Of a DNA stretch of 64,000 nt, positions 1 to 64,000 are shown in pieces. The notes below the pieces were generated by a model that saw only the letters and a program-made list of their open reading frames with translations, was not told the DNA's origin and did no database searches. Every line of letters begins with the position of its first letter. Position 1 is the stretch's first letter. Origin of the DNA: Hoyosella subflava DQS3-9A1. GTDB taxonomy: Bacteria; Actinomycetota; Actinomycetes; Mycobacteriales; Mycobacteriaceae. The DNA is taken from NCBI RefSeq assembly GCF_000214175.1, contig NC_015564.1:3162001-3226000 (forward strand), in the 5' to 3' direction. A program made the position numbers and the translations under genes.

Positions 1-298
1 CATAGCTGATGATGAACGCCGTCATTCCCATCGCGCCTAATCCGATGAGGATTGCCATTAGCGATGTGATCGCGACCATGCCGAGGACGACCAGGTTGGC
101 CTGGAGGTCGTCGTCGCCGATGCAGCGCAGGGTAACCAGGCCGTATACAAAGACTGCGGCGAAGACGACTAGTAGCGCCACGCCGATCGTCAGACCGACA
201 AATGATTGATCCGACGTGAAGAGTTCTCGCGCGGGAAAGACGAGGAAGACTAGCCACACCGCTCCGAATAGCCAGCTGTGGTCCTGCTCTTCGGTCAT
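1..298 (-). CDS. Sensor histidine kinase, N-terminal membrane part (partial, runs off window)
   Basis: Reading leftward from ATG at 298, an open frame continues to the window edge (99 codons). It starts MTEEQDHSWLFGAVWLVFLV and contains about three hydrophobic stretches separated by short loops. The start overlaps the stop of the permease by ATGA, so it belongs to the exporter operon. ABC ATPase, ABC-2 permease, multi-TM DesK-like kinase and NarL-type regulator is a common actinobacterial order, and that order is the main reason for the call. The kinase catalytic domain lies outside the window, so function is inferred from context. Another small membrane protein is possible. Confidence 0.5.
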   Translation of the reverse strand, partial: MTEEQDHSWLFGAVWLVFLVFPARELFTSDQSFVGLTIGVALLVVFAAVFVYGLVTLRCIGDDDLQANLVVLGMVAITSLMAILIGLGAMGMTAFIISY

Positions 299-1041
299 CG
301 CCTTGCCAGAGCCCGGCGCGACATGATCGCCGCCGCTGCCCCGAAGATGATCGCCCATGCCATGACGTTTACCACAGGAATCCATAACGATTCGCCCGTC
401 ATTCCCGCGTAGGTGCCTTGCGTTTGCGGGTAGCGAGCGAGCGCCACCATCCCGTACATCGGTGTGAACTTCGCGATTGTCAGCATTGTCCCGGTCAGGG
501 GGATAAATACGTTGCCTAAGAACGCGAGAATGACGAGGAGTCCTCCCGCTGCACTCAATGCTGCTTCGGTGCGGAAAGCGAATCCGACGGCGAGTCCGAA
601 GAGCGCAAAGATTGCCGAGCCTAGCCAGCACAGTAGCGCGGAAAGGATCCACACGTTCGGTGGGGCTTGTGCGCCGAAGAAGAAGCCGAGTGAGTACACC
701 ACGAGGATGGGCATCGCGGCCACGCCGAGAGCCACAATGGCCTTGATGGTGACGAACCCCGACGACGTCAGCGGTGTGAGCGCGAGTTGACGTCCCCATC
801 CCTGAAATTGTTCGACAGCGACGGAGCCGCCGATAGACAGCGTCGCCATCGCGGCGCCGTAGCAGGCCATTGACGTCATAATCACAGCGGCGACGTTGCC
901 CGAGCCGGCGGGTTCGGCCCCGAACTCCATGAGTGCACCAAACACGAGATAGAACGCACCGGGCAGCAGCGCGATGAAGAACATGTTGGGGAAGTTGCGG
1001 ACAGTGCGCTGGAACTCGGTGGTGACGTAGGTGGTGCTCAT
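295..1041 (-). CDS. ABC-2 type transporter permease
   Basis: A 248-residue integral membrane protein with about six hydrophobic segments and the layout of ABC-2 permeases: a TM pair near residues 20-70, further helices at about 100-180, and a last helix near 225-240. It would form the membrane pore of a two-component exporter with the ATPase encoded just upstream. Start ATG at 1041 overlaps the ATPase stop (ATGA), and its own stop overlaps the next gene start, which indicates strict translational coupling. The substrate is unknown. Relatives are usually described as drug, lipid or antimicrobial-peptide efflux systems. Confidence 0.85.
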   Translation of the reverse strand: MSTTYVTTEFQRTVRNFPNMFFIALLPGAFYLVFGALMEFGAEPAGSGNVAAVIMTSMACYGAAMATLSIGGSVAVEQFQGWGRQLALTPLTSSGFVTIKAIVALGVAAMPILVVYSLGFFFGAQAPPNVWILSALLCWLGSAIFALFGLAVGFAFRTEAALSAAGGLLVILAFLGNVFIPLTGTMLTIAKFTPMYGMVALARYPQTQGTYAGMTGESLWIPVVNVMAWAIIFGAAAAIMSRRALARR

Positions 1042-1982
1042 GCTGACACCCCTTTCCTGTCATCGAGGCTGTCGGCGGTCAGGGTGATGAACGCTTCCTC
1101 GAGGTTCGCGGAGGTGATCTCGAGGTCATAGCCGAGGGCGCGGTCAAACAGGTACTTGGCGACCGAGTCGGAGTCACGGCATGCGATCGACATTCGCCCT
1201 CCGCGCACGGTGACGTCCTGGACGCCGTCGATCGCGAGAACGGACTCCCGCACAGATTCCGCCGTCTCGGTCGACACTCGGGCGCTGACGGTGCGGCCCG
1301 TTGCCCGGGCACGAATTTCCGAGGTGGAGCCGTCGGCAACTATCTTGCCGCGCGACATCAAAACGACTCGGTTGGCGAATGCATCCGCTTCTTCGAGGTA
1401 GTGCGTCGCGAACACGATCGTTCGTCCCTGGCGTGCTTCAGCGTGCATGGTGTCCCAGAACTCGCGGCGGGCACGGACGTCCATCCCGGCTGTGGGCTCG
1501 TCAAGGATCAGCAATTCTGGGTCCGCGAGCAGCGCCAGACCGAACTTCAGGCGCTGCTGCTGGCCACCGGAACACTTCGCCACCATGTGCCGGGCAACAG
1601 TGGTGAGCCCAGCACGGTCGAGGACCTCACCTATTGAGAGTGGCCGGGGCATCAGGGACGCCACCACCTTGAGCGTTTCCTGAACGGTGAGGTCGGCGAG
1701 CAGCCCGCCAGTCTGCAGGACCGCTGACACTGCCCCGTCCTCGATTGCGGCGCGGGGTGTTCCCCCGAAGACGCGGACTTCGCCCTGGTCTGCAGCGGCA
1801 AACCCCAGCACGAGGTCGAGCGTGGTGGTCTTGCCCGCACCGTTGGGTCCGAGCAGCGCGACGACTTCACCACGCTGGATTGTCAGGTCGATACCCTGAA
1901 CCGCCCTGACCGGCGTGCCGCTCCGTTGCCGGAAACTCTTGTGCAGGCCGCGTATTTCGATTGCGGGTGATTGGTTGGTCAT
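1038..1982 (-). CDS. ABC transporter ATP-binding protein (exporter, DrrA-like)
   Basis: A 314-residue cytoplasmic ATPase that powers the adjacent ABC-2 permease. Walker A GPNGAGKTT lies near residues 45-53, the signature is CSGGQQQRLKFG (C replacing the usual L), Walker B is LLILDEPTAGMD, and the H-loop is in FATHYLEEADAF. The roughly 90-residue C-terminal extension is typical of DrrA/CcmA-type exporter ATPases. First gene of a leftward operon ATPase-permease-kinase. The divergent upstream region carries an inverted repeat that may be the operon's response-regulator site. Confidence 0.92.
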   Translation of the reverse strand: MTNQSPAIEIRGLHKSFRQRSGTPVRAVQGIDLTIQRGEVVALLGPNGAGKTTTLDLVLGFAAADQGEVRVFGGTPRAAIEDGAVSAVLQTGGLLADLTVQETLKVVASLMPRPLSIGEVLDRAGLTTVARHMVAKCSGGQQQRLKFGLALLADPELLILDEPTAGMDVRARREFWDTMHAEARQGRTIVFATHYLEEADAFANRVVLMSRGKIVADGSTSEIRARATGRTVSARVSTETAESVRESVLAIDGVQDVTVRGGRMSIACRDSDSVAKYLFDRALGYDLEITSANLEEAFITLTADSLDDRKGVSA

Positions 1983-2025
1983 GCTTCCACATTCGCCGCG
2001 GGGGAACTCGCGGCCCCGGATCAGA

Positions 2026-2053
2026 TGTCACGAGTTTGACGTGACAGTTGTCA
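2026..2053. promoter_or_regulatory. Candidate operator: TGTCAC-N9-GTGACA with overlapping TGACA-GT-TGTCA
   Basis: TGTCAC at 2026-2031 and GTGACA at 2041-2046 form a perfect inverted repeat. TGACA (2042-2046) and TGTCA (2049-2053) form a second dyad sharing an arm. They lie between the divergent ABC exporter operon and the first YceI gene. Repeated TGTCA/TGACA half sites suit a dimeric response regulator of the NarL/DesR type, which the operon probably encodes beyond the window edge. The regulator assignment is inference. Confidence 0.4.
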
Positions 2054-2113
2054 TGCCGGCGTGGCCGGGCGGGAGGCGGCTGATGTTGAATGCGCTGCAG
2101 TTACGCTTGGGTC

Positions 2114-2659
2114 ATGGTGGGCGAAGGAACGTTTCGGCTCGGACCAGATTCGGGGCACTTGCTGGTGAAAACCAGCCGCAGCGGCCTCGGCGCCCGGGCT
2201 GGGCATGACCTGGTTATCGAAGCGGCCGAGTGGACTGGGACTGCAGTGGTTGGACCGGACGGATCCGCCCGTGTGCACGTCGAGGTGAATGCGGGGTCGC
2301 TCACGATTAGGGACGCGCTGGGCGGCCTCAAACCGATGACATCGTCAGATCGCAAAATGACCGAGAAAAACATGGTCAAGGTGCTGCAGCCTGGCAAGTA
2401 TCCGATGATCACGTTCGTGGCTGACTCTACCGGCCAGACGGGCGATGCTGTGACGGCCCCGGGTGCATTGACACTGGTTGGCAACACGCAGCCATTAACT
2501 GTCAGTGGCACCGTGAGTTCCAGTGGACGGCTGCGTGCCTCCGCAACTGTGACGCAGAGCCGTTGGGGAATCACCCCTTTTTCTGCCTTCTTTGGGGCCC
2601 TCCGGCTTGCTGACGATGTAGCTGTCGAAGTTGACGCGGAACTCGTTCCCGCACGCTAG
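2114..2659 (+). CDS. YceI family protein (cytoplasmic type)
   Basis: About 181 residues from ATG 2114, which precedes the sequence VGEGTFRLGPDSGHL; an in-frame ATG at 2090 is less likely. YceI domains form a lipocalin-like beta barrel binding isoprenoid or other long lipids. The N-terminal GTFRLGP..GHL..KTSR segment and the middle DRKMTEKN..KVL segment match the family's pattern. There is no signal peptide. It lies 106 bp upstream of a second YceI gene in the same direction. The two differ clearly, this one being the more diverged member, so they are not a recent duplication. Confidence 0.75.
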   Translation: MVGEGTFRLGPDSGHLLVKTSRSGLGARAGHDLVIEAAEWTGTAVVGPDGSARVHVEVNAGSLTIRDALGGLKPMTSSDRKMTEKNMVKVLQPGKYPMITFVADSTGQTGDAVTAPGALTLVGNTQPLTVSGTVSSSGRLRASATVTQSRWGITPFSAFFGALRLADDVAVEVDAELVPAR

Positions 2660-2720
2660 TGATGTGACGCTGGACACTATCGGAATGAACCCAACTGGTT
2701 GAATGTTCTACTATATGTAG

Positions 2721-2732
2721 TTGCTTGAGCAA
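2721..2732. promoter_or_regulatory. Perfect palindrome TTGCTTGAGCAA upstream of yceI
   Basis: A 12-base perfect palindrome lies 33 bp before the ATG of the second YceI gene, just after an AT-rich stretch (tctactatatgtag) that could supply a -10 element. Size and placement suit a dimeric HTH repressor such as a MarR protein, which often controls YceI genes. No regulator gene is adjacent, so the identity is inference. Confidence 0.35.
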
Positions 2733-2765
2733 TTACTTCTGAACATCGGCACTAAGGAGTTCACC

Positions 2766-3320
2766 ATGACCGCTGCTGTCATCACCGCCCTTCCCGGCCT
2801 CACCGCAGGCACCTGGACGATCGACCCCGTCCACTCCGCAGTCACCTTCAGCGTCCGCCATCTCATGGTGAGCAAGGTCCGTGGCGAGTTCACCGAATTC
2901 TCAGGCCAGGTCACCATCGAGAACGACGGGTCCGCATCAGTAGCCGCTGACATCGCCGTCGGTTCAGTGACGACCAAAAACAAGCAGCGCGACGAGCACC
3001 TGCACAGCACCGACTTCTTCGACGCGGCGAACCACCCCACTGCCACCTTCCGGTCCACCGGCGTACGTTCAGAGGGCAGCGAAGTGTTCGTCGACGGTGA
3101 GTTCACGCTCCGTGGAGTCACCAAGCCGGTGACGCTGAGCCTCGAGTTCAACGGCGTCAACCCGGGCATGGGACAGGGCGAGGTTGCGGGCTTCGAAGCC
3201 ACGACAGTCATCAACCGCAAGGACTTCGGCGTCAACTTCGATGCTCCGCTGGAGAACGGTGGCGCGGTTGTCGGCGACAAAGTGACCATCATTCTCGAGA
3301 TCGAGGCCATCAAGCAGTAA
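2766..3320 (+). CDS. YceI family protein
   Basis: 184 residues. ATG 2766 is chosen because AAGGAG lies 7 bases upstream, whereas the longer frame from TTG 2721 has no ribosome site. The N-terminus GTWTIDPVHSAVTFSVRHLM is the classical YceI signature, followed by KVRGEFTEFSG and the central DEHLHSTDFFDAANHPTATF. These are beta-barrel isoprenoid or long-chain amphiphile carriers. There is no signal peptide, as is usual in actinobacteria. The gene is followed by a strong hairpin terminator. Confidence 0.92.
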   Translation: MTAAVITALPGLTAGTWTIDPVHSAVTFSVRHLMVSKVRGEFTEFSGQVTIENDGSASVAADIAVGSVTTKNKQRDEHLHSTDFFDAANHPTATFRSTGVRSEGSEVFVDGEFTLRGVTKPVTLSLEFNGVNPGMGQGEVAGFEATTVINRKDFGVNFDAPLENGGAVVGDKVTIILEIEAIKQ

Positions 3321-3330
3321 CCCATCGAGC

Positions 3331-3363
3331 AGTACCCCCTGCCCCGTCGACGCAGGGGGTACT
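3331..3363. terminator. Hairpin terminator after yceI
   Basis: AGTACCCCCTG at 3331-3341 pairs perfectly with CAGGGGGTACT at 3353-3363 around an 11-base loop, 10 bp after the YceI stop. There is no long T run, as is common in this group. Confidence 0.7.
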
Positions 3364-3443
3364 CCGCCGGGACTGCCCCCTGCACCTGTACGGGTAGCAT
3401 CGCGGGAAACGAATTCCATCGCGATTGAGAGCGGGGTGTTGTC

Positions 3444-4328
3444 GTGGCTCGATCCGCGGCCGCTTTGGTCAGCTGCGCTGTCCTGATAGCTGGTATTGCC
3501 GCGTGCGGCACCGACACCGACGATGAACCTCCCGCTCCCGGCACCGCAGATCCGACTACCGAAGCCGCAGCGGATGGGCAAGCGCCCCCGCCCATCCGGA
3601 TCCGGGCAGGCGATGTCGATTCCGAACTTGAACCCTGGACATATTGCTGGATCGATCGGTGCGTGGACGGCGAGGAGCCGGAAGACCCACTGAACATCGG
3701 AAGCCCGGACAGCGTCACCGTCGATTTCGCCGGCGAGGCAGCGGAATTCGTCGCGAATTTCCGCGAGGCTGGAAGCGATGAGTGCGGCCGAAATTACGAA
3801 ACTGACCTTCAAGAGAATCCGGACGGCACGTTCACGTTAGAACCGGTGGGACTCGCTGGTGAATACGACGTCCTCCTCGTCGCCCGAGCGCCGGAAGGTG
3901 ACGCTGCAGTCATGTTCCGCTGGGATACCCCAGAGGACGGCGCAGTGCCTGAACCGCAGGCCGCGCTTGCGATTGCGTCGGAATTCGCCCCCTTGTCGAT
4001 GTCCTTCCCCGACCTCACGATTACCGATCTGCGTGCGGACCCACAGCAGGCTTCGGTTGAAATCACCATTACCTCTGCTGACGGCGTGACGCAGACCATT
4101 GACTCCGATGCGACCCCGACCGGATGCCCAGAAGGGTCATTGCGCTTCTTCACCGAAGAGACCGCCGACCCCCTGGAGGACGGTCAGCCACCGCACCGCT
4201 ACGAGGTGCGGCTGCAACTCGACGACGAAGTACATGAAGCGACAGCGGAGTGGCCGGCCGATGCCATCGGCGGCGCGCAGCCATACGTGAATCTGGAGTT
4301 CACACCCCCGCTGCCGACGGTGCGTTAA
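3444..4328 (+). CDS. Putative secreted lipoprotein, function unknown
   Basis: 294 residues from GTG 3444. The N-terminus is a lipoprotein signal peptide with lipobox GIAAC, so Cys21 would be the lipidated residue. A Thr/Pro/Asp-rich linker follows, then a beta-rich domain starting near residue 50 (PIRIRAGDVDSELEPWTYCW), with paired cysteines nearby (YCWIDRCVDG). A second Cys pair sits near residues 115 and 230. I do not recognise a named family; related actinobacterial lipoproteins share the PWTYCW..C pattern. The stop codon overlaps the stop of the convergent small membrane gene. Confidence 0.7.
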   Translation: MARSAAALVSCAVLIAGIAACGTDTDDEPPAPGTADPTTEAAADGQAPPPIRIRAGDVDSELEPWTYCWIDRCVDGEEPEDPLNIGSPDSVTVDFAGEAAEFVANFREAGSDECGRNYETDLQENPDGTFTLEPVGLAGEYDVLLVARAPEGDAAVMFRWDTPEDGAVPEPQAALAIASEFAPLSMSFPDLTITDLRADPQQASVEITITSADGVTQTIDSDATPTGCPEGSLRFFTEETADPLEDGQPPHRYEVRLQLDDEVHEATAEWPADAIGGAQPYVNLEFTPPLPTVR

Positions 4329-4549
4329 GCGTCAGCCACCGGACGGGGTGCGGGCCGCAGTGCTGCCTTAGGATGCAGACCCACTCCGAGCAGCGCCATA
4401 GCGCCCCAAGCGAACGCGCCTCCGCCGAGCGAATCGAGGATCGCTACATCCGCGTCACTGCCGGTAAAGAAGCGAAAAACGATTACAGCAAGCAGGGAGC
4501 CGCCAGCGTACGGTGCGGCACCTATCAAACGGTCGATCACTTCTTTCAC
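4325..4549 (-). CDS. Small membrane protein, unknown function
   Basis: A 74-residue frame from GTG 4549 with ribosome site GGTGAAG 8 bases upstream. The much longer in-frame extension (to 5131) lies antisense to the lipocalin gene and is rejected. The protein has two hydrophobic segments (about 14-30 and 40-60) and a Pro/Arg-rich tail ending APRPVADA. The stop TAA overlaps the TAA of the convergent lipoprotein gene. No family was recognised, and it could be a non-conserved frame. Confidence 0.5.
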   Translation of the reverse strand: MKEVIDRLIGAAPYAGGSLLAVIVFRFFTGSDADVAILDSLGGGAFAWGAMALLGVGLHPKAALRPAPRPVADA

Positions 4550-4636
4550 GCGGATATCTTCACCACACACGCCCGCCGAACTCAAACTCTTGTGACAACT
4601 GCCACCAACGTGGCGCATTTCTGACAGACTGTTTTC

Positions 4637-5242
4637 GTGAGTCTCACACATCGCGCCCTGCCAGCCGCCCTTGCCGCCGCCGCCCTCGTGGCACTGCCTA
4701 GCACCGCGACCGCGGCACCGGGATCTATGCTCCCCGAGCCATTGCCGCCAGTACCGTCGCTCGACGTCGAACGCTACGGAGGAACGTGGCAGCAAATAGC
4801 CGCGATACCGCAGCCCTTCAGCCTGCAATGCGCTCGCGATACTCGGGCAGAGTACGGAATTATCGGGCCTGGTGAGATTTCCGTCCGCAATACCTGCACG
4901 ACGTGGACCGGCGAGCAGTCCCAGATCGACGGGACGGCACGGGTAACCGATCCCGTGACCAACGCCGCGTTGCGGGTCCGCTTCCCTACGGTGCCATTCG
5001 AAATCGCTGAAGAGATTCCCAATTACGTCGTCACCTATGTCGACGACGACTATTCGTTGGCCATCGTGGGCGATCCGGCTCGGACGTCGGGATTCGTTCT
5101 CTCGAGGACATCCAGCATTTCGACCGAACAATGGCAGTTAGTGCGCTCAACAATCGAGTCCCGCGGCTGGGATTCCTGCTTCTTCCTTACCTCGCCTACA
5201 GCCGGAGGACTTGAGGAGATAAGGCCCCTCTGCACTTTGTAG
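4637..5242 (+). CDS. Lipocalin family protein (Blc-like), secreted
   Basis: 201 residues from GTG 4637. A Sec signal peptide covers residues 1-26 (cleavage near TATAA-PG). The mature part begins with the lipocalin motif DVERYGGTWQQIAAIP, the GxW motif of bacterial Blc-type lipocalins, followed by beta strands including CARDTRAEYGII and NYVVTYVDDDYSLAIVGDP. Three or four Cys could form disulfides (QCARD, NTCTTW, DSCFFL, PLCTL). The role would be binding a lipid or small hydrophobic ligand outside the cytoplasmic membrane. A double hairpin follows the stop. Confidence 0.88.
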   Translation: MSLTHRALPAALAAAALVALPSTATAAPGSMLPEPLPPVPSLDVERYGGTWQQIAAIPQPFSLQCARDTRAEYGIIGPGEISVRNTCTTWTGEQSQIDGTARVTDPVTNAALRVRFPTVPFEIAEEIPNYVVTYVDDDYSLAIVGDPARTSGFVLSRTSSISTEQWQLVRSTIESRGWDSCFFLTSPTAGGLEEIRPLCTL

Positions 5243-5280
5243 CAGGGCAAACGAAAAGCGACGGACATCACAATTCATCC

Positions 5281-5345
5281 CTGGTATGAGCGTCTCTCAC
5301 AGAACCCGAGACGCTCTATACCAGCGACGATACTGTGTGTATCGT
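5281..5345. terminator. Two consecutive hairpins after the lipocalin gene
   Basis: First hairpin: 5281-5296 pairs with 5308-5324 over 16 base pairs with one bulged base. Second hairpin: ACGATAC 5327-5333 with GTATCGT 5339-5345, followed by TTTGTCT. The second resembles an intrinsic terminator with a T-rich tail. Confidence 0.65.
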
Positions 5346-5433
5346 TTTGTCTCAGAAATCGGATTCGTCTGGATGTCGCAACGATGCGACTGTCAACCAG
5401 TGCATCCGCATACTGTGAGAGGGCAATTCGACA

Positions 5434-7425
5434 ATGTTTGTCGCACAGCCACCTGACGTCGCCCCCGTAGGCGGTGCAGACGTCCGGGATATTGTGATCG
5501 CGCTGATCATCACAGCAGTGGTGTCCGCGCCAGTCGCCTGGTTCATGTTGCGCGAGCGCGCAGGAAAATCGTCGACAATCGGGCGATTCGCCGACTGGCT
5601 GGCCGAGCGAGACGGAATGCCTCGCTGGTTCAGTCTGCCTGCGTACCTCACGATCGTCAGCATCCTCGCTGCAGGTTTCGGTGTGTGGTGGGATGTGGCG
5701 TTGCATATGCAGGACGGTCGCGACGACGGGGCGTTGTCGAATCCGTCTCATTGGCCGATCTTCTTCGGCATCCTCGGTTTCTTCAGCGCAGGTGTGCTGA
5801 GCATCATTCTCGGCCACCGCAGCAAGCTTCCGGCCCGCACTATCCGCATCGCACCTGGCTGGCGCAGCCCCCTCGGCGCGCTCATCATGACCGCGGCGGG
5901 GCTCATCGCCCTTACTGGCTTCCCCGCGGACGACCTGTGGCACCGGCTGTTCGGCCCGGACGTCACCGAGTGGGGACCGACTCACATCATGATGATCGGC
6001 GGTGCCGTCACCTGCATCCTGGGTGTCGTCCTGCTGCATGCTGAGGCAAAGCAGATTGGCGCTCCGGGCGCTGATTCCAGTTTCGGCAGGCTCCGCGAGG
6101 CTGTCATCCTCAGCCTTTGCATCGTCCCCTTCGCGTTCCTTATGGAATTCGACCTCGGCGTGCCGCAGTTCCCCGCGGCGACACAGTTCATAATCGCGGC
6201 CTTCCTGACTGGCTGGGTGTTCACCGCAGTCAGAATGCGGTTCGGCCCCGGCGGCGCTATCTTCGCGTGGGCCGTCTACATCGTCGCGCACCTTTTCCTG
6301 ATGGTCACGGTTGCGGTACTCCCGGGCGTGCTCATCGCGGGATTCCTGCTCTTCCTCCCGGCTGCGCTGATCATCGAACTGGTGGCGGCCGTCATCGACC
6401 CGGCTAACAAGGTGCGCTTCGGCGTGGTTGCAGGCCTGCTCGTGGGCTCGCTCGGAATGTTCGCGGAATGGGGCTGGAGCCACCTCTTCATGCCGCTGCC
6501 ACAGCCGCTGCCCGCGTCCGCGCTGCCGTTCATGCTGACCGTCGGAACCATTGCCGGTGTCGGCGGCGGTCTTCTTGCAGCGTGGCATACGCAGAAGCTC
6601 GATCTTGTTGAAGCTCGCAGCTCCTTCACACGGGAGGACGCGGAGAAGGTCATCGGCCTCTCGCCACGTACACCGGCGTTCTGGAAGGCTCACACAGCTG
6701 GACTTGTCGGCATTCTGACGTTCATCGGTCTGATGGCGGTTTACGCACCTCCGACGGATCGCCAGGGTGTCGAAGCGACCGCCAGCTTCACCGACGTCAC
6801 CTACTTCAACGAGCAGGGCGAACCTTTGCCTGTGAACACAGGGGACACGGAGTGTGATGGTGAACGACGTTGTGAAGCCATCATGACGGTGCAGTTCAGC
6901 AATCCGGCCGATGTTCAGGACGCTATCTGGCTGTATGCCCTCGGCTGGCAGGGCCGTGAAGACCGTAGCGCTCCGAACATCCCGCGTGACCCTCAGGCCG
7001 GGGGCGCTGAAGGTGTCGTCCGTGTCCCGATGGTGGAGACAGGGAATCCTGGTGAGTTCCAGTCGGAACGTCCACTGCCTATGTACGGCTCATGGAAGAC
7101 GCTAATTCGAGTCCACCTGCCACCGACCGTTCACATCGCGTACCCGGTGTACGCCCCGGACGACCCTGAGATCCTCAGCGACAAGGGCCGCCAGGTGACC
7201 ACCGCAGCAGGCGAAACCAAGGAACTCATCACCGAACACGAGTTCTTGCAGCGCGAAGTCAGCGACGATGTTCCAGCCTGGCTATGGACGGTCGCGTACG
7301 CCATCGTCCAGATCTTCTGGTACGGACTGATCGCGTTCTACGGTTGGTGCTATGCAACAGCAGCGCATGGCAAGAACAAGCGTCCCGATGACGCGAAGTC
7401 AAAGCCACAACCAGCCACCGCATAA
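5434..7425 (+). CDS. Large conserved membrane protein with extracytoplasmic FixH/YtkA-like domain, unknown function
   Basis: 663 residues from ATG 5434 (GAGAGGG upstream). About ten to twelve hydrophobic segments occupy residues 15-410, with polar motifs in or near the membrane: WWDVALHMQDGRDDG near 90, DDLWHRLFGPDVTEWGPTH near 170, and EFDLGVPQFP. A further TM lies at about 420-440, then a roughly 160-residue soluble beta-rich domain (GRQGVEATASF to about 600) with MYGSWKTLIRVHLPP, which resembles the G-x-W strand of FixH/YtkA domains. A final TM (WLWTVAYAIVQIFWYGLIAF) follows. The conserved His/Asp residues near the membrane suggest metal or haem handling, but this is inference. No named family was recognised. 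It is convergent with the SagB-like gene. Confidence 0.75.
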   Translation: MFVAQPPDVAPVGGADVRDIVIALIITAVVSAPVAWFMLRERAGKSSTIGRFADWLAERDGMPRWFSLPAYLTIVSILAAGFGVWWDVALHMQDGRDDGALSNPSHWPIFFGILGFFSAGVLSIILGHRSKLPARTIRIAPGWRSPLGALIMTAAGLIALTGFPADDLWHRLFGPDVTEWGPTHIMMIGGAVTCILGVVLLHAEAKQIGAPGADSSFGRLREAVILSLCIVPFAFLMEFDLGVPQFPAATQFIIAAFLTGWVFTAVRMRFGPGGAIFAWAVYIVAHLFLMVTVAVLPGVLIAGFLLFLPAALIIELVAAVIDPANKVRFGVVAGLLVGSLGMFAEWGWSHLFMPLPQPLPASALPFMLTVGTIAGVGGGLLAAWHTQKLDLVEARSSFTREDAEKVIGLSPRTPAFWKAHTAGLVGILTFIGLMAVYAPPTDRQGVEATASFTDVTYFNEQGEPLPVNTGDTECDGERRCEAIMTVQFSNPADVQDAIWLYALGWQGREDRSAPNIPRDPQAGGAEGVVRVPMVETGNPGEFQSERPLPMYGSWKTLIRVHLPPTVHIAYPVYAPDDPEILSDKGRQVTTAAGETKELITEHEFLQREVSDDVPAWLWTVAYAIVQIFWYGLIAFYGWCYATAAHGKNKRPDDAKSKPQPATA

Positions 7426-7442
7426 CGGCACACTGAACGTGA

Positions 7443-7481
7443 AGTGAGCGGGTCCGAGGGAACTCCTCTGGCCCGCTCACT
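7443..7481. terminator. Bidirectional hairpin between convergent genes
   Basis: AGTGAGCGGGTC starting at 7443 pairs with GGCCCGCTCACT ending at 7481 (one G-T pair). It lies in the 61-bp gap between the stops of the membrane protein and the SagB-like gene and can serve both. Confidence 0.7.
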
Positions 7482-7486
7482 GGGCG

Positions 7487-8551
7487 TTAGGTGGCAGGAA
7501 AGCCGAGTGCGGTGACGGCGAGCAGGGGTTCGCTGATGGGGTCGACTCCGAGTATCTGTTCGATGACAGAGTCACAGAGAGCCGTGGCCGTTACAGAGCC
7601 CAGTCCCATGGCAGTCGCCGTCAACAGCACGGTCTGGCTGATGTGGCCTGCCTCGAGCAGAATGTCACGGTAAGCACGCCGGGACTCGAAACGCCACCGT
7701 GTCCGTTGCAGGACAGCCGTGTAGATCAGCAATACCGGCGCCTCAGCAAGCCACGGCTGGTCTCCCACTGCGCGGCGCAAGGTCGCGGGCCGTGCTGCGG
7801 GCCGGATGCGTTCAAGGCCGCCACGCGCTGAAGCGTAGTGGTAGACGGCGGGCTGTAGCCCGTGAACACGGTTGACGTGGACGTAAAGTTCAATGGGACT
7901 CCGCGCCCCCGCGGAAGGACTAGTTTTGCGCACGACTGAACCGGTTTCCTCATTATCGATGACGTCGATCGGCCCGGCCGCGATATCGACCAGTGTCCCG
8001 AGTGTGTCGAGAGGAATCGCGGCCCGGCTGTAGTGACGCACCGACCGCCGCGAAAACAACGCGTCGACCAGTGCGGGGCGCGGCCAGCGCGAAAGGTCGT
8101 GAACCTCCGGAGCGGTCACTGTGATCGGCCGCTCGGGAAAGGTTTTGACTGGCGACGGTGGTGGCTCGATTTTTGCTTTGTCGGCGAATGCCATGTGGTC
8201 CGATGCGGGGTCTAGGTACGTCACCGTCTCATCGGTCCGCGACGCGAAATGGTGGTACCGAGTCCCGGCTCCCCACGAGCCCCATTCGTCGAGGAGACGA
8301 GTTTCCTCGTAGTGCTCCGCGGACCCTTCCCGAATGAGCACCTTCTCGTCGATTAACCGGTCTGCGATCGCGCGCTGAATCTCGCCTGGCGCGCCGATAG
8401 TCGAAAGAATCCGCCATGACGAAAACCACCGCAAAATGCTTTCGCTTTCTGCGGTGAGGGCAAACTGTCGATGATGAAGGTAATCGTCCCAGATAAGGTC
8501 GCCGCCCTTCCAGAACATGGCGGCATATTCAGCAACCTTCACCCGCTCCAT
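7487..8551 (-). CDS. SagB/ThcOx-type FMN-dependent dehydrogenase (nitroreductase fold)
   Basis: 354 residues from ATG 8551, which has GGGAGG 7 bases upstream (a GTG at 8584 is also in frame). Residues 1-130 form a non-nitroreductase N-terminal domain (FWKGGDLIWDDYLHHRQFAL, then a winged-helix-like part), as in SagB proteins. The nitroreductase domain starts near FSRRSVRHYSRAAIPLDTL, with the SPSAGARSPIELYVHV strand, and ends VTALGFPAT. SagB enzymes oxidise azolines in peptides made by YcaO cyclodehydratases. No YcaO gene is seen here, but a 47-codon gene lies 75 bp upstream on the same strand, so the substrate may be that peptide. Enzyme class is firm, substrate is inference. Confidence 0.85.
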   Translation of the reverse strand: MERVKVAEYAAMFWKGGDLIWDDYLHHRQFALTAESESILRWFSSWRILSTIGAPGEIQRAIADRLIDEKVLIREGSAEHYEETRLLDEWGSWGAGTRYHHFASRTDETVTYLDPASDHMAFADKAKIEPPPSPVKTFPERPITVTAPEVHDLSRWPRPALVDALFSRRSVRHYSRAAIPLDTLGTLVDIAAGPIDVIDNEETGSVVRKTSPSAGARSPIELYVHVNRVHGLQPAVYHYASARGGLERIRPAARPATLRRAVGDQPWLAEAPVLLIYTAVLQRTRWRFESRRAYRDILLEAGHISQTVLLTATAMGLGSVTATALCDSVIEQILGVDPISEPLLAVTALGFPAT

Positions 8552-8626
8552 CCGATTGCCTCCCGAACTCCTATCACTGATCACTGCATGTGATAGTACG
8601 GGCGACCGGACGGCGCCGGCGGCGCG

Positions 8627-8770
8627 TTAGCTGAGGGGTCGCGGACGCGACTCGATGTAGTCGCTCTTATGCGCACGGAACGCCGCTGCTTCCACTGAGA
8701 ATGCGGCCAGCACAACGTCATCTGCTGCGACTGAGTCAAACAGCCCGCGTGCCATTTCGTCGATGTTCAT
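8627..8770 (-). CDS. Small peptide, possible substrate or precursor for the SagB-like enzyme
   Basis: 47 codons from ATG 8770; AAGGA lies 11 bases upstream. The frame is open to 8827, but the extension looks like leader sequence. It has an acidic helical N-terminal half (MNIDEMARGLFDSVAADDVV), an Ala-rich middle and a basic, Pro-ended tail (RAHKSDYIESRPRPLS). There are no cysteines; Ser, Tyr and Lys are the modifiable residues. It is the only gene co-directional with and directly upstream of the SagB-type dehydrogenase. The layout resembles RiPP precursor plus modifying enzyme, but an accessory subunit is equally possible. No family was recognised. Confidence 0.55.
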   Translation of the reverse strand: MNIDEMARGLFDSVAADDVVLAAFSVEAAAFRAHKSDYIESRPRPLS

Positions 8771-9040
8771 GTTCTGCGTTGTCCTTCCCCGCGTCACCGA
8801 GCGGATCCAGGCATCACCCTGGCTCACACGCTCAGACTCTCTGCCATATACATCGCTGGCGAGCCGAAGTTGTTACACCCCTGCTGAGAGTATTTTTCAA
8901 GCGGTGTGAAATAAGACGGTTCTGATCATACTCCGGACAGGCGAGTGCTTCACCCCACGTTTTTTCACGCATTTCGGACGGCAAATGAGATCATGTGCTC
9001 GATACAGTTGGACAAACGCAGAACACCCTAGGAGTCAACG

Positions 9041-9481
9041 ATGTCTTCCTCGGCTCTAGTGTCGCGCCGTCCGCTCGCGGGCTTCGCCACCGCTGCCGCG
9101 CTCGCACTAGCACTCACCGGGTGCGGCGACGAGAGCGCAGCACCCGGACCGTACGGCGGGGCTCGTGAAGGCACAACCGCTGCCGAGTCCACTGACGATG
9201 CGGAGGACGTGGCTGACACGGACGTATTCAGCTTCGTGGCGGAAGACGGTCGCCGGGTCGACGGTGACGCCCGGATCACTACTGAAGTTGGCCGCACCGT
9301 GGTTATCGAGGTCACGTCAAACACCGCCGAAGAGCTCCACGTCCACGGTTACGACCTTTACGCCGACATCCAGTCCGGCGAGGCGGCACGGCTCGAGTTC
9401 ACCGCGGACCTGCCCGGAATCTTCGAGGTTGAACTGCACAACGCGAACGCTGTGCTGACGCAGCTGCGGGTGGACGGGTGA
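9041..9481 (+). CDS. Cupredoxin-like lipoprotein
   Basis: 146 residues. Lipoprotein signal peptide with lipobox LTGC (Cys near residue 28), an acidic linker (about 30-65), then a roughly 80-residue beta-sandwich with ELHVHGYDLY and, near the C-terminus, GIFEVELHNANAVLTQLRV. These are the two edge strands of cupredoxin_1/EfeO-type domains. His residues in both strands could bind copper, but the typical Cys ligand between the last two ligands is absent, so it is not a standard blue-copper electron carrier. The stop overlaps the GTG of the next gene (GTGA), so the two are coupled. Confidence 0.78.
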   Translation: MSSSALVSRRPLAGFATAAALALALTGCGDESAAPGPYGGAREGTTAAESTDDAEDVADTDVFSFVAEDGRRVDGDARITTEVGRTVVIEVTSNTAEELHVHGYDLYADIQSGEAARLEFTADLPGIFEVELHNANAVLTQLRVDG

Positions 9482-10800
9482 TCCTTGCGCACGGGCTGCA
9501 CGGTCGCTCCGACCTGCCCGTCCCGCTCTGGCTTGCGCTCTACACGGGCGCGGCAGCAGTGCTGGTGTCGTTCGTGGTGCTGGCCTTCATGTGGACCAAG
9601 CCGCGACTCGCCGGAGCCGATGCTGGCCGCCCTCTACCGGCGCTCGTAGAGCGCTTCGTCGACAGCCGCGCACTTCGTTTCGGGCTCCAGGCGGCGGGGT
9701 TAGTGTTCTTCGTGCTGCTGCTCGCGGCAGCCTGGGCTGGTACGAACAGCTCGTTCACCAACCCGGCGAGCACGTGGTTCTATGTGTGGTTCTGGCTTGG
9801 TGTCATTGCGTTATCGCTTGTCTTCGGGCGAATCTACCGGGTCGCGAATCCGCTGCGGATCCTCGCTCGGGGGCTTGCGCCGTTGCTCTACCGGCCGGGG
9901 CGCGAGGCATCGCTCGATAAACTCGCCTTCTGGCCAGCGATCGCTGGGCTCGCTGGATTTCTCTGGCTCGAACTCGTGTACCCCGCGTCAGATTCTCCCC
10001 GTGCGATCGCCGTTTTCGTCACGCTCTACGCACTGACGATGGCTGTTGCTGGCGCCTACTACGGCCCGAAGTGGTTCGAACGTGGCGACGGGTTCGAGGT
10101 CTACTTCACGCTTATTGCGCGGCTGAGTCCCTTCGGTCGGCGGAACGACGGCCGGATAGTGGTCCGCAGCCCCCTCAATGGACTACTTGACGGGCCATCC
10201 CACGGCCTCACCCCGGTCCTGTTGCTGATTCTCGGCTCGACGACGTTCGATGGCGTCACTCGCATCCCGATGTGGCCGGACTTCGTGGATCCCTTGACTC
10301 CGTTCTGGACAGCGGTTGCCGGAACTATTGCGCTTGCCGCGACCGTCGGTTTCCTCTCCGCGATGTATGTGGGAGCGATGTGGCTGACACGGCCGTATCT
10401 GCGAAAGCCCCGCCGCGGTGAGCCGCCCGTCGACCTGTATGGCGCCTTCGCTCATTCCCTCATTCCGCTTGCGCTGGGCTATACGATCGCGCATTACTTT
10501 TCTTTCGCGATCTTTCAGGGCCAGGCCGGTTTCCTGCTCGCTACCGATCCCTTCGGGCAGGGATGGGACCTGTTTGGCACGGCCGGAACCGGCATCAACT
10601 ACGCAGTGCTCTCCACGGGCCTGATTGCCCTCGTGCAGGTCGGCGCCATCATCGTGGGGCACATCGTCGCCGTCGTCTCGGCCCACGATCGCGCACTGCA
10701 GATCATCCGGCCCGATTACAAGAAAACTGGACAATACCCCGCGCTCGCGCTCATGGTGGGTTATACGGTGATTGGAATCGTGCTGGTGTCCAGTGTCTGA
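9478..10800 (+). CDS. Polytopic membrane protein coupled to the cupredoxin lipoprotein
   Basis: 440 residues from GTG 9478, overlapping the previous stop. About ten TM segments. The N-terminus is AHGLHGRSDLPVPLWLALY, with His residues at the outer face of TM1. Polar motifs include TNPASTWFYVWFWLG, RIYRVANPLRILARG and, later, HSLIPLALGYTIAHYFSF, giving several His in or near the membrane. I recall relatives in databases labelled fenitrothion hydrolase, but nothing here looks like a hydrolase catalytic site. With the cupredoxin partner, a role in metal (copper) or redox handling in the envelope is plausible inference. Confidence 0.7.
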   Translation: MILAHGLHGRSDLPVPLWLALYTGAAAVLVSFVVLAFMWTKPRLAGADAGRPLPALVERFVDSRALRFGLQAAGLVFFVLLLAAAWAGTNSSFTNPASTWFYVWFWLGVIALSLVFGRIYRVANPLRILARGLAPLLYRPGREASLDKLAFWPAIAGLAGFLWLELVYPASDSPRAIAVFVTLYALTMAVAGAYYGPKWFERGDGFEVYFTLIARLSPFGRRNDGRIVVRSPLNGLLDGPSHGLTPVLLLILGSTTFDGVTRIPMWPDFVDPLTPFWTAVAGTIALAATVGFLSAMYVGAMWLTRPYLRKPRRGEPPVDLYGAFAHSLIPLALGYTIAHYFSFAIFQGQAGFLLATDPFGQGWDLFGTAGTGINYAVLSTGLIALVQVGAIIVGHIVAVVSAHDRALQIIRPDYKKTGQYPALALMVGYTVIGIVLVSSV

Positions 10801-10972
10801 GGTTGAGATCGTCCTCATGCATCAGGGCGGCTGGGATGAAGCGCTCATGCTCCTCGGGCCGCTCGCGATCATCGCCGCCCTGATCTACACCGCCCGCAAG
10901 GGGCGTCCACCGGACGGTGAAGAGTGGGACGACGACTGGGAAGAAGAGGATTGGGAGAAGGAGCCCGAATAG
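10793..10972 (+). CDS. Small single-span membrane protein with acidic Trp-rich tail
   Basis: 59 residues from GTG 10793, overlapping the upstream stop by 8 bases; ATG 10817 would give 51. One TM segment (ALMLLGPLAIIAALIYTA) is followed by a charged tail EEWDDDWEEEDWEKEPE. Third gene of the lipoprotein/membrane protein operon. The acidic tail could be a cytoplasmic metal or partner contact. No family was recognised. Confidence 0.6.
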   Translation: MSEVEIVLMHQGGWDEALMLLGPLAIIAALIYTARKGRPPDGEEWDDDWEEEDWEKEPE

Positions 10973-10985
10973 GGGCAGTTGCCCG

Positions 10986-11708
10986 TCAGTGGCGGGAACC
11001 CGCAACGATGCGGGCGAATGACCTGCCGACCATTTGGGCCGTCGCGACGATCTCCGGTTCCCGATCCTGGTACGCCCGCAGGAAGCTGCTCGGACTCATG
11101 GACTCCTGAGTTGCCGCGTCGGTTGCCCACGCCCGGAACGTACCGAACGACGCTTCAGGGTGGCATTGCAGCCCCCACGCTCGGTGTCCGATCCGGAAGA
11201 TCTGGTTGGGGTACATTGCGGATGATCCGAGCAGGGTGGCGCCCGCGGGAAGTGTCTCCACGACATCAAAGTGCATGCTGGGCGACCGCATCGGGTTGCA
11301 GCACACCGAGATCCGGCCGAAAAGCTCATCCCTGTTCGCTTCGGGAAGCCACCGTATCTCAGCTACCCCACCTTCCAGACCAGCTTCAGCATCGATGCTC
11401 ACCGATCCGCCGCACGCGAGCGCGAGGAGTTGTGCGCCGAGGCAGATGCCCAGGGTGGGAATCGATGCATCCACACAGTCACGAAGCAGGGCGCGAACCT
11501 TGGGCAGCCATGGACAATCGTCGTCGGAGATTGCGCTCTGATAGCCACCGAGAACGATCAGACCGCCTCTGACGTCGTCACTGGTAGGCAAGGTGTCGCC
11601 ATAGTAGGGGCGCACGACCTCGAGGCTGACCATCGCCATAGATTGTTCGAGCAGATCGAGCGGGCAGCTTGGGTGGTTCTCGATGACCGTGACAACTCGT
11701 TCACCCAT
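10986..11708 (-). CDS. Class I glutamine amidotransferase (GMP synthase-like)
   Basis: 240 residues from ATG 11708 with GAGGAG 12 bases upstream. The longer frame to 11948 lacks a ribosome site. The class I amidotransferase triad is visible: nucleophile Cys in TLGICLGAQLLA near residue 92, and His-x-Glu in GLQCHPEASF near 180. The oxyanion strand is GGLIVLGGYQ. Stand-alone proteins of this kind (GuaA-like COG0518) hydrolyse glutamine or related gamma-glutamyl compounds such as gamma-glutamyl-polyamines. The precise substrate is unknown. Monocistronic. Confidence 0.85.
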   Translation of the reverse strand: MGERVVTVIENHPSCPLDLLEQSMAMVSLEVVRPYYGDTLPTSDDVRGGLIVLGGYQSAISDDDCPWLPKVRALLRDCVDASIPTLGICLGAQLLALACGGSVSIDAEAGLEGGVAEIRWLPEANRDELFGRISVCCNPMRSPSMHFDVVETLPAGATLLGSSAMYPNQIFRIGHRAWGLQCHPEASFGTFRAWATDAATQESMSPSSFLRAYQDREPEIVATAQMVGRSFARIVAGSRH

Positions 11709-11880
11709 CGGAGGTGCTGACTCCTCACTGCCCCGCTGCGCGGAGCACAACCACGTACCCAGAGCACTGTAGACATCCCGGGGTGCAATTGCATGCCGGC
11801 GAGGGCACTCTGTGCTCCCAGTCACACCTAGACCCGTGTCGGCGCCAAATTTTGTCGGTGTGCCCTGATAGAAGTAGGAC

Positions 11881-12090
11881 ATGCGGCTGACAACGGACTG
11901 TGCTGACTGCACTGCAGAGCTAGACCACTGCCACGGGACGCTCATCATTCACACTGGGGGTTCCCGCGAATGCACCAGCGATGAGTGCATCGCACCTGCC
12001 CGGCACCGGCATGTCTGGGTGCTTGATTGCGATGCGCTCCAGCCCGACTGTTCCTGCGCGACTGAAGACTGGCTGACGAAAACTGGTTAA
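11881..12090 (+). CDS. Small Cys/His-rich protein, probable zinc-binding
   Basis: 69 residues with eight cysteines (7, 10, 17, 31, 36, 50, 57, 59) and histidines at 16, 18, 24, 42 and 44. The patterns CADC, HCHG, C-x4-C, RHRHVWV and DCSC suggest one or two structural zinc sites. I recall short proteins with this arrangement as widespread in Mycobacteriales, without known function. It stands alone between a divergent amidotransferase and the DUF309 gene, which starts 55 bp downstream. Confidence 0.65.
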   Translation: MRLTTDCADCTAELDHCHGTLIIHTGGSRECTSDECIAPARHRHVWVLDCDALQPDCSCATEDWLTKTG

Positions 12091-12145
12091 CGCGGTCTCT
12101 TTGGGGCTCGAATGGATGGGCAGCGCCTGGAACCATGGAGTCGTG

Positions 12146-12673
12146 ATGCAACGCGGATCAGAAGAGGACCCGGAGACTCAATTGACAGGCATGGATGAGG
12201 CTCGGGATAGAGATGAGTCAGGCCGCGCACGCAATGCACGCCCGCGAGACGCGCTGGGCAGACCGCTGCCCTACGGTTCTCCGGGAGTTCCCCGCCTCGA
12301 AGAAGGGCGCGTACGTACGCCCGAAGAGACCCTCGCCGAGGCGGCTGCACTGCTCGATCAACGACTGCCGTTTCACGCTCACGAAGTCTTCGAAGACGCC
12401 TGGAAGTCCGCGCCCGAGCAGTGGCGCGGACTGTGGAAAGGTCTCGCGCAGCTTGCTGTAGGCGTTACGCATGCGGCTCGCGGCAATCTCAGCGGCGCAT
12501 CCCGACTGTTGACTCGCGCAGCAGAGCATTTGGAGCCGTTTGAGGCCACGAAACCCTTCACGATCGACGTGGATGGGCTACGAACGTGGTCAGAACGCCA
12601 GTCCGCGGAGCTTGAGGCTCACAGTGAAGCCAGCCCCGTCTGGCTTACCGTGCCGCCACTGACGGGACGCTAG
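12146..12673 (+). CDS. DUF309 domain-containing protein
   Basis: 175 residues if started at ATG 12146 (GGAG 5 bases upstream); ATG 12191 is also credible because many relatives begin near RDRDESGRARNARPRD. The DUF309 helical core is at about residues 70-145 with the signature PFHAHEVFEDAWKSAP and GLAQLAVGVTHAARGN. Its His/Glu/Trp residues line a pocket in known DUF309 structures. Function is unknown. The preceding basic segment NARPRDALGRPLPYG is typical of the actinobacterial subgroup. Confidence 0.85.
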   Translation: MQRGSEEDPETQLTGMDEARDRDESGRARNARPRDALGRPLPYGSPGVPRLEEGRVRTPEETLAEAAALLDQRLPFHAHEVFEDAWKSAPEQWRGLWKGLAQLAVGVTHAARGNLSGASRLLTRAAEHLEPFEATKPFTIDVDGLRTWSERQSAELEAHSEASPVWLTVPPLTGR

Positions 12674-12690
12674 CCGGCCGCACGCTGAAT

Positions 12691-13455
12691 TCACGCCAGC
12701 TTCAGTACGGCGCGCGCAGCGCGCTCCAGTTCGTGACCATAATAGGCCCCCTGCCCCGCCGCATGGACCGCCAGCGGATGCATCTGATGCAGCGGAATCC
12801 GCTCTTGCCAGCCCGCTTCCAGTTCGCAGACTGACTGATAGCCGCCCATAATCTCGTCGAGGAATGGGCAGCCGAACAACTCCAGCATCGCGAGGTCGGT
12901 TTCACGGTGCCCACCGTGTGCGGCGGGATCGATCGCGATGGCACCATCGACGGTCCACATGACGTTGCCCGACCACAGATCGCCGTGTATGCGGGCCGGT
13001 TCCGCTCCATTATCGAACACACCTGACGCGGCCAGGTCGCAGGCCTTCTCAACCACCCAAACCGCAGCCGCAGTGATCATTCCGAGCTGGCGTGCACGAG
13101 GCAGGAATGGCAGGACCCGCTCGGCCGCATAGAACTCACCCCATGAGGTGTGGACTGCGTCCGGACCCGACGGCATCGGCTGCGTGCCGATGAACATCTG
13201 GCCGTCGTAACCCTCGGGCGGTGCACCGAAACCACGCGCCCCGACTCCATGAGCCTTCGCGAGCCGTTCACCGAAGGTTCGCGCCGCGACAGGGCTGGGC
13301 GCCGTGGACTGGAGGCGCTCGAGTTCGATGAAGTCGTCATCGAACGCGATGACCCCGACTACAGGCAGACCAGCGGCGCGCAGCCATTCGAGACCAGCGT
13401 GTTCGGCATGATAGAAATCTGGGTGCTGCGCGTGTCGCTTGATGAAGTTACGCAT
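12691..13455 (-). CDS. Fructosamine kinase family protein
   Basis: 254 residues, APH-like kinase fold. Catalytic loop HGDLWSGNVMW near residue 155 and metal-binding DPAAHGGHRETDLAM near 175 are the fructosamine/ketosamine-3-kinase signatures. Such enzymes phosphorylate the C3 hydroxyl of sugar-amine adducts, leading to protein deglycation. The start of the N-lobe is short, without a clear glycine loop, as is usual for bacterial members. The gene begins 6 bp after the stop of the nitroreductase gene, so the two form an operon. Confidence 0.88.
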   Translation of the reverse strand: MRNFIKRHAQHPDFYHAEHAGLEWLRAAGLPVVGVIAFDDDFIELERLQSTAPSPVAARTFGERLAKAHGVGARGFGAPPEGYDGQMFIGTQPMPSGPDAVHTSWGEFYAAERVLPFLPRARQLGMITAAAVWVVEKACDLAASGVFDNGAEPARIHGDLWSGNVMWTVDGAIAIDPAAHGGHRETDLAMLELFGCPFLDEIMGGYQSVCELEAGWQERIPLHQMHPLAVHAAGQGAYYGHELERAARAVLKLA

Positions 13456-13461
13456 AGCGGC

Positions 13462-14067
13462 TCACTCCAGGCGGGTGATCAGTTGCGCGGCGTCGATCCG
13501 GCGGTTGCGCGGCTTGACGTCGGATGGGTCGATCCCGCCAACGTACAGCCATCCAAGCAGCCGCTCGCCCTCTTTCAGCCCGTGCATTTCGGCTACCCGC
13601 GGCATATTTACGAACGGCCCGGTGCGCCATACGACGCCCCAGCCCTGGTCGAACAATGCGAGCGAAAGCAAGTGCCCTAGGCCTGCAGCGCTGGCGACCT
13701 GCTCCCACTCGGGGACACTGGGGTGGCCGACAAACCTGTGCACGATCGCGATCAGCAGTGGCGCCCGCAATGGCTTACCAGCGAGTTTGCGCGCATCGGC
13801 GATCTTATCGGGGTCTGTCAGCAACGAAGCATCGCCGTACTCGTGCTCAACTATGGCCGCCCCGAACCGTTCACGCGCGGCACCTCGCAGGGTGATGATC
13901 CGCCACGGCCGCAACGCTTTGTGGTCGGCGACCGAGGTGCACGCCTGGATGAGGTCCCTGATGTCAGAGTCGCTCGGAGCATCACTCGTCAGCGTCAAGT
14001 AGGACCGTCGCCGCGCGATCGACTCGACGACGCCGCGCGGCAGTGTCTCGGAAAGTTCAGCATCCAT
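13462..14067 (-). CDS. Nitroreductase family protein (YdjA-like)
   Basis: 201 residues. Nitroreductase-fold flavoprotein: the N-terminal SIARRRSYLTLTSDAPSD segment corresponds to the RRSxR FMN-binding region, then ADHKALRPWRIITLRG, a middle GHLLSLALFDQGWGVVWRTG helix, and the C-terminal LLGWLYVGGID strand. It would be an FMN-dependent NAD(P)H oxidoreductase on nitro or quinone-like substrates. First gene of a two-gene unit with the fructosamine kinase. Confidence 0.85.
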   Translation of the reverse strand: MDAELSETLPRGVVESIARRRSYLTLTSDAPSDSDIRDLIQACTSVADHKALRPWRIITLRGAARERFGAAIVEHEYGDASLLTDPDKIADARKLAGKPLRAPLLIAIVHRFVGHPSVPEWEQVASAAGLGHLLSLALFDQGWGVVWRTGPFVNMPRVAEMHGLKEGERLLGWLYVGGIDPSDVKPRNRRIDAAQLITRLE

Positions 14068-14090
14068 CGCGACAACCGTAGCGCGAATCG

Positions 14091-14129
14091 CACGACAGCG
14101 GCCCGGGAGACCCCTGGGCCGCTGTCGTG
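14091..14129. terminator. Hairpin terminator of the hsp20 gene
   Basis: CACGACAGCGGCCC (14091-14104) pairs perfectly with GGGCCGCTGTCGTG (14116-14129), loop 11. It starts 2 bp past the leftward Hsp20 stop and before the next leftward gene. Confidence 0.75.
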
Positions 14130-14131
14130 GA

Positions 14132-14566
14132 CTAGCCGCGAACTTCGATTTTTCGGACGGACTTCTCCGCCTCAGACTTCGGAAGTGTGACCGTCAGGAC
14201 GCCATCCGAGAGACTCGCGTCGATTTTCGAGGCGTCGACTTCTGTCGGCACTGTCACCTGGTAACTGAACCGCCCAGTGCGGCGGGTACGCCGGTGGACG
14301 ATGCCGACGCGTTCCTTCTCCTTGGATTCGCCTGCGATCTGCAGGATGCCGTCGCGGTACTCCACGGTGATGTCGTCCTTCTGCACACCTGGGAGTTCCG
14401 CGTCGACCTTGAACGCCAGGTCCGTCTCCTCAATATCAACGGACGGCGCCCACGTGCTGGCTTCCCCCGTTCCTTCTTCGAACCATCGGCCGAGGCGGTC
14501 ATACAGTTCCTCGAAGTCACGGAACGGATCCCATCGGCGAGGATCTCGGCGGGCTGGTACTGCCAT
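14132..14566 (-). CDS. Hsp20/alpha-crystallin small heat shock protein
   Basis: 144 residues from ATG 14566 (AAGGAG upstream); the frame beyond this is antisense to the DUF2252 gene. Short N-terminal arm with RWDPFRDFEELYDRL, alpha-crystallin domain at about 40-135 (PSVDIEETDLAFKVDAELPG, then DGILQIAGES, GRFSYQVTVP) and the C-terminal strand GVLTVTLPK with the family's A/G-x-L-x-V pattern. It is an ATP-independent holdase chaperone. A HAIR operator lies upstream, so HspR-controlled heat induction is expected. Confidence 0.93.
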   Translation of the reverse strand: MAVPARRDPRRWDPFRDFEELYDRLGRWFEEGTGEASTWAPSVDIEETDLAFKVDAELPGVQKDDITVEYRDGILQIAGESKEKERVGIVHRRTRRTGRFSYQVTVPTEVDASKIDASLSDGVLTVTLPKSEAEKSVRKIEVRG

Positions 14567-14643
14567 TTCGCACTCCTTCAATCTGGTCTGGTTGTCTGCT
14601 CGGAGGCGGTTAGCCACCTTCGCTTGACATAACACCCGCATAA

Positions 14644-14662
14644 TTGAGTGTATTCCACTCAA
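14644..14662. promoter_or_regulatory. HAIR element (HspR operator) between hsp20 and DUF2252 genes
   Basis: TTGAGT (14644-14649), a 7-base spacer, and ACTCAA (14657-14662) match the HspR-associated inverted repeat CTTGAGT-N7-ACTCAAG at 12 of 14 positions; only the outermost pair differs. It lies 78 bp upstream of the Hsp20 ATG and 40 bp upstream of the divergent DUF2252 start, so HspR could repress both. No hspR gene is in the window. Confidence 0.8.
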
Positions 14663-14701
14663 CTTGATGCCGCGAGTCTCCGATGAGGCAAGGTGGTGCT
14701 T

Positions 14702-16081
14702 ATGGACGAGCGGACCCAGAAAACGCTGTTCACAGGAGACGGTGCCGACTCCTGGACCGACGCGGCCGAGGCGCGCGACAAGGGCCGGGATCTCCGCGAC
14801 TACATTCCCCACGAAGCGCATACCTACTTCACGGTCCAGACCGATCGCCCGACGGTCAGGGACTACATGGAAGCCACAAATGAGGGGCGTGACGAACACC
14901 TGCTGCCCATCCGGATTGAACGGATGCGCCAGTCCCCCTTCGCTTTCTTCCGCGGCACCGCGGGACTGATGGCGTATGACCTGTCCCATGAACCCGTCAC
15001 GGGTCTGCACGCGCAACTATGCGGCGATGCCCACGCATCCAACTTCGGGCTCTTTGGCGGACGGCTCGGGTCCATCGTCATCGACGTCAACGATTTCGAT
15101 GAGACCGTCCGGGGCCCCTGGGAGTGGGACGTCAAACGCCTCGCCGCGAGCCTGATCCTCGCTGGCCGACAGAACGACATCGACGACAGGACATGCGCTC
15201 GCGCGGCCCGCCACGCTGCGCGCGCGTACCGGCGTGCCGTTCGTCGCGTCTCCGCCACACCGTTTCTCGAAGCTTGGCGCAATTTCGCCGACGAATCAGT
15301 GATCTCGCGCACCAAGGCCGACGCACTAGCTGACGACTACGCACGCGCGCTGCGCAAAGCGGCGCGGAACACCTCCGAACGCGTCGCCGACCGATGGACC
15401 GCGCGCGACGACGGCCAATGGACATTCACTGAAGACCCACCGATTCGCACGCGGATCTCACCGGAAGACGAGACCGACGTCGTCGATGCGCTGCGCCGCT
15501 ACACCGCGACGTTGCCGCCTGCGAAACGTCCGCTCAGCGCACGATATCGCGCTCACGACGTCGTTCACCGGATCGTGGGCACGGGGAGTGTGGGGCTGCG
15601 GAGTTACCTTGTTCTCCTTCAGGGGAATGGGAGTGAGGCGCTCGTCCTCCAACTGAAACAGGCGCAGCGCTCACTGCTGGCGCCGTATGTTCCTGAGACC
15701 GCGCCCACCCACAATGGGCAGCGCATCGTCGAGGGCATCCGCATCATGCAAGCGGACAGCGACTCATGGCTTGGGTGGACGAACATTGGTGACCGTGACT
15801 ACATGGTGCGGCAATTCCGCAATCACAAGGCGGACATCGATCCGGCACGCCTGACCGCAAAGAATCTCGACGACTACGGCCGCCTGACCGGCGCGCTGCT
15901 TGCCCGCGCCCACTGCCGGACAATCGACTCGCGCACGCTCTGGGCGTACCTCGCGAGAGGGAAGCACTTCGACCGCGCCATCGCCGCCCACGCCACGTCC
16001 TACGCCGCCCAGGTGGAGACTGACTACGCCGAATTTCTCGCGCTTGTTCAAGACGGCGAGCTACCTGTGAATAATGCGTAA
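14702..16081 (+). CDS. DUF2252 domain-containing protein
   Basis: 459 residues from ATG 14702. DUF2252 signatures are present: PIRIERMRQSPFAFFRGTAG near 75, LCGDAHASNFG near 110, DVNDFDETVRGPWEWDVKRL near 130, and a later GTGSVGLRSYLVLL strand. The HASNFG..D.NDFDE arrangement recalls a kinase-like fold (APH-type) with HxxN and D. The substrate is unknown. It is divergent from Hsp20 over a shared HAIR element, which hints at stress control. Confidence 0.88.
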   Translation: MDERTQKTLFTGDGADSWTDAAEARDKGRDLRDYIPHEAHTYFTVQTDRPTVRDYMEATNEGRDEHLLPIRIERMRQSPFAFFRGTAGLMAYDLSHEPVTGLHAQLCGDAHASNFGLFGGRLGSIVIDVNDFDETVRGPWEWDVKRLAASLILAGRQNDIDDRTCARAARHAARAYRRAVRRVSATPFLEAWRNFADESVISRTKADALADDYARALRKAARNTSERVADRWTARDDGQWTFTEDPPIRTRISPEDETDVVDALRRYTATLPPAKRPLSARYRAHDVVHRIVGTGSVGLRSYLVLLQGNGSEALVLQLKQAQRSLLAPYVPETAPTHNGQRIVEGIRIMQADSDSWLGWTNIGDRDYMVRQFRNHKADIDPARLTAKNLDDYGRLTGALLARAHCRTIDSRTLWAYLARGKHFDRAIAAHATSYAAQVETDYAEFLALVQDGELPVNNA

Positions 16082-16248
16082 ACCGTAATACGGATACACC
16101 GGACACCACCATCCTCGGAAAGGTCCGTTCAGCAGCGCATTTAAATCCTGGTAACAAAACGCTCCAACGCCGTGCTGCACCGAAAGTAACGTACCTTAAT
16201 TCCGATGCCCGAAGGGCAGCTTATTCCTTTTTCACTAAAGGTGGTCCC

Positions 16249-17679
16249 GTGGATCAGCTAAACAGCTTCATTACCGACATCAATGACCGTTATTGGTATC
16301 TGATTATCGCCCTTCTTCTGGCTTCGGGCATCTACTACACGATCCGGTCCAGGTTCGCTCAGTTCCGGCTTGGGCGCGAGATGGTCCGGCTGATCTCTGA
16401 GCCATCGCTGACCATGGAGAACGGACGGAAAGGTCTTTCATCGTTCCAGTCGTTCACCATTTCGGCCGCCGCCAGGGTGGGCACCGGGAATGTCGCCGGT
16501 GTCGCCATCGCGATTACCGTTGGAGGCCCAGGTGCCGTCTTCTGGATGTGGGTGACGGCACTGATCGGCGCGGCGACTTCATTCGTCGAATCAACTCTCG
16601 GGCAGCTCTATAAGGTCAAAGACCATGACAGCTATCGCGGTGGACCGGCCTATTACATCAGCCGTGGCCTCGGGAAGCACCGCATTGCGGCCGTATTCGC
16701 GGTTGTCACCATCGTCACCTACCCCCTCGTTTTCAACAGTGTGCAAGCCAACACGATCGCTGATGTCGTCAGCAACTCTGCCGGCACGTCATCCACTTTC
16801 GTGACTTTCGGGCTTGGGTTAGCCCTCGCTGCGCTCACGGCACTGGTGATCTTCGGCGGTGTCCGCCGAATTTCGTGGGTGTGCCAGGTCATAGTGCCGG
16901 CCCTTGCGTTGTCCTACATCGGCCTCGGTCTTGTGGTCATTGCCATGAACATCGATGCAGTGCCCGGCATGTTCGTGCTGATCTTCGAGAACGCTTTTGG
17001 ACTCCGGGAGATTGTCGGCGGCGGGATCGGCGCCGCGATCATGCACGGCATCCGTCGTGGCCTCTATTCAAACGAAGCCGGGATGGGGTCAGTCCCGAAT
17101 ATCAGTGCCACTGCTGCCGTTTCACACCCCGTGAAACAGGGCCTCGTGCAATCGCTGGGCGTTTACTTCGACACGTTGGTCATCTGCTCAATGACCGCAT
17201 TCATCATCCTGCTTTCCGATCCCGATTTCGGGCAGCGGGAAGGTGCCGGACTGACACAGAATGCTCTCGCCCTTCAGTTCGGCGACTGGGCCATTCACTA
17301 CCTCGCCGTTGTCATCTTCTTTCTCGCGTTCAGTTCGGTCCTTGGCAACTACTACATCGGCCAGGCCAACGTCCAGTTCCTGACCCATTCGCGCATCGCG
17401 CTCAATTCGTTCCGGGTCGCGGTGATTACATGCGTGTTCCTCGGGTCCGTCGGATCACTCGCGCTGGTGTGGAACGTGGCTGACCTCACCATGGGTGTGA
17501 TGGTGCTGATCAACCTTCTGGTCATCGCGCCACTATCGGTGATCGCGTTCCGCCTGCTCGATCACTATCTCGACCAACGGCGCCGCGGCATCAACCCAAC
17601 TTTCGCCAAGCGAGACATGCCAGATCTTGCGGGGGTCGAATGCTGGGAAGGCGCGCAAGAAGGCGCGCGCATTTCCTAA
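16249..17679 (+). CDS. Alanine/glycine:cation symporter family protein (AgcS)
   Basis: 476 residues from GTG 16249 with AAAGGTGGT upstream. About 11 TM segments. AgcS motifs: SSFQSFTISAAARVGTGNVAGVAIAI near 65, GPGAVFWMWVTALIGAATSF near 95, the YRGGPAYYISRGLG segment, and YSNEAGMGSVPNISATA near 275. It takes up alanine or glycine with Na+ or H+. Monocistronic, closed by a long hairpin. With gcvP and gcvH elsewhere in the window, glycine uptake would feed the cleavage system, though no shared control is visible. Confidence 0.93.
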   Translation: MDQLNSFITDINDRYWYLIIALLLASGIYYTIRSRFAQFRLGREMVRLISEPSLTMENGRKGLSSFQSFTISAAARVGTGNVAGVAIAITVGGPGAVFWMWVTALIGAATSFVESTLGQLYKVKDHDSYRGGPAYYISRGLGKHRIAAVFAVVTIVTYPLVFNSVQANTIADVVSNSAGTSSTFVTFGLGLALAALTALVIFGGVRRISWVCQVIVPALALSYIGLGLVVIAMNIDAVPGMFVLIFENAFGLREIVGGGIGAAIMHGIRRGLYSNEAGMGSVPNISATAAVSHPVKQGLVQSLGVYFDTLVICSMTAFIILLSDPDFGQREGAGLTQNALALQFGDWAIHYLAVVIFFLAFSSVLGNYYIGQANVQFLTHSRIALNSFRVAVITCVFLGSVGSLALVWNVADLTMGVMVLINLLVIAPLSVIAFRLLDHYLDQRRRGINPTFAKRDMPDLAGVECWEGAQEGARIS

Positions 17680-17696
17680 CGCGCTCCCGAGGTACG

Positions 17697-17741
17697 ATCC
17701 GGTTGGATTTCACGCGGTATGCGCGGCAAATCCAACCGGAT
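17697..17741. terminator. 14-bp stem hairpin after the symporter gene
   Basis: ATCCGGTTGGATTT (17697-17710) pairs perfectly with AAATCCAACCGGAT (17728-17741) around a 17-base loop, 18 bp after the stop. No T run follows. Confidence 0.65.
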
Positions 17742-17760
17742 TGTCGCCCCACGTCGCGGG

Positions 17761-17804
17761 CAAGGTTCTAGGCTTTACTCGTTATACTCAAGCCTAGAAC
17801 CTTG
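17761..17804. repeat. Perfect 15-bp inverted repeat upstream of the Ddn-like gene
   Basis: CAAGGTTCTAGGCTT (17761-17775) pairs perfectly with AAGCCTAGAACCTTG (17790-17804) around a 14-base AT-rich loop, 48 bp before the next gene. It is unrelated in sequence to the hairpin 20 bp upstream. It could be a second terminator, an operator for the Ddn-like gene, or a small mobile palindrome. Confidence 0.7.
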
Positions 17805-17852
17805 ACGTTCCCCAGGTAGCCTGAAGGCGAACGGACTGATCAAGGGGGATCA

Positions 17853-18287
17853 ATGAGCATTGCCGGCACCATCTTCGTGAATACGCTGAAGGCGCACCAG
17901 GCACTTTACGAGCGGAGTGGCGGACGGATCGGCCACAAGCTTCTCGGTGTGCCGACGCTGCTCGTGACGACGAAGGGACGCAAAACTGGCAAGGAACGCG
18001 TCAGCGCACTGACCTACGCCCCCGTTACCGGCGGCTACGCCGTCGTCGCCTCCAACGGAGGCGCTAGCAAGAACCCTGGCTGGCTGCATAACCTCACTGC
18101 CCAGCCGCAGGTCAAGGTGCAGGTAGGCCGCGATGTCTTCCCCGCCGTCGCACGAGTCGTGCGTCCTGGCGACAACGAATACGACGACGCCTGGGCAGCT
18201 GTCAATCGAGTTAATAAGAATCGCTACACGGCATATCAGAGAATGACGAGCCGCCCGATCCCGGTTGTCATCCTCGCCAAAAACTGA
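17853..18287 (+). CDS. Deazaflavin (F420)-dependent nitroreductase/quinone reductase, Ddn family
   Basis: 144 residues, split beta-barrel flavin-reductase fold. Ddn-family signatures: the TTKGRKTGKERVSAL phosphate-binding segment near 45-60, SNGGASKNPGWLHNL near 70-85, a PAVARVV strand and a final aromatic R.PVVIL. These enzymes use reduced F420 to reduce quinones or nitro compounds. GGGGAT lies upstream of the ATG. Convergent with the DUF1295 gene, with only 2 bp between stops. Confidence 0.92.
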   Translation: MSIAGTIFVNTLKAHQALYERSGGRIGHKLLGVPTLLVTTKGRKTGKERVSALTYAPVTGGYAVVASNGGASKNPGWLHNLTAQPQVKVQVGRDVFPAVARVVRPGDNEYDDAWAAVNRVNKNRYTAYQRMTSRPIPVVILAKN

Positions 18288-18289
18288 AG

Positions 18290-19084
18290 TCAGGCCCGTT
18301 CGCGATTCTTCCGCTTGGGCGGAAGCGGAACGAAAAAGCTCACCCGCGCCTGATAGTCGCGGTAACCAGGACGCTCGGACATGTGTTTTTCCAGTAGCTT
18401 TCCGCCGGTGGCGAAGGCAAGGAAGTACGTCATCAGAACGGGTGACAGAATTGTCAGGACGCCGGGCCACACGTCGGCGGCGATGAGGAAGATGCCCCAC
18501 CAGACGCACGCATCACCGAAATAGTTCGGATGCCGCGTCCAGGACCAGAGTCCGCGGTCCATCACTTTGCCGCGGTTCGCCGGATCGGCCTTGAACTTCC
18601 GCAGCTGATAGTCCCCAACTGCCTCGAACGTCAGCCCCATGATCCACAGCAAAATGCCCGCAAAGGCGATCCACCCTAGTGGACCATCAGAGACCGCGGC
18701 CACCTGGATCGGCAGGGAGACGAACCACGCCGCGAGCGCCTGCGTTAGATAGATCTTGCGAATGGCCAGCCACGTGGGGTTGCCGCTGCCGCGCTGCAGC
18801 ATTTCTGTATAGCGCGGATCTTCACCGTGCCCGCGGGTACGGATGAACATGTGCCACGCCAGCCGCACCCCCCACACTGTGACCAGGACCAGGACGACGA
18901 GCCTGCGGGCTGGCTCGCCACTCCCCGCGGCGGCCGCGGCCGCCGCGACTGACACGAACGCCAGCCCCCACGACACGTCGACCACGTTGTGACGTCCCAC
19001 CCGGAATCCTGCCACCGCCGTGACTGCGATCAGGACAGCGATCGCGGCGAGCGAGGCAGCGCTGACTACGAGGAAATCACCCAT
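18290..19084 (-). CDS. DUF1295 (steroid 5-alpha-reductase-like) membrane protein
   Basis: 264 residues from ATG 19084, which overlaps the upstream methyltransferase stop by 8 bases. About seven TM segments. The C-terminal signature RGLWSWTRHPNYFGDACVWWGIF and GYRDYQARVSFFVPLPP is that of DUF1295/isoprenylcysteine methyltransferase-like reductases. Last gene of the lipid operon. A membrane oxidoreductase or methyltransferase acting on the product of the two cyclopropane-synthase-like enzymes is inferred. M. tuberculosis has a comparable protein (Rv0446c) beside ufaA1. Confidence 0.85.
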   Translation of the reverse strand: MGDFLVVSAASLAAIAVLIAVTAVAGFRVGRHNVVDVSWGLAFVSVAAAAAAAGSGEPARRLVVLVLVTVWGVRLAWHMFIRTRGHGEDPRYTEMLQRGSGNPTWLAIRKIYLTQALAAWFVSLPIQVAAVSDGPLGWIAFAGILLWIMGLTFEAVGDYQLRKFKADPANRGKVMDRGLWSWTRHPNYFGDACVWWGIFLIAADVWPGVLTILSPVLMTYFLAFATGGKLLEKHMSERPGYRDYQARVSFFVPLPPKRKNRERA

Positions 19085-20387
19085 GAGCGGGTCCCCGCAC
19101 CGCGGGCATGTGGCTGCCGCCAGTGCTATCGGGGCGGACCAGCAGTAACTGGTCGACTCCCATGCGCCCGTCCCGGAATGCACGACCACCGCCAACGAGG
19201 TAGAGCCGCCACACGCGGGCGACCTCCTCACCGACCATGGCGCAGAGCTCATCCCAGTTCGCCTCGAATTGTTCATGCCACGCGTCGACGGTGCGCACGT
19301 AATGTTCCCGGAGCGCGTGGACGTCACGCAGCTCAAGACCTGCCTCTTCGAGCATGCCGATCGTTTCCCCGACAGGTCGCATGTGCATGTCCGGAGCGAT
19401 GAAGGATTCGATGAACGGACCGCCGCCCGGGTGACGTCCGCGGCGCGACATCTGCTGAATGAGCACTCGGCCAGTGGGTTTCACGTTTTCGAACAAAGCC
19501 TGGGCATAGCGCGGATAGTTCCGCTGCCCAACGTGCTCCCCCATCTCCAAAGACGCAACCGCGTCGAAGGGGCCATCCGGAATCTCACGATAGTCCTGGA
19601 GCCTGATATCGACGCGGTCCGTGAGTCCGATCTCGGCGATACGTTTGTCCGCGAACGCTTTCTGTTCCCGTGACAGCGTGACCCCGACTACGTCTACTCC
19701 ATACTTGTCGGCAGCGTGGATGCTGAGACTGCCCCACCCGCAACCGATATCAAGAACGCGCATGCCTTCGCGTAACCCAAGCTTGCGGCACACGAGGTCC
19801 AGTTTGTCGCGCTGCGCATCCTCCACGGTGTAGGACGGGTCGCCGGACATCCAGTATCCGCACGAGTACGCCATGTGAGGGTCGAGAATTTTCGAATAGA
19901 AGTCGTTGGAGAGGTCGTAGTGGTGGCTGATCGCCCTCTTGTCACGCCGGAGGCTGTGGAGCCGTCCGCGGATTCGGGCCTGCGAGCGGGGAGGTTCGGG
20001 AGCTGTGCGCAGTACTCCGAGTTCCCGCGCTGCGCGGGCAATGCGAGCAAGGTTGCGCGGGTGCGGCCGGACAGCGCGGAGGTTGCGCTCACGCACCACT
20101 CGCCAGACATGGTCCAGCGCGGCACCAAGGTCGCCTTGCACGTCGAGCTCACCGGTGACGTACGCCTGGGCGGCGCCCAGTTCCCCTGGATGCCACAGCA
20201 TCCGCAGGATCGCATCCGGGGACGCGAGTTCCACTACGGGGACACCGCTGGGACCCGCGGTGCTGCCATCCCAGGCTTCGATACGCACCGGCAATGGACT
20301 GCCGGTCAACGGTTCGAGGACCCCTGCGATGATCTCAGCGGCCGGCCGTGCTGGCAGCGGAGCTGCCGGAGCTGCGAGATCCGCCAT
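19077..20387 (-). CDS. SAM-dependent methyltransferase, cyclopropane-fatty-acid synthase family
   Basis: 436 residues from ATG 20387 with AAGGAG 8 bases upstream. N-terminal sterol-carrier-like lipid-binding region (about 1-130), then the Rossmann methyltransferase with motif I VLDIGCGWGSL near 210, HHYDLSNDFYSKIL and the acidic motif SLEMGEHVG near 280. It methylates the double bond of unsaturated acyl chains in phospholipids, giving cyclopropane, methylene or methyl branches; which one is not evident. It lies 2 bp after a second family member, and the two are only distantly alike, so they probably perform distinct reactions. Confidence 0.9.
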   Translation of the reverse strand: MADLAAPAAPLPARPAAEIIAGVLEPLTGSPLPVRIEAWDGSTAGPSGVPVVELASPDAILRMLWHPGELGAAQAYVTGELDVQGDLGAALDHVWRVVRERNLRAVRPHPRNLARIARAARELGVLRTAPEPPRSQARIRGRLHSLRRDKRAISHHYDLSNDFYSKILDPHMAYSCGYWMSGDPSYTVEDAQRDKLDLVCRKLGLREGMRVLDIGCGWGSLSIHAADKYGVDVVGVTLSREQKAFADKRIAEIGLTDRVDIRLQDYREIPDGPFDAVASLEMGEHVGQRNYPRYAQALFENVKPTGRVLIQQMSRRGRHPGGGPFIESFIAPDMHMRPVGETIGMLEEAGLELRDVHALREHYVRTVDAWHEQFEANWDELCAMVGEEVARVWRLYLVGGGRAFRDGRMGVDQLLLVRPDSTGGSHMPAVRGPAHG

Positions 20388-20389
20388 TG

Positions 20390-21718
20390 TCAGTTCTCCT
20401 TCGTTGGCGCGGGGACTGCGGGGCCGCCGGGGCGGCTGAACACGAGTTGTTCCACATCGAGGTAGCCGGACGCGAAACCGGCCTCTGAGTAGCAGAGGTA
20501 GAACTTCCACATGCGGCGGAAAACCTCATCGAAACCGAGCGCACGGGCCTCGTCGAAGCGTGCGCTGAAACGCTCTTCCCACAGGCGGAGCGTGCGGGCA
20601 TAATGCGGCCCCATCGAGAACTGATCGCGGATCCGGAGGTTCGTCTCGCGCTCGGTTGTGTGGCGGATCGCCTCTACGGACGGGATGAGCCCGCCCGGGA
20701 AAATGTACTTATGAATCCAGGTGTACGTGTTCCGCGTGGCCAGCATCCGGTGGTGCGGCATGGTGATTGCCTGAATTGCAGCAGTGCCGCCGGGCGCAAG
20801 CAGTTCATCGATTTTGCGGAAGTATGTCGGCCAGTATTGATAGCCAACTGCTTCGATCATCTCGACGGAGAGAATCGCGTCGAACTCACCCTCAACAGCT
20901 CGGTAGTCAAGGATCTGGACTTGAACTTGATTATTCAACCCTAGAGACTTGATGCGCTGGTCTGCGAGTTCTTTTTGCGCTACTGACAACGTGACAGAAC
21001 GGACATTCGCCCCGCGCTGGGCGGCGCGAATGGCAAGTTCACCCCAGCCGGTACCGATTTCGAGAACTCTGGTGCCTTCACCCACACCGGCCTGGTCCAG
21101 CAGCCGGTCGATCTTGCGGTGCTGAGCGTCGGCTAGCTCCTCCCACGACGCGGTTTCCGGATTGGTGAACAACCCCGCCGAGTACGTCATCGTCTCATCG
21201 AGGAACAACCGGAAAAACGCGTTCGACAAATCGTAGTGGCGCGAAATGTTGGATCGAGTGTTCTCGGCGGTGTTGCGTTCACGCCGGGGCTGACGCCGAA
21301 CCGTCACGGCGCGCAGCGATTGCAGAGATTTCGGGACCAGGTCCGCGACGCTCGCGGCGAATACCTCGAGGACACGCTCCAAGTCGGACGCGTCCCACTC
21401 GCCCGCCATGTACGACTCACCGAACCCGATGAGTCCGCCCGAGCCCAGCCGCGCGAACAACGCGTCCGCATCATGAATGATCATTCGCGGCAGTGAATCC
21501 GTACCGCTCCCCTGGCCCGCTATGCGGCCATCGGGGAATTCGACACGCAACGGGAGGCGCGACACCGCCCGGGTGAACAGACTGCGAGCCGCCCTTGACC
21601 GCACACCCTGTGCCCACCGTCGCGGAACCGACGCGACACCCGGCCACCGGTGCGGGTCGATGACGGTAGTGGTGCTGTCTGCGCGAGCGCAGCGCTCATC
21701 CTGAAATTCGACGCTCAC
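20390..21718 (-). CDS. ufaA1: Cyclopropane-fatty-acyl-phospholipid synthase, UfaA1-like
   Basis: 442 residues from GTG 21718, directly abutting the DUF1365 stop. Matches UfaA1 (Rv0447c) in its WPGVASVPR N-terminus, GGLIGFGESYMAGEWD, motif I VLEIGTGWGEL near 225, SVEMIEAVGYQYWPTYF, TMPHHRMLATRNTYTWI and YIFPGGLIPS. The predicted reaction is SAM-dependent methylation of an unsaturated phospholipid acyl chain. Gene order FAD protein, DUF1365, ufaA1 is the same as Rv0449c-Rv0447c, here with an extra paralogue downstream. Confidence 0.9.
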   Translation of the reverse strand: MSVEFQDERCARADSTTTVIDPHRWPGVASVPRRWAQGVRSRAARSLFTRAVSRLPLRVEFPDGRIAGQGSGTDSLPRMIIHDADALFARLGSGGLIGFGESYMAGEWDASDLERVLEVFAASVADLVPKSLQSLRAVTVRRQPRRERNTAENTRSNISRHYDLSNAFFRLFLDETMTYSAGLFTNPETASWEELADAQHRKIDRLLDQAGVGEGTRVLEIGTGWGELAIRAAQRGANVRSVTLSVAQKELADQRIKSLGLNNQVQVQILDYRAVEGEFDAILSVEMIEAVGYQYWPTYFRKIDELLAPGGTAAIQAITMPHHRMLATRNTYTWIHKYIFPGGLIPSVEAIRHTTERETNLRIRDQFSMGPHYARTLRLWEERFSARFDEARALGFDEVFRRMWKFYLCYSEAGFASGYLDVEQLVFSRPGGPAVPAPTKEN

Positions 21719-22516
21719 TTAAACACCTTCCTGAGGGGACGGGGTGCCATTTCTGGGCTGAATTTGCAGGCCGCGGGCCCAGAGGCGGATGCCTTGCCAG
21801 CGGATCTGCAGAATGACGCGAAGGGGTGCCACTGGCAGCTCCCGCTGCACACGAAGCACCGACCGGCGTGTGATGTCTTCCCGTGTGCCACGCACTGACG
21901 CGACGAAGGGCGCTTCACCGGACCGGAGCAACACGATGTGGGCGGACAATTCACGATCTGGGAACGGCAGACGCAAGCGGTACTGGCCCGACACGTCGTT
22001 GAACGGGGAGACGTAGAACTCTTTCGGCGCGACGGTACCGCTCGGACCTGCAGCTTCAGGCCCGAGGACGTAACAGTGCCGCCCGCCGTAGGTGTTGTGC
22101 ACTTCGGCGATCACGCACCGAAGTTCACCGTCACGCCCGTAACACCAGAAAACCGACAGCGGATTGAAGTTGACGCCCAGCACACGGGCGTTCGCGAGCA
22201 TCCACACCTGGCCGCCGCGAACGTCGATTCCGCGGTCGAGTAGCAGACTGTTCACGTTCTCTCTGAGCGTGCGTGCTGGATCACCGAAATGATCCGCTGA
22301 CGAGAACCGCGCGAACGGGCGCAGCCACCAGGGAAGAGCGGGAAGCCGATCGAGATCCACGAGCCACCAGCAGCTTCGGTAGATGAACTCATTGGCTAGC
22401 GGCGTCGAGCGTACGTGGCGAATTTCCGTGCGGTACAAGGCTCCGGGGTACCGGCGTGGCCCGCTGCGCTGCCGCGCAGGGCGTGCAGCGCGGGTCTCGA
22501 TGGGGGCAGTCGTCAC
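21719..22516 (-). CDS. DUF1365 family protein
   Basis: 265 residues from GTG 22516, which overlaps the upstream TGA as GTGA; GTG 22519 is equally in frame. Family signature: ALYRTEIRHVRSTPLANEFIYRSCWW, a DHFGDPARTLRENV segment, NPLSVFWCYGRDGELRCVIAEVHNTY and the FYVSPFNDVSGQYR strand. DUF1365 proteins are constant partners of cyclopropane-synthase-like methyltransferases and may present or remodel the lipid substrate. Function is not established. Confidence 0.88.
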   Translation of the reverse strand: MTTAPIETRAARPARQRSGPRRYPGALYRTEIRHVRSTPLANEFIYRSCWWLVDLDRLPALPWWLRPFARFSSADHFGDPARTLRENVNSLLLDRGIDVRGGQVWMLANARVLGVNFNPLSVFWCYGRDGELRCVIAEVHNTYGGRHCYVLGPEAAGPSGTVAPKEFYVSPFNDVSGQYRLRLPFPDRELSAHIVLLRSGEAPFVASVRGTREDITRRSVLRVQRELPVAPLRVILQIRWQGIRLWARGLQIQPRNGTPSPQEGV

Positions 22517-23859
22517 CACACACCGCCAAGATGCTCGGCGGCTCGCAGACCTGATGCGGCACCATCCTCGTGGAAACCCCAACCGTGATACGCACCCGCG
22601 AACGCCACACGACCCGAATTCAGCTTCGGCAGCCGCTGCTGTGCTGCGAGGGAACGCGGTGTGTACTGGGGGTGCTCGTACTCCATCTGGTCGATGACCG
22701 ACTCATCGCGAATGAGGTCCTCACCCCCGAGGGTGACCATGTAGCGTCTGCCGTCGAGACTGCCCAGCCGCTGCAAACGCGTCATGTCGTAGCTGACGAG
22801 CACATTCTCGGGACGCGCGTCGCACGTGGGGATGCGGTAGTTCCAGGACGCACGCGCCCGTGGGAGCGTCGGCAGCACCGATTCATCAGTGTGCAGGCGT
22901 GCAAGGTTCGGCGTGTACGAGATCGCGCCGAGAACCTCACCGTGAGCCGCGGAAGGTTCCTTCAGCATCGCGAGGGCATCGGCTGGGTGGGTGGCGATCA
23001 CGACCGCGTCATACGTCTCGGCGCCGTCCGCGTCATCGCGGATCTCTACCCCGGCCTCAGTCTCGTGGACCGTGCGGACGCCACAGCCGGTGCGGACCTC
23101 GCTCAGCGCCGCGGCGACTCTCGATACGTATTCGCGCGAGCCGCCCGTGACGGTTCGCCACGCGGGCGAGCCACTGACGCTGAGCATCCCGTGGTGGTCA
23201 AGGAAGGTGAAAAGGTAGCGTGCCGGGTACTGCAAAGCAGTGTCGGGGTTACATGACCACACCGCTGACACCAGCGGCGTCATGAAGTGATTCACGAAAT
23301 ACGGGGAGAACTGTCCGGTTTCGAGAAAAGCACCGAGGGTGACGTCAGGCGTGTCGTCGTCTGCGCTGTCGAGCACCTCCTGGGCAGCGCGGTGGAAGCG
23401 CTTCACCTCCAGCAGCATTCGCAAATAGCGTCCACGAGCTGCCATGCGCATCCCGGGGAACAGGCCGCCGGCTTTCTTGCCGCCCGCATACTCGAGTCCG
23501 CACCCGTCGCATCGCACGGACATGCTCATGTCGGTGGGTTGCGTTGTGATGCCCAGTTCACCGAACAAGCGGAGCAGAGTCGGGTAAGTGCGATCGTTAT
23601 GGACGATGAACCCGGTGTCAATCGGAATTGTCCGTCCCGCGGCGGCAACCTCGTGTGTGTCGGCGTGGCCGCCGAGACGGTCGTCAACTTCGTACAGCGT
23701 CACGCGGGCGTTCTTCTGCAGCACCCACGCTGCTGTCAGACCCGCAACGCCACTCCCGACAACCGCGATGCGGCGGCGTGGATCAACTGGTTCCGACACT
23801 GCACTTCCTCCTGAGACAAACCTCGGCGCGTCTTCTACCGCGTTATTCGGAGCAGTCAC
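22513..23859 (-). CDS. FAD-dependent oxidoreductase, amine oxidase-like (lipid operon)
   Basis: 448 residues from GTG 23859 (alternatives lie within the first 25 codons). The Rossmann dinucleotide motif AVVGSGVAGLTAAWVLQ lies near 32, followed by DDRLGGHADTHEV, DTGFIVHNDRTYPTLLRLF and a C-terminal FAD motif GRVAFAGAYHGWGFHEDGAASGL. Rv0449c-type. It probably oxidises the acyl chain before or after methylation. Stop and start overlap with DUF1365 shows coupling. Confidence 0.88.
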   Translation of the reverse strand: MTAPNNAVEDAPRFVSGGSAVSEPVDPRRRIAVVGSGVAGLTAAWVLQKNARVTLYEVDDRLGGHADTHEVAAAGRTIPIDTGFIVHNDRTYPTLLRLFGELGITTQPTDMSMSVRCDGCGLEYAGGKKAGGLFPGMRMAARGRYLRMLLEVKRFHRAAQEVLDSADDDTPDVTLGAFLETGQFSPYFVNHFMTPLVSAVWSCNPDTALQYPARYLFTFLDHHGMLSVSGSPAWRTVTGGSREYVSRVAAALSEVRTGCGVRTVHETEAGVEIRDDADGAETYDAVVIATHPADALAMLKEPSAAHGEVLGAISYTPNLARLHTDESVLPTLPRARASWNYRIPTCDARPENVLVSYDMTRLQRLGSLDGRRYMVTLGGEDLIRDESVIDQMEYEHPQYTPRSLAAQQRLPKLNSGRVAFAGAYHGWGFHEDGAASGLRAAEHLGGVW

Positions 23860-23901
23860 GACAACGGATGGGCCAATCGCGATCTGTCCTGTTCTCGGTG
23901 A

Positions 23902-24498
23902 TCACTGCGACGGTGCGAGCGAGGCGATCCGCAGTGCTTCCTCGCACACCCATGCGTGCCATCGGGCTGGGTGCCGCAGCATGAAATGTCCGGCGTTTTC
24001 GACCGGGGTCCACGAGGCGCGCACTCCACGGCGCGAGGCTGCGACAACTTCCCTGCGGGATGCGTCGGGACTGGTCCACCTGTCGGCTGTCCCATGCAGG
24101 ACAGCGAGGTGCTGCGCCGACCGGAATAGGTAGCCTTCACCGCCGGGCCACCATGGTGCGAGTGCGACAACACCCAGGACGTCGGGCTCCGCCGCAAGGT
24201 GAGCAGCAACCCGCCCGCCCATCGAGTGCCCGACCAAGACGATTGGCGCACCGGGCCTTTCCCTGCGTACATCGGCCATCACGCGGCGAACGTCCGTGAT
24301 CGCCGATGAACCCCCGCGATTCCATCCGCGTACCTGGTACTGGACCTGAACGACGTGGATGCCTGAGTCGGCTCCCGCTTCCCGTATCGCGGACGTGAAA
24401 GGCCGCATCCGCACGGACGACAGATGCCAGGGTCGTGCGCGCTGCAGACTATTCGGCTTCCCGCCGGGGAGGACGAGAACGGTTGCGGTCATACCCAT
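23902..24498 (-). CDS. Alpha/beta hydrolase
   Basis: About 198 residues from ATG 24498, with nearby in-frame ATGs at 24501 and 24492; the frame extends to 24576. N-terminal ATVLVLPGGKPNS strand, nucleophile elbow VLVGHSMGGRVAAHLA (Ser near 95), Asp in LHGTADRWTSPD and catalytic His in VENAGHFMLR. Esterase or lipase-like. It lies 42 bp upstream of the FAD protein gene and is probably the first gene of the lipid operon, perhaps releasing acyl chains. Substrate unknown. Confidence 0.83.
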   Translation of the reverse strand: MGMTATVLVLPGGKPNSLQRARPWHLSSVRMRPFTSAIREAGADSGIHVVQVQYQVRGWNRGGSSAITDVRRVMADVRRERPGAPIVLVGHSMGGRVAAHLAAEPDVLGVVALAPWWPGGEGYLFRSAQHLAVLHGTADRWTSPDASRREVVAASRRGVRASWTPVENAGHFMLRHPARWHAWVCEEALRIASLAPSQ

Positions 24499-24708
24499 CA
24501 TTCGGGCCAGAAACCGCTGCGGCTTGGGCAGTGTGTCGGTCAGCACATTCGGAGCGCGCGCCGGAACACGACACATTCGAGGGAACTTTCCTCAGTAATG
24601 AGGGAAATTTGAGGGAGAGGGATGCTGCCAAATGTGGGTCCGGGTTCGCTGCACTGTTCGGACCTCACTACGCTTGGTAGGTCCGAAGTGCGAACGAAGG
24701 AGCCAGCA

Positions 24709-26112
24709 ATGGGTAACCAGCCCGACACCACTCAGCGGCACCGCGTCGTCGTCATCGGGTCCGGCTTTGGTGGCTTGTTCGCGACCCAGAAGCTGAAGCG
24801 GGCCGATGTCGAAGTGACGCTTATTGCCCGCACCACGCATCACCTTTTCCAGCCGCTGCTTTATCAAGTGGCCACCGGAATTCTGTCCGTCGGTGAGATC
24901 GCCGCACCCACCCGCGTCGTTCTGCGCAAACAGCGTAATGCGCAGGTCCTGATGGGCGAAGTGATCGACATCGATGTGAAGAACCAGACGGTCACCTCAG
25001 AGCAGTTCGGCCGCACCACTGTGACCGGCTTCGACAGCTTGATCGTCGCGGCTGGTGCTGAGCAGTCGTATTTCGGGAATGACCACTTCGCGAAGTTCGC
25101 ACCGGGCATGAAAACGGTCGATCACGCGCTTGAGTTGCGGGGCAAGATCCTCAGCGCGTTCGAGCTTGCGGAACTCTCGACTGATCCCGCCGAGCACGAG
25201 AAGCTACTGACATTCGTCGTCGTCGGCGCAGGCCCGACCGGTGTCGAGATGGCCGGACAGATTGCCGAACTGGCGCGCGACACGCTCGTCGGAACCTTCC
25301 GGCACATTGATCCAGGTGAGGCACGGATCATCTTGCTCGACGCAGCTCCGCAGGTACTGCCGCCGTTCGGGGAAAAGCTCGGTTCCAAGGCGCACCGGCG
25401 GCTCGAGAAGCTCGGCGTCGAGATCATGCTCAACACTTTTGTCACCGATGTCGACGAGAACGGCATCGTCATCAAGGACGCCGAGGGCAACCAACAGCGC
25501 ATAACGGCGTACTGCAAACTGTGGGCCGCAGGTGTCGCGGCGAGCCCGCTGGGGAAGATCCTCTCCGATCAGACGGGTACTGAGATCGACCGCGCCGGTC
25601 GTGTGATGGTGAAACCTGACCTCAGCATCGAGGGGAACCCGAACATCTTCGTCGTGGGCGACATGATGTCGCTCGACAAGCTTCCCGGTGTCGCGCAGGT
25701 CGCGATTCAGGGTGGCCGTTATGCCGCTAAGACCATCAAGCAGGAGCTGAAGGCGGAGAAGAAGGGCGAACCAGCACCGGAGCGGAAGCCGTTCAAGTAC
25801 TTCAACAAGGGCAATATGGCTGCGGTGTCGAAGTACAGCGCGGTCGCCCAGGTCGGAAGAATCAACATCAGCGGCTTCCTTGGGTGGCTGATGTGGCTCG
25901 CCGTGCACCTCGTCTACATCGTCGGCTTCAAGAGCCGTGCGGCGACGCTCTTTTCGTGGACCGTGACGTTCCTGACGAACTCACGCGCGCAGCTCACGGT
26001 GACCGAGCAGTGGATGACCGCCCGGCTTGCGATCGATCATCTTGAGGAGATCGAGGCAAAAAAGTCGGCGGACAAGGATAAGACCGCGGCCGACAAGCGC
26101 GCGGCGAGCTAA
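24709..26112 (+). CDS. ndh: Type II NADH dehydrogenase (NADH:menaquinone oxidoreductase)
   Basis: 467 residues from ATG 24709 (AAGGAG upstream). FAD motif VVVIGSGFGGLFATQKL near 15, quinone/FAD loop HHLFQPLLYQVATGILS near 50, second Rossmann motif VVVGAGPTGVEMAGQIAEL near 170, and GDMMSLDKLPGVAQVAIQGG near 315. The C-terminal amphipathic and hydrophobic helices (about 385-430) anchor it to the membrane. It oxidises NADH without pumping protons. Gene order next to the Rv1847-like thioesterase follows Rv1854c (ndh), with the urease genes missing. Confidence 0.95.
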   Translation: MGNQPDTTQRHRVVVIGSGFGGLFATQKLKRADVEVTLIARTTHHLFQPLLYQVATGILSVGEIAAPTRVVLRKQRNAQVLMGEVIDIDVKNQTVTSEQFGRTTVTGFDSLIVAAGAEQSYFGNDHFAKFAPGMKTVDHALELRGKILSAFELAELSTDPAEHEKLLTFVVVGAGPTGVEMAGQIAELARDTLVGTFRHIDPGEARIILLDAAPQVLPPFGEKLGSKAHRRLEKLGVEIMLNTFVTDVDENGIVIKDAEGNQQRITAYCKLWAAGVAASPLGKILSDQTGTEIDRAGRVMVKPDLSIEGNPNIFVVGDMMSLDKLPGVAQVAIQGGRYAAKTIKQELKAEKKGEPAPERKPFKYFNKGNMAAVSKYSAVAQVGRINISGFLGWLMWLAVHLVYIVGFKSRAATLFSWTVTFLTNSRAQLTVTEQWMTARLAIDHLEEIEAKKSADKDKTAADKRAAS

Positions 26113-26135
26113 CCGCTCCCCGAGGGTTCCGCCTC

Positions 26136-26165
26136 CCCTGGCCCCGGGACTGCCTGTGGCCAGGG
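26136..26165. terminator. Hairpin between ndh and the convergent thioesterase
   Basis: CCCTGGCC (26136-26143) pairs with GGCCAGGG (26158-26165), loop 14, in the 61-bp gap between the two stops. Confidence 0.6.
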
Positions 26166-26173
26166 CAGCGCTC

Positions 26174-26641
26174 TCAGCTCGCCCCGAGCCGCGCGGCGTC
26201 GGTGACGTTCTGCAGGCGGACGTGACCGCGTGCGATCAATTTGTGCTGGTCGTCAGTGATATTCACGAGCCACAACTGCTGCAGGCGGCCGCGATGCATC
26301 GGAATCGCATGTGCATGCAGAGTGCCCTCACGGACGGCTCGAAGGAAGTCGGTGTTGTTGTTGACGCCGACGACGTGACCGCGGTCGCCCAGCCATGCAC
26401 TACCCGCGAGGCTCGCAACGGTTTCGACTACAGCGCAATACACGCCACCGTGGACCAGACCTGCGGGCTGATGCATATCAGGACGGATCCGCCAGTGCGC
26501 GCGCACTGAGTCGGGGGTGATCTCTGTGAAGCGGAGACCAAGGTACTCGCCCATCCCGCGGCTGAGTACCTCCTCGAGGCGCTCGTAGAACTCCGGGTCC
26601 GTTACGGCAGTTTCCGTTATTTCCTCGCCAGATGGGGTCAT
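26174..26641 (-). CDS. PaaI/YdiI-type hotdog thioesterase (Rv1847-like)
   Basis: 155 residues from ATG 26641 with GGGAGG 4 bases upstream. Hotdog fold: GMGEYLGLRFTEITPDSVRAHW, then the catalytic-helix segment HQPAGLVHGGVYCAVVETVAS with the family's His-Gly-Gly and Glu, and GVNNNTDFLRAVREGTL. It hydrolyses acyl- or aroyl-CoA thioesters. It corresponds in position and orientation to M. tuberculosis Rv1847, and the predicted iron-regulated RNA lies immediately upstream on the same strand. Confidence 0.88.
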   Translation of the reverse strand: MTPSGEEITETAVTDPEFYERLEEVLSRGMGEYLGLRFTEITPDSVRAHWRIRPDMHQPAGLVHGGVYCAVVETVASLAGSAWLGDRGHVVGVNNNTDFLRAVREGTLHAHAIPMHRGRLQQLWLVNITDDQHKLIARGHVRLQNVTDAARLGAS

Positions 26642-26744
26642 CAGGCCTCCCTTGTCGAGATGGCGTCGTGTGTCTGGGTGCCGGTCACGGGACCACCCTA
26701 GGACGCATCCTGTCACAGACCACACGAAAACCGGGTGAAGACAA

Positions 26745-26868
26745 AGAGGTGGGCCCTGCGCGTGATATCGCACAGGGCCCACCATGGCATGGACCGGATG
26801 TATCTGCAGCCCTCAGTACACCGCTCGGTCCTGTATCGGTCTGTCGTCGGCTCCAGCGGAACCTTCTG
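26745..26868 (-). ncRNA. Predicted IdeR-regulated small RNA, MrsI-like by position
   Basis: On the minus strand a near-consensus promoter (TTGCTA at 26902-26897, 17-base spacer, TAATGT at 26879-26874) carries a 16/19 IdeR box in its spacer. About 85 bases downstream is an 11-bp G+C-rich hairpin followed by CTCTTTGTCTT. No convincing ORF lies between. Start near 26868 and end near 26745 are estimates (about 120 nt). Mycobacterial MrsI (ncRv11846) is an IdeR-controlled sRNA between Rv1846c and Rv1847, and here the element sits just upstream of the Rv1847 homologue on its strand. Orthology is inference; I have not aligned sequences. Confidence 0.65.
26748..26783. terminator. Strong hairpin terminator
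   Basis: GGTGGGCCCTG (26748-26758) pairs perfectly with CAGGGCCCACC (26773-26783); inner bases can extend the stem after one mismatch. Leftward, a T-rich tail follows. It would end the predicted small RNA and any read-through from the IucA/IucC-like gene before the thioesterase. Confidence 0.8.
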
Positions 26869-26876
26869 CCAAAACA

Positions 26877-26895
26877 TTAGGTGAGGCTTTCCTAA
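26877..26895. promoter_or_regulatory. IdeR/DtxR iron box (promoter of predicted sRNA)
   Basis: TTAGGTGAGGCTTTCCTAA matches the consensus TTAGGTTAGGCTAACCTAA at 16 of 19 positions. It overlaps the spacer and -10 of a minus-strand promoter, a position expected for repression by iron-loaded IdeR. Confidence 0.82.
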
Positions 26896-26940
26896 TTAGC
26901 AACCCGCGACCTCGTTTCCATGGTGTGATTGCTGTCACAT

Positions 26941-27759
26941 TCATGCTGAAGCGGGAATAGTCGGCAGCACAGCACCCGGATCCGTTCCGCGCCAGCGCAA
27001 CCGGACATGTGAAGCTTGGGTGCGCACAGGCAATCCTGACCGCGCGAGTGCATCGAGGAAGCCGCGTCCGCGCCGCAGCGATGCGGCATCGTCGCACCCG
27101 GCAAGCTGCGGGGCGTATGTTGCCGTCCCTATCACTGCCTCCCCGACCATCGACCACAGGCGCTCCGTATCGGCCCCGGTGAACTCGGAAATCCGCGCGA
27201 ACAACGGACCCAATGTCGTCTCGCACCTGTGTGCCGCCCACACCACCAGCGCTTCTTCGCACGGCATCTCCACCGCGCGCCTCGTCCGCGCAACCGGATC
27301 GCCGTGCAGCACACGCAATGCTGGGTCAACCACACCGGCCCAGTCGACCCCGCCGTCCGAGTCGTAGTGGAGCCACAGATTGTCGATCCCGGGGTCCCAT
27401 GCGCGCCCTTCGAGGGCGATGAGTGCCAGCACGCGACTCACGACCGCGTGGATCACGACATTTGCGACCTGGGCGGAAGCGAGGTCAGGTTTGCCGAGAT
27501 CCCTCATCATCCGGGCGTACATCTGTTCCAGGCGATCTTCGGAGAGCGCGGCAGCGAGCGGCCACCAGCGCCGACGAGGCTCACGAGCCATCCAGGCAAC
27601 CGCGTAGATGCGTGGATACTCAGGATCCAGCGCGCGCATCCGGTCAGCGCTGGCAAGCAACGGGACGCAGAGGTCCGCTTGTGGATCCTGATGATTGAGC
27701 ACTAAGGGTGCGGTGTCCCGATCCCCAACTGCCCTGCTGGCACGCGCTATGCCACCCAT
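26941..27759 (-). CDS. IucA/IucC C-terminal-like or ferric reductase-like protein in iron locus
   Basis: 272 residues from ATG 27759 with AGGGTGG upstream; TTG 27783 is also in frame. Soluble, mostly helical, with PEYPRIYAVAWMAREPRRRWWPL, DNLWLHYDSDGGVDWAGVVDP and MPCEEALVVWAAHRCETTLGP. The layout recalls the FhuF/IucA-IucC C-terminal iron-transport fold, but the four-Cys 2Fe-2S motif of FhuF is absent. A role in siderophore-iron release or handling is inferred from an IdeR box 27 bp upstream and the divergent FecCD operon. The family call is tentative. Confidence 0.6.
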   Translation of the reverse strand: MGGIARASRAVGDRDTAPLVLNHQDPQADLCVPLLASADRMRALDPEYPRIYAVAWMAREPRRRWWPLAAALSEDRLEQMYARMMRDLGKPDLASAQVANVVIHAVVSRVLALIALEGRAWDPGIDNLWLHYDSDGGVDWAGVVDPALRVLHGDPVARTRRAVEMPCEEALVVWAAHRCETTLGPLFARISEFTGADTERLWSMVGEAVIGTATYAPQLAGCDDAASLRRGRGFLDALARSGLPVRTQASHVRLRWRGTDPGAVLPTIPASA

Positions 27760-27785
27760 TGTCACCACCCTATCCGTCGTCAAGT

Positions 27786-27804
27786 AGAGGTAAGCCTACA
27801 CTTA
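27786..27804. promoter_or_regulatory. Weaker IdeR/DtxR box for the leftward iron gene
   Basis: On the minus strand, TAAGTGTAGGCTTACCTCT matches the IdeR consensus at 13 of 19 positions with the core TAGGCT intact. It lies 27 bp before the ATG of the IucA/IucC-like gene. Confidence 0.55.
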
Positions 27805-27877
27805 CTATGGATAGCCTATGGAACCACATCAAAAATAGAGGCACGACGCATAAGTGATCTCGGGTTTCGCGTCATAC

Positions 27878-27896
27878 TTAGGTTCGCGTAACCTAA
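27878..27896. promoter_or_regulatory. IdeR/DtxR iron box for the FecCD operon
   Basis: TTAGGTTCGCGTAACCTAA keeps both 7-base arms of the consensus perfectly (16 of 19 positions). It ends 6 bp before the first possible start codon of the permease, so the transcript is probably leaderless or nearly so. Confidence 0.88.
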
Positions 27897-27902
27897 TCAG
27901 CT

Positions 27903-29369
27903 GTGACCATGACACACCTGCGCGACGATAACGCGGGAGCGCACAAACTACCGGAGCACCGGGGGTACGAGCAGGTTCCCGCCGGATCCGCGCCACTGCC
28001 CCGGCGCGCTTGCGCCGGGGTTATCGACGCTGCCCTCTGCGCTGCACCGCTAGCTGTGGGTGCTCTTATCGTCAATGCCCTCAGCGACCAGTACGGCGGC
28101 GGACAAGCCGATCGCGTCGTTTTCGGGGCCTTCGCGGTCACAATCGCTTTGGCGGTGACTGGCTGGAACATCGGCCATCTCGGCGGACGCACTGGCCAGA
28201 GCCTAGGGAAGAAGTGGACCGGCCTCGTCCTGCGGAGTTCGCGGACGGGGCAGGCTGTCGGCTTCAGGGCGGCTCTCACTCCCGGGCTCACCCGCGCCTC
28301 GGAAACTGTCCTCCTGTCCACTGCGACCGCAGACGGATTCACCTCGTACGAGCGTGACATCAGCGTCCGGGCCCTGCGCCGCTCGCGACTGCTCGGCCTC
28401 CTAGTCCTTTCGATGATCCTCGTGGCCGTCACCCTCGCGAGTGTTGCCATTGGCGCGCGGCCACTCACTCTCGCCGAGATCTACCACGCCCTCATTACTC
28501 CCAGCGGCATCGATACCGACATCGTGGTGCGCACGCTCCGGGTGCCACGCACCCTTCTCGCGATCGTGGTGGGCATCGCAATCGGTGTCGCTGGCGCACT
28601 CATCCAGGGGCACACGCGCAACCCACTCGCCGATCCAGGGATTCTCGGCGTCAGCGCGGGCGCAGCCTTCGCTGTTGTTCTTTCTGTCTTCCTTCTGGGC
28701 CTGTCGTCGCCGCTTCAGTTCATCTGGTTCGCATTCCTCGGCGCATTTCTCGCCAGCGTCGCGGTTTTCGCTTTCGCCTCGGTCGGCGGAGGACGCGCGA
28801 GTCCATTGACGCTCCCTCTCGCCGGTGTCGCGGTCGGAGCGTTTCTCATGGCGATGACAAACGCGATAGTGCTGCTCGACCGTGCATCGCTCGATGCGTA
28901 CCGGTTCTGGAATGTGGGGTCCGTCGCCGGGCGCGGCCTCGACGTACTCATCCAGGTACTGCCCTTCATCGCGCTCGGGCTCGTGCTTGCGCTCGCCAGC
29001 ACTCCAGGGCTGAACCTGCTCAGCCTCGGTGAAGACGTCGCCCGCTCACTCGGGACAAACATCGCTTTAAACCGGACGCTCGGCATCCTCGCGATCACCC
29101 TGCTGACCGGCGCGGCGACCGCGGCGTGCGGGATGATCGCCTTCCTTGGCCTCGTCGTCCCCCACATCGCGCGGGCGATAACGGGCCCTGATTACCGCTG
29201 GCTCGTCCCGTTCGCGGGACTGTGCGGCGCCATCATGCTGCTAACCGCTGACGTACTCGGCCGCGTCGTCATCCGCCCCGGCGAGCTGCAGATTGGGATT
29301 GTCCTGGCTCTCGTCGGCGGGCCGTTCTTCATCGCACTCGTGCGGCGCCGGAAGCTGGTGACCCTGTGA
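27903..29369 (+). CDS. Iron-siderophore ABC permease (FecCD) with N-terminal RDD membrane domain
   Basis: 488 residues from GTG 27903 or ATG 27909. Residues about 30-135 form an RDD-like domain (PLPRRACAGVIDAALCA, two TM, then GGRTGQSLGKKWTGLVLRS), a segment normally a separate protein. Residues about 160-488 are a complete FecCD permease with LRVPRTLLAIVVGIAIGVAG, the QGHTRNPLADPGILGVSAGA motif and CGMIAFLGLVVPHIARAITG. It is about 140 residues longer than usual. First gene of a coupled permease-permease-ATPase operon importing ferric siderophore. No substrate-binding protein is encoded alongside. The fusion is unusual. Confidence 0.88.
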   Translation: MTMTHLRDDNAGAHKLPEHRGYEQVPAGSAPLPRRACAGVIDAALCAAPLAVGALIVNALSDQYGGGQADRVVFGAFAVTIALAVTGWNIGHLGGRTGQSLGKKWTGLVLRSSRTGQAVGFRAALTPGLTRASETVLLSTATADGFTSYERDISVRALRRSRLLGLLVLSMILVAVTLASVAIGARPLTLAEIYHALITPSGIDTDIVVRTLRVPRTLLAIVVGIAIGVAGALIQGHTRNPLADPGILGVSAGAAFAVVLSVFLLGLSSPLQFIWFAFLGAFLASVAVFAFASVGGGRASPLTLPLAGVAVGAFLMAMTNAIVLLDRASLDAYRFWNVGSVAGRGLDVLIQVLPFIALGLVLALASTPGLNLLSLGEDVARSLGTNIALNRTLGILAITLLTGAATAACGMIAFLGLVVPHIARAITGPDYRWLVPFAGLCGAIMLLTADVLGRVVIRPGELQIGIVLALVGGPFFIALVRRRKLVTL

Positions 29370-30472
29370 CTGCCACAAACTCCGGCTCCATCCGCGCATA
29401 CGCGCCGGACGCGCCCGGGACAGTCCCCACACGCCCCGCTGTGCGCCTAGGTCCGGTATCCGTCGTGTGGCGCCCACGAATGACAGCCATCACAGCCGGA
29501 CTTGCAGGGTTACTGTTCCTCCTCGTCTGTATCAACGTGGGCCGCGGCGACTACCCGATCGCACTGAGCCAGGTGATGGAGGTTCTGCTCGGTGGCGGAA
29601 CTAGCGCCGAGCGCTTCATCATCGCCGACCTGCGGCTGCCGCGATCTCTGGTAGGCGTCCTCGTCGGTGTGGCTCTTGGCGTGGCTGGCGCGATCACGCA
29701 ATCCATCACCCGCAACCCACTCGCCAGTCCCGACATCCTCGGCATCAGCATCGGGGCCAGTGTCGCGGCAGTTGCCCTGATCGTTCTCACCGGCGGTTCC
29801 ATCGCGAGCTTCCTCGGGATCTTCGGACTTCCGCTGGCAGCGCTGCTCGGCGGCCTCACGGCTGCGGTCGCTCTCTTTCTTCTGTCGTGGAAGGGCGGCG
29901 TCGATGGATTTCGCATCATCCTCATCGGCATCGCCATCACCGCGATCGGACAGGCGCTCGTGTACTGGATGCTCATCATTTCCGATATCCATGACGTCGC
30001 GCGCGCGCAAGCGTGGCTGGTCGGGTCGCTGAACGGACGCGACTGGCGCAACGTGTATCCGATGCTCACAGTCGTGCTGATCTGCGGGACCATCGCGGTC
30101 ATCGCCGCTTTCCAGCTCGGCACGCTCCGCCTCGGTGAGGACTCGGCGCGCGCGCTGGGCACGCGTCTCCAACTGGCCCAGACCACGTTGCTTCTCAGCG
30201 CTGTTGGACTCACCGCCGCAAGCGTTGCCGCGGCCGGTCCCATCGGCTTCGTCGGCCTCATGGCCCCGCAAGTCGCGCTACGGCTTGTCCGCTCTGCGGG
30301 GCCACCAATCATTGCTTCCGGGCTCACCGGCGGTTGTCTGGTTCTCCTCGCTGACATCGTGGCGCGCACCTTGCTTCCTGTTGAACTCCCCGCGGGCATT
30401 GTCACGGCCGCGCTCGGCGGCCCGTTTCTGCTGTATCTGCTGATCCGCACCAACCGAAAGGTATCGGCATGA
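29366..30472 (+). CDS. Iron-siderophore ABC permease, FecCD family (FepG-like)
   Basis: 368 residues from GTG 29366, overlapping the upstream stop (GTGA). FecCD motifs: DLRLPRSLVGVLVGVALGVAG near 90, QSITRNPLASPDILGISIGA near 112, AGPIGFVGLMAPQVALRLV near 295 and LPAGIVTAALGGPFLLYLL at the end. Pairs with the RDD-fused permease to form a heterodimeric pore. The roughly 35-residue N-terminal extension before TM1 is Pro-rich. Confidence 0.93.
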   Translation: MTATNSGSIRAYAPDAPGTVPTRPAVRLGPVSVVWRPRMTAITAGLAGLLFLLVCINVGRGDYPIALSQVMEVLLGGGTSAERFIIADLRLPRSLVGVLVGVALGVAGAITQSITRNPLASPDILGISIGASVAAVALIVLTGGSIASFLGIFGLPLAALLGGLTAAVALFLLSWKGGVDGFRIILIGIAITAIGQALVYWMLIISDIHDVARAQAWLVGSLNGRDWRNVYPMLTVVLICGTIAVIAAFQLGTLRLGEDSARALGTRLQLAQTTLLLSAVGLTAASVAAAGPIGFVGLMAPQVALRLVRSAGPPIIASGLTGGCLVLLADIVARTLLPVELPAGIVTAALGGPFLLYLLIRTNRKVSA

Positions 30473-31329
30473 CACCGACGAATGGGATCACCGCGTCGCA
30501 GCCCCGTTCCCGGCTGCACGCTGAATCGATCACCCTGAGCTACGGCGACCGGATCGTCATCGAGGACTTGAACCTCGCGATCCCGACCGGCGGTATCACG
30601 ACGATCATTGGCCCCAACGGCTGCGGCAAGTCGACACTCCTGCGCGCACTGGGCCGTTTGCTGAAACCCCGCGAAGGGTCCGTCATCCTCGACGGGAAGC
30701 TCATCACGTCGATGCGGACAAAAGAGGTAGCGCGTGTCCTCGGCATGCTCCCCCAAGCCCCTATCGCTCCTGAAGGCCTGACAGTTGCCGATCTGGTTTC
30801 TCGTGGAAGGCACCCACACCAGTCATGGCTGCGCCAATGGTCAGGAGACGATGAGCAGGAGGTGTCAGCTGCGCTCGAACTGACCGGTATCGCAGACCTC
30901 GCGGACCGGCCGATCAACGAGCTTTCCGGCGGGCAGCGCCAGCGTGTCTGGATATCCATGGCGCTGGCCCAGGGCACGGACATTCTGCTGCTCGATGAGC
31001 CCACGACCTACCTTGACCTTTCTCATGCCGTCGACGTACTCGACCTGATCGATCAGTTGCACGACGGCATGGGGCGAACGGTCGTCATGGTCCTGCACGA
31101 CCTCAACCTCGCGATTCGTTACAGCGATCATCTGGTCGTGATGAAAAACGGAAAGATCATCACGCAGGGCACACCACGCAACGTGATCACCGCGGATCTC
31201 CTCGAAGAAGCGTTCGGGCTGCGCGCCACCGTAATCGACGACCCCGCATCAGACGCACCTCTCGTCGTCCCCATCGGCACACGCCATGTGCACTCCAACC
31301 TCCTTCCGGTGACAAATATCACGCCCTGA
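30469..31329 (+). CDS. Iron-siderophore ABC transporter ATP-binding protein (FepC/FhuC-like)
   Basis: 286 residues from ATG 30469, overlapping the previous stop (ATGA). Walker A GPNGCGKSTL near 47, Q-loop in MLPQAPIAPEGLTV, the VSRGRHPHQSWLRQWS segment characteristic of FepC-type ATPases, signature LSGGQRQRVWI, Walker B ILLLDEPTTYLDLSHAVDVL and H-loop VLHDLNLAIRYSD. It energises import through the two FecCD permeases. Confidence 0.95.
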   Translation: MTPTNGITASQPRSRLHAESITLSYGDRIVIEDLNLAIPTGGITTIIGPNGCGKSTLLRALGRLLKPREGSVILDGKLITSMRTKEVARVLGMLPQAPIAPEGLTVADLVSRGRHPHQSWLRQWSGDDEQEVSAALELTGIADLADRPINELSGGQRQRVWISMALAQGTDILLLDEPTTYLDLSHAVDVLDLIDQLHDGMGRTVVMVLHDLNLAIRYSDHLVVMKNGKIITQGTPRNVITADLLEEAFGLRATVIDDPASDAPLVVPIGTRHVHSNLLPVTNITP

Positions 31330-31351
31330 ACGGGTAGCTACGACTACCCGT
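31330..31351. promoter_or_regulatory. Candidate BlaI operator
   Basis: ACGGGTAG (31330-31337) and CTACCCGT (31344-31351) form a perfect inverted repeat. A second dyad CTACG-N6-CGTAG overlaps it, starting at 31338. The TAC/GTA-rich symmetry resembles BlaI/MecI sites, and it lies 40-60 bp before blaI, consistent with autoregulation. It could also act as terminator for the iron operon. Confidence 0.5.
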
Positions 31352-31390
31352 AGTACGCACATGTGTCGAAGACTCCGTAGAATAGGAGAA

Positions 31391-31792
31391 ATGGCAGGTC
31401 TAGGAGAACTCGAGCGGGCAGTGATGGACCATCTCTGGTCCGCGCCCGAACCGCAGACCGTACGCCAGGTGCATGAGGCCCTTTCTGAGCACCGCACCCT
31501 CGCGTACACCACGGTGATGACGGTGCTGCAGCGGCTCGCGAAAAAGAAGCTCGTCGCCCAGGAACGTGGGGAACGCGCCTACCGCTACACGCCTGTAAAC
31601 GCCCGTGAAGAACTCGTCGCAGAACTCATGGTCGACGCGCTCAAGCAGGCAGAAGAGTCCGGCGGGCGCGCGGCCGCGCTGGTGCACTTCGTCGAGCGGG
31701 TTGACCCCAGTGAAGCTGCCGCCCTGCGCGACGCGCTAGCCTCACTCGACCTTCGTGACGATGCTCCGCGTGGCCGTAGGCGCGACCGCTGA
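31391..31792 (+). CDS. blaI: BlaI/MecI-family transcriptional repressor (Rv1846c-like)
   Basis: 133 residues from ATG 31391 with AGGAG 3 bases upstream. Winged-helix domain at 1-75 with GELERAVMDHLWSAPEPQTV and LAYTTVMTVLQRLAKKKLVAQERGERAYRY, then a helical dimerisation tail. It represses itself and the M56 protease gene downstream. In M. tuberculosis BlaI also controls beta-lactamase and ATP-synthase genes. Order blaI, M56 protease, gnd, guaB1 is the same as Rv1846c-Rv1843c. Confidence 0.93.
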   Translation: MAGLGELERAVMDHLWSAPEPQTVRQVHEALSEHRTLAYTTVMTVLQRLAKKKLVAQERGERAYRYTPVNAREELVAELMVDALKQAEESGGRAAALVHFVERVDPSEAAALRDALASLDLRDDAPRGRRRDR

Positions 31793-31890
31793 GGGTGATT
31801 GCTGTAACGGGACTCGCTAATTCGCGCCCTCAACAGGCACACTAGAAACGGACGAAAGACCGCTGACGGTGCCAGGCACGAGGGAGCATC

Positions 31891-32850
31891 ATGACAGGAA
31901 CGACCGCTGCTCTATTCGCGGCGCTCGCTGTGCTGCTCGCAGGTCCCGTTCCCGCGCTGCTCAGTCGTGCGCGATGGCCGCTTCGGGCACCGCGTGCCGC
32001 GCTCGTCCTGTGGCAGTCCATCGCTCTCGCGGCCGTGCTGTCCGCCTTCAGTTCCGGTCTCGCCATCGCCAGCATGCTGCTCGTACCCGGGCCCGATGGC
32101 AGGCCCACGACCTCGCCGACAGACGAAATCTCGGCGCTCGGACTGCCTCTGTGGATGCTGTCAGTTTCAGTATTCGCTCTCACCGTCCTGATCGGTGCCC
32201 GGTTGCTGTACAGCACAGCCCGCGTGGCCATCAAGACAAGGCGCAGACGGGCGCACCACCGCATGCTCGTCGACTTGCTCGATCAGCGCGATCCGCGGCT
32301 AACCGGGCTGAGCAAAGCCGACCTGCGGGTCTTGCAACATCAAGAACCTATGGCGTACTGCCTCCCCGGGCTGAAGCAGCGGGTCGTGGTGAGTGAAGGC
32401 ACCCTCGATCAGCTCGAGCCCGACGAACTCGACGCGATCCTCGCGCACGAGCGCGCACACTTGCGGGCACGTCATGACCTCGTCCTCGAAGCGTTCACCG
32501 CGGTACATGAAGCGTTCCCACGGTTCGTCCGGAGCAAGACAGCCCTCGGGTCGGTGCGATTGCTCATCGAACTTCTCGCGGACGACGCCGCACTGCGTAC
32601 AACAGGTCCCCGGCCCCTCGCCCACGCCCTGGTGACATGTGCGTCGAGCAAAACTCCCGAAGGCGCGATGGCTGCAGGCGGCCCCTCCACCGTCGTGCGC
32701 GTCCGGCGGCTCGCCGAGGGAACGTATGACGGCCGAATATCGGTAGCCGCGTATTCCGTCGCGGCGCTGATCATGGTGGGTCCGACGATCGCCGTCGCGG
32801 TCCCCTGGCTGGTCGAATTGTCCCGCCTTTTCGGCCTGGCGCCACGCTGA
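31891..32850 (+). CDS. M56-family membrane metallopeptidase (BlaR1-like, Rv1845c-like)
   Basis: 319 residues from ATG 31891 with AGGGAG upstream. Three TM segments in the first 110 residues, then a cytoplasmic gluzincin domain with zinc motif HERAH (His186, Glu187, His190) and AYCLPGLKQRVVVSEG before it; the last TM is at 270-290. Unlike BlaR1 it lacks a penicillin-binding sensor domain, so the trigger is unknown. It presumably cleaves BlaI, encoded 98 bp upstream. Confidence 0.9.
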   Translation: MTGTTAALFAALAVLLAGPVPALLSRARWPLRAPRAALVLWQSIALAAVLSAFSSGLAIASMLLVPGPDGRPTTSPTDEISALGLPLWMLSVSVFALTVLIGARLLYSTARVAIKTRRRRAHHRMLVDLLDQRDPRLTGLSKADLRVLQHQEPMAYCLPGLKQRVVVSEGTLDQLEPDELDAILAHERAHLRARHDLVLEAFTAVHEAFPRFVRSKTALGSVRLLIELLADDAALRTTGPRPLAHALVTCASSKTPEGAMAAGGPSTVVRVRRLAEGTYDGRISVAAYSVAALIMVGPTIAVAVPWLVELSRLFGLAPR

Positions 32851-32934
32851 CACCTTCTCGCGGACCATAGCCGATATCCTGAACTCGCCCCGGTGGCCGC
32901 CAGGGCGAATGCTTAGCCGGCTAGGAAATCGCAT

Positions 32935-35872
<2,938 letters not shown>

Positions 35873-35929
35873 CGTATTTGATCACGAAAACTGTCCGGTC
35901 ACCCTATTTGACTGTTTAAGGTGAGGGGC

Positions 35930-36376
35930 ATGAAGGGTTTGCTGGCCGGTGTCGTCGCGGCGATTGTTGCTGTTGTTATTGGAGCTGTACTTTTCTTCAT
36001 CTTCGTCGATCGTTCGGAAACTACGGATCGGCCCCAGGAGAACCCCACGTACGCCATCGATGGACGCCAGCAAAATTGCGCCGAGTTCTTCGGCGAGACC
36101 TGCGACTTCGAAACCCAGGACGGGTTCAATCGCTGGGCCGCGGACCTCGACGGCTTCATCACCGAGGAGCAGCGGATGGGCTCGTTCGCGGATGATATCG
36201 GCTTCACTGAGACCGGAAAGATCGCTCTCAAGGCGTGCGTGCTGACGCAAACGTCGGACAACACCGTCAATGAACTGGTCGACTTCACTCAGCGCGACCA
36301 TCCCGAAGCCACCACTGCGCAAGTATTCCCGATCTGGAATGCGGCGCGCTGGCACCTTTGCCCTCTGCCTCGGTAG
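35930..36376 (+). CDS. Membrane-anchored exported protein, unknown function
   Basis: 148 residues from ATG 35930 (AAGGTGAGGGGC precedes; GTG 35921 also in frame). One N-terminal TM (LLAGVVAAIVAVVIGAVLFFIF), then an extracytoplasmic helical domain with four Cys (QNCAEFF, ETCDFE, KACVLT, HLCPL) probably forming two disulfides. No family was recognised; layout resembles small mycobacterial DUF732-type proteins. It sits between guaB1 and the CNNM pair. Confidence 0.65.
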   Translation: MKGLLAGVVAAIVAVVIGAVLFFIFVDRSETTDRPQENPTYAIDGRQQNCAEFFGETCDFETQDGFNRWAADLDGFITEEQRMGSFADDIGFTETGKIALKACVLTQTSDNTVNELVDFTQRDHPEATTAQVFPIWNAARWHLCPLPR

Positions 36377-36448
36377 TGTGCGTTCGCTCTCAGCGGCACG
36401 CTCCAGAGTCCCCATTTCAGCCGTTTCGCCGGTAAAGTAATCGCACCT

Positions 36449-36630
36449 CCATTTTCAGGAAATGGCACGGTGGCTCTTCCCGAGCACGCGCGTGTCCGAC
36501 AGAAAGGACGACGGTGCCCGAGGCACCCGCTCAACCGCTCGCGAGCGCCGAAACCGCCGCACATAGCGGCGAAGGCTCACAAGACGATCCCGGCCCGGGG
36601 TCCTCTAGGAAGCCGGGTCTCAAACCCGGC
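36449..36630 (+). other. Structured untranslated leader upstream of the CNNM genes
   Basis: Several perfect short hairpins follow one another: CCATTT/AAATGG (36449-36465), GGTGCC/GGCACC (36513-36527), palindrome GCTCGCGAGC (36537-36546), GCCGC/GCGGC (36556-36570) and GCCGGGT/ACCCGGC (36612-36630). A possible -10 TAAAGT is at 36433-36438. I do not recognise a known riboswitch. The region overlaps a 63-codon ORF. Confidence 0.4.
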
Positions 36631-36705
36631 CTATCCCCACGCCATTCCGCCTGCACTTCTGTACCCCTCCCCTTTACAACGGCTCCGACTTCAGGCGCCG
36701 CGTAG
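36514..36705 (+). CDS. Upstream ORF coupled to the CNNM gene (possible leader peptide)
   Basis: 63 codons from GTG 36514 with AAAGGA 6 bases upstream. It ends in TAG at 36703-36705, overlapping the GTG start of the CNNM protein as TAGTG. The CNNM start has no ribosome site of its own, so its translation may depend on this ORF. The peptide is Pro/Ser/Ala-rich with a GLKPGLS segment, has no recognised domain, and its codon pattern is less typical than its neighbours. It may be a regulatory leader rather than a functional protein. Confidence 0.4.
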   Translation: MPEAPAQPLASAETAAHSGEGSQDDPGPGSSRKPGLKPGLSPRHSACTSVPLPFTTAPTSGAA

Positions 36706-38105
36706 TGGACGTTCTGCTTTCTGTTCTGATTCCCGTCGCCAGCCTGCTCGGGTTCATGGCACTGACCGCGGGTACCGCGATGTTCGTCGCAGCCGAATTC
36801 TCGCTCACCGCACTTGAACGCACCGTTGTCGATGCGCACGCTCGCGAGGGAGACTTGCGCGCCCGCCAGGTGCAGCATGCTCACCGGACACTCTCGTTCC
36901 AGCTTTCCGGCGCGCAACTCGGTATCACGCTGACCACCCTCATCACCGGCTATCTTGCAGAACCTGTACTCGCGCAGTTCGTGCTGCCCGTCCTCAACCT
37001 CATCGGCGTTCCCGAATCTGCCGTCGGCGGGCTCTCGCTCGCCATCGCGCTCATTCTGGCGACGTCGCTGTCGATGGTGTTCGGTGAGCTGGTTCCGAAG
37101 AACCTCGCCATCTCTCGGCCGCTGCCCACCGCCCGGGCGACGGCCGGATTCCAGGCGGGTTTCTCGTTTCTGTTTAAGGCCGCAATCACCGGCCTGAACG
37201 GTGCGGCGAACACGATGGTGCGCCGCCTGGGAATCGAGCCCGCAGATGAGCTTCGATCGGCACGGTCGCCCGAAGAGCTGATCGCACTAGTACGGAACTC
37301 AGCTGTTCATGGCTCACTCGACGAGGCCACCGCGACACTCGTCGACCGTTCCCTCAAGTTCGGTGAACTCACCGCCGAAGACCTGATGACACCGCGGGTC
37401 AAAATCGAGTCACTTGCCCGAACGGACACCGTCGCGGATCTGTTGAGTGCTGCACGGCGCACTGGCCATTCCCGTTTCCCGGTGACCGGTGGTGACCTTG
37501 ATGACACGATCGGAGTCGTCCACGTCAAGGAGGCGTTCACGGTGGCTCCTGCGGACCGGACGGCAACTCCGGTGTGGCGGCTTCTGCAGAAGGTCCCGGT
37601 GGTGCCCTCGTCTCTCGACGGGGACGCGCTCATGGACAGAATCCGCTCGCATGGGCTGCAGATCGCTCTCGTCGTCGACGAGTACGGCGGCACCGCCGGT
37701 GTGGTCACCATGGAAGACCTGATCGAGGAAATCTTCGGTGACGTACGCGACGAGCACGATGACACTGAAGCCGAAATCGCGGAGACAAGCGCAGGATGGG
37801 ATCTTTCCGGGCTGCTCCGGGTCGATGAGGTCGAAGCCGCTACCGGCTACAACGCACCCGATGGTGACTACGAAACACTCGGTGGTCTCGTGCTGACCGC
37901 TCTCGGCCGGATCCCGGACGAAGGCGACCACGTCATCCTTCCCGCGTCAGACCGGGGTCGCTCCAGCGACGGTTTCGACGATGCCCCGGAGCTGTGGGAA
38001 GCGATCGTTCTCCGGATGGAGGGCCGCCGGATCGACCGTGTCACCATCAGCCGCATCCCGCAATCACACCACTCCGCGAACAGTGGGGAGATGAGCCATG
38101 GGTGA
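36705..38105 (+). CDS. CNNM/CorC-type membrane protein with CBS and CorC domains (Rv1842c-like)
   Basis: 466 residues from GTG 36705. N-terminal CNNM (DUF21) domain with four TM, including AAEFSLTALERTVVDAHA and LVPKNLAISRPLP near 130; CBS pair at about 225-350 (EDLMTPRVKIESL, DEYGGTAGVVTMEDLIEEIFG); and C-terminal CorC_HlyC domain (GWDLSGLLRVDEVEAATGYN). CNNM proteins export Mg2+ or act in metal homeostasis with nucleotide-sensing CBS domains. Overlaps the paralogue downstream by 8 bases. Confidence 0.92.
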   Translation: MDVLLSVLIPVASLLGFMALTAGTAMFVAAEFSLTALERTVVDAHAREGDLRARQVQHAHRTLSFQLSGAQLGITLTTLITGYLAEPVLAQFVLPVLNLIGVPESAVGGLSLAIALILATSLSMVFGELVPKNLAISRPLPTARATAGFQAGFSFLFKAAITGLNGAANTMVRRLGIEPADELRSARSPEELIALVRNSAVHGSLDEATATLVDRSLKFGELTAEDLMTPRVKIESLARTDTVADLLSAARRTGHSRFPVTGGDLDDTIGVVHVKEAFTVAPADRTATPVWRLLQKVPVVPSSLDGDALMDRIRSHGLQIALVVDEYGGTAGVVTMEDLIEEIFGDVRDEHDDTEAEIAETSAGWDLSGLLRVDEVEAATGYNAPDGDYETLGGLVLTALGRIPDEGDHVILPASDRGRSSDGFDDAPELWEAIVLRMEGRRIDRVTISRIPQSHHSANSGEMSHG

Positions 38106-39156
38106 TCTGCTCGCCATCGGCCTGATGGTTCTCCTGCTGCTTGGCAACGGGTTTTTCGTCGGAGCTGAGTTCGCTCTGATTTCCGCACGCCGCGACCGGC
38201 TCGAAGCTCTCGACGAACAGGGCCACAAACGTGCTCAGACTGTCATCCGTGCCGGTGAGCAATTGTCCCGGATGCTCGCAGGCGCACAACTCGGCATCAC
38301 GATCTGCTCCATCCTCTTGGGCCGGGTCGCTGAGCCGGCGATAGCGCATCTCATCGAGACACCGCTCGAGGCGGTCGGCGTGCCTGGCGCCCTGTTGCAC
38401 CCCATCGCTTTCACGATTGCCCTGGCCATAGTGGTGGTCCTGCATATCCTCGTGGGTGAAATGGTGCCGAAGAACATCGCCATCGCCGGGCCGGAACGGA
38501 CCGCAATGCTGCTGGTTCCGGCGCATGTGTTCGCCACACGACTGATGAGCCCTCTCATCACGCTGTATAACTACCTCGCCAACGCGACGCTGCGGCTCTT
38601 CGGCGTGGAGCCTCGCGATGAACTCGACTCCGCGGTTTCCGTCCGTGAACTCGCCGACATGATCCGCGAGTCGCGGTCAGAGGGTTTGCTGGATGAAGAC
38701 GAGCACCGCAGACTCGCCCGGACGCTGCGGACCGCTGGCCGCACTGTCGCGGATGTCCTCATCCCGGTGAGCCGTGTCCGCGGCCTCCCTCTGCAGGACG
38801 GTGGAACGACACTCGGTGCGATCGAGAAGGCAGTCGCAGATACAGGGTTCTCGCGGTACCCGATCGCCGATGAGGCGGGCGAGTATGTCGGGTATCTGCA
38901 TCTGAAAGACGCTCTCGACGCGGTGATCGACGAATCAGCCGGACCGGCGACGGTGATCCCGCGGGACCTGATCCGGCCGCTGCCAGCGATGCCGGGCAAC
39001 ACACCACTCGATGAGGCGCTCGCCGTGCTCCGCCTCGACAGCAGTCACCTCGGCAAGGTGGTGACGTCAACCGGCCGCACGGTCGGTATCGTCGCGCTTG
39101 AGGACCTTCTCGAGGAATTCGTTGGCCGTGTCCGCGACAGCACCCACCGGAGATAA
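38098..39156 (+). CDS. CNNM-type membrane protein with CBS domains (Rv1841c-like)
   Basis: 352 residues from ATG 38098, overlapping the first CNNM gene. DUF21 domain with FFVGAEFALISARRDRLEAL and VGEMVPKNIAIAGPER, CBS pair at about 215-345 (ADVLIPVSRVRGLPL, VGIVALEDLLEEFVGRVRD). It lacks the CorC domain of its neighbour, so the two probably form a heteromeric transporter. The stop overlaps the next start (TAATG). Confidence 0.92.
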   Translation: MGDLLAIGLMVLLLLGNGFFVGAEFALISARRDRLEALDEQGHKRAQTVIRAGEQLSRMLAGAQLGITICSILLGRVAEPAIAHLIETPLEAVGVPGALLHPIAFTIALAIVVVLHILVGEMVPKNIAIAGPERTAMLLVPAHVFATRLMSPLITLYNYLANATLRLFGVEPRDELDSAVSVRELADMIRESRSEGLLDEDEHRRLARTLRTAGRTVADVLIPVSRVRGLPLQDGGTTLGAIEKAVADTGFSRYPIADEAGEYVGYLHLKDALDAVIDESAGPATVIPRDLIRPLPAMPGNTPLDEALAVLRLDSSHLGKVVTSTGRTVGIVALEDLLEEFVGRVRDSTHRR

Positions 39157-40040
39157 TGACGAGTCTGACACCGCAGCAGTGGCGACCGCGCCAGGCAGCG
39201 CATCACGCACGCGCGGACGCACTTCTCACACCGCACATCGAGCGGCAGGCGCGAGGCGAGCGGCATCCGGTCATGGACTTCCTGTTCACGTATTACAGCC
39301 TGCGGCCCGCGCAACTCCGGCGCTGGCATCCAGGACACGGCGTCGCGCTGCGCGACGCGGCGGAATACGCTGCGCTGCGCGGCTACCACCGCACGTCTGA
39401 GGGCGCGTTGGTTTCCCCGGAACACGTGGCGCGCCGGGTGAGCACCCTGACCTTTGTCGCACGCCTCATGGCGAACACTGAGAGCAAGGAGCCCGCGCTC
39501 GGGTGTTTCGGGCTGCACGAATGGGCGATGGTGTACCGGAGCACACCGGAGGACATCCGGCATGCGGGAGTGCCGCTGCGGCTCGGCCACGTCGGCACGA
39601 ACGAGGTCGTCGAAGCGCAGCAACTCAAGTGCACCCACTACGACGCGTTCCGCTTCTTCACTCCCGCGGCAGCACCGAAGAACGTGCTGCCGCTTACGCG
39701 CGATGATCAGATCGAGCGAGAACAGCCTGGCTGCGTCCACGCCACTATGGACCTCTATAAGTGGTGCTACAAGCTGCTGCCTATCACTGATTCTGAACTG
39801 CTGATGGATTGTTTTGAACTCGCCTTGACAGCGCGTGCGCTAGACATGCGCGCAAGCCCTTATGATTTGACTGAGTTCGGGTACCCTCCCGTACAGATTG
39901 AGACCCCAGCCGGCCGCGCGGAATATGTGCGGGGGCAAATAGCGCTAAGTAAGGCAGCACAACCACTCCGGACGCGGCTGCTTCAGCGCTGCCGGAACGT
40001 ACTATCTGACCTCGAGACCACCCCCAAGGCTGATCAGTGA
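39156..40040 (+). CDS. Conserved protein, often labelled 3-methyladenine DNA glycosylase
   Basis: 294 residues from ATG 39156, coupled to the CNNM pair by TAATG overlap. Soluble, helical, with HPVMDFLFTYYSLRPAQLRRWHPG near 40-60, ALGCFGLHEWAMVYR near 120 and HYDAFRFFTPAA near 165. I recall actinobacterial homologues annotated as 3-methyladenine glycosylases, but no HhH or AAG-type motif is visible, so I would not rely on that name. Conserved His and Trp suggest an enzyme. Function unknown. Confidence 0.65.
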   Translation: MTSLTPQQWRPRQAAHHARADALLTPHIERQARGERHPVMDFLFTYYSLRPAQLRRWHPGHGVALRDAAEYAALRGYHRTSEGALVSPEHVARRVSTLTFVARLMANTESKEPALGCFGLHEWAMVYRSTPEDIRHAGVPLRLGHVGTNEVVEAQQLKCTHYDAFRFFTPAAAPKNVLPLTRDDQIEREQPGCVHATMDLYKWCYKLLPITDSELLMDCFELALTARALDMRASPYDLTEFGYPPVQIETPAGRAEYVRGQIALSKAAQPLRTRLLQRCRNVLSDLETTPKADQ

Positions 40041-40093
40041 CGCAGGAACCCCTGCAGGTACCCTTGGTGGTGCTTCGGGCAGCCCTGCGCGCC

Positions 40094-40112
40094 ACGGCAC
40101 TCGCAGTGCCGT
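40094..40112. terminator. Hairpin upstream of glcB
   Basis: ACGGCACT (40094-40101) pairs perfectly with AGTGCCGT (40105-40112) around CGC, 53 bp past the previous stop and 40 bp before the glcB start. It could be a terminator or an operator. Confidence 0.5.
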
Positions 40113-40152
40113 TGGTGTGCGTGGAACGAATTTCATAGAAGTGAGGCGATGA

Positions 40153-42327
40153 ATGACTGAGCGCGTGACCGTCGGCAACCTGCAGGTTGCCAAGGTTCTG
40201 TACGACTTCGTGGTGAACGAGGCCATACCCGGCACCGGCGTTGATGCCGAAGCGTTCTGGGCCGGAGCAGAATCCGTATTCACCGATCTCATCCCCACGA
40301 ACAAGGAACTCCTCGCCAAGCGTGACGAGCTTCAGGGAAAGATCGATGCATGGCACGGCGAGAACGGCGGCGACTTCGATCTAGCCGCCTACAAGTCGTT
40401 CCTGTCTGATATCGGATACCTGCAGCCCGAGCCTGCCGATTTCCACGCCACTACTTCTGGGGTTGACGAGGAGATCGCGGAGATGGCCGGCCCGCAGCTC
40501 GTCGTGCCGGTTCTGAACGCGCGCTTCGCGATCAACGCCGCGAACGCTCGCTGGGGCTCGCTCTACGACGCGCTGTATGGCACCGACGTCATCCCCGAGG
40601 ATGGCGGCGCCGAGAAGGGCACCAGCTACAACAAGGTGCGCGGCGACAAGGTGATCGCGTACGCGCGCAACGTTCTCGACGACGCGGCACCTCTCGCCCA
40701 GGGTTCCCACACGGGCAGCACAAAGTATGCGATCGCCAACAACCACCTGCAGGTCACGCTCGCTGATGGCTCCACGACCGGGCTGGCTGCGGGTGCGACG
40801 CTGTCGGGCTACCAGGGGGACGTCGACGCGCCGTCGGCGATTCTGGTCAAGCATCATGGTCTGCACGCCGAGATTCAAATCGACCCCGAAAGCCCGGTCG
40901 GCAAGACCGATCCGGCCGGAGTGAAAGACGTTGTCCTCGAATCCGCAATCACCACGATCATGGACTTCGAAGACTCTGTCGCCGCCGTCGATGCTGACGA
41001 CAAGGTCATCGGGTACACGAACTGGCTGGGCTTGATGAAGGGCGACCTCTCGGAGGAGGTCAGCAAGGGCGGTAAGACCTTCACCCGGACGATGAATCCG
41101 GACCGCGAGTACACCACCCCCGATGGCCGCACCCTGACGCTGCCCGGGCGCTCCCTGCTGTTCGTGCGTAACGTCGGTCACCTGATGACGTCCGACGCAA
41201 TCCTCGATGCTGACGGCAACGAGGTGCCTGAGGGGATCCTTGACGCTCTCATCACGTCGCTGGTCGGCCTGCACAGCCTCCGCGGCGCCTACCCGCTCAA
41301 GAACAGCCGGACGGGCTCCCTGTACATCGTGAAGCCCAAGATGCACGGCCCCGAAGAGGTCGCGTTCACCGTCGAACTCTTCCGCCGCGTCGAGCAGATC
41401 CTCGACCTGCCGGAGAACACGCTGAAGGTCGGCATCATGGACGAGGAACGCCGGACCACGGTGAACCTCAAGGCATGCATCGAGGCTGCTCAGGAACGTG
41501 TGGTGTTCATTAACACCGGCTTCCTCGACCGCACCGGCGACGAGATCCACACCTCGATGGAGGCGGGTCCGTTCGTGCCTAAGGCTGATCAGAAGTCGCA
41601 AAAATGGTTCAACGCCTACGAGGATGCGAACGTCGACGTGGGTCTGGCCACTGGTTTACCCGGCCACGCCCAGATCGGTAAGGGCATGTGGGCGATGACT
41701 GAGCTGATGGCAGCCATGGTCGAGCAAAAGATCGGTCAGCCGAAGGCCGGTGCGAGCACCGCGTGGGTGCCCTCGCCCACCGCAGCGACACTGCATGCGA
41801 TGCACTACCACCAGGTGGATGTCTTCGCGCGTCAGGCTGAGCTCAAGGAGCGCACCCCAGCCAGCATCGATGATCTGCTGACCATCCCTGTCGCTGCGGA
41901 TGCGGCGTCCTGGGAACCGCAGACAGTGCAGCGTGAAGTGGACAACAACTGCCAGTCAATCCTCGGTTACGTGGTTCGCTGGATCGACCACGGTGTCGGC
42001 TGCTCCAAGGTGCCTGACATCAACGATGTTGCGCTCATGGAGGACCGGGCGACCCTGCGCATCGCAAGCCAGACGCTGGCGAACTGGCTGCGCCACGACA
42101 TCATCACCAAGGACCAGGTAATGGAGTCGCTTAAGCGCATGGCTGAGGTCGTGGACCGCCAGAATGCAGGCGATCCGGCGTACACGCCAATGGCACCGAA
42201 CTTCGAGGGCAACATCGCCTTCGAAGCAGCCACTGAGCTGATCATCGAAGGCGGAAAGCAGCCCAGCGGCTACACCGAGCCGATCCTGCACCGCCGCCGC
42301 CGCGAGTTCAAGGCTGCGAACAAATAG
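40153..42327 (+). CDS. glcB: Malate synthase G
   Basis: 724 residues, full length for the monomeric G isoform. Clear landmarks: [19 protein letters not shown] (magnesium-ligand region), [50 protein letters not shown] with the catalytic Glu/Asp, and [12 protein letters not shown]. Condenses glyoxylate with acetyl-CoA to malate, the second glyoxylate-shunt step. Monocistronic and closed by a hairpin. Corresponds to Rv1837c in the syntenic block. No isocitrate lyase gene is in the window. Confidence 0.97.
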
Positions 42328-42367
42328 TTCGTGCCGATAGGCTCGCCTGACCGAGGCTGAGGCTGTG

Positions 42368-42401
42368 AAAGGGTGGGTGCGGTCCTCCGCGCCCACCCTT
42401 T
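42368..42401. terminator. Hairpin terminator of glcB
   Basis: AAAGGGTGGG (42368-42377) pairs with CCCACCCTTT (42392-42401), with a further inner CGG/CCG stem, 40 bp after the glcB stop. Confidence 0.75.
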
Positions 42402-42431
42402 CGCGTCGACCGTGTTCCTTAGGAGTGTGCT

Positions 42432-43580
42432 TTGCTGATCTTCGTCAGTGTGGTTGGCGTGTTCCTCGGTCTTGTGCACTTCTGGCTTTACCGGCGGCTG
42501 GTCAGGGCAAGTGAGACTGGGCCCCGCGGCGCCACGCTGGCGGGGGTCGTCCTGACGGCGGGCTGGCTTCTCGCAGTTATTGGTTTCGGCAGTGGCACAT
42601 ACTTCGCGACGTCCTGGGCGCGCCCGCTCGGCTACGTCGGCATGACGTGGCTTGCTGTCGTTTTCTATCTCGTGCTCGGAACTGTTCTCGTCGCCGTCGT
42701 GCTGCTCACCGGCCGCATCTTTCGGATTCAAGCTGCCAGCCCCGGCGACGTGCGGCGGCGCAACTTCGTGCGGGTCACCGGGATCGTGATGGTCGTAGGA
42801 GCGGTCGCGGCCACCACCTATGGTGCTGTCGCTGCTCTGAATCCTCGTGTCACCACAACTGTCGTCGATCTCGAAGGGTTGCCCGCCGAGTTCGATGGCA
42901 TCCGCGTCGCTGTCGTCGCTGACCTTCACGTTGGACCTTCGCTCGGTGCAGGGTTCACGCAGAAAGTCGTCGACCTGATCAACGAACAGGACCCCGACCT
43001 TATTGTCATGACCGGTGACCTCATTGATGGGACGGTCGACAAAGTAGGTGCCGATATTGCTTCGCTAGCGGAACTCGAGGCTCCGCTTGGCATCTTCGCG
43101 GTGAGCGGAAATCACGAGTACTACTCGGACGACGTTAACGCGTGGCTGGACTACTGGGAGTCCCTGGGACTTACCGTCCTGCGCAACGAACATGCGACGA
43201 TTTCGCTTGGTGACGAGGAAATCGACGTCGCGGGGGTGCACGACTACGACGCTCCCGAGCCACACTCCGCGGACATGGCGGCGGCCCTGGAGGGTCGCGA
43301 TCCTACTGGTTTCGTGATGCTGGTGGCACACCAGCCGCTGCACTCTGGCGAGGCCGCCGACCGCGGAGTCAACTTCCAGATTTCCGGACATACGCATGGC
43401 GGCCAGATCTGGCCATTTCACTACGCCGTGCAGGCTGTGCACGACACTGCGCTCGTGGGCCTCGACCGGGTCGGGGTGACCACCGTTTACACGACGAGCG
43501 GGGCGGGAGCGTGGGGACCGCCAGTTCGCGTGGGCGCCCCACCAGAGATTCCGATACTGGAGTTGCGGCGGACCCCCTGA
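42432..43580 (+). CDS. Membrane-anchored metallophosphoesterase (YaeI/YkuE type)
   Basis: 382 residues from TTG 42432 with AGGAG 6 bases upstream. Four to five N-terminal TM (about 1-145), then a calcineurin-like phosphoesterase with the canonical motifs VADLHVGP (DxH), VMTGDLIDG (GDxxD), AVSGNHEYY (GNHE), LVAHQPLH (H) and SGHTHGGQIWPF (GHxH), all metal ligands present. The catalytic domain probably faces outside or lies at the membrane surface. Substrate unknown; related enzymes act on lipid or nucleotide phosphates. Confidence 0.9.
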   Translation: MLIFVSVVGVFLGLVHFWLYRRLVRASETGPRGATLAGVVLTAGWLLAVIGFGSGTYFATSWARPLGYVGMTWLAVVFYLVLGTVLVAVVLLTGRIFRIQAASPGDVRRRNFVRVTGIVMVVGAVAATTYGAVAALNPRVTTTVVDLEGLPAEFDGIRVAVVADLHVGPSLGAGFTQKVVDLINEQDPDLIVMTGDLIDGTVDKVGADIASLAELEAPLGIFAVSGNHEYYSDDVNAWLDYWESLGLTVLRNEHATISLGDEEIDVAGVHDYDAPEPHSADMAAALEGRDPTGFVMLVAHQPLHSGEAADRGVNFQISGHTHGGQIWPFHYAVQAVHDTALVGLDRVGVTTVYTTSGAGAWGPPVRVGAPPEIPILELRRTP

Positions 43581-43582
43581 CA

Positions 43583-43646
43583 CTGGCGACCGATTTGGTA
43601 ACCAAAACCGCGTCTGGCGCGTCTTTGCTTACCAAATCGAGGCCAG
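43583..43646. terminator. Bidirectional hairpin between metallophosphoesterase gene and gcvP
   Basis: GATTTGGTAA (43592-43601) pairs perfectly with TTACCAAATC (43629-43638); outer CTGGC/GCCAG can extend it. It lies in the 67-bp gap between convergent stops. Confidence 0.7.
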
Positions 43647-43647
43647 C

Positions 43648-46488
<2,841 letters not shown>

Positions 46489-46534
46489 GGAGCACCCCTC
46501 AGGCCGGGCGGTGGACGCTCAAATCTCAAGCGCG

Positions 46535-46749
46535 CATCCGCTGTCGGTCCTCCCCCTCTGTCGCTGCCACAATGGGCGCCTGAGAGATTCGGCGGCGACG
46601 ACTGGATGTCTCGCTGGGCTTTTCCCCGTGGGCGGGTGGCTCACCACCACTTTCCAGAGGCGCCGCAGCACGTACGGTCCTTGTGCCTGAGAGATTGTCG
46701 GAGAGGTGTTGCTCCTTCGGCGCCCATCAGTTGATGATGGGACTCTCCC
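46535..46749 (-). promoter_or_regulatory. Tandem glycine riboswitch upstream of gcvP
   Basis: Read leftward from 46749 the leader begins GGGAGAGTCCC, followed by GGCGCCGAAGGAGCAA, CACCTCTCCG and AATCTCTCAGGCA, then CTCTGGAAAG closing the first aptamer. A second copy follows with CGGGGAAAAGCCC, CCGCCGAATCTCTCAGGC and ACAGAGGGGGAG. These are the conserved elements of gcvT-type glycine aptamers in tandem. It ends about 45 bp before gcvP. Confidence 0.93.
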
Positions 46750-46815
46750 GCACGGCATCGGCGCATCACGAGTCTAGCCCGGTCCCTGCTGCCGTGCGAA
46801 CTGGAGCTAGCAGTA

Positions 46816-47433
46816 CTAGCCGATCTTCCGGGTCCGGTTGCGGCGCCGGGTAGCAAGTTCGTCGTGCAACGGCACCGCCTCGGCCTCATCGGCGCGTTCC
46901 GCAGGGAACTCGGCGATCTTGCCAGTGAGTTCACGCATTGCACCGCTCACCGCGATACCGAAAACACCTTGCCCGCCCTGCAGTAAATCAACGACTTCCT
47001 CAGCTGACGTGCACTCGTAAACCGTTGCGCCGTCTGAGAACAGGGTGATGTTCGCAAGGTCCTCCACGCCACGCTTGCGGAGGTGATCAACCGCTACCCG
47101 AATGTTCTGCAGCGAAATCCCCGTATCGAGAAGTCGTTTCACGATCTTCAGAACAAGAATGTCCTTGAATGAGTACAGTCGCTGACTGCCCGAACCGGCC
47201 GCATTCCTTATCGTCGGCTGCACCAGCCCGGTGCGCGCCCAGTAGTCGAGTTGACGGTAGGTGATACCGGCCACCTGACATGCGATAGGCACTCGATAGC
47301 CTTCGAGGTCGTCAGGCACGGAATCGTCCGGGAAAAGACCCGGCTGGATGACGCCCGGCGACACTTCAACCGCCACGGGACCGCCTGCTGAGGAAGCGTC
47401 GCTGCTCCCCTGCCCCTGCTGTTCTTCGGCCAC
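46816..47433 (-). CDS. MerR-family transcriptional regulator (Rv1830-like)
   Basis: 205 residues from GTG 47433 with GGGAG 7 bases upstream; the frame extends to 47490. Disordered N-terminal 40 residues, MerR winged helix near 45-115 (GYRVPIACQVAGITYRQLDYW and YSFKDILVLKIVKRLLDTGI), then an effector-less helical tail ending RRNRTRKIG. Orthologues of Rv1830 (ResR/McdR) affect growth and division. The order MerR, DUF151, MerR matches Rv1830-Rv1828. Confidence 0.9.
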   Translation of the reverse strand: MAEEQQGQGSSDASSAGGPVAVEVSPGVIQPGLFPDDSVPDDLEGYRVPIACQVAGITYRQLDYWARTGLVQPTIRNAAGSGSQRLYSFKDILVLKIVKRLLDTGISLQNIRVAVDHLRKRGVEDLANITLFSDGATVYECTSAEEVVDLLQGGQGVFGIAVSGAMRELTGKIAEFPAERADEAEAVPLHDELATRRRNRTRKIG

Positions 47434-47695
47434 GGAAATCTCCCTTTCGCCCGTTCCACACCACAGATCGCTACTGTTCGCAGCGACCACGGAGCGGAAA
47501 CCGTGAAACCCGTTTGGGCTCCATCAGGGTGGTCCTGTTCAGGATACCGCCCTGAGGCGCGGCCCACGTTCGCGCCTCGCCAATCCGAACGCTATGAGTC
47601 CGCCCACAATTTCGTCACATAACACTCCGAAATTTATAACTCTCGACCCAAGGTTGAGATTGTTTCGTGACGAATTGGTGCACAAGGACGGGAGG

Positions 47696-48169
47696 TCAGC
47701 CCTCCGTGGACTTGAAATCGTCTGGCGAAACTGAGTCCAGGAACTCCTTGAACTTCTCGACCTCGTCTTCTTTCTCATCGGGAATGACCAGCCCGGCCTC
47801 CTCCAGAACTGATTCTTCAGCGTAAATCGGCACACCAATACGTAAAGCGATCGCAACCGAATCAGAAGGACGGGCAGAAACACGGATCTCACCGTCGAAG
47901 AGCATCTCAGCGTAGAACGTACCTTCTTGGAGATCCACAATCCGGACTTCCTTCAGCGCATGCCCTAGCGCGGCAAGTACATCGCGAAACAGGTCGTGTG
48001 TGAGCGGACGGGCGGGTACCACACCTTGCTGCTCCAGTGCGATTGAGGTGGCCTCTGCCTGGCCGATCCAGATCGGCAGGTACCGGTCGCCATCCACCTC
48101 CCGGAGAAGGAGTACTGGCTGGTTCTGCGGTTGTTCCACACGTATCCCGACCACACGAACCTCACCCAT
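47696..48169 (-). CDS. Bifunctional nuclease family protein (DUF151, Rv1829-like)
   Basis: 157 residues. BFN/DUF151 fold with VRVVGIRVEQPQNQPVLLLRE, LPIWIGQAEATSIAL near 35, HDLFRDVLAALGHALKEVRI and RPSDSVAIALRIGVPIYAEESV near 105-125, then an acidic tail. Plant relatives show nuclease activity; the bacterial role is unresolved. It sits between two MerR regulator genes exactly as in M. tuberculosis. Confidence 0.92.
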   Translation of the reverse strand: MGEVRVVGIRVEQPQNQPVLLLREVDGDRYLPIWIGQAEATSIALEQQGVVPARPLTHDLFRDVLAALGHALKEVRIVDLQEGTFYAEMLFDGEIRVSARPSDSVAIALRIGVPIYAEESVLEEAGLVIPDEKEDEVEKFKEFLDSVSPDDFKSTEG

Positions 48170-48302
48170 GGTGACCGCCTCTCGACTGCGACCGCTGAAA
48201 GGAACGGAGTGTGCACTTCCAGTCTATGGGAATCACTGAGAACACCGCTTGTCCGACATATCGATCTCTGCACGTCCCACACACCGGCCTGCCATAGCCA
48301 GC

Positions 48303-49022
48303 CTATGTTTTGAGCTCTTCACGTACCGAGGCTTTCAGCAACGCACCATGCGCTGTAACGATGAGGGAACCGAGCTCACGCACTAGTTCCTCGGCGCGGT
48401 CCCGGGCGCCGGCTTCTCGCCCTTTAGCGACGGGCCCCGCAATCTGGGCCAGCAGCGCCGCCTGGCGGTCCGCTGCCATGCGGAGTGACCGAAGGTGCCG
48501 GACATCTAAACCGAACTCCGACAGCGCCCACGCAGTCTTCACAAGCAGCACCGCGTCAACATCGAAATAACCGGCATTACCGGGAACCACGAAGCCCGCG
48601 GAGACAAGATCACCGACGAACTGATCGTCGACACCGCTCCGCTCACAGAGCGCTTCCCGGCTTATCCGCCCCGTCGAGTTGTCGTTCGCGAAGGCATCGC
48701 TCGTCGAGGCGAAGGTCCTCGGCAGCTTGACGACCGGGCCCTCGTGCGTTGAGCCATGGTCTATGGCATCCAACTGTTCACGAATAACCTTCAGCGGCAA
48801 GTAGTGATCACGCTGTGCCGTCAGCACGAACCGCAACCGATCGCAGTCAGCTGACGAGAACCGGCGATACCCCGACGGTGTCCGCTGCGGACTGATCAGG
48901 CCCTCAGCTTCGAGAAAACGGATCTTGGAGATCGTCACATCAGGGAAATCGGGGCGAAGCTGATCGAGTACAGACCCGATCGACATGCTCCCCCCCGACA
49001 GCGGGTGCCCTGCTGCTGTCAC
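48303..49022 (-). CDS. ftsR: MerR-family regulator FtsR (Rv1828-like)
   Basis: 239 residues from GTG 49022, overlapping the garA stop (GTGA). DNA-binding domain near 12-85 with MSIGSVLDQLRPDFPDVTI, SKIRFLEAEGLISPQRTPSG and YRRFSSADCDRLRFVLTAQR, plus a second helical domain (ALCERSGVDDQFVGDLVSAG). FtsR in corynebacteria activates ftsZ. Translational coupling to garA links a division regulator with a metabolic switch. Confidence 0.88.
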   Translation of the reverse strand: MTAAGHPLSGGSMSIGSVLDQLRPDFPDVTISKIRFLEAEGLISPQRTPSGYRRFSSADCDRLRFVLTAQRDHYLPLKVIREQLDAIDHGSTHEGPVVKLPRTFASTSDAFANDNSTGRISREALCERSGVDDQFVGDLVSAGFVVPGNAGYFDVDAVLLVKTAWALSEFGLDVRHLRSLRMAADRQAALLAQIAGPVAKGREAGARDRAEELVRELGSLIVTAHGALLKASVREELKT

Positions 49023-49501
49023 TGGCTACCTGCACCTGCCGCGTGCTCGTCCTGCCCAACAGACTTCGGCCCCGCGAGGAAAACGAGCCGGAACTTGCCG
49101 ATCTGCACCTCGTCACCATTGGCCAGCACCGCTGAGTCAACTGGCTCACGGTTGACGTACGTGCCGTTGAGACTCCCGACATCGACGACCTGGAAGACGC
49201 CGTTCTCGCGCCGGAACTCGGCGTGCCGACGACTCACGGTCACATCATCAAGAAAAATGTCACTATCAGGATGACGGCCGGCCGACGTCGTAGCCTCGTC
49301 TAGGAGGAAACGCGAGCCAGCATTGGGCCCACGCTTGACGACGAGCAGCGCGGAACCTGCAGGCAGGCTTTCGATCCCCGAAACCTGAGGCTCAGGTGCC
49401 TGGCTCGCCGCATCGAGCTCGCGCAGAAAATCCGCGCGGAACACCGATGTGGTTTCCGCCGACGCTCCTTCGAACGCCGGATTGTCCTGGTTCTCGCTCA
49501 C
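49019..49501 (-). CDS. garA: FHA-domain metabolic switch protein GarA/OdhI
   Basis: 160 residues from GTG 49501 with GAGGAG 5 bases upstream; the longer frame is rejected. The N-terminal phospho-site motif ETTSVFRADFL (Thr17/Thr18) is the PknB/PknG target of GarA and OdhI. The FHA domain covers about 60-140 with AGRHPDSDIFLDDVTVSRRH and GSLNGTYVNREPV. Unphosphorylated GarA inhibits 2-oxoglutarate dehydrogenase and affects glutamate dehydrogenase; phosphorylation makes it bind itself and releases them. A Gln/Gly-rich C-terminal tail (about 20 residues) follows. Confidence 0.95.
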   Translation of the reverse strand: MSENQDNPAFEGASAETTSVFRADFLRELDAASQAPEPQVSGIESLPAGSALLVVKRGPNAGSRFLLDEATTSAGRHPDSDIFLDDVTVSRRHAEFRRENGVFQVVDVGSLNGTYVNREPVDSAVLANGDEVQIGKFRLVFLAGPKSVGQDEHAAGAGSQ

Positions 49502-49733
49502 CGTATCTCCTCTTTCTATCTGCTCTGTGGCAGCGGATATCAATTCCGCCGACACAGTCGCAATCTTTCCCCGACCGTTAGCTGACCCGTCCAAGCCGGT
49601 ATTGATGTCCCGATTCAGTGACCCGCCAACGCTACAACCGACCGTACCCTCTCAGGCACAGCGTGTCGGGTCTCTTGGCTGATCTTTCACCGTCCGGGCA
49701 GCAACCCAACTCCAACAATACTGGGGCTGACGG

Positions 49734-50138
49734 CTAGTCCGTGATGATCTCGCGGTATCCGGCCGCGTCGAGCGTTTCGCCAAGAGCGGATTCGAGGTGA
49801 GCGCTATCGGCCACCTCCAGCTCGACCAGCCATCCCTCACGGTAAGGCGACGCATTTACCAGCTCTGGACGGTTGCTGAGCTGCTCGTTCACCGCAATGA
49901 CTCGACCACTGATCGGCGAGAAGATATCCGAAACGCTTTTCGTCGACTCGACCTCGCCGAGTGGCTCGCCAGCCGTGACCGCCGCGCCCGACTCAGGCAG
50001 CTGGACAAAGACAACGTCGTCAAGCTGCTTCTGCGCGTAGTCAGTGATCCCGATCCGCACTCGGGTGTCCCCTGTCCGCTGCACCCATTCGTGTTCCCGG
50101 GTATAGCGCAGATCGTCAGGGATAGCCGCCTCACTCAC
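49734..50138 (-). CDS. gcvH: Glycine cleavage system H protein
   Basis: 134 residues. Typical YTREHEWVQRTGDTRVRIGITDYAQ start, lipoylation site ESTKSVSDI with Lys67, and SPISGRVIAVNEQL and GWLVELEV strands. Carries the aminomethyl group between P-, T- and L-proteins. It lies upstream of garA as in Rv1826-Rv1827, separated by a 232-bp gap with no recognised feature. No riboswitch is visible in front of it. Confidence 0.97.
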   Translation of the reverse strand: MSEAAIPDDLRYTREHEWVQRTGDTRVRIGITDYAQKQLDDVVFVQLPESGAAVTAGEPLGEVESTKSVSDIFSPISGRVIAVNEQLSNRPELVNASPYREGWLVELEVADSAHLESALGETLDAAGYREIITD

Positions 50139-50211
50139 TGAGTTTTCCTTCCGTCCACAACCACAACGTTCGTATCGTCTTCATTGTGTCTCTGCGTTTC
50201 GTCGCGGAGAG

Positions 50212-50955
50212 CTAACCACCCGGCTGAGCGTATTGAGGGTCACGCAACTCCCGCAAGGCAGTCACTTCTACTTCGTCGAACTTCTGGATGGTCAAACGTC
50301 CACCACTTCGGGCAACGGTATCAATTGCTCCGCCGGGAATGTTCAGCGCAGCCTCCAAAGTTGGCGGATCACCAATAGCTGTAATCACATACGGCCCTGC
50401 CAGAGTTTCGCCGTCGGCGACAATTGCACCACCGGTTCCACCGAACCAGGAATCTACACCGATCCGGATGGGCCCGCCCGAAGACTCCCCGCTTCCTCCG
50501 ACCTGTATAGCTTCAGCGCCGGCGGAGCGAAGCTCCTGCACCTGGTCGAGCAGCACTTCGGGACCTATTGCGCGGTTCGGATCCCGCACCGTGAGTACCA
50601 CACCTGGCCCACGTGCGGCCACGGATCCGATCTGGATCGCGAGGACGTCGAGCTGGGCCTGTGCCTCAGCGATCGCTGCCTGATTGTCAGTTCCTGACGC
50701 GAGAATCCCCGCTAGCGTGTCCTCAAGCGTCTCGACCTCATTCCGCATCGCCGCTTCCCTGGCGTTCAGCTGTTCGAGTAGTGCGAGCAGTTCAGGTGAC
50801 CGCAGCCCACCGAGGACATCGTCAGAGGTCGTCGTCCGGACTTGGGTCGCGATTGCCAGCCCGAGAAGACCGCACAGCGCCGCGACAAGCACGGTAAAGA
50901 TCAAGGCTCGGGCACCGTGCCGCGGCGCGTCCGCCCGCTGCGGTTTGTCAGGCAC
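50212..50955 (-). CDS. DUF881 family protein (Rv1825-like)
   Basis: 247 residues from GTG 50955, overlapping the Sbp stop by 8 bases. N-terminal cytoplasmic stretch, one TM (ALIFTVLVAALCGLLGLAIA), a coiled-coil segment (about 60-110, LLALLEQLNAREAAMRNEVE) and the DUF881 domain with GPGVVLTVRDPN and AEAIQVGGSGESSGGPIRIG. Extracytoplasmic scaffold-like protein, function unknown. Grouped with Sbp and a second DUF881 gene as in Rv1823-Rv1825. Confidence 0.9.
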   Translation of the reverse strand: MPDKPQRADAPRHGARALIFTVLVAALCGLLGLAIATQVRTTTSDDVLGGLRSPELLALLEQLNAREAAMRNEVETLEDTLAGILASGTDNQAAIAEAQAQLDVLAIQIGSVAARGPGVVLTVRDPNRAIGPEVLLDQVQELRSAGAEAIQVGGSGESSGGPIRIGVDSWFGGTGGAIVADGETLAGPYVITAIGDPPTLEAALNIPGGAIDTVARSGGRLTIQKFDEVEVTALRELRDPQYAQPGG

Positions 50956-51280
50956 CGAACACCCCCCGCCTGATCGCGGCAGCGTTGCCAAAGATGCGAA
51001 TGCCGAGAACCACAAGCACAGCAGTGGACAACTGCGTTCCCACCCCGAGCAGATCGCCGAGGAAAACGAGCAATGACGCGACAGTGACATTGAAGATGAA
51101 CGACACGACGAACACCTTCGAGTCGAAAATACCCTCGAAATATGCGCGCAAACCACCGAAAAGCGCATCGAGCGCCGCGACCACAGCGATTGGCAGATAC
51201 GGCTGCAAATACACCGGAATGTCGGGGCTCAAATACACGCCGAGCACCACTCCAGCGAGCAAGGCAACAATACCGATCAC
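50948..51280 (-). CDS. sbp: Small basic protein Sbp (DUF1290, Rv1824-like)
   Basis: 110 residues, three to four TM. Signature GIVALLAGVVLGVYLSPDIP, LPIAVVAALDALFGGLRAYF near 30-50 and GVGTQLSTAVLVVLGIRIFGN. DUF1290 proteins always sit between DUF881 genes near division genes in Gram-positives. ATG overlaps the upstream stop (ATGA). Function unknown. Confidence 0.93.
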   Translation of the reverse strand: MIGIVALLAGVVLGVYLSPDIPVYLQPYLPIAVVAALDALFGGLRAYFEGIFDSKVFVVSFIFNVTVASLLVFLGDLLGVGTQLSTAVLVVLGIRIFGNAAAIRRGVFGA

Positions 51281-52173
51281 GGTTCCCCCTCTTCGTCAGT
51301 ACCACTGCCCTCGGTACCCAGTCGCACGGCGGACCGGACTTCTCGTGCCGGCGCTGCAGGCAACGTAATTTCGGGTTCCTCCCGGACAGTGAAAGCCGCG
51401 CCGTAAAGCTGGCTGATCCCCGACATCCGGATGTACGCGCCACTCGCGATGAACCTCGATTGCATCGCGCGCCGATCGCCGACCGCAGAGATGACGTAGG
51501 TGCCGGACGAATCGGCCGCGACTCGGTTGTCAACCAGGATGGCGCTGCCCGCCTGACGGATCGCCACCCCGGGCCCGACGCGCACATCACCTACTGCGAC
51601 CGCTTCCGCCCCTGCCTGCCATAGAGCATTCACGACGATCTGCAGATCGCGGTCGAGAATGGTGTTCCGCTGCCCCGTTGGCCTGGACGCGCCGGACAGG
51701 TCGCGCTGACCCGGCGGCTCCGTGATCATCACCACCAGCCCGGGTCCGCTGACGGGCACCGCGCCCGCGGCGTGCTCCGCGCGGTGCAGCGTCGACAAAA
51801 GTTCTTGTCCCGGTGCATCGAGATCGAGTGCCTGAGATCGAGCAGCGGCAGACTCTGCTGCGAGCGCGTCGCGCTGAAGTGCAAGCTCGCGTGACCTCGC
51901 CTGCGCTGACCGGATTTCTGCCTGCAAGCTTGCGCGTACTTGGTCCGCGTCCGGCGCGCGTTCTTCAGCGAAACCACGAGCAAGACCCAATGACATGCCG
52001 ACCAGCAGTGTGCCGACGACCAGCCACACCACGGCGATCCTGCGTGCGCGTGGGGAGGGTGTGCCGGCATCGACGCGCTTGCGAGCAGCAGCCGCGTAGC
52101 CGGGGTCAAGATGGTCGTAAAGCAGCGACCGTAGAAGCGACGGAACCCGGTCGCGGCTCCCTGGCTGTGTCAC
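51277..52173 (-). CDS. DUF881 family protein (Rv1823-like)
   Basis: 298 residues from GTG 52173. TM near 45-65 (RIAVVWLVVGTLLVGMSLGL), coiled coil about 80-120, then DUF881 with VSGPGLVVMITEPPGQRD, NTILDRDLQIVVNALWQAGA and YVISAVGDRRAMQSRF. First of the three-gene DUF881-Sbp-DUF881 unit, all joined by overlaps, which implies a membrane complex with fixed stoichiometry. Confidence 0.92.
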   Translation of the reverse strand: MTQPGSRDRVPSLLRSLLYDHLDPGYAAAARKRVDAGTPSPRARRIAVVWLVVGTLLVGMSLGLARGFAEERAPDADQVRASLQAEIRSAQARSRELALQRDALAAESAAARSQALDLDAPGQELLSTLHRAEHAAGAVPVSGPGLVVMITEPPGQRDLSGASRPTGQRNTILDRDLQIVVNALWQAGAEAVAVGDVRVGPGVAIRQAGSAILVDNRVAADSSGTYVISAVGDRRAMQSRFIASGAYIRMSGISQLYGAAFTVREEPEITLPAAPAREVRSAVRLGTEGSGTDEEGEP

Positions 52174-52213
52174 CCTGGCTCCCGTTTGTGTGCGCGATCT
52201 GTGTGCGCTGCCC

Positions 52214-52933
52214 TCAGACCTTCGGCAGGTTCCGGACGACGAGACCCACCTGGATCAGGTAGAGCACCATTGTCCACATGTACAGGAACATTCCCCAGAT
52301 GAGCATAGCGATGCCGGTCGGTTCCATGATCTGCGCGAGCGTCCAGTCACCCTGCGCCGCAAGGATTACTGGAAAGGCGTACATGAGGGCAAAAGTCGCC
52401 GCTTTGCCGAGATAGGTGACGGGCAACGCCTCCACACCTCGGGACCGGACGACTGGCACCATCACGGTGAGGACGAGGTCGCGGCCGACAAGGAGCAGCA
52501 CAACCCACCATGGGATGAAGTCACGCATCGCGAAAGCTATCGGGATAACGACCATGAACAACCGGTCCGCGATCGGGTCGAGCAGGGCTCCGTACCGGGA
52601 CACCTGGTTGAGCAGCCGAGCGAGCTTCCCATCAAGCCAGTCACTAATACCGCTGACGACGAGCACGATGAGCGCCCAGCCATCCGCCTCATACACGAGC
52701 AGAAGAACCAGGAACAACGGGACCGCCGCGAGTCGCAGCAGGCTGAGCATATTCGGAACTGTCAAGAACCGGTCGGTGTTGACCGGCGGTTCAGCTGCGA
52801 ATTTGTCCATCTCCCGTGCCCGAGCGAGGCTGCGGGTGCGCCATTCGGCGAACCGATCGCTGCCCTCAGGCGGTCGTTCGCTCTCGTCACCGTCAGGAGA
52901 CGGCGGACGAGAACCTGATTCCGGCGTCCTCAT
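52214..52933 (-). CDS. CDP-alcohol phosphatidyltransferase (PgsA2-like, Rv1822-like)
   Basis: 239 residues from ATG 52933. The cytosolic acidic/Pro-rich N-terminus (about 1-60) is longer than usual. Then four to six TM with the complete CDP-alcohol transferase signature: DWLDGKLARLL, G in SRYGALLDPIADR and the two last Asp. Condenses CDP-diacylglycerol with glycerol phosphate or a similar alcohol. M. tuberculosis has two such pgsA genes, and this one is by synteny pgsA2; its exact alcohol acceptor is uncertain. Confidence 0.9.
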   Translation of the reverse strand: MRTPESGSRPPSPDGDESERPPEGSDRFAEWRTRSLARAREMDKFAAEPPVNTDRFLTVPNMLSLLRLAAVPLFLVLLLVYEADGWALIVLVVSGISDWLDGKLARLLNQVSRYGALLDPIADRLFMVVIPIAFAMRDFIPWWVVLLLVGRDLVLTVMVPVVRSRGVEALPVTYLGKAATFALMYAFPVILAAQGDWTLAQIMEPTGIAMLIWGMFLYMWTMVLYLIQVGLVVRNLPKV

Positions 52934-53015
52934 GCACGCAACTCTGGCATACCTTGCCACAGATATCATCCGTAGGGCAGGGCCGCCGCCGAATTGTGTC
53001 GTGACCGCGCATGGT

Positions 53016-56000
53016 CTACCCAGCAGCTGCGGCCGGAACGGCGTCGAGGTTCTGGCTGCCCCCGAGATTCTGTCCACGCAATCGTTGCGAGATCACCGCA
53101 GTGATACCGTCGCCGCGCATGCTCACTCCGTAGAGAGCGTCGGCGACTTCCATCGTTGGTTTCTGGTGTGTGATGACGATCAGCTGTGACGTCGCGCGCA
53201 ACTCTTCGAAGAGCTTGATCAGACGCCGCAGGTTGGTGTCGTCCAGGGCAGCTTCGACTTCGTCCATCACATAGAACGGCGACGGGCGGGCCCGGAAAAT
53301 CGCGACGAGCATCGCGACCGCGGTTAGTGACTTTTCACCCCCTGAGAGGAGTGACAGCCGCTTCACCTTCTTGCCGGGCGGGCGCGCTTCAACTTCGATA
53401 CCGGTGGTCAGCATGTCCTCGGGAGCTGTCAGGACCAGACGCCCGTCACCGCCAGGGAAGAGTGTTGCGAACACGGTGCGGAACTCGCGCTCCACGTCCT
53501 CATACGCCTCGGTGAAGAGCTGCAAAATGCGATTGTCGACGTCTGCGACAACTCCAAGTAAGTCCCTGCGCGCCGACCGCACATCCTCGAGCTGGGTGGA
53601 AAGAAAGTTGTACCGCTCTTCGAGCGCGGCGAATTCCTCAAGCGCGAGCGGATTGACCTTACCGAGAGTTGCGAGATCCCGTTCCGCTGCCTTGAGACGC
53701 CGCTGCTGAGCGGCACGATCAAAGGGCATCGGCTGTGGCGCGCTGACCTGCTCTCCGCGGTCTCTCGCTTGTTCGTACTCCTGCATTTCGAGCGGGGACG
53801 GCGGGAGCGCGACGTGCGGGCCATACTCATCGATCAGGTTTTCCGCAGCGACGCCGAACTGCTCGAGCGCCGCCTCTTCAAGTTGTTCCATCCGCAGTGC
53901 TGCTTCCGCGCGTGCCACTTCGTCGCGGTGTACGGCATCTGTCAGCCGCGCCAGTTCGGACGACAAGTTCTGTACGCGGCCACGAACTGAGTGCAGGGCG
54001 GCGACGTGTTCGTCCCGGGCGCGCGCGAGCATGTCACGCTTCGCTGCCGCCTGCGCCACCGCGCTGGTCAGGCGGGCCGCAACGAGCTCACCCGACTCCG
54101 CGACCGCTGCAGCGACTTGGGCCGCCGCGCGGCGCGCGCGCTGGGCGGACTCCGCGCGGGCCCGCGCGTCACGTTCAGCCTTAGCGGCGCGGCGCAAACT
54201 GTCCGCTTTACCGCGAACTGCGCCAGCTCTCTCCTCCGCCGTACGTACCGCAAGCCGTGCCTCAACCTCAGCTGAACGGGCCGCAGCGAGCGAACGTGCT
54301 GCGCCCTCGCGCCGCTCACTCGTTCCATCCTCGGTCGGCTGCTCGTCCCCCTCGCTTTGCGCGCGCCGCAACCGCGACTCATGGTCAGTCAGCGCGGCCA
54401 GCAGCTCCGCGTGTTCTGATTCCGTCCGCACACGCTGCTGTGTCAGATTCTCATGCTTGGCGGCCATCACTCGCACCTCGTGGCCGTAGCGCGCCAGCTC
54501 TTCCTGGACCTGCGCTATCTCGGCGTCGGAGGTGGTGAGCGACGAAAACGTCTCCGTCGCCGCGGTCCGACGGGCATCATGCTCGTCGACGGCACCAGCG
54601 AGAGCGGCACCGAGTTCCTCGGCGGTATGCCGAGACGCGATCAGACGGGACGTCAGTGTTTCGATCTCGGCCTGCACTTCAAGAGCTGAGGGGCCACGCC
54701 CAGTACCGCCCTCGATCCACCCTGCTCCGACCAGCTCACCGTCGATGGTCACGAACCGAACCGAGGGCATGGCCGTCGCCGCGGCGGTAGCGACGCTGAG
54801 GTCAGTGGCGATCGCCACGCCCCGAAGCCGACTGCGGACCGCGGTACGGATCCGTGCATCTGCCTCGAGACGGTCTTCGGCCCAGACCACGCCTGCGGGC
54901 AGAACTGGACGCTCAATGTCCGCCGCGCCGGTGTTGTCAGCTTCATCCGGTCCTGCGACCGCGACGACCGTGCGTGCGCCGCCCTCCTGACGGAGCGCCT
55001 CGATGGCGGATTCCGCCGCCTCACCGGAGTCGCTGATCACACCGTCAGCGGCAAGCCCCAGCGCTGCGGCGATCGCAGCTTCGCAGCCCTCGGCGGGCCG
55101 GATGAGATCGCTGATGCGCCCGCTGATTCCGGGTTGCTGCAGTAGGAACTCCGCCCCGTCACTGCGGTTCAGCCCAGCCGAGAGCGTATCGATACGCGCC
55201 TGGAGTGATACGACATCGTGGCCGGCGGCGCGTTCAGCCTCCCGCAGTTCGGTCACGCGCCGATTCGCTTTGTCGAGCGCCGCAGCAGCGCGCTCATACT
55301 GCTGGTCGAGTTTCGCCTCTGTCTGCTCGAGGTCAGCCAGTTTGCTCTGAGCCGCCTCGTGCGCAGCTTCTACTTCCTGCTGACGCTCGACCGCAGACGC
55401 GATCCGGTCGTCGAGTCGCGCAATCTCGCTGTCGAAGGATTCCGCACGCGTCCGGAGATTCTCGACCTTGCCTGCGAGACGAGCCAGACCTTCCCGCCGG
55501 TCTGCGACGGCACGAACGGCGGCGAGATGCTCGCGTTCCGCGTCCGTCGCCTCACTTTCGCAGTGAGCGAGTTCGTCGCGCACGGTTTCGAGGGCGGCTG
55601 CAGCCATCTCCACAGCCTCGGCCAGTTCCGCCTCCTGCGCCGCGATCCTCTCGGCTTGCGACTCAAGCGCATCGGGATCCTGACCGCGATGCTCGACTGC
55701 CGCTGTTTCGAGGTGACGCGCACGTTCGCGCGCGACCTGTGTCGTCGCGCTGACGCGTTCCGCGGTCGCCGACAGCCGGAACCACACCTGAGATGCCTCG
55801 TCGGCTTGCGGTCCGAGAGTTTCCGCGCCTGCGGTTAGTGAGCGTTCTTCCCGCCGGACCGCATCGAGTTCTGCACGCACCCTCTCGGCCTGCTCACGCG
55901 CACGTTGTTCATTGAGTTGCTGATCATGCAGCTCAGATCGCCGCTGGACGAGATCGTTGGCAGCGAGGCGCAGCTTCGCGTCGCGTAACTCCGCCTGGAT

Positions 56001-56651
56001 CACCTGGGCGCGGCGGGCGACATCGGCCTGGCGGGCAAGTGGCTTGAGCTGTCGGCGCAGTTCAGTCGTGAGGTCGCTGAGGCGCGCGAGGTTTGCCTGC
56101 ATCGCGTCGAGCTTACGGAGCGCCTTCTCCTTGCGGCGCCGGTGCTTCAGCACCCCCGCTGCCTCTTCCACGTAGGCGCGGAGATCGTCGGGACGCGATT
56201 CGAGGATTTGCGCGAGCTGACCCTGGCCCACAATGACGTGCATTTCGCGCCCGATGCCGGAGTCGCTCAGCAACTCCTGAATATCCATCAGGCGGCAGCT
56301 CGACCCGTTGATCTCGTACTCGCTTGCGCCATCCCGGAAGACACGGCGGGTGACGGAGACTTCCGTGTAGTCGATTGGCAGTGCGCCATCCGTGTTGTCG
56401 ATCGTGAGCGTGACTTCCGCGCGGCCGAGCGCCTGCCGTCCGACTGTGCCCGCGAAGATGACGTCGTCCATCTTGCCGCCGCGCAGTGCTTTCGCGCCCT
56501 GCTCACCCATCACCCATGCGAGGGCATCGACCACATTAGACTTCCCAGAGCCGTTGGGTCCGACGACGCATGTAATGCCCGGCTCGAACTTCAGCGTTGT
56601 GGCGGAAGCGAATGACTTGAACCCCTTGAGTGTGAGCGATTTGAGGTGCAC
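53016..56651 (-). CDS. smc: Chromosome segregation protein SMC
   Basis: 1211 residues from GTG 56651. Head: Walker A GPNGSGKSNVVDALAWVMGE near 32-50. Long coiled coils at about 165-490 and 660-1010, hinge about 495-650 with AIAAALGLAADGVI, then the C-terminal head with signature LLSGGEKSLTAVAML near 1110, Walker B PFYVMDEVEAALDDTN and VITHQKPTMEVADALYGVSM. Condensin ATPase with ScpA/ScpB. In M. tuberculosis smc (Rv2922c) is far from Rv1822, so this marks a rearrangement junction. Confidence 0.97.
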   Translation of the reverse strand: MHLKSLTLKGFKSFASATTLKFEPGITCVVGPNGSGKSNVVDALAWVMGEQGAKALRGGKMDDVIFAGTVGRQALGRAEVTLTIDNTDGALPIDYTEVSVTRRVFRDGASEYEINGSSCRLMDIQELLSDSGIGREMHVIVGQGQLAQILESRPDDLRAYVEEAAGVLKHRRRKEKALRKLDAMQANLARLSDLTTELRRQLKPLARQADVARRAQVIQAELRDAKLRLAANDLVQRRSELHDQQLNEQRAREQAERVRAELDAVRREERSLTAGAETLGPQADEASQVWFRLSATAERVSATTQVARERARHLETAAVEHRGQDPDALESQAERIAAQEAELAEAVEMAAAALETVRDELAHCESEATDAEREHLAAVRAVADRREGLARLAGKVENLRTRAESFDSEIARLDDRIASAVERQQEVEAAHEAAQSKLADLEQTEAKLDQQYERAAAALDKANRRVTELREAERAAGHDVVSLQARIDTLSAGLNRSDGAEFLLQQPGISGRISDLIRPAEGCEAAIAAALGLAADGVISDSGEAAESAIEALRQEGGARTVVAVAGPDEADNTGAADIERPVLPAGVVWAEDRLEADARIRTAVRSRLRGVAIATDLSVATAAATAMPSVRFVTIDGELVGAGWIEGGTGRGPSALEVQAEIETLTSRLIASRHTAEELGAALAGAVDEHDARRTAATETFSSLTTSDAEIAQVQEELARYGHEVRVMAAKHENLTQQRVRTESEHAELLAALTDHESRLRRAQSEGDEQPTEDGTSERREGAARSLAAARSAEVEARLAVRTAEERAGAVRGKADSLRRAAKAERDARARAESAQRARRAAAQVAAAVAESGELVAARLTSAVAQAAAKRDMLARARDEHVAALHSVRGRVQNLSSELARLTDAVHRDEVARAEAALRMEQLEEAALEQFGVAAENLIDEYGPHVALPPSPLEMQEYEQARDRGEQVSAPQPMPFDRAAQQRRLKAAERDLATLGKVNPLALEEFAALEERYNFLSTQLEDVRSARRDLLGVVADVDNRILQLFTEAYEDVEREFRTVFATLFPGGDGRLVLTAPEDMLTTGIEVEARPPGKKVKRLSLLSGGEKSLTAVAMLVAIFRARPSPFYVMDEVEAALDDTNLRRLIKLFEELRATSQLIVITHQKPTMEVADALYGVSMRGDGITAVISQRLRGQNLGGSQNLDAVPAAAAG

Positions 56652-56656
56652 CCGCG

Positions 56657-56926
56657 CTACCGCTCCTCGAACCCTGAAAGTTCACCGCGCGCGTCTTCCC
56701 AGCTTTCCACCACGAGCGTCACCTTGCCGGGCGTCTCACCAGAGTTCAGCAGTGCAAGCAGTTTCTCGCATTGGTCTCGCGGCCCCTCTGCGACAACATG
56801 CACCCGTCCATCACGATGATTCGTGGCGTGCCCCGAAAGGCCTAGTTCCAGTGCGCGGGACCGGGTCCACCATCGGAAACCCACGCCCTGCACCGTGCCG
56901 TGCACCCACGCTGTCAGTCGAACCAC
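56657..56926 (-). CDS. acyP: Acylphosphatase
   Basis: 89 residues from GTG 56926. Family signature [22 protein letters not shown] with catalytic Arg18, and [18 protein letters not shown] with catalytic Asn. Hydrolyses acyl phosphates. It lies 5 bp before smc, the same neighbourhood as in many actinobacteria. Confidence 0.95.
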
Positions 56927-56956
56927 GCCTTCAGTATCACGCGGTTCACCGGGAAT

Positions 56957-58195
56957 TCAGCGAGATATTGGGGCGTGTTGCTCGCGGCCGTGTACGTCTC
57001 GCTTCCGTTGGCCCCCCTTTGCGGGACCTGCGGTGGGCATCCACAGCGCGAGAATGACCACGACCACAGCGAGACCGACGGGCAGCAGCATCGCGTTCTG
57101 AATGCCAACTACCGCGATGAGCGACCCGATGATCGCAGGTCCGATGAGGAAAGCCGTGTAGCCAAACCCTACGACCACAGCGAGGGTGCGACCGCCACCG
57201 AGGTGCCCAGCCACCGCATAGATCTGCGGGTTGATGATGCCGACACCCAGGCCGACAACCAGCCAGGCGGCCAGCACCACAGGCAGGTCGTCACTGATGA
57301 CCGTCACGGTGAAACCTGCAGCTGCGACTATCGCGCCGCCCCGCACAATGGCCGTGCGGCCGAATCGCGCGCACAGGGGGTCACCGGACAGCCGGACTAT
57401 GATCATCGCTCCACTTACGCACACAACTCCGAGTGCGCCGATACCTGGTGACACGTTGGTGACGTCGGTGACGTGTATCGAGGACCAGTCCATCGCGGTC
57501 CCCTCGGTCATCCCAAAACACAGGGCAATGATGCCGAGCAGCCAGGCAGCCGCCGGGATCCGCCGTGGGCCGCTCATCGATGCGGTGGTCACCTGAGACT
57601 GTGGAAGACGTTTCGCGACAGCCATCGTTCCTGCAACCGCGATGACGACGCTGGCGAGGCTCGAAACAACGATGACCGCTCGCAGGCCGCCGGTGAGCAC
57701 CGCAGAGGCAAGGACGATGCCCGCTCCAGCCAGCGCCCCGATCGAGAAGAACGCGTGAAAAAGGCTCATCGTAGGGCGCTTGTGCCGTGCCTCCACATGC
57801 ACGCCGACTGCGTTCATGGCGACGTCCATCATCCCGTTGCCGACGCCGAAAACGGCTGCGGCCGCAACCAGAACACCGTATGACGGCGCGGCCGCCACCG
57901 CACACATCCCGATCGCCATCACGGGGACGGCCGCAAGAGTGATCTTCTTAGCACCCCGACGGTCCGCCCAGCGGCCAGCGATCTGCATCGCGATCACCGC
58001 GCAGATGCCCGCAACCATCAGCAGCACGGCAATCCCGCGCGCATCGGTGCGGAAATGATCGCGAAGTGACGGCAACAGGCCTGCCCACACACCGATGAAC
58101 AGACCATTCACCGCGAAGATGGCACAGACCCGCAGCCGTGACACCCGGACCTCATCGAGCTCGCGAGCTACGCCTGGATCTGCAGAACTACTCAT
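56957..58195 (-). CDS. MFS transporter (YbjJ-like)
   Basis: 412 residues from ATG 58195, overlapping the previous gene by 8 bases. Twelve TM segments. MFS motif A-like loop GRWADRRGAKKITLAAVPV near 75, VFGVGNGMMDVAMNAVGVHVE near 115 and a DWSSIHVTD loop before TM7, seen in the YbjJ/FucP-like group. Drug or sugar exporter; substrate unknown. Coupled downstream of the VRIP-repeat gene. Confidence 0.88.
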   Translation of the reverse strand: MSSSADPGVARELDEVRVSRLRVCAIFAVNGLFIGVWAGLLPSLRDHFRTDARGIAVLLMVAGICAVIAMQIAGRWADRRGAKKITLAAVPVMAIGMCAVAAAPSYGVLVAAAAVFGVGNGMMDVAMNAVGVHVEARHKRPTMSLFHAFFSIGALAGAGIVLASAVLTGGLRAVIVVSSLASVVIAVAGTMAVAKRLPQSQVTTASMSGPRRIPAAAWLLGIIALCFGMTEGTAMDWSSIHVTDVTNVSPGIGALGVVCVSGAMIIVRLSGDPLCARFGRTAIVRGGAIVAAAGFTVTVISDDLPVVLAAWLVVGLGVGIINPQIYAVAGHLGGGRTLAVVVGFGYTAFLIGPAIIGSLIAVVGIQNAMLLPVGLAVVVVILALWMPTAGPAKGGQRKRDVHGREQHAPISR

Positions 58196-58712
58196 CCTTG
58201 TCGACGATAATTCGCGGGAGGCGCAGCGGCGTCAAACCGCCAGCTTTGATCGTCACGCTGGGAACGCGCACCTCAGGCAGACGCACCTTCCCGATTCGCG
58301 ACTCCGGGATGGTAAAGGACGGAAAGTTCAACTCCTCGAACCGCACCGTCGAGATGCGAATCGGCGAGATGCGAACGGAGGGAATGCGGAACCCTGACAC
58401 GCGCACTGGCTCGGTCTTGATGGGCGGCACGCTCACGCCCGGGATTCGCACACCGGTGAAGTCCACGGCAGGGGTTCGAACCTCAGGGGTCGTGAAATGT
58501 CGTGCCGTCACCCGTTTCGTCGTCACACGCTTGGTGAAAGCTGGCTGGCTCGCAGCCCGCTGCCCCGCCCCGCGAATCCGCGCCGCGCTCCGGTTGCCCA
58601 GCTCACCGATTGACGTGCGTAACTCCCGGGGACGGAAGGCATCCGTCCGCCGGGAACTGGGCTTCCGGGACCTCCGCTGAGAATCCCGACCGAGCTTGCC
58701 TGCTCCCATCAC
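58188..58712 (-). CDS. Unusual VRIP-repeat protein, unknown function
   Basis: 174 residues from GTG 58712 (or ATG 58709), overlapping the OsmC stop. Basic, Arg/Ser-rich N-terminal half (1-75), then about 90 residues of irregular repeats of the form V-x-[IV/L]-P: GVRIPGVSVPPIK, GFRIPSVRISPIRISTVRF, RIGKVRLPEVRVPSVTIK, LRLPRIIV. Alternating hydrophobic residues and prolines predict a stack of short beta strands, like AHNAK or PPE-MPTR-type repeats. No signal peptide and no Cys. Overlaps MFS and OsmC genes at both ends, so it is probably a real, translated gene. Confidence 0.65.
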   Translation of the reverse strand: MMGAGKLGRDSQRRSRKPSSRRTDAFRPRELRTSIGELGNRSAARIRGAGQRAASQPAFTKRVTTKRVTARHFTTPEVRTPAVDFTGVRIPGVSVPPIKTEPVRVSGFRIPSVRISPIRISTVRFEELNFPSFTIPESRIGKVRLPEVRVPSVTIKAGGLTPLRLPRIIVDKDE

Positions 58713-59197
58713 GACTCTCCCTCGATAACAAGCCGCACCTGTGTTCCAGCTTTAAGCGTGCGGCCCACCGTGCAGGTGCGATCGATCGCACGCTCCACCA
58801 CAAGCATGAGCCGCTCCTGTGCATTAGCGTCGAGTTCACTCAAGTCGAGCTCGAGGACCTCGTCGAGAACTGGATACACCTCGTTTTCCCGGTCAGGCGC
58901 CCCTGAAACGTAGAACTTCGCATCGTAGGTTTCGCCAAGACGGCGTGACAGCGGCTGGTCTGACGCGAGGCCCGAACACGCGGCTAGCGCGATCTTCAGC
59001 AGCTCCCCGGGGGTAAAAGCGCCCTCGTCAGAAACGGAGCCGACCTGCACTTGCGCTCCACGCGAACTACGGCCGGTGTAGCGGCGGACGCCGGTGCGTT
59101 CCACCCACAGGCGCGTGTCACCAGGGTTCGGGTTCGTCTTCTCTGTCTCGTGAAGGGCTGCCTCGTCAAAGGGGTGAGCCGTCTGCTCGAACGTCAT
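58709..59197 (-). CDS. OsmC family protein
   Basis: 162 residues from ATG 59197. OsmC fold: RRYTGRSSRGAQVQVGS strand, SVSDEGAFTPGELLKIALAACSG with catalytic Cys near 83, and a second Cys near the C-terminus in IDRTCTVGRTL. Two redox Cys suit thiol-dependent organic-hydroperoxide reduction (Ohr/OsmC). Together with the next two genes it forms a leftward overlapping unit. Confidence 0.9.
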   Translation of the reverse strand: MTFEQTAHPFDEAALHETEKTNPNPGDTRLWVERTGVRRYTGRSSRGAQVQVGSVSDEGAFTPGELLKIALAACSGLASDQPLSRRLGETYDAKFYVSGAPDRENEVYPVLDEVLELDLSELDANAQERLMLVVERAIDRTCTVGRTLKAGTQVRLVIEGES

Positions 59198-59231
59198 AGC
59201 CGTAATAATCCCACCGACGGCCGCTGTATTC

Positions 59232-60698
59232 CTAGTTCGCGTAGGGGATGGTGTCGTAGTTCTCCATGTCGAACCGGCTGAGACGCTTACGCATGAGGGT
59301 TGTTGACCATGGCCACGCGGCGAAGTTCTTGCCATTTTCGTCGAGGTAATAACTCGCGCATCCACCGTGATTGAAAACCGTATGCTGCAGCGCCTCCTGG
59401 ATTTCGTCGTTGAACTGCCGCAACGTCGACTCCTTGAGGCTCAGCACCTCGACTCCATTGCTGTCCGCTTTCTTGATCGCGTCGACGACGTAGTTCATTT
59501 GGTCTTCGGCGATACCCAGGAAAGAGTTGTAAACGAGCAAGTTCGGGCCTAGCAGTACGAATCCATTTGGTACGTTCCGCGTCGTTGTGCCGAGATACGC
59601 TTCGGGGCTCGCGTTCCAGAACTCGGACAGCATGTGGCCATCGGAGCCACGTACGCGCCGCGCGATCGGAGGGTGGCTGACGTCAAAACCGGTCCCGAAA
59701 ATGATGACGTCAACTTCACGCTTCGTCCCATCCGCGCCGGTGACCGTACTCGGCCCCACCTCGCTGAGGGCGTGCGGGATAACTTCAACATTCGGCTTTT
59801 CCAGCGCGGGATAGAACTCGTTCGAAAGCAGAAGTCGCTTGCAGCCCAGCGTGAAGTCAGGTGTGAGTACCCGCCGCAGCTCTGGGTCCTTCACTTGTGC
59901 GCGGAGCATCGCTCTCCCGATTACGTTCAGCCGCCGTGCAGCGGACTCGTGCCGCATCGCGAGCGTGAGCAACCGGAGAACGCCGTCCAGTCCTGTGCGC
60001 AGTCCCTGCTGGGTTTTCGGCACTTTGCCGAAGAGGGCCTTCAAAGCGGCGGGAACGGGCATGTCAAGTCGTGGAACCACCCATGATGCCGTGCGCTGAA
60101 AGAGGTGCAGCTGGGCTACGTCTGGCTGGATCTCCGGCACGAATTGGACCGCCGAGGCCCCTGTCCCGATAACGGCAACGCGCTTGCCCGCAAGATCAAG
60201 GTCGTGATTCCAGCGTGCCGAATGAAACACCTCGCCAGCGAAGTCAGATAAACCGGGCACAGTCGGGAGTTTCGGCTCGGTGATCGGTCCTGCCGCGAAG
60301 ACCGCGAACTGGGAAACGAACTGTCCGTTCGACGTGTTGAACACCCAGCGCCGCCGGTCCGCATGCCATACCGCTTCCTTCATTTCCGTACTGAACCGGA
60401 TCTTGCGGTAGACACCGAACTTCTCCGCTGTCTCTTCGATGTAATCCAGAATGTCGGGTTGCAGCGCAAATGTTGAAGTCCAGCGCGGGTTCGGATTGAA
60501 CGTAAAGGAGTACACGTTCGATGGGATGTCACACCCACAGCCGGGATACGTGTTGTCACGCCACGTTCCACCGACCCGGTCGGCTTTCTCGAGAACGACA
60601 ACGTCGTCGATTCCCGCTCTTTCCAGTTTGATCGCCGCCGCGATACCGGCGAGCCCCGCACCGACCACTACCACCCGAAACTCTTCGGGGTCCGACAT
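59232..60698 (-). CDS. Flavin-containing monooxygenase, Baeyer-Villiger-like
   Basis: 488 residues. FAD Rossmann motif VVVGAGLAGIAAAIKLERAG near 10, DRVGGTWRDNTYPGCGCDIPS near 42, BVMO-type fingerprint FAGEVFHSARWNHD near 155 (Asn where P/D is usual), NADP Rossmann VAVIGTGASAVQFVPEIQ near 175 and GFDVSHPP near 340. NADPH- and FAD-dependent oxygenation of ketones or similar. An upstream palindrome may be its operator. Confidence 0.9.
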   Translation of the reverse strand: MSDPEEFRVVVVGAGLAGIAAAIKLERAGIDDVVVLEKADRVGGTWRDNTYPGCGCDIPSNVYSFTFNPNPRWTSTFALQPDILDYIEETAEKFGVYRKIRFSTEMKEAVWHADRRRWVFNTSNGQFVSQFAVFAAGPITEPKLPTVPGLSDFAGEVFHSARWNHDLDLAGKRVAVIGTGASAVQFVPEIQPDVAQLHLFQRTASWVVPRLDMPVPAALKALFGKVPKTQQGLRTGLDGVLRLLTLAMRHESAARRLNVIGRAMLRAQVKDPELRRVLTPDFTLGCKRLLLSNEFYPALEKPNVEVIPHALSEVGPSTVTGADGTKREVDVIIFGTGFDVSHPPIARRVRGSDGHMLSEFWNASPEAYLGTTTRNVPNGFVLLGPNLLVYNSFLGIAEDQMNYVVDAIKKADSNGVEVLSLKESTLRQFNDEIQEALQHTVFNHGGCASYYLDENGKNFAAWPWSTTLMRKRLSRFDMENYDTIPYAN

Positions 60699-60740
60699 AC
60701 CGATCCTCCTGTGTCCCGTTCGCGCAGCGGCTGCGCACCC

Positions 60741-60755
60741 GAGACACAGTGTCTC
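60741..60755. promoter_or_regulatory. Perfect palindrome GAGACAC-A-GTGTCTC upstream of the monooxygenase
   Basis: The 7-base arms match perfectly around one base, 43 bp before the monooxygenase ATG. Size and position suit a TetR-type repressor; no cognate regulator gene is adjacent. Confidence 0.5.
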
Positions 60756-60761
60756 ACTTGA

Positions 60762-60890
60762 TTAGAGGTGTGGGCGGCGGAACGCCCGTGGACGCGGCTG
60801 GCACCGAGGACATGAGTACGACGACCTGTTCATGAACGACTCACGGCGAATCGGTGCGCCGCATCTCAAACACGGTTCACCTTCCCTGCC
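60762..60890 (-). pseudogene. Remnant of Fpg/Nei DNA glycosylase (C-terminal zinc finger only)
   Basis: A leftward frame encodes [17 protein letters not shown] then [12 protein letters not shown], the four-Cys zinc finger that ends Fpg/Nei base-excision glycosylases (C-x2-C-x16-C-x2-C). The frame is closed by a stop 80 bases upstream, and no glycosylase N-terminal or helix-two-turn-helix domain is found. A truncated relic is inferred, lying at the edge of the acquired cassette. Confidence 0.65.
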
Positions 60891-61100
60891 GGATTCGCCG
60901 TCAAACCGTCTGGGTACTGCAGCGGTGACGTTCCGCCGCGGCGCCGTCGATCCACTCATCTTCGGGCATCATGCGTGCTCCAGTTCTCTCCAGCTGCCCA
61001 GAGTAGGACTCGATCACCATCGCACCGCAGGCCACGCCGCGCTCTCGCTGACCCATCGCGCCGGGGTGCGCCTCCATACGTCCTGTCTTGACGCGATTTC

Positions 61101-61128
61101 TGAGTTTCCTCATTTGTGAGTATACTCA
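61101..61128. promoter_or_regulatory. TetR-type operator: two TGAG..CTCA dyads
   Basis: TGAGTATACTCA (61117-61128) is a perfect palindrome, and TGAGTTTCCTCA (61101-61112) is a near copy. The first closely matches one arm of the operator before the TetR gene 2.3 kb away (TGAGTATAGTCA). TATACT inside it could be the -10 element. Located 70 bp before the MDR reductase gene. Confidence 0.6.
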
Positions 61129-61197
61129 TCAAAAAGATGTGAAGCAGCCGGTTTCGCAATCGCCTCCATAGACAGATCCATAGGAGACAGAGCAATC

Positions 61198-62193
61198 ATG
61201 CAAGCGTTCGTGTTCGACAAGTACAAGCATCCACTCCGCGAGACGGAGGTGCCCGAACCTACCGTGGGCGACCGCGACGTGCTCGTGCGCGTCGCGGCTG
61301 CGGGAGTGAACCCACTGGACGAGAAGATCCGAGACGGAGAGTTCAAGGCAATCCTGCCCTACAAGACCCCCCTCGTCCTCGGGCATGACGTCGCCGGCAC
61401 CGTCATCCGCACCGGTGCGAGCGTCACCGAGTTCAAGCCAGGCGACCAGGTGTTCGCCCGGCCCCGGGACGGCCGGATCGGGACGATCGCCGAACGCATC
61501 GCGATCGATGAAGCCGACCTCGCCCTCGCCCCCGCCACGATCAGCCCCGTCGAGGCGGCATCCCTGCCGCTGGTGGCGTTGACCGCCTGGCAGGCGCTCG
61601 TCGTCAAGGGCGACGTGCAGCCCGGCCAGAAGGTCCTCATCCACGCCGGGGCCGGCGGCGTCGGGTCGATCACGATCCAGCTCGCCAAGCACCTCGGCGC
61701 TCAGGTGGCGACCACGGCCTCGGGGAAGAACGCCGACTTCGTCCGCGACCTCGGGGCGGACGTCGTGATCGACTACCGCACCCACGACTTCGAGACCGAG
61801 CTCTCCGGATACGACCTGGTCCTGGACAGCCTCGGAGGCGAGAACCTCGCCAAATCCCTGCGCGTCCTGCGCCCGGGCGGCAAGGCGATCGGGATCTCCG
61901 GCCCGCCCGACCCGGCCTTCGCGAAGGCGGCGGGCCTGAACCCGGTACTGCGCCTGGCGGTCACCGCGATGAGCGCGAAGATCCGCCGACGAGCGAAGAA
62001 GCTCGGCGTGGGCTACGAGTTCCTCTTCATGACCGCCAGCGGCGACCAGCTGCGGCAGATCGCCGCCCTCGTCGACAACGGCATCCTTCGCCCGGTGGTC
62101 GGAAAGACGTTCTCGTTCGACCAGACCCCGCAGGCGCTCGACGCCCTGGCCAAGGGAGGTCTCCGCGGCAAGGCCGTCATCACCGGCCCCTGA
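61198..62193 (+). CDS. NADP-dependent oxidoreductase, zinc-independent MDR family (quinone reductase-like)
   Basis: 331 residues from ATG 61198 (AGGAGAC upstream). GroES-like N-terminal domain with AAGVNPLDEKIRDGE and VLGHDVAGTVIRTGASVTEF, then Rossmann motif HAGAGGVGSITIQLAKHLGA near 145-165 and LDSLGGENLAKSLRVL. No Zn-ligand Cys/His set, so quinone or enone reductase-type. Codons are almost entirely G/C-ended, more so than in the rest of the window, supporting recent transfer. Probably repressed by the TetR protein 0.7 kb downstream. Confidence 0.92.
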   Translation: MQAFVFDKYKHPLRETEVPEPTVGDRDVLVRVAAAGVNPLDEKIRDGEFKAILPYKTPLVLGHDVAGTVIRTGASVTEFKPGDQVFARPRDGRIGTIAERIAIDEADLALAPATISPVEAASLPLVALTAWQALVVKGDVQPGQKVLIHAGAGGVGSITIQLAKHLGAQVATTASGKNADFVRDLGADVVIDYRTHDFETELSGYDLVLDSLGGENLAKSLRVLRPGGKAIGISGPPDPAFAKAAGLNPVLRLAVTAMSAKIRRRAKKLGVGYEFLFMTASGDQLRQIAALVDNGILRPVVGKTFSFDQTPQALDALAKGGLRGKAVITGP

Positions 62194-62237
62194 CTCCACC
62201 TCAGCCATTTCGACGAACGACCGAAGGAACCACCAAC

Positions 62238-62459
62238 TAAAGCACTATCGACGAACCCGTCACCACCTCGTACGCGAAAGCCCCCACGAAGACCCTCACC
62301 GCGGGAGGCGTCTCGTACGCCTACCGCGAGCTCGGCCCCCAGGGCGGGATCCCCGTGGTCTTCTTCGTGCACCTGGCCGCGACGGTGGACAACTGGGACC
62401 CGCGCATCGTCGACGCCATCGCGCAGACCCGTCAAGTGAACACGTTCGACCAGCACTGA
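62238..62459 (+). pseudogene. Alpha/beta hydrolase pseudogene, start codon lost and C-terminus missing
   Basis: AAGGAACCACCAAC at about 62224-62237 resembles a ribosome site and is followed by TAA where a start codon is expected. From AGC 62241 an open frame reads for 72 codons through GGVSYAYRELGPQGGIPVVF and NWDPRIVDAIAQTRQVNTFD, the N-terminal part of an alpha/beta hydrolase up to the strand before the nucleophile, then stops. The rest of the gene is absent. Confidence 0.75.
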
Positions 62460-62524
62460 CAAGCCCCGGTAGGCGGGCATGCACTGGTGGAAGGGACCGT
62501 ACTCGGGCATCATCTCCGCGACCC

Positions 62525-62690
62525 CGGGGCCTGTTCGAGTGCCGCCAGATCCACCTCGCCGAGAACAACGCCGGCCGGCCGCGCATAGACCGCGCTGGCA
62601 TTCGAGGACGAGGTGAGCTCACCGCGGCCGGCGAGGAGCTGAAGGTCGTCATGATCGCCATGCAGCAGTGGAGCGAAGCACACGTCCCCC
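62525..62690 (+). pseudogene. Possible HxlR-type regulator fragment
   Basis: A forward frame without a start reads GLFECRQIHLAENNAGRP and then GELTAAGEELKVVMIAMQQW, resembling the wing and C-terminal helix of HxlR winged-helix regulators. No N-terminal part is found. With the broken hydrolase it shows that this stretch is degraded. Assignment is tentative. Confidence 0.35.
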
Positions 62691-62847
62691 AGACTCAGTG
62701 TCCTCGCGTACGGCCCCTCACCGTCGACACCGGCGAGCGTGTTCGCGCCAGTCCTGTCGACCCCCACGGCGAAACTGTCTCAGAGAGACGTAGCCTTCGT
62801 CCGAATGAACGCCGCGACCGTATCCCCCTGAGAGCGCCGGGGCGGGG

Positions 62848-63450
62848 TCAGCGGGGAAGGATCGCCGCAACCTGGGCGCGAATGCTCGCGAGAAGCTCGG
62901 GGATGCTCAATTCCGCATTCACACTGGCAGCCAGGACCAGGAACATGATCGCCACGACCACCCCCGCCAGCGTGGAGGCCTCGACGGCGGAGAGATGCGC
63001 CTTGTCGGCCAGGATGCCAGCGACGACCTCCTCGGTCCGCCCGACGATCGACAGCGCCTCGGCGTGGTGCGGCTCGCTCGGGTCTCCGAAGACTATCTCG
63101 CGGAGATAGGTGCGACCGTTGTCGACCTGCACGCGGTTGCACTGCGTGATCTGCTCGACCAGCACCATCACCCCGTCCAGCGCGGTCGTCGCATCAACTG
63201 CCGCCGCCTGGCCGCGCTCGAGCGCGGCGGTGTAGTGAGTGTTCTGCACCAGGAGCAGCAGCTCACCCTTGGTCTTCGCATACAGGAACAGGGTGCCGGT
63301 GCCAATGTCTGCCGCGTCGGCGATCTGCTGCGTCGTGACCTCGTCCACCCCGTGCTGTGCGAACAGCTCGCTCGCGGCCGCGGTGATGCGCTCGAGCTTG
63401 GCCTGCTTGTTCCTCTCGCGCCGCCCGAGCGGCTGTGACGCCACTGACAT
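62848..63450 (-). CDS. TetR/AcrR-family transcriptional repressor
   Basis: 200 residues from ATG 63450 with AAGGAG 5 bases upstream. HTH domain at about 10-65 (RITAAASELFAQHGVDEVTTQQIADAADIGTGTLFLY), helical ligand-binding domain after, ending LLASIRAQVAAILPR. The intergenic region to the divergent SDR gene holds a 28-bp inverted repeat, its likely autoregulatory site. A related palindrome precedes the MDR reductase gene, giving a small regulon. Confidence 0.93.
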   Translation of the reverse strand: MSVASQPLGRRERNKQAKLERITAAASELFAQHGVDEVTTQQIADAADIGTGTLFLYAKTKGELLLLVQNTHYTAALERGQAAAVDATTALDGVMVLVEQITQCNRVQVDNGRTYLREIVFGDPSEPHHAEALSIVGRTEEVVAGILADKAHLSAVEASTLAGVVVAIMFLVLAASVNAELSIPELLASIRAQVAAILPR

Positions 63451-63473
63451 CGGTCTCCTTCTGGAATAAACTA

Positions 63474-63501
63474 TGACTAGTCTCAGTTCTGAGTATAGTC
63501 A
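63474..63501. promoter_or_regulatory. TetR operator between divergent tetR and SDR genes
   Basis: TGACTAGTCTCAG (63474-63486) and CTGAGTATAGTCA (63489-63501) are inverted copies matching at 11 of 13 positions around TT, 24 bp before tetR and 81 bp before the SDR gene. Confidence 0.7.
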
Positions 63502-63582
63502 CTGTCGCGTGGGTTCGGATTCGCCTCGGCTCATACTCCCACGACGGAGCGCGGCCACAGATCCAGAAGAAGGAACATACAC

Positions 63583-64000
63583 ATGACCTCATTCAGCGGA
63601 GCCGTCGTCCTCGTCACTGGTGCGAACGGAGGCATCGGCACCCACTTCGTCCGCGAAGCCGTCGCCCGCGGTGCCGCGAAGGTGTACGCCACCGCACGCA
63701 ATCCTCGCGACTGGGACGACGAGCGCATCGTGCCACTCACTCTCGACGTCACCGACGCCGCCTCCATCCAGGCGGCGGTCGACGCCGCCCCGGACGTGAC
63801 GGTGCTGATCAACAACGCCGGCGCGTCCGTGTCCAGCTCGGGCATCCTCGCCCACACCGACGAGGAGATCCGCCGCAACGTCGAGACTAACTTCCTCGGC
63901 CCGTTGTTCCTCGGCCGCGCCTATGCGCCGATCCTGTCGGCCAAGGGCGGGAACACGGCGATCATCGACATCCACTCGGCCCTCTCCTGGTACGCGGTCG
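63583..64000 (+). CDS. Short-chain dehydrogenase/reductase (partial, runs off window)
   Basis: 139 codons from ATG 63583 (AAGAAGGAA upstream) to the window end. SDR Rossmann motif VLVTGANGGIGTHFVREAVA near 8-27, NAG motif VLINNAGASVSSSG near 72, and NVETNFLGPLFLGRAY; the frame stops at the active-site Ser (IHSALSWYAV), with the YxxxK motif outside. NAD(P)-dependent alcohol/ketone oxidoreductase. Strongly G/C-ended codons as in the MDR gene. Divergent from tetR. Confidence 0.93.
   Translation, partial: MTSFSGAVVLVTGANGGIGTHFVREAVARGAAKVYATARNPRDWDDERIVPLTLDVTDAASIQAAVDAAPDVTVLINNAGASVSSSGILAHTDEEIRRNVETNFLGPLFLGRAYAPILSAKGGNTAIIDIHSALSWYAV

Follow-up and report, generated by a model that had tools for sequence, protein, structure and literature searches.

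A short interval upstream of an Rv1847-like thioesterase gene, in the 64,000-nt stretch of the Hoyosella subflava DQS3-9A1 genome analyzed here (hereafter, the window), raises the question of whether the IdeR-controlled small RNA MrsI has a counterpart outside Mycobacterium. MrsI (ncRv11846) is described as an RNA of about 100 nt encoded on the plus strand of H37Rv (2096766-2096867), in the gap that separates blaI from Rv1847; an IdeR site lies close to its start, a rho-independent terminator is predicted, and its reported targets are bfrA, hypF, and fprA (PMC8628891; PMC11188477). Its apical loop is described as 7 nt in size and its seed as 6-8 nt (PMC11188477). To answer the question, we considered the promoter and fold of the putative RNA, its covariation among relatives, its range, its neighboring genes, and its candidate targets.

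Predicted Promoter, IdeR Box, and Small RNA

The preliminary description of this DNA proposed a minus-strand promoter (TTGCTA, 17 nt, TAATGT) carrying a 16/19 IdeR box, followed by a strong hairpin with a T-rich tail and situated between the stop of one gene and the Rv1847-like thioesterase. All of these elements are found at the locus, with the stop being that of an FhuF-like gene (Table 1). The consensus sequence for IdeR boxes used in scoring is TTAGGTTAGSCTAACCTAA, and the box at the locus has three mismatches to it in 19 positions. Five sites with at most three mismatches occur in the whole genome, and two of these fall in the window (this box and the second box in Table 1), as compared with 0.00 in 100 shuffles of the window. 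A TTG is present at similar spacing in most relatives (by eye, uncounted). A generic sigma-70 scan of positions 24000-32000 called no promoter, because the TTGCTA/TAATGT pair scores under the cut-off of the scan.

Table 1. Features of the locus and its surroundings (positions in the window; strand left empty where none applies).
Feature	Position	Strand	Basis or remarks
Rv1847-like thioesterase, positional marker	26174-26641	-	best PDB match 3s4k (Rv1847), E 5.3e-41
Predicted small RNA (probable MrsI orthologue)	26738-26868	-	R1 match and fold; predicted start about 7 nt past the -10 hexamer
Intrinsic terminator	26738-26783	-	stem 26783-26748, 15 pairs; tail 26747-26738, TCTTTGTCTT
Seed hairpin GGACCG...CGGTCC with inner stem	26791-26831	-	alignment A2, pair counts
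7-nt apical loop AGGGCUG	26807-26813	-	fold and alignment; nearly invariant in 29 rows
-10 hexamer TAATGT	26874-26879	-	sequence; putative promoter; 17-nt spacer to -35
Predicted IdeR box TTAGGAAAGCCTCACCTAA	26877-26895	-	16/19; between -35 and -10, overlaps -10
-35 hexamer TTGCTA	26897-26902	-	sequence; putative promoter
FhuF-like ferric reductase, upstream neighbor	26941-27783	-	Pfam FhuF, E 2.5e-4
Second IdeR box, near-palindromic	27878-27896		17/19; gap between FhuF-like gene and FecCD operon
FecCD (with RDD domain), FecCD, and ABC ATPase genes	27903-31329	+	Pfam
BlaI/Rv1846c-like repressor, positional marker	31361-31792	+	Pfam Penicillinase_R

The predicted RNA is about 120-130 nt long, with some 40 nt of leader after the -10 hexamer, then the GGACCG...CGGTCC hairpin, and finally the terminator with its T-rich tail. 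Folding of positions 26868-26745 gave a z-score of -4.97, and none of 200 shuffles folded equally well. The apical loop of the first hairpin, AGGGCUG, is likely to be the seed. The terminator hairpin is the longest of seven in positions 24000-32000, where shuffles average 4.1, and the count alone therefore says little. The interval had also been described as ORF-free, which holds only roughly: mechanically listed ORFs touch it (26813-27262 on the minus strand, 26632-26880 on the plus strand, and the thioesterase ORF when extended upstream as far as 26785). Nothing seen at the locus favors these ORFs, and the conservation found there is that of the hairpin. Judging from its ribosome site, the thioesterase itself most likely starts at 26641.

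Conservation and Covariation

Thioesterase loci were gathered with protein P0001 in 3 genomes of the genus and 301 of the family. Of the 30 best family loci, 29 have the loop motif no more than 1.5 kb upstream of the thioesterase, and in the 30th genome (G141) the covariance model R1, described below, locates the RNA about 49 kb from the thioesterase. We aligned 29 loci, including the one in the window (alignment A2; 28 distinct rows, seven genera), and found in them a common hairpin that covaries and whose apex, CUG-AGGGCUG-CAG, hardly varies. Changes on both sides are seen in 16 of the 27 predicted pairs, and 97.7% of cells pair, as compared with less than 48% in every slid control. In 81 cells both members of a pair are changed, against 24 in shuffles, a control that treats related rows as independent, and at most 14 in slid alignments. 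When five measures were compared with 500 shuffles, the number of further pair types was reached in 38 shuffles and the other four measures in none. For 13 of the 15 pairs in the terminator stem, at least one row differs on both sides.

The IdeR box accompanies the loop motif: a box matching at 13-16 of 19 positions lies within 140 nt upstream of the motif in all 109 loci that hold it, a set drawn from 130 given loci (the remaining 21 had no motif or too little sequence upstream) in which M. iranicum, at least, appears twice. Among control windows, 35 of 1921 (1.8%) reach a 13/19 match. In four of the same 109 loci, the closing stem is swapped from CUG/CAG to CAG/CUG, with the loop AGGGCUG unchanged; selection would appear to act on this loop together with its closing stem.

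The element might alternatively act in cis, as an attenuator or 5' leader in the thioesterase mRNA, with no separate small RNA: it shares the strand of the thioesterase, precedes the start of that gene by about 100 nt in the window, and has the thioesterase within 1.2 kb downstream in 106 of the 109 loci. However, a strong terminator stands between the RNA and the thioesterase, and the distance between the two is variable: measured from the beginning of the RNA core, aligned thioesterase starts lie about 110 to 580 nt downstream, and those of four loci (L022-L025) more than 1 kb downstream. Moreover, in genomes G083 and G141 the thioesterase is 22 kb and 49 kb away, respectively, and the RNA is intact. 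A leader is thus very unlikely, and a free-standing small RNA is the reading followed below.

Range and Relationship to Mycobacterial MrsI

Model R1 was built from the 29 rows of A2 in seven genera, with no rows from the Mycobacterium-type genus g29. In the genome under study, it matches G000:C3:3188747-3188831, i.e., positions 26747-26831 of the window (83.8 bits, E 3.4e-10), a sequence that is itself a row of R1. Matches were obtained in 226 of the 301 family genomes, belonging to 21 of 31 genera, with 75 genomes giving none. In an order-level sample, 34 of 249 genomes matched, all of them within this family. Weak members were possibly missed because both searches used strict filters. Three loci missed by R1 (L109 in G009, L093 in G026, and L106 in G214), which come from two genera without matches and from one Mycobacterium-type genome, carry by eye a variant hairpin and an IdeR-like box, the seed hairpin of L106 being intact and its terminator absent; the range is therefore probably wider than counted. 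The RNA may be duplicated in four genomes of genus g27 (G145, G155, G204, and G230), each of which matches R1 twice. Nothing in Rfam 15 matches the interval at gathering level, sub-threshold matches alone being obtained when E was allowed to reach 10; in five relatives likewise no match fell on the RNA. In two mycobacteria, Rfam matches to 5_ureB_sRNA adjoin the MrsI locus (L190, 5116-5400; L193, 4811-5102).

We also searched named mycobacterial loci, namely the best 80 of 515 confirmed stretches obtained with an Rv1847 piece (PDB 3s4k) and eleven relatives as queries; these are sister species, with M. tuberculosis and M. smegmatis not among them. R1 matches 62 of the 80 Mycobacterium-type loci (E <= 1.3e-5), on the thioesterase strand and with the Rv1847 orthologue downstream; M. 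szulgai, M. gastri, M. persicum, M. simiae, and M. iranicum are among the species matched. Another 53 weak opposite-strand matches (E 0.016-0.92), which overlap the palindrome of the terminator, were dropped. Contig G231:C97 of a g29 genome has the same sequence as M. iranicum at this locus, and by this identity genus g29 is Mycobacterium in the wide sense. Among the 18 named loci without an R1 match, 11 are from Mycolicibacter and have the hairpin degenerate or gone; the RNA seems to have been lost or strongly changed in this type of lineage. In some of the unmatched loci L101, L103, L104, and L107 and the 11 from Mycolicibacter (L157-L200), a piece of the loop and an IdeR-like site matching at 11-12 of 19 positions can be seen by eye, hardly over background.

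Since the homology rests on sister species and not on the letters of M. tuberculosis MrsI itself, and since most of the unmatched named loci are those Mycolicibacter loci, one could also suppose an IdeR-controlled RNA of separate origin and MrsI-like action, with only place and promoter shared. Yet a single covariance model covers both sets, which have the same loop, closing stem, and terminator; a separate origin is very unlikely. The kinship with MrsI put forward in the preliminary description is supported by the agreement of place, strand, IdeR box, terminator, 7-nt loop, and R1 homology to named mycobacteria. From these comparisons, the locus very probably represents an orthologue of MrsI outside Mycobacterium, which would be an iron-sparing RNA.

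The literature surveyed, on MrsI, IdeR small RNAs, and the conservation of Rv1847 in Rhodococcus and Nocardia, describes MrsI for mycobacteria only, and we found in it no report of the RNA outside Mycobacterium, though the original 2018 paper may discuss wider conservation; the putative orthologues identified here extend this to the 21 matched genera. The main text of a study of predicted conserved RNAs has no Rv1847, Rv1846c, or coordinate beginning with 2096 (PMC3388012), a transcriptome of R. erythropolis names F6 and ideR and not MrsI (PMC10986025), Rv1847 appears only in an antisense table in PMC3207917, and MrsI is absent from the main text of PMC9569102.

Neighboring Genes

The gene order in the window is BlaI, Fec genes, FhuF-like gene, RNA, thioesterase, and Ndh. 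The BlaI-like repressor is, by family and gene order, the presumed orthologue of Rv1846c. The Pfam match of the FhuF-like protein (22 bits) is below the gathering score of 25.2. The first Fec gene (27903-29369, plus strand) encodes a FecCD permease carrying an N-terminal RDD domain in a single open frame. Relatives also show IdeR boxes about 1 kb upstream of the thioesterase. Elsewhere in the window, a glycine riboswitch (46665-46760, minus strand; Rfam, 65.9 bits) lies upstream of a large ORF (43648-46488) that by eye resembles glycine dehydrogenase.

An iron-uptake locus had been described as inserted beside the RNA. The locus is present, but its insertion is the weaker part of the claim: the RNA is closely preceded by an FhuF-like gene in 36 of 49 loci from the family and in 9 of 60 named loci of Mycobacterium type, counts in which the short flanks of loci may conceal some such genes, and loss elsewhere is therefore as likely as insertion here. 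A further, very unlikely alternative is that there is no RNA gene and the hairpin terminates the FhuF-like transcript, with the box a remnant. The terminator stem starts about 160 nt past the stop codon of the FhuF-like gene and could also serve to end its transcript. Yet, besides this stem, a non-terminator hairpin whose loop is fixed is kept across genera, the IdeR box is kept, and the RNA occurs in the other 51 of the 60 named loci without an FhuF-like gene closely upstream.

Proposed Function and Candidate Targets

As an MrsI orthologue, the RNA would be repressed when iron is plentiful, with IdeR bound to the box between the -35 and -10 hexamers blocking RNA polymerase. Iron shortage would relieve this block and allow synthesis of a separate transcript of about 120-130 nt that stops at its own terminator. 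Its two-part hairpin is predicted to expose the 7-nt loop AGGGCUG, of which GGGCUG could pair with CAGCCC in mRNA leaders. Such pairing would lower the synthesis of dispensable iron proteins, and thus spare iron.

Of 31 Mycobacterium-type loci, 26 have CAGCCC in the 80 nt preceding bfr, as do 12 of 26 loci in a set of 14 other genera (present in five genera and absent in nine); the rows are related, and the count overstates their independence. It is the commonest of the 4096 hexamers in the 80 nt before the bacterioferritin genes collected, from which locus L224 was dropped for its misplaced start. Permuted hexamers reach means of 3.0 (Mycobacterium-type) and 1.6 (others) and maxima of 14 and 8; the top values belong to hexamers that overlap the CAGCCC motif itself with a shift. 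The occurrence before Mycobacterium bfr fits the published MrsI-bfrA pair. In the genus of the window, none of three genomes has an exact CAGCCC in the 80 nt before bfr, which is the MrsI target known best, and this absence speaks against bfr as a putative target there.

Other candidates were sought in the genome of the window (G000) and in G001 and G002, the latter a sister species. Scans with GCAGCCCTC gave, among the matches listed, 75, 73, and 61 sites in G000, G001, and G002, respectively, against 47, 56, and 34 for the reversed pattern. CAGCCCT before AGG and ATG gave 18, 18, and 17 sites against 14, 17, and 16, with no clear surplus; none of the genes behind three sites examined evidently encodes an iron protein, and one site that is conserved lies ahead of an acyl-CoA dehydrogenase gene. 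CAGCCC before GGAG and ATG gave 47 sites in G000 and 59 in G002, the reversed pattern 16 and 21. Because the reversed pattern lacks real gene starts, this control was replaced by the permuted hexamer CACGCC, against which CAGCCC has no surplus in G000 (47 vs. 56 sites).

All 47 and 56 sites were read, and 18 and 27 of them, respectively, passed a coding filter. With iron-protein status assigned by family, six of the 18 CAGCCC sites precede iron proteins (pirin, SufB, IlvD, ferredoxin, catalase, and NuoF; a ferredoxin reductase was excluded), as compared with three of the 27 CACGCC sites (an EgtB-like protein, an MPAB/Lcp oxygenase, and one assigned by eye without a Pfam match; a FUR-family regulator was excluded). 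The one-sided Fisher p is 0.075, or 0.034 with only the two Pfam-backed control proteins. In the genome of the window, ilvD and the catalase gene have two CAGCCC sites each in their start regions. We examined 13 of the 59 sites in G002, five paired with a G000 site and eight chosen by eye: the sister species keeps the site at sufB, ilvD, and pirin, and also at two non-iron genes (Cu/Zn superoxide dismutase and acyl-CoA dehydrogenase), and further sites precede two genes judged by eye to encode an indolepyruvate ferredoxin oxidoreductase and a Rieske oxygenase. The catalase site is kept in G001 and absent in G002, and ilvD was not found in the stretch of G001 examined. We take sufB, ilvD, catalase, nuoF, ferredoxin, and pirin as candidate local targets, as a lead only.

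A possible, if doubtful, reading is that MrsI is an ancient iron-sparing RNA present throughout the family, with its loop frozen and its regulon rewired, such that the genus of the window would have dropped bacterioferritin and would instead act directly to damp the Fe-S and haem proteins of these six candidates. If this were true, the RNA would be closer to RyhB than the mycobacterial version is. The orthologues yield a covariance model, show which bases appear to be under selection, and enable comparative prediction of targets, and the lineages without the RNA or with a decayed copy can serve as natural controls.

Comparison with Known Iron-Sparing RNAs

The RNA predicted here has in common with MrsI its place adjoining Rv1847 on the same strand, an IdeR box near the start, a terminator, a similar length, and a 7-nt apical loop, the loop being complementary to Mycobacterium bfr leaders. 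It differs in that an FhuF-like gene and an iron-type ABC transporter separate it from blaI, in its slightly greater predicted length (120-130 vs. about 100 nt, from a predicted start), and in that bfr of this genus has no exact complement of the loop. RyhB, PrrF, FsrA, and IsrR are likewise described as made at low iron and as lowering iron proteins, and the RNA here would act alike; IsrR is reported to share neither place nor sequence with other iron-sparing RNAs, including MrsI (PMC9410917). By contrast with the IdeR control predicted here, these four RNAs are controlled by Fur, and RyhB and PrrF use Hfq, whereas FsrA uses FbpABC.
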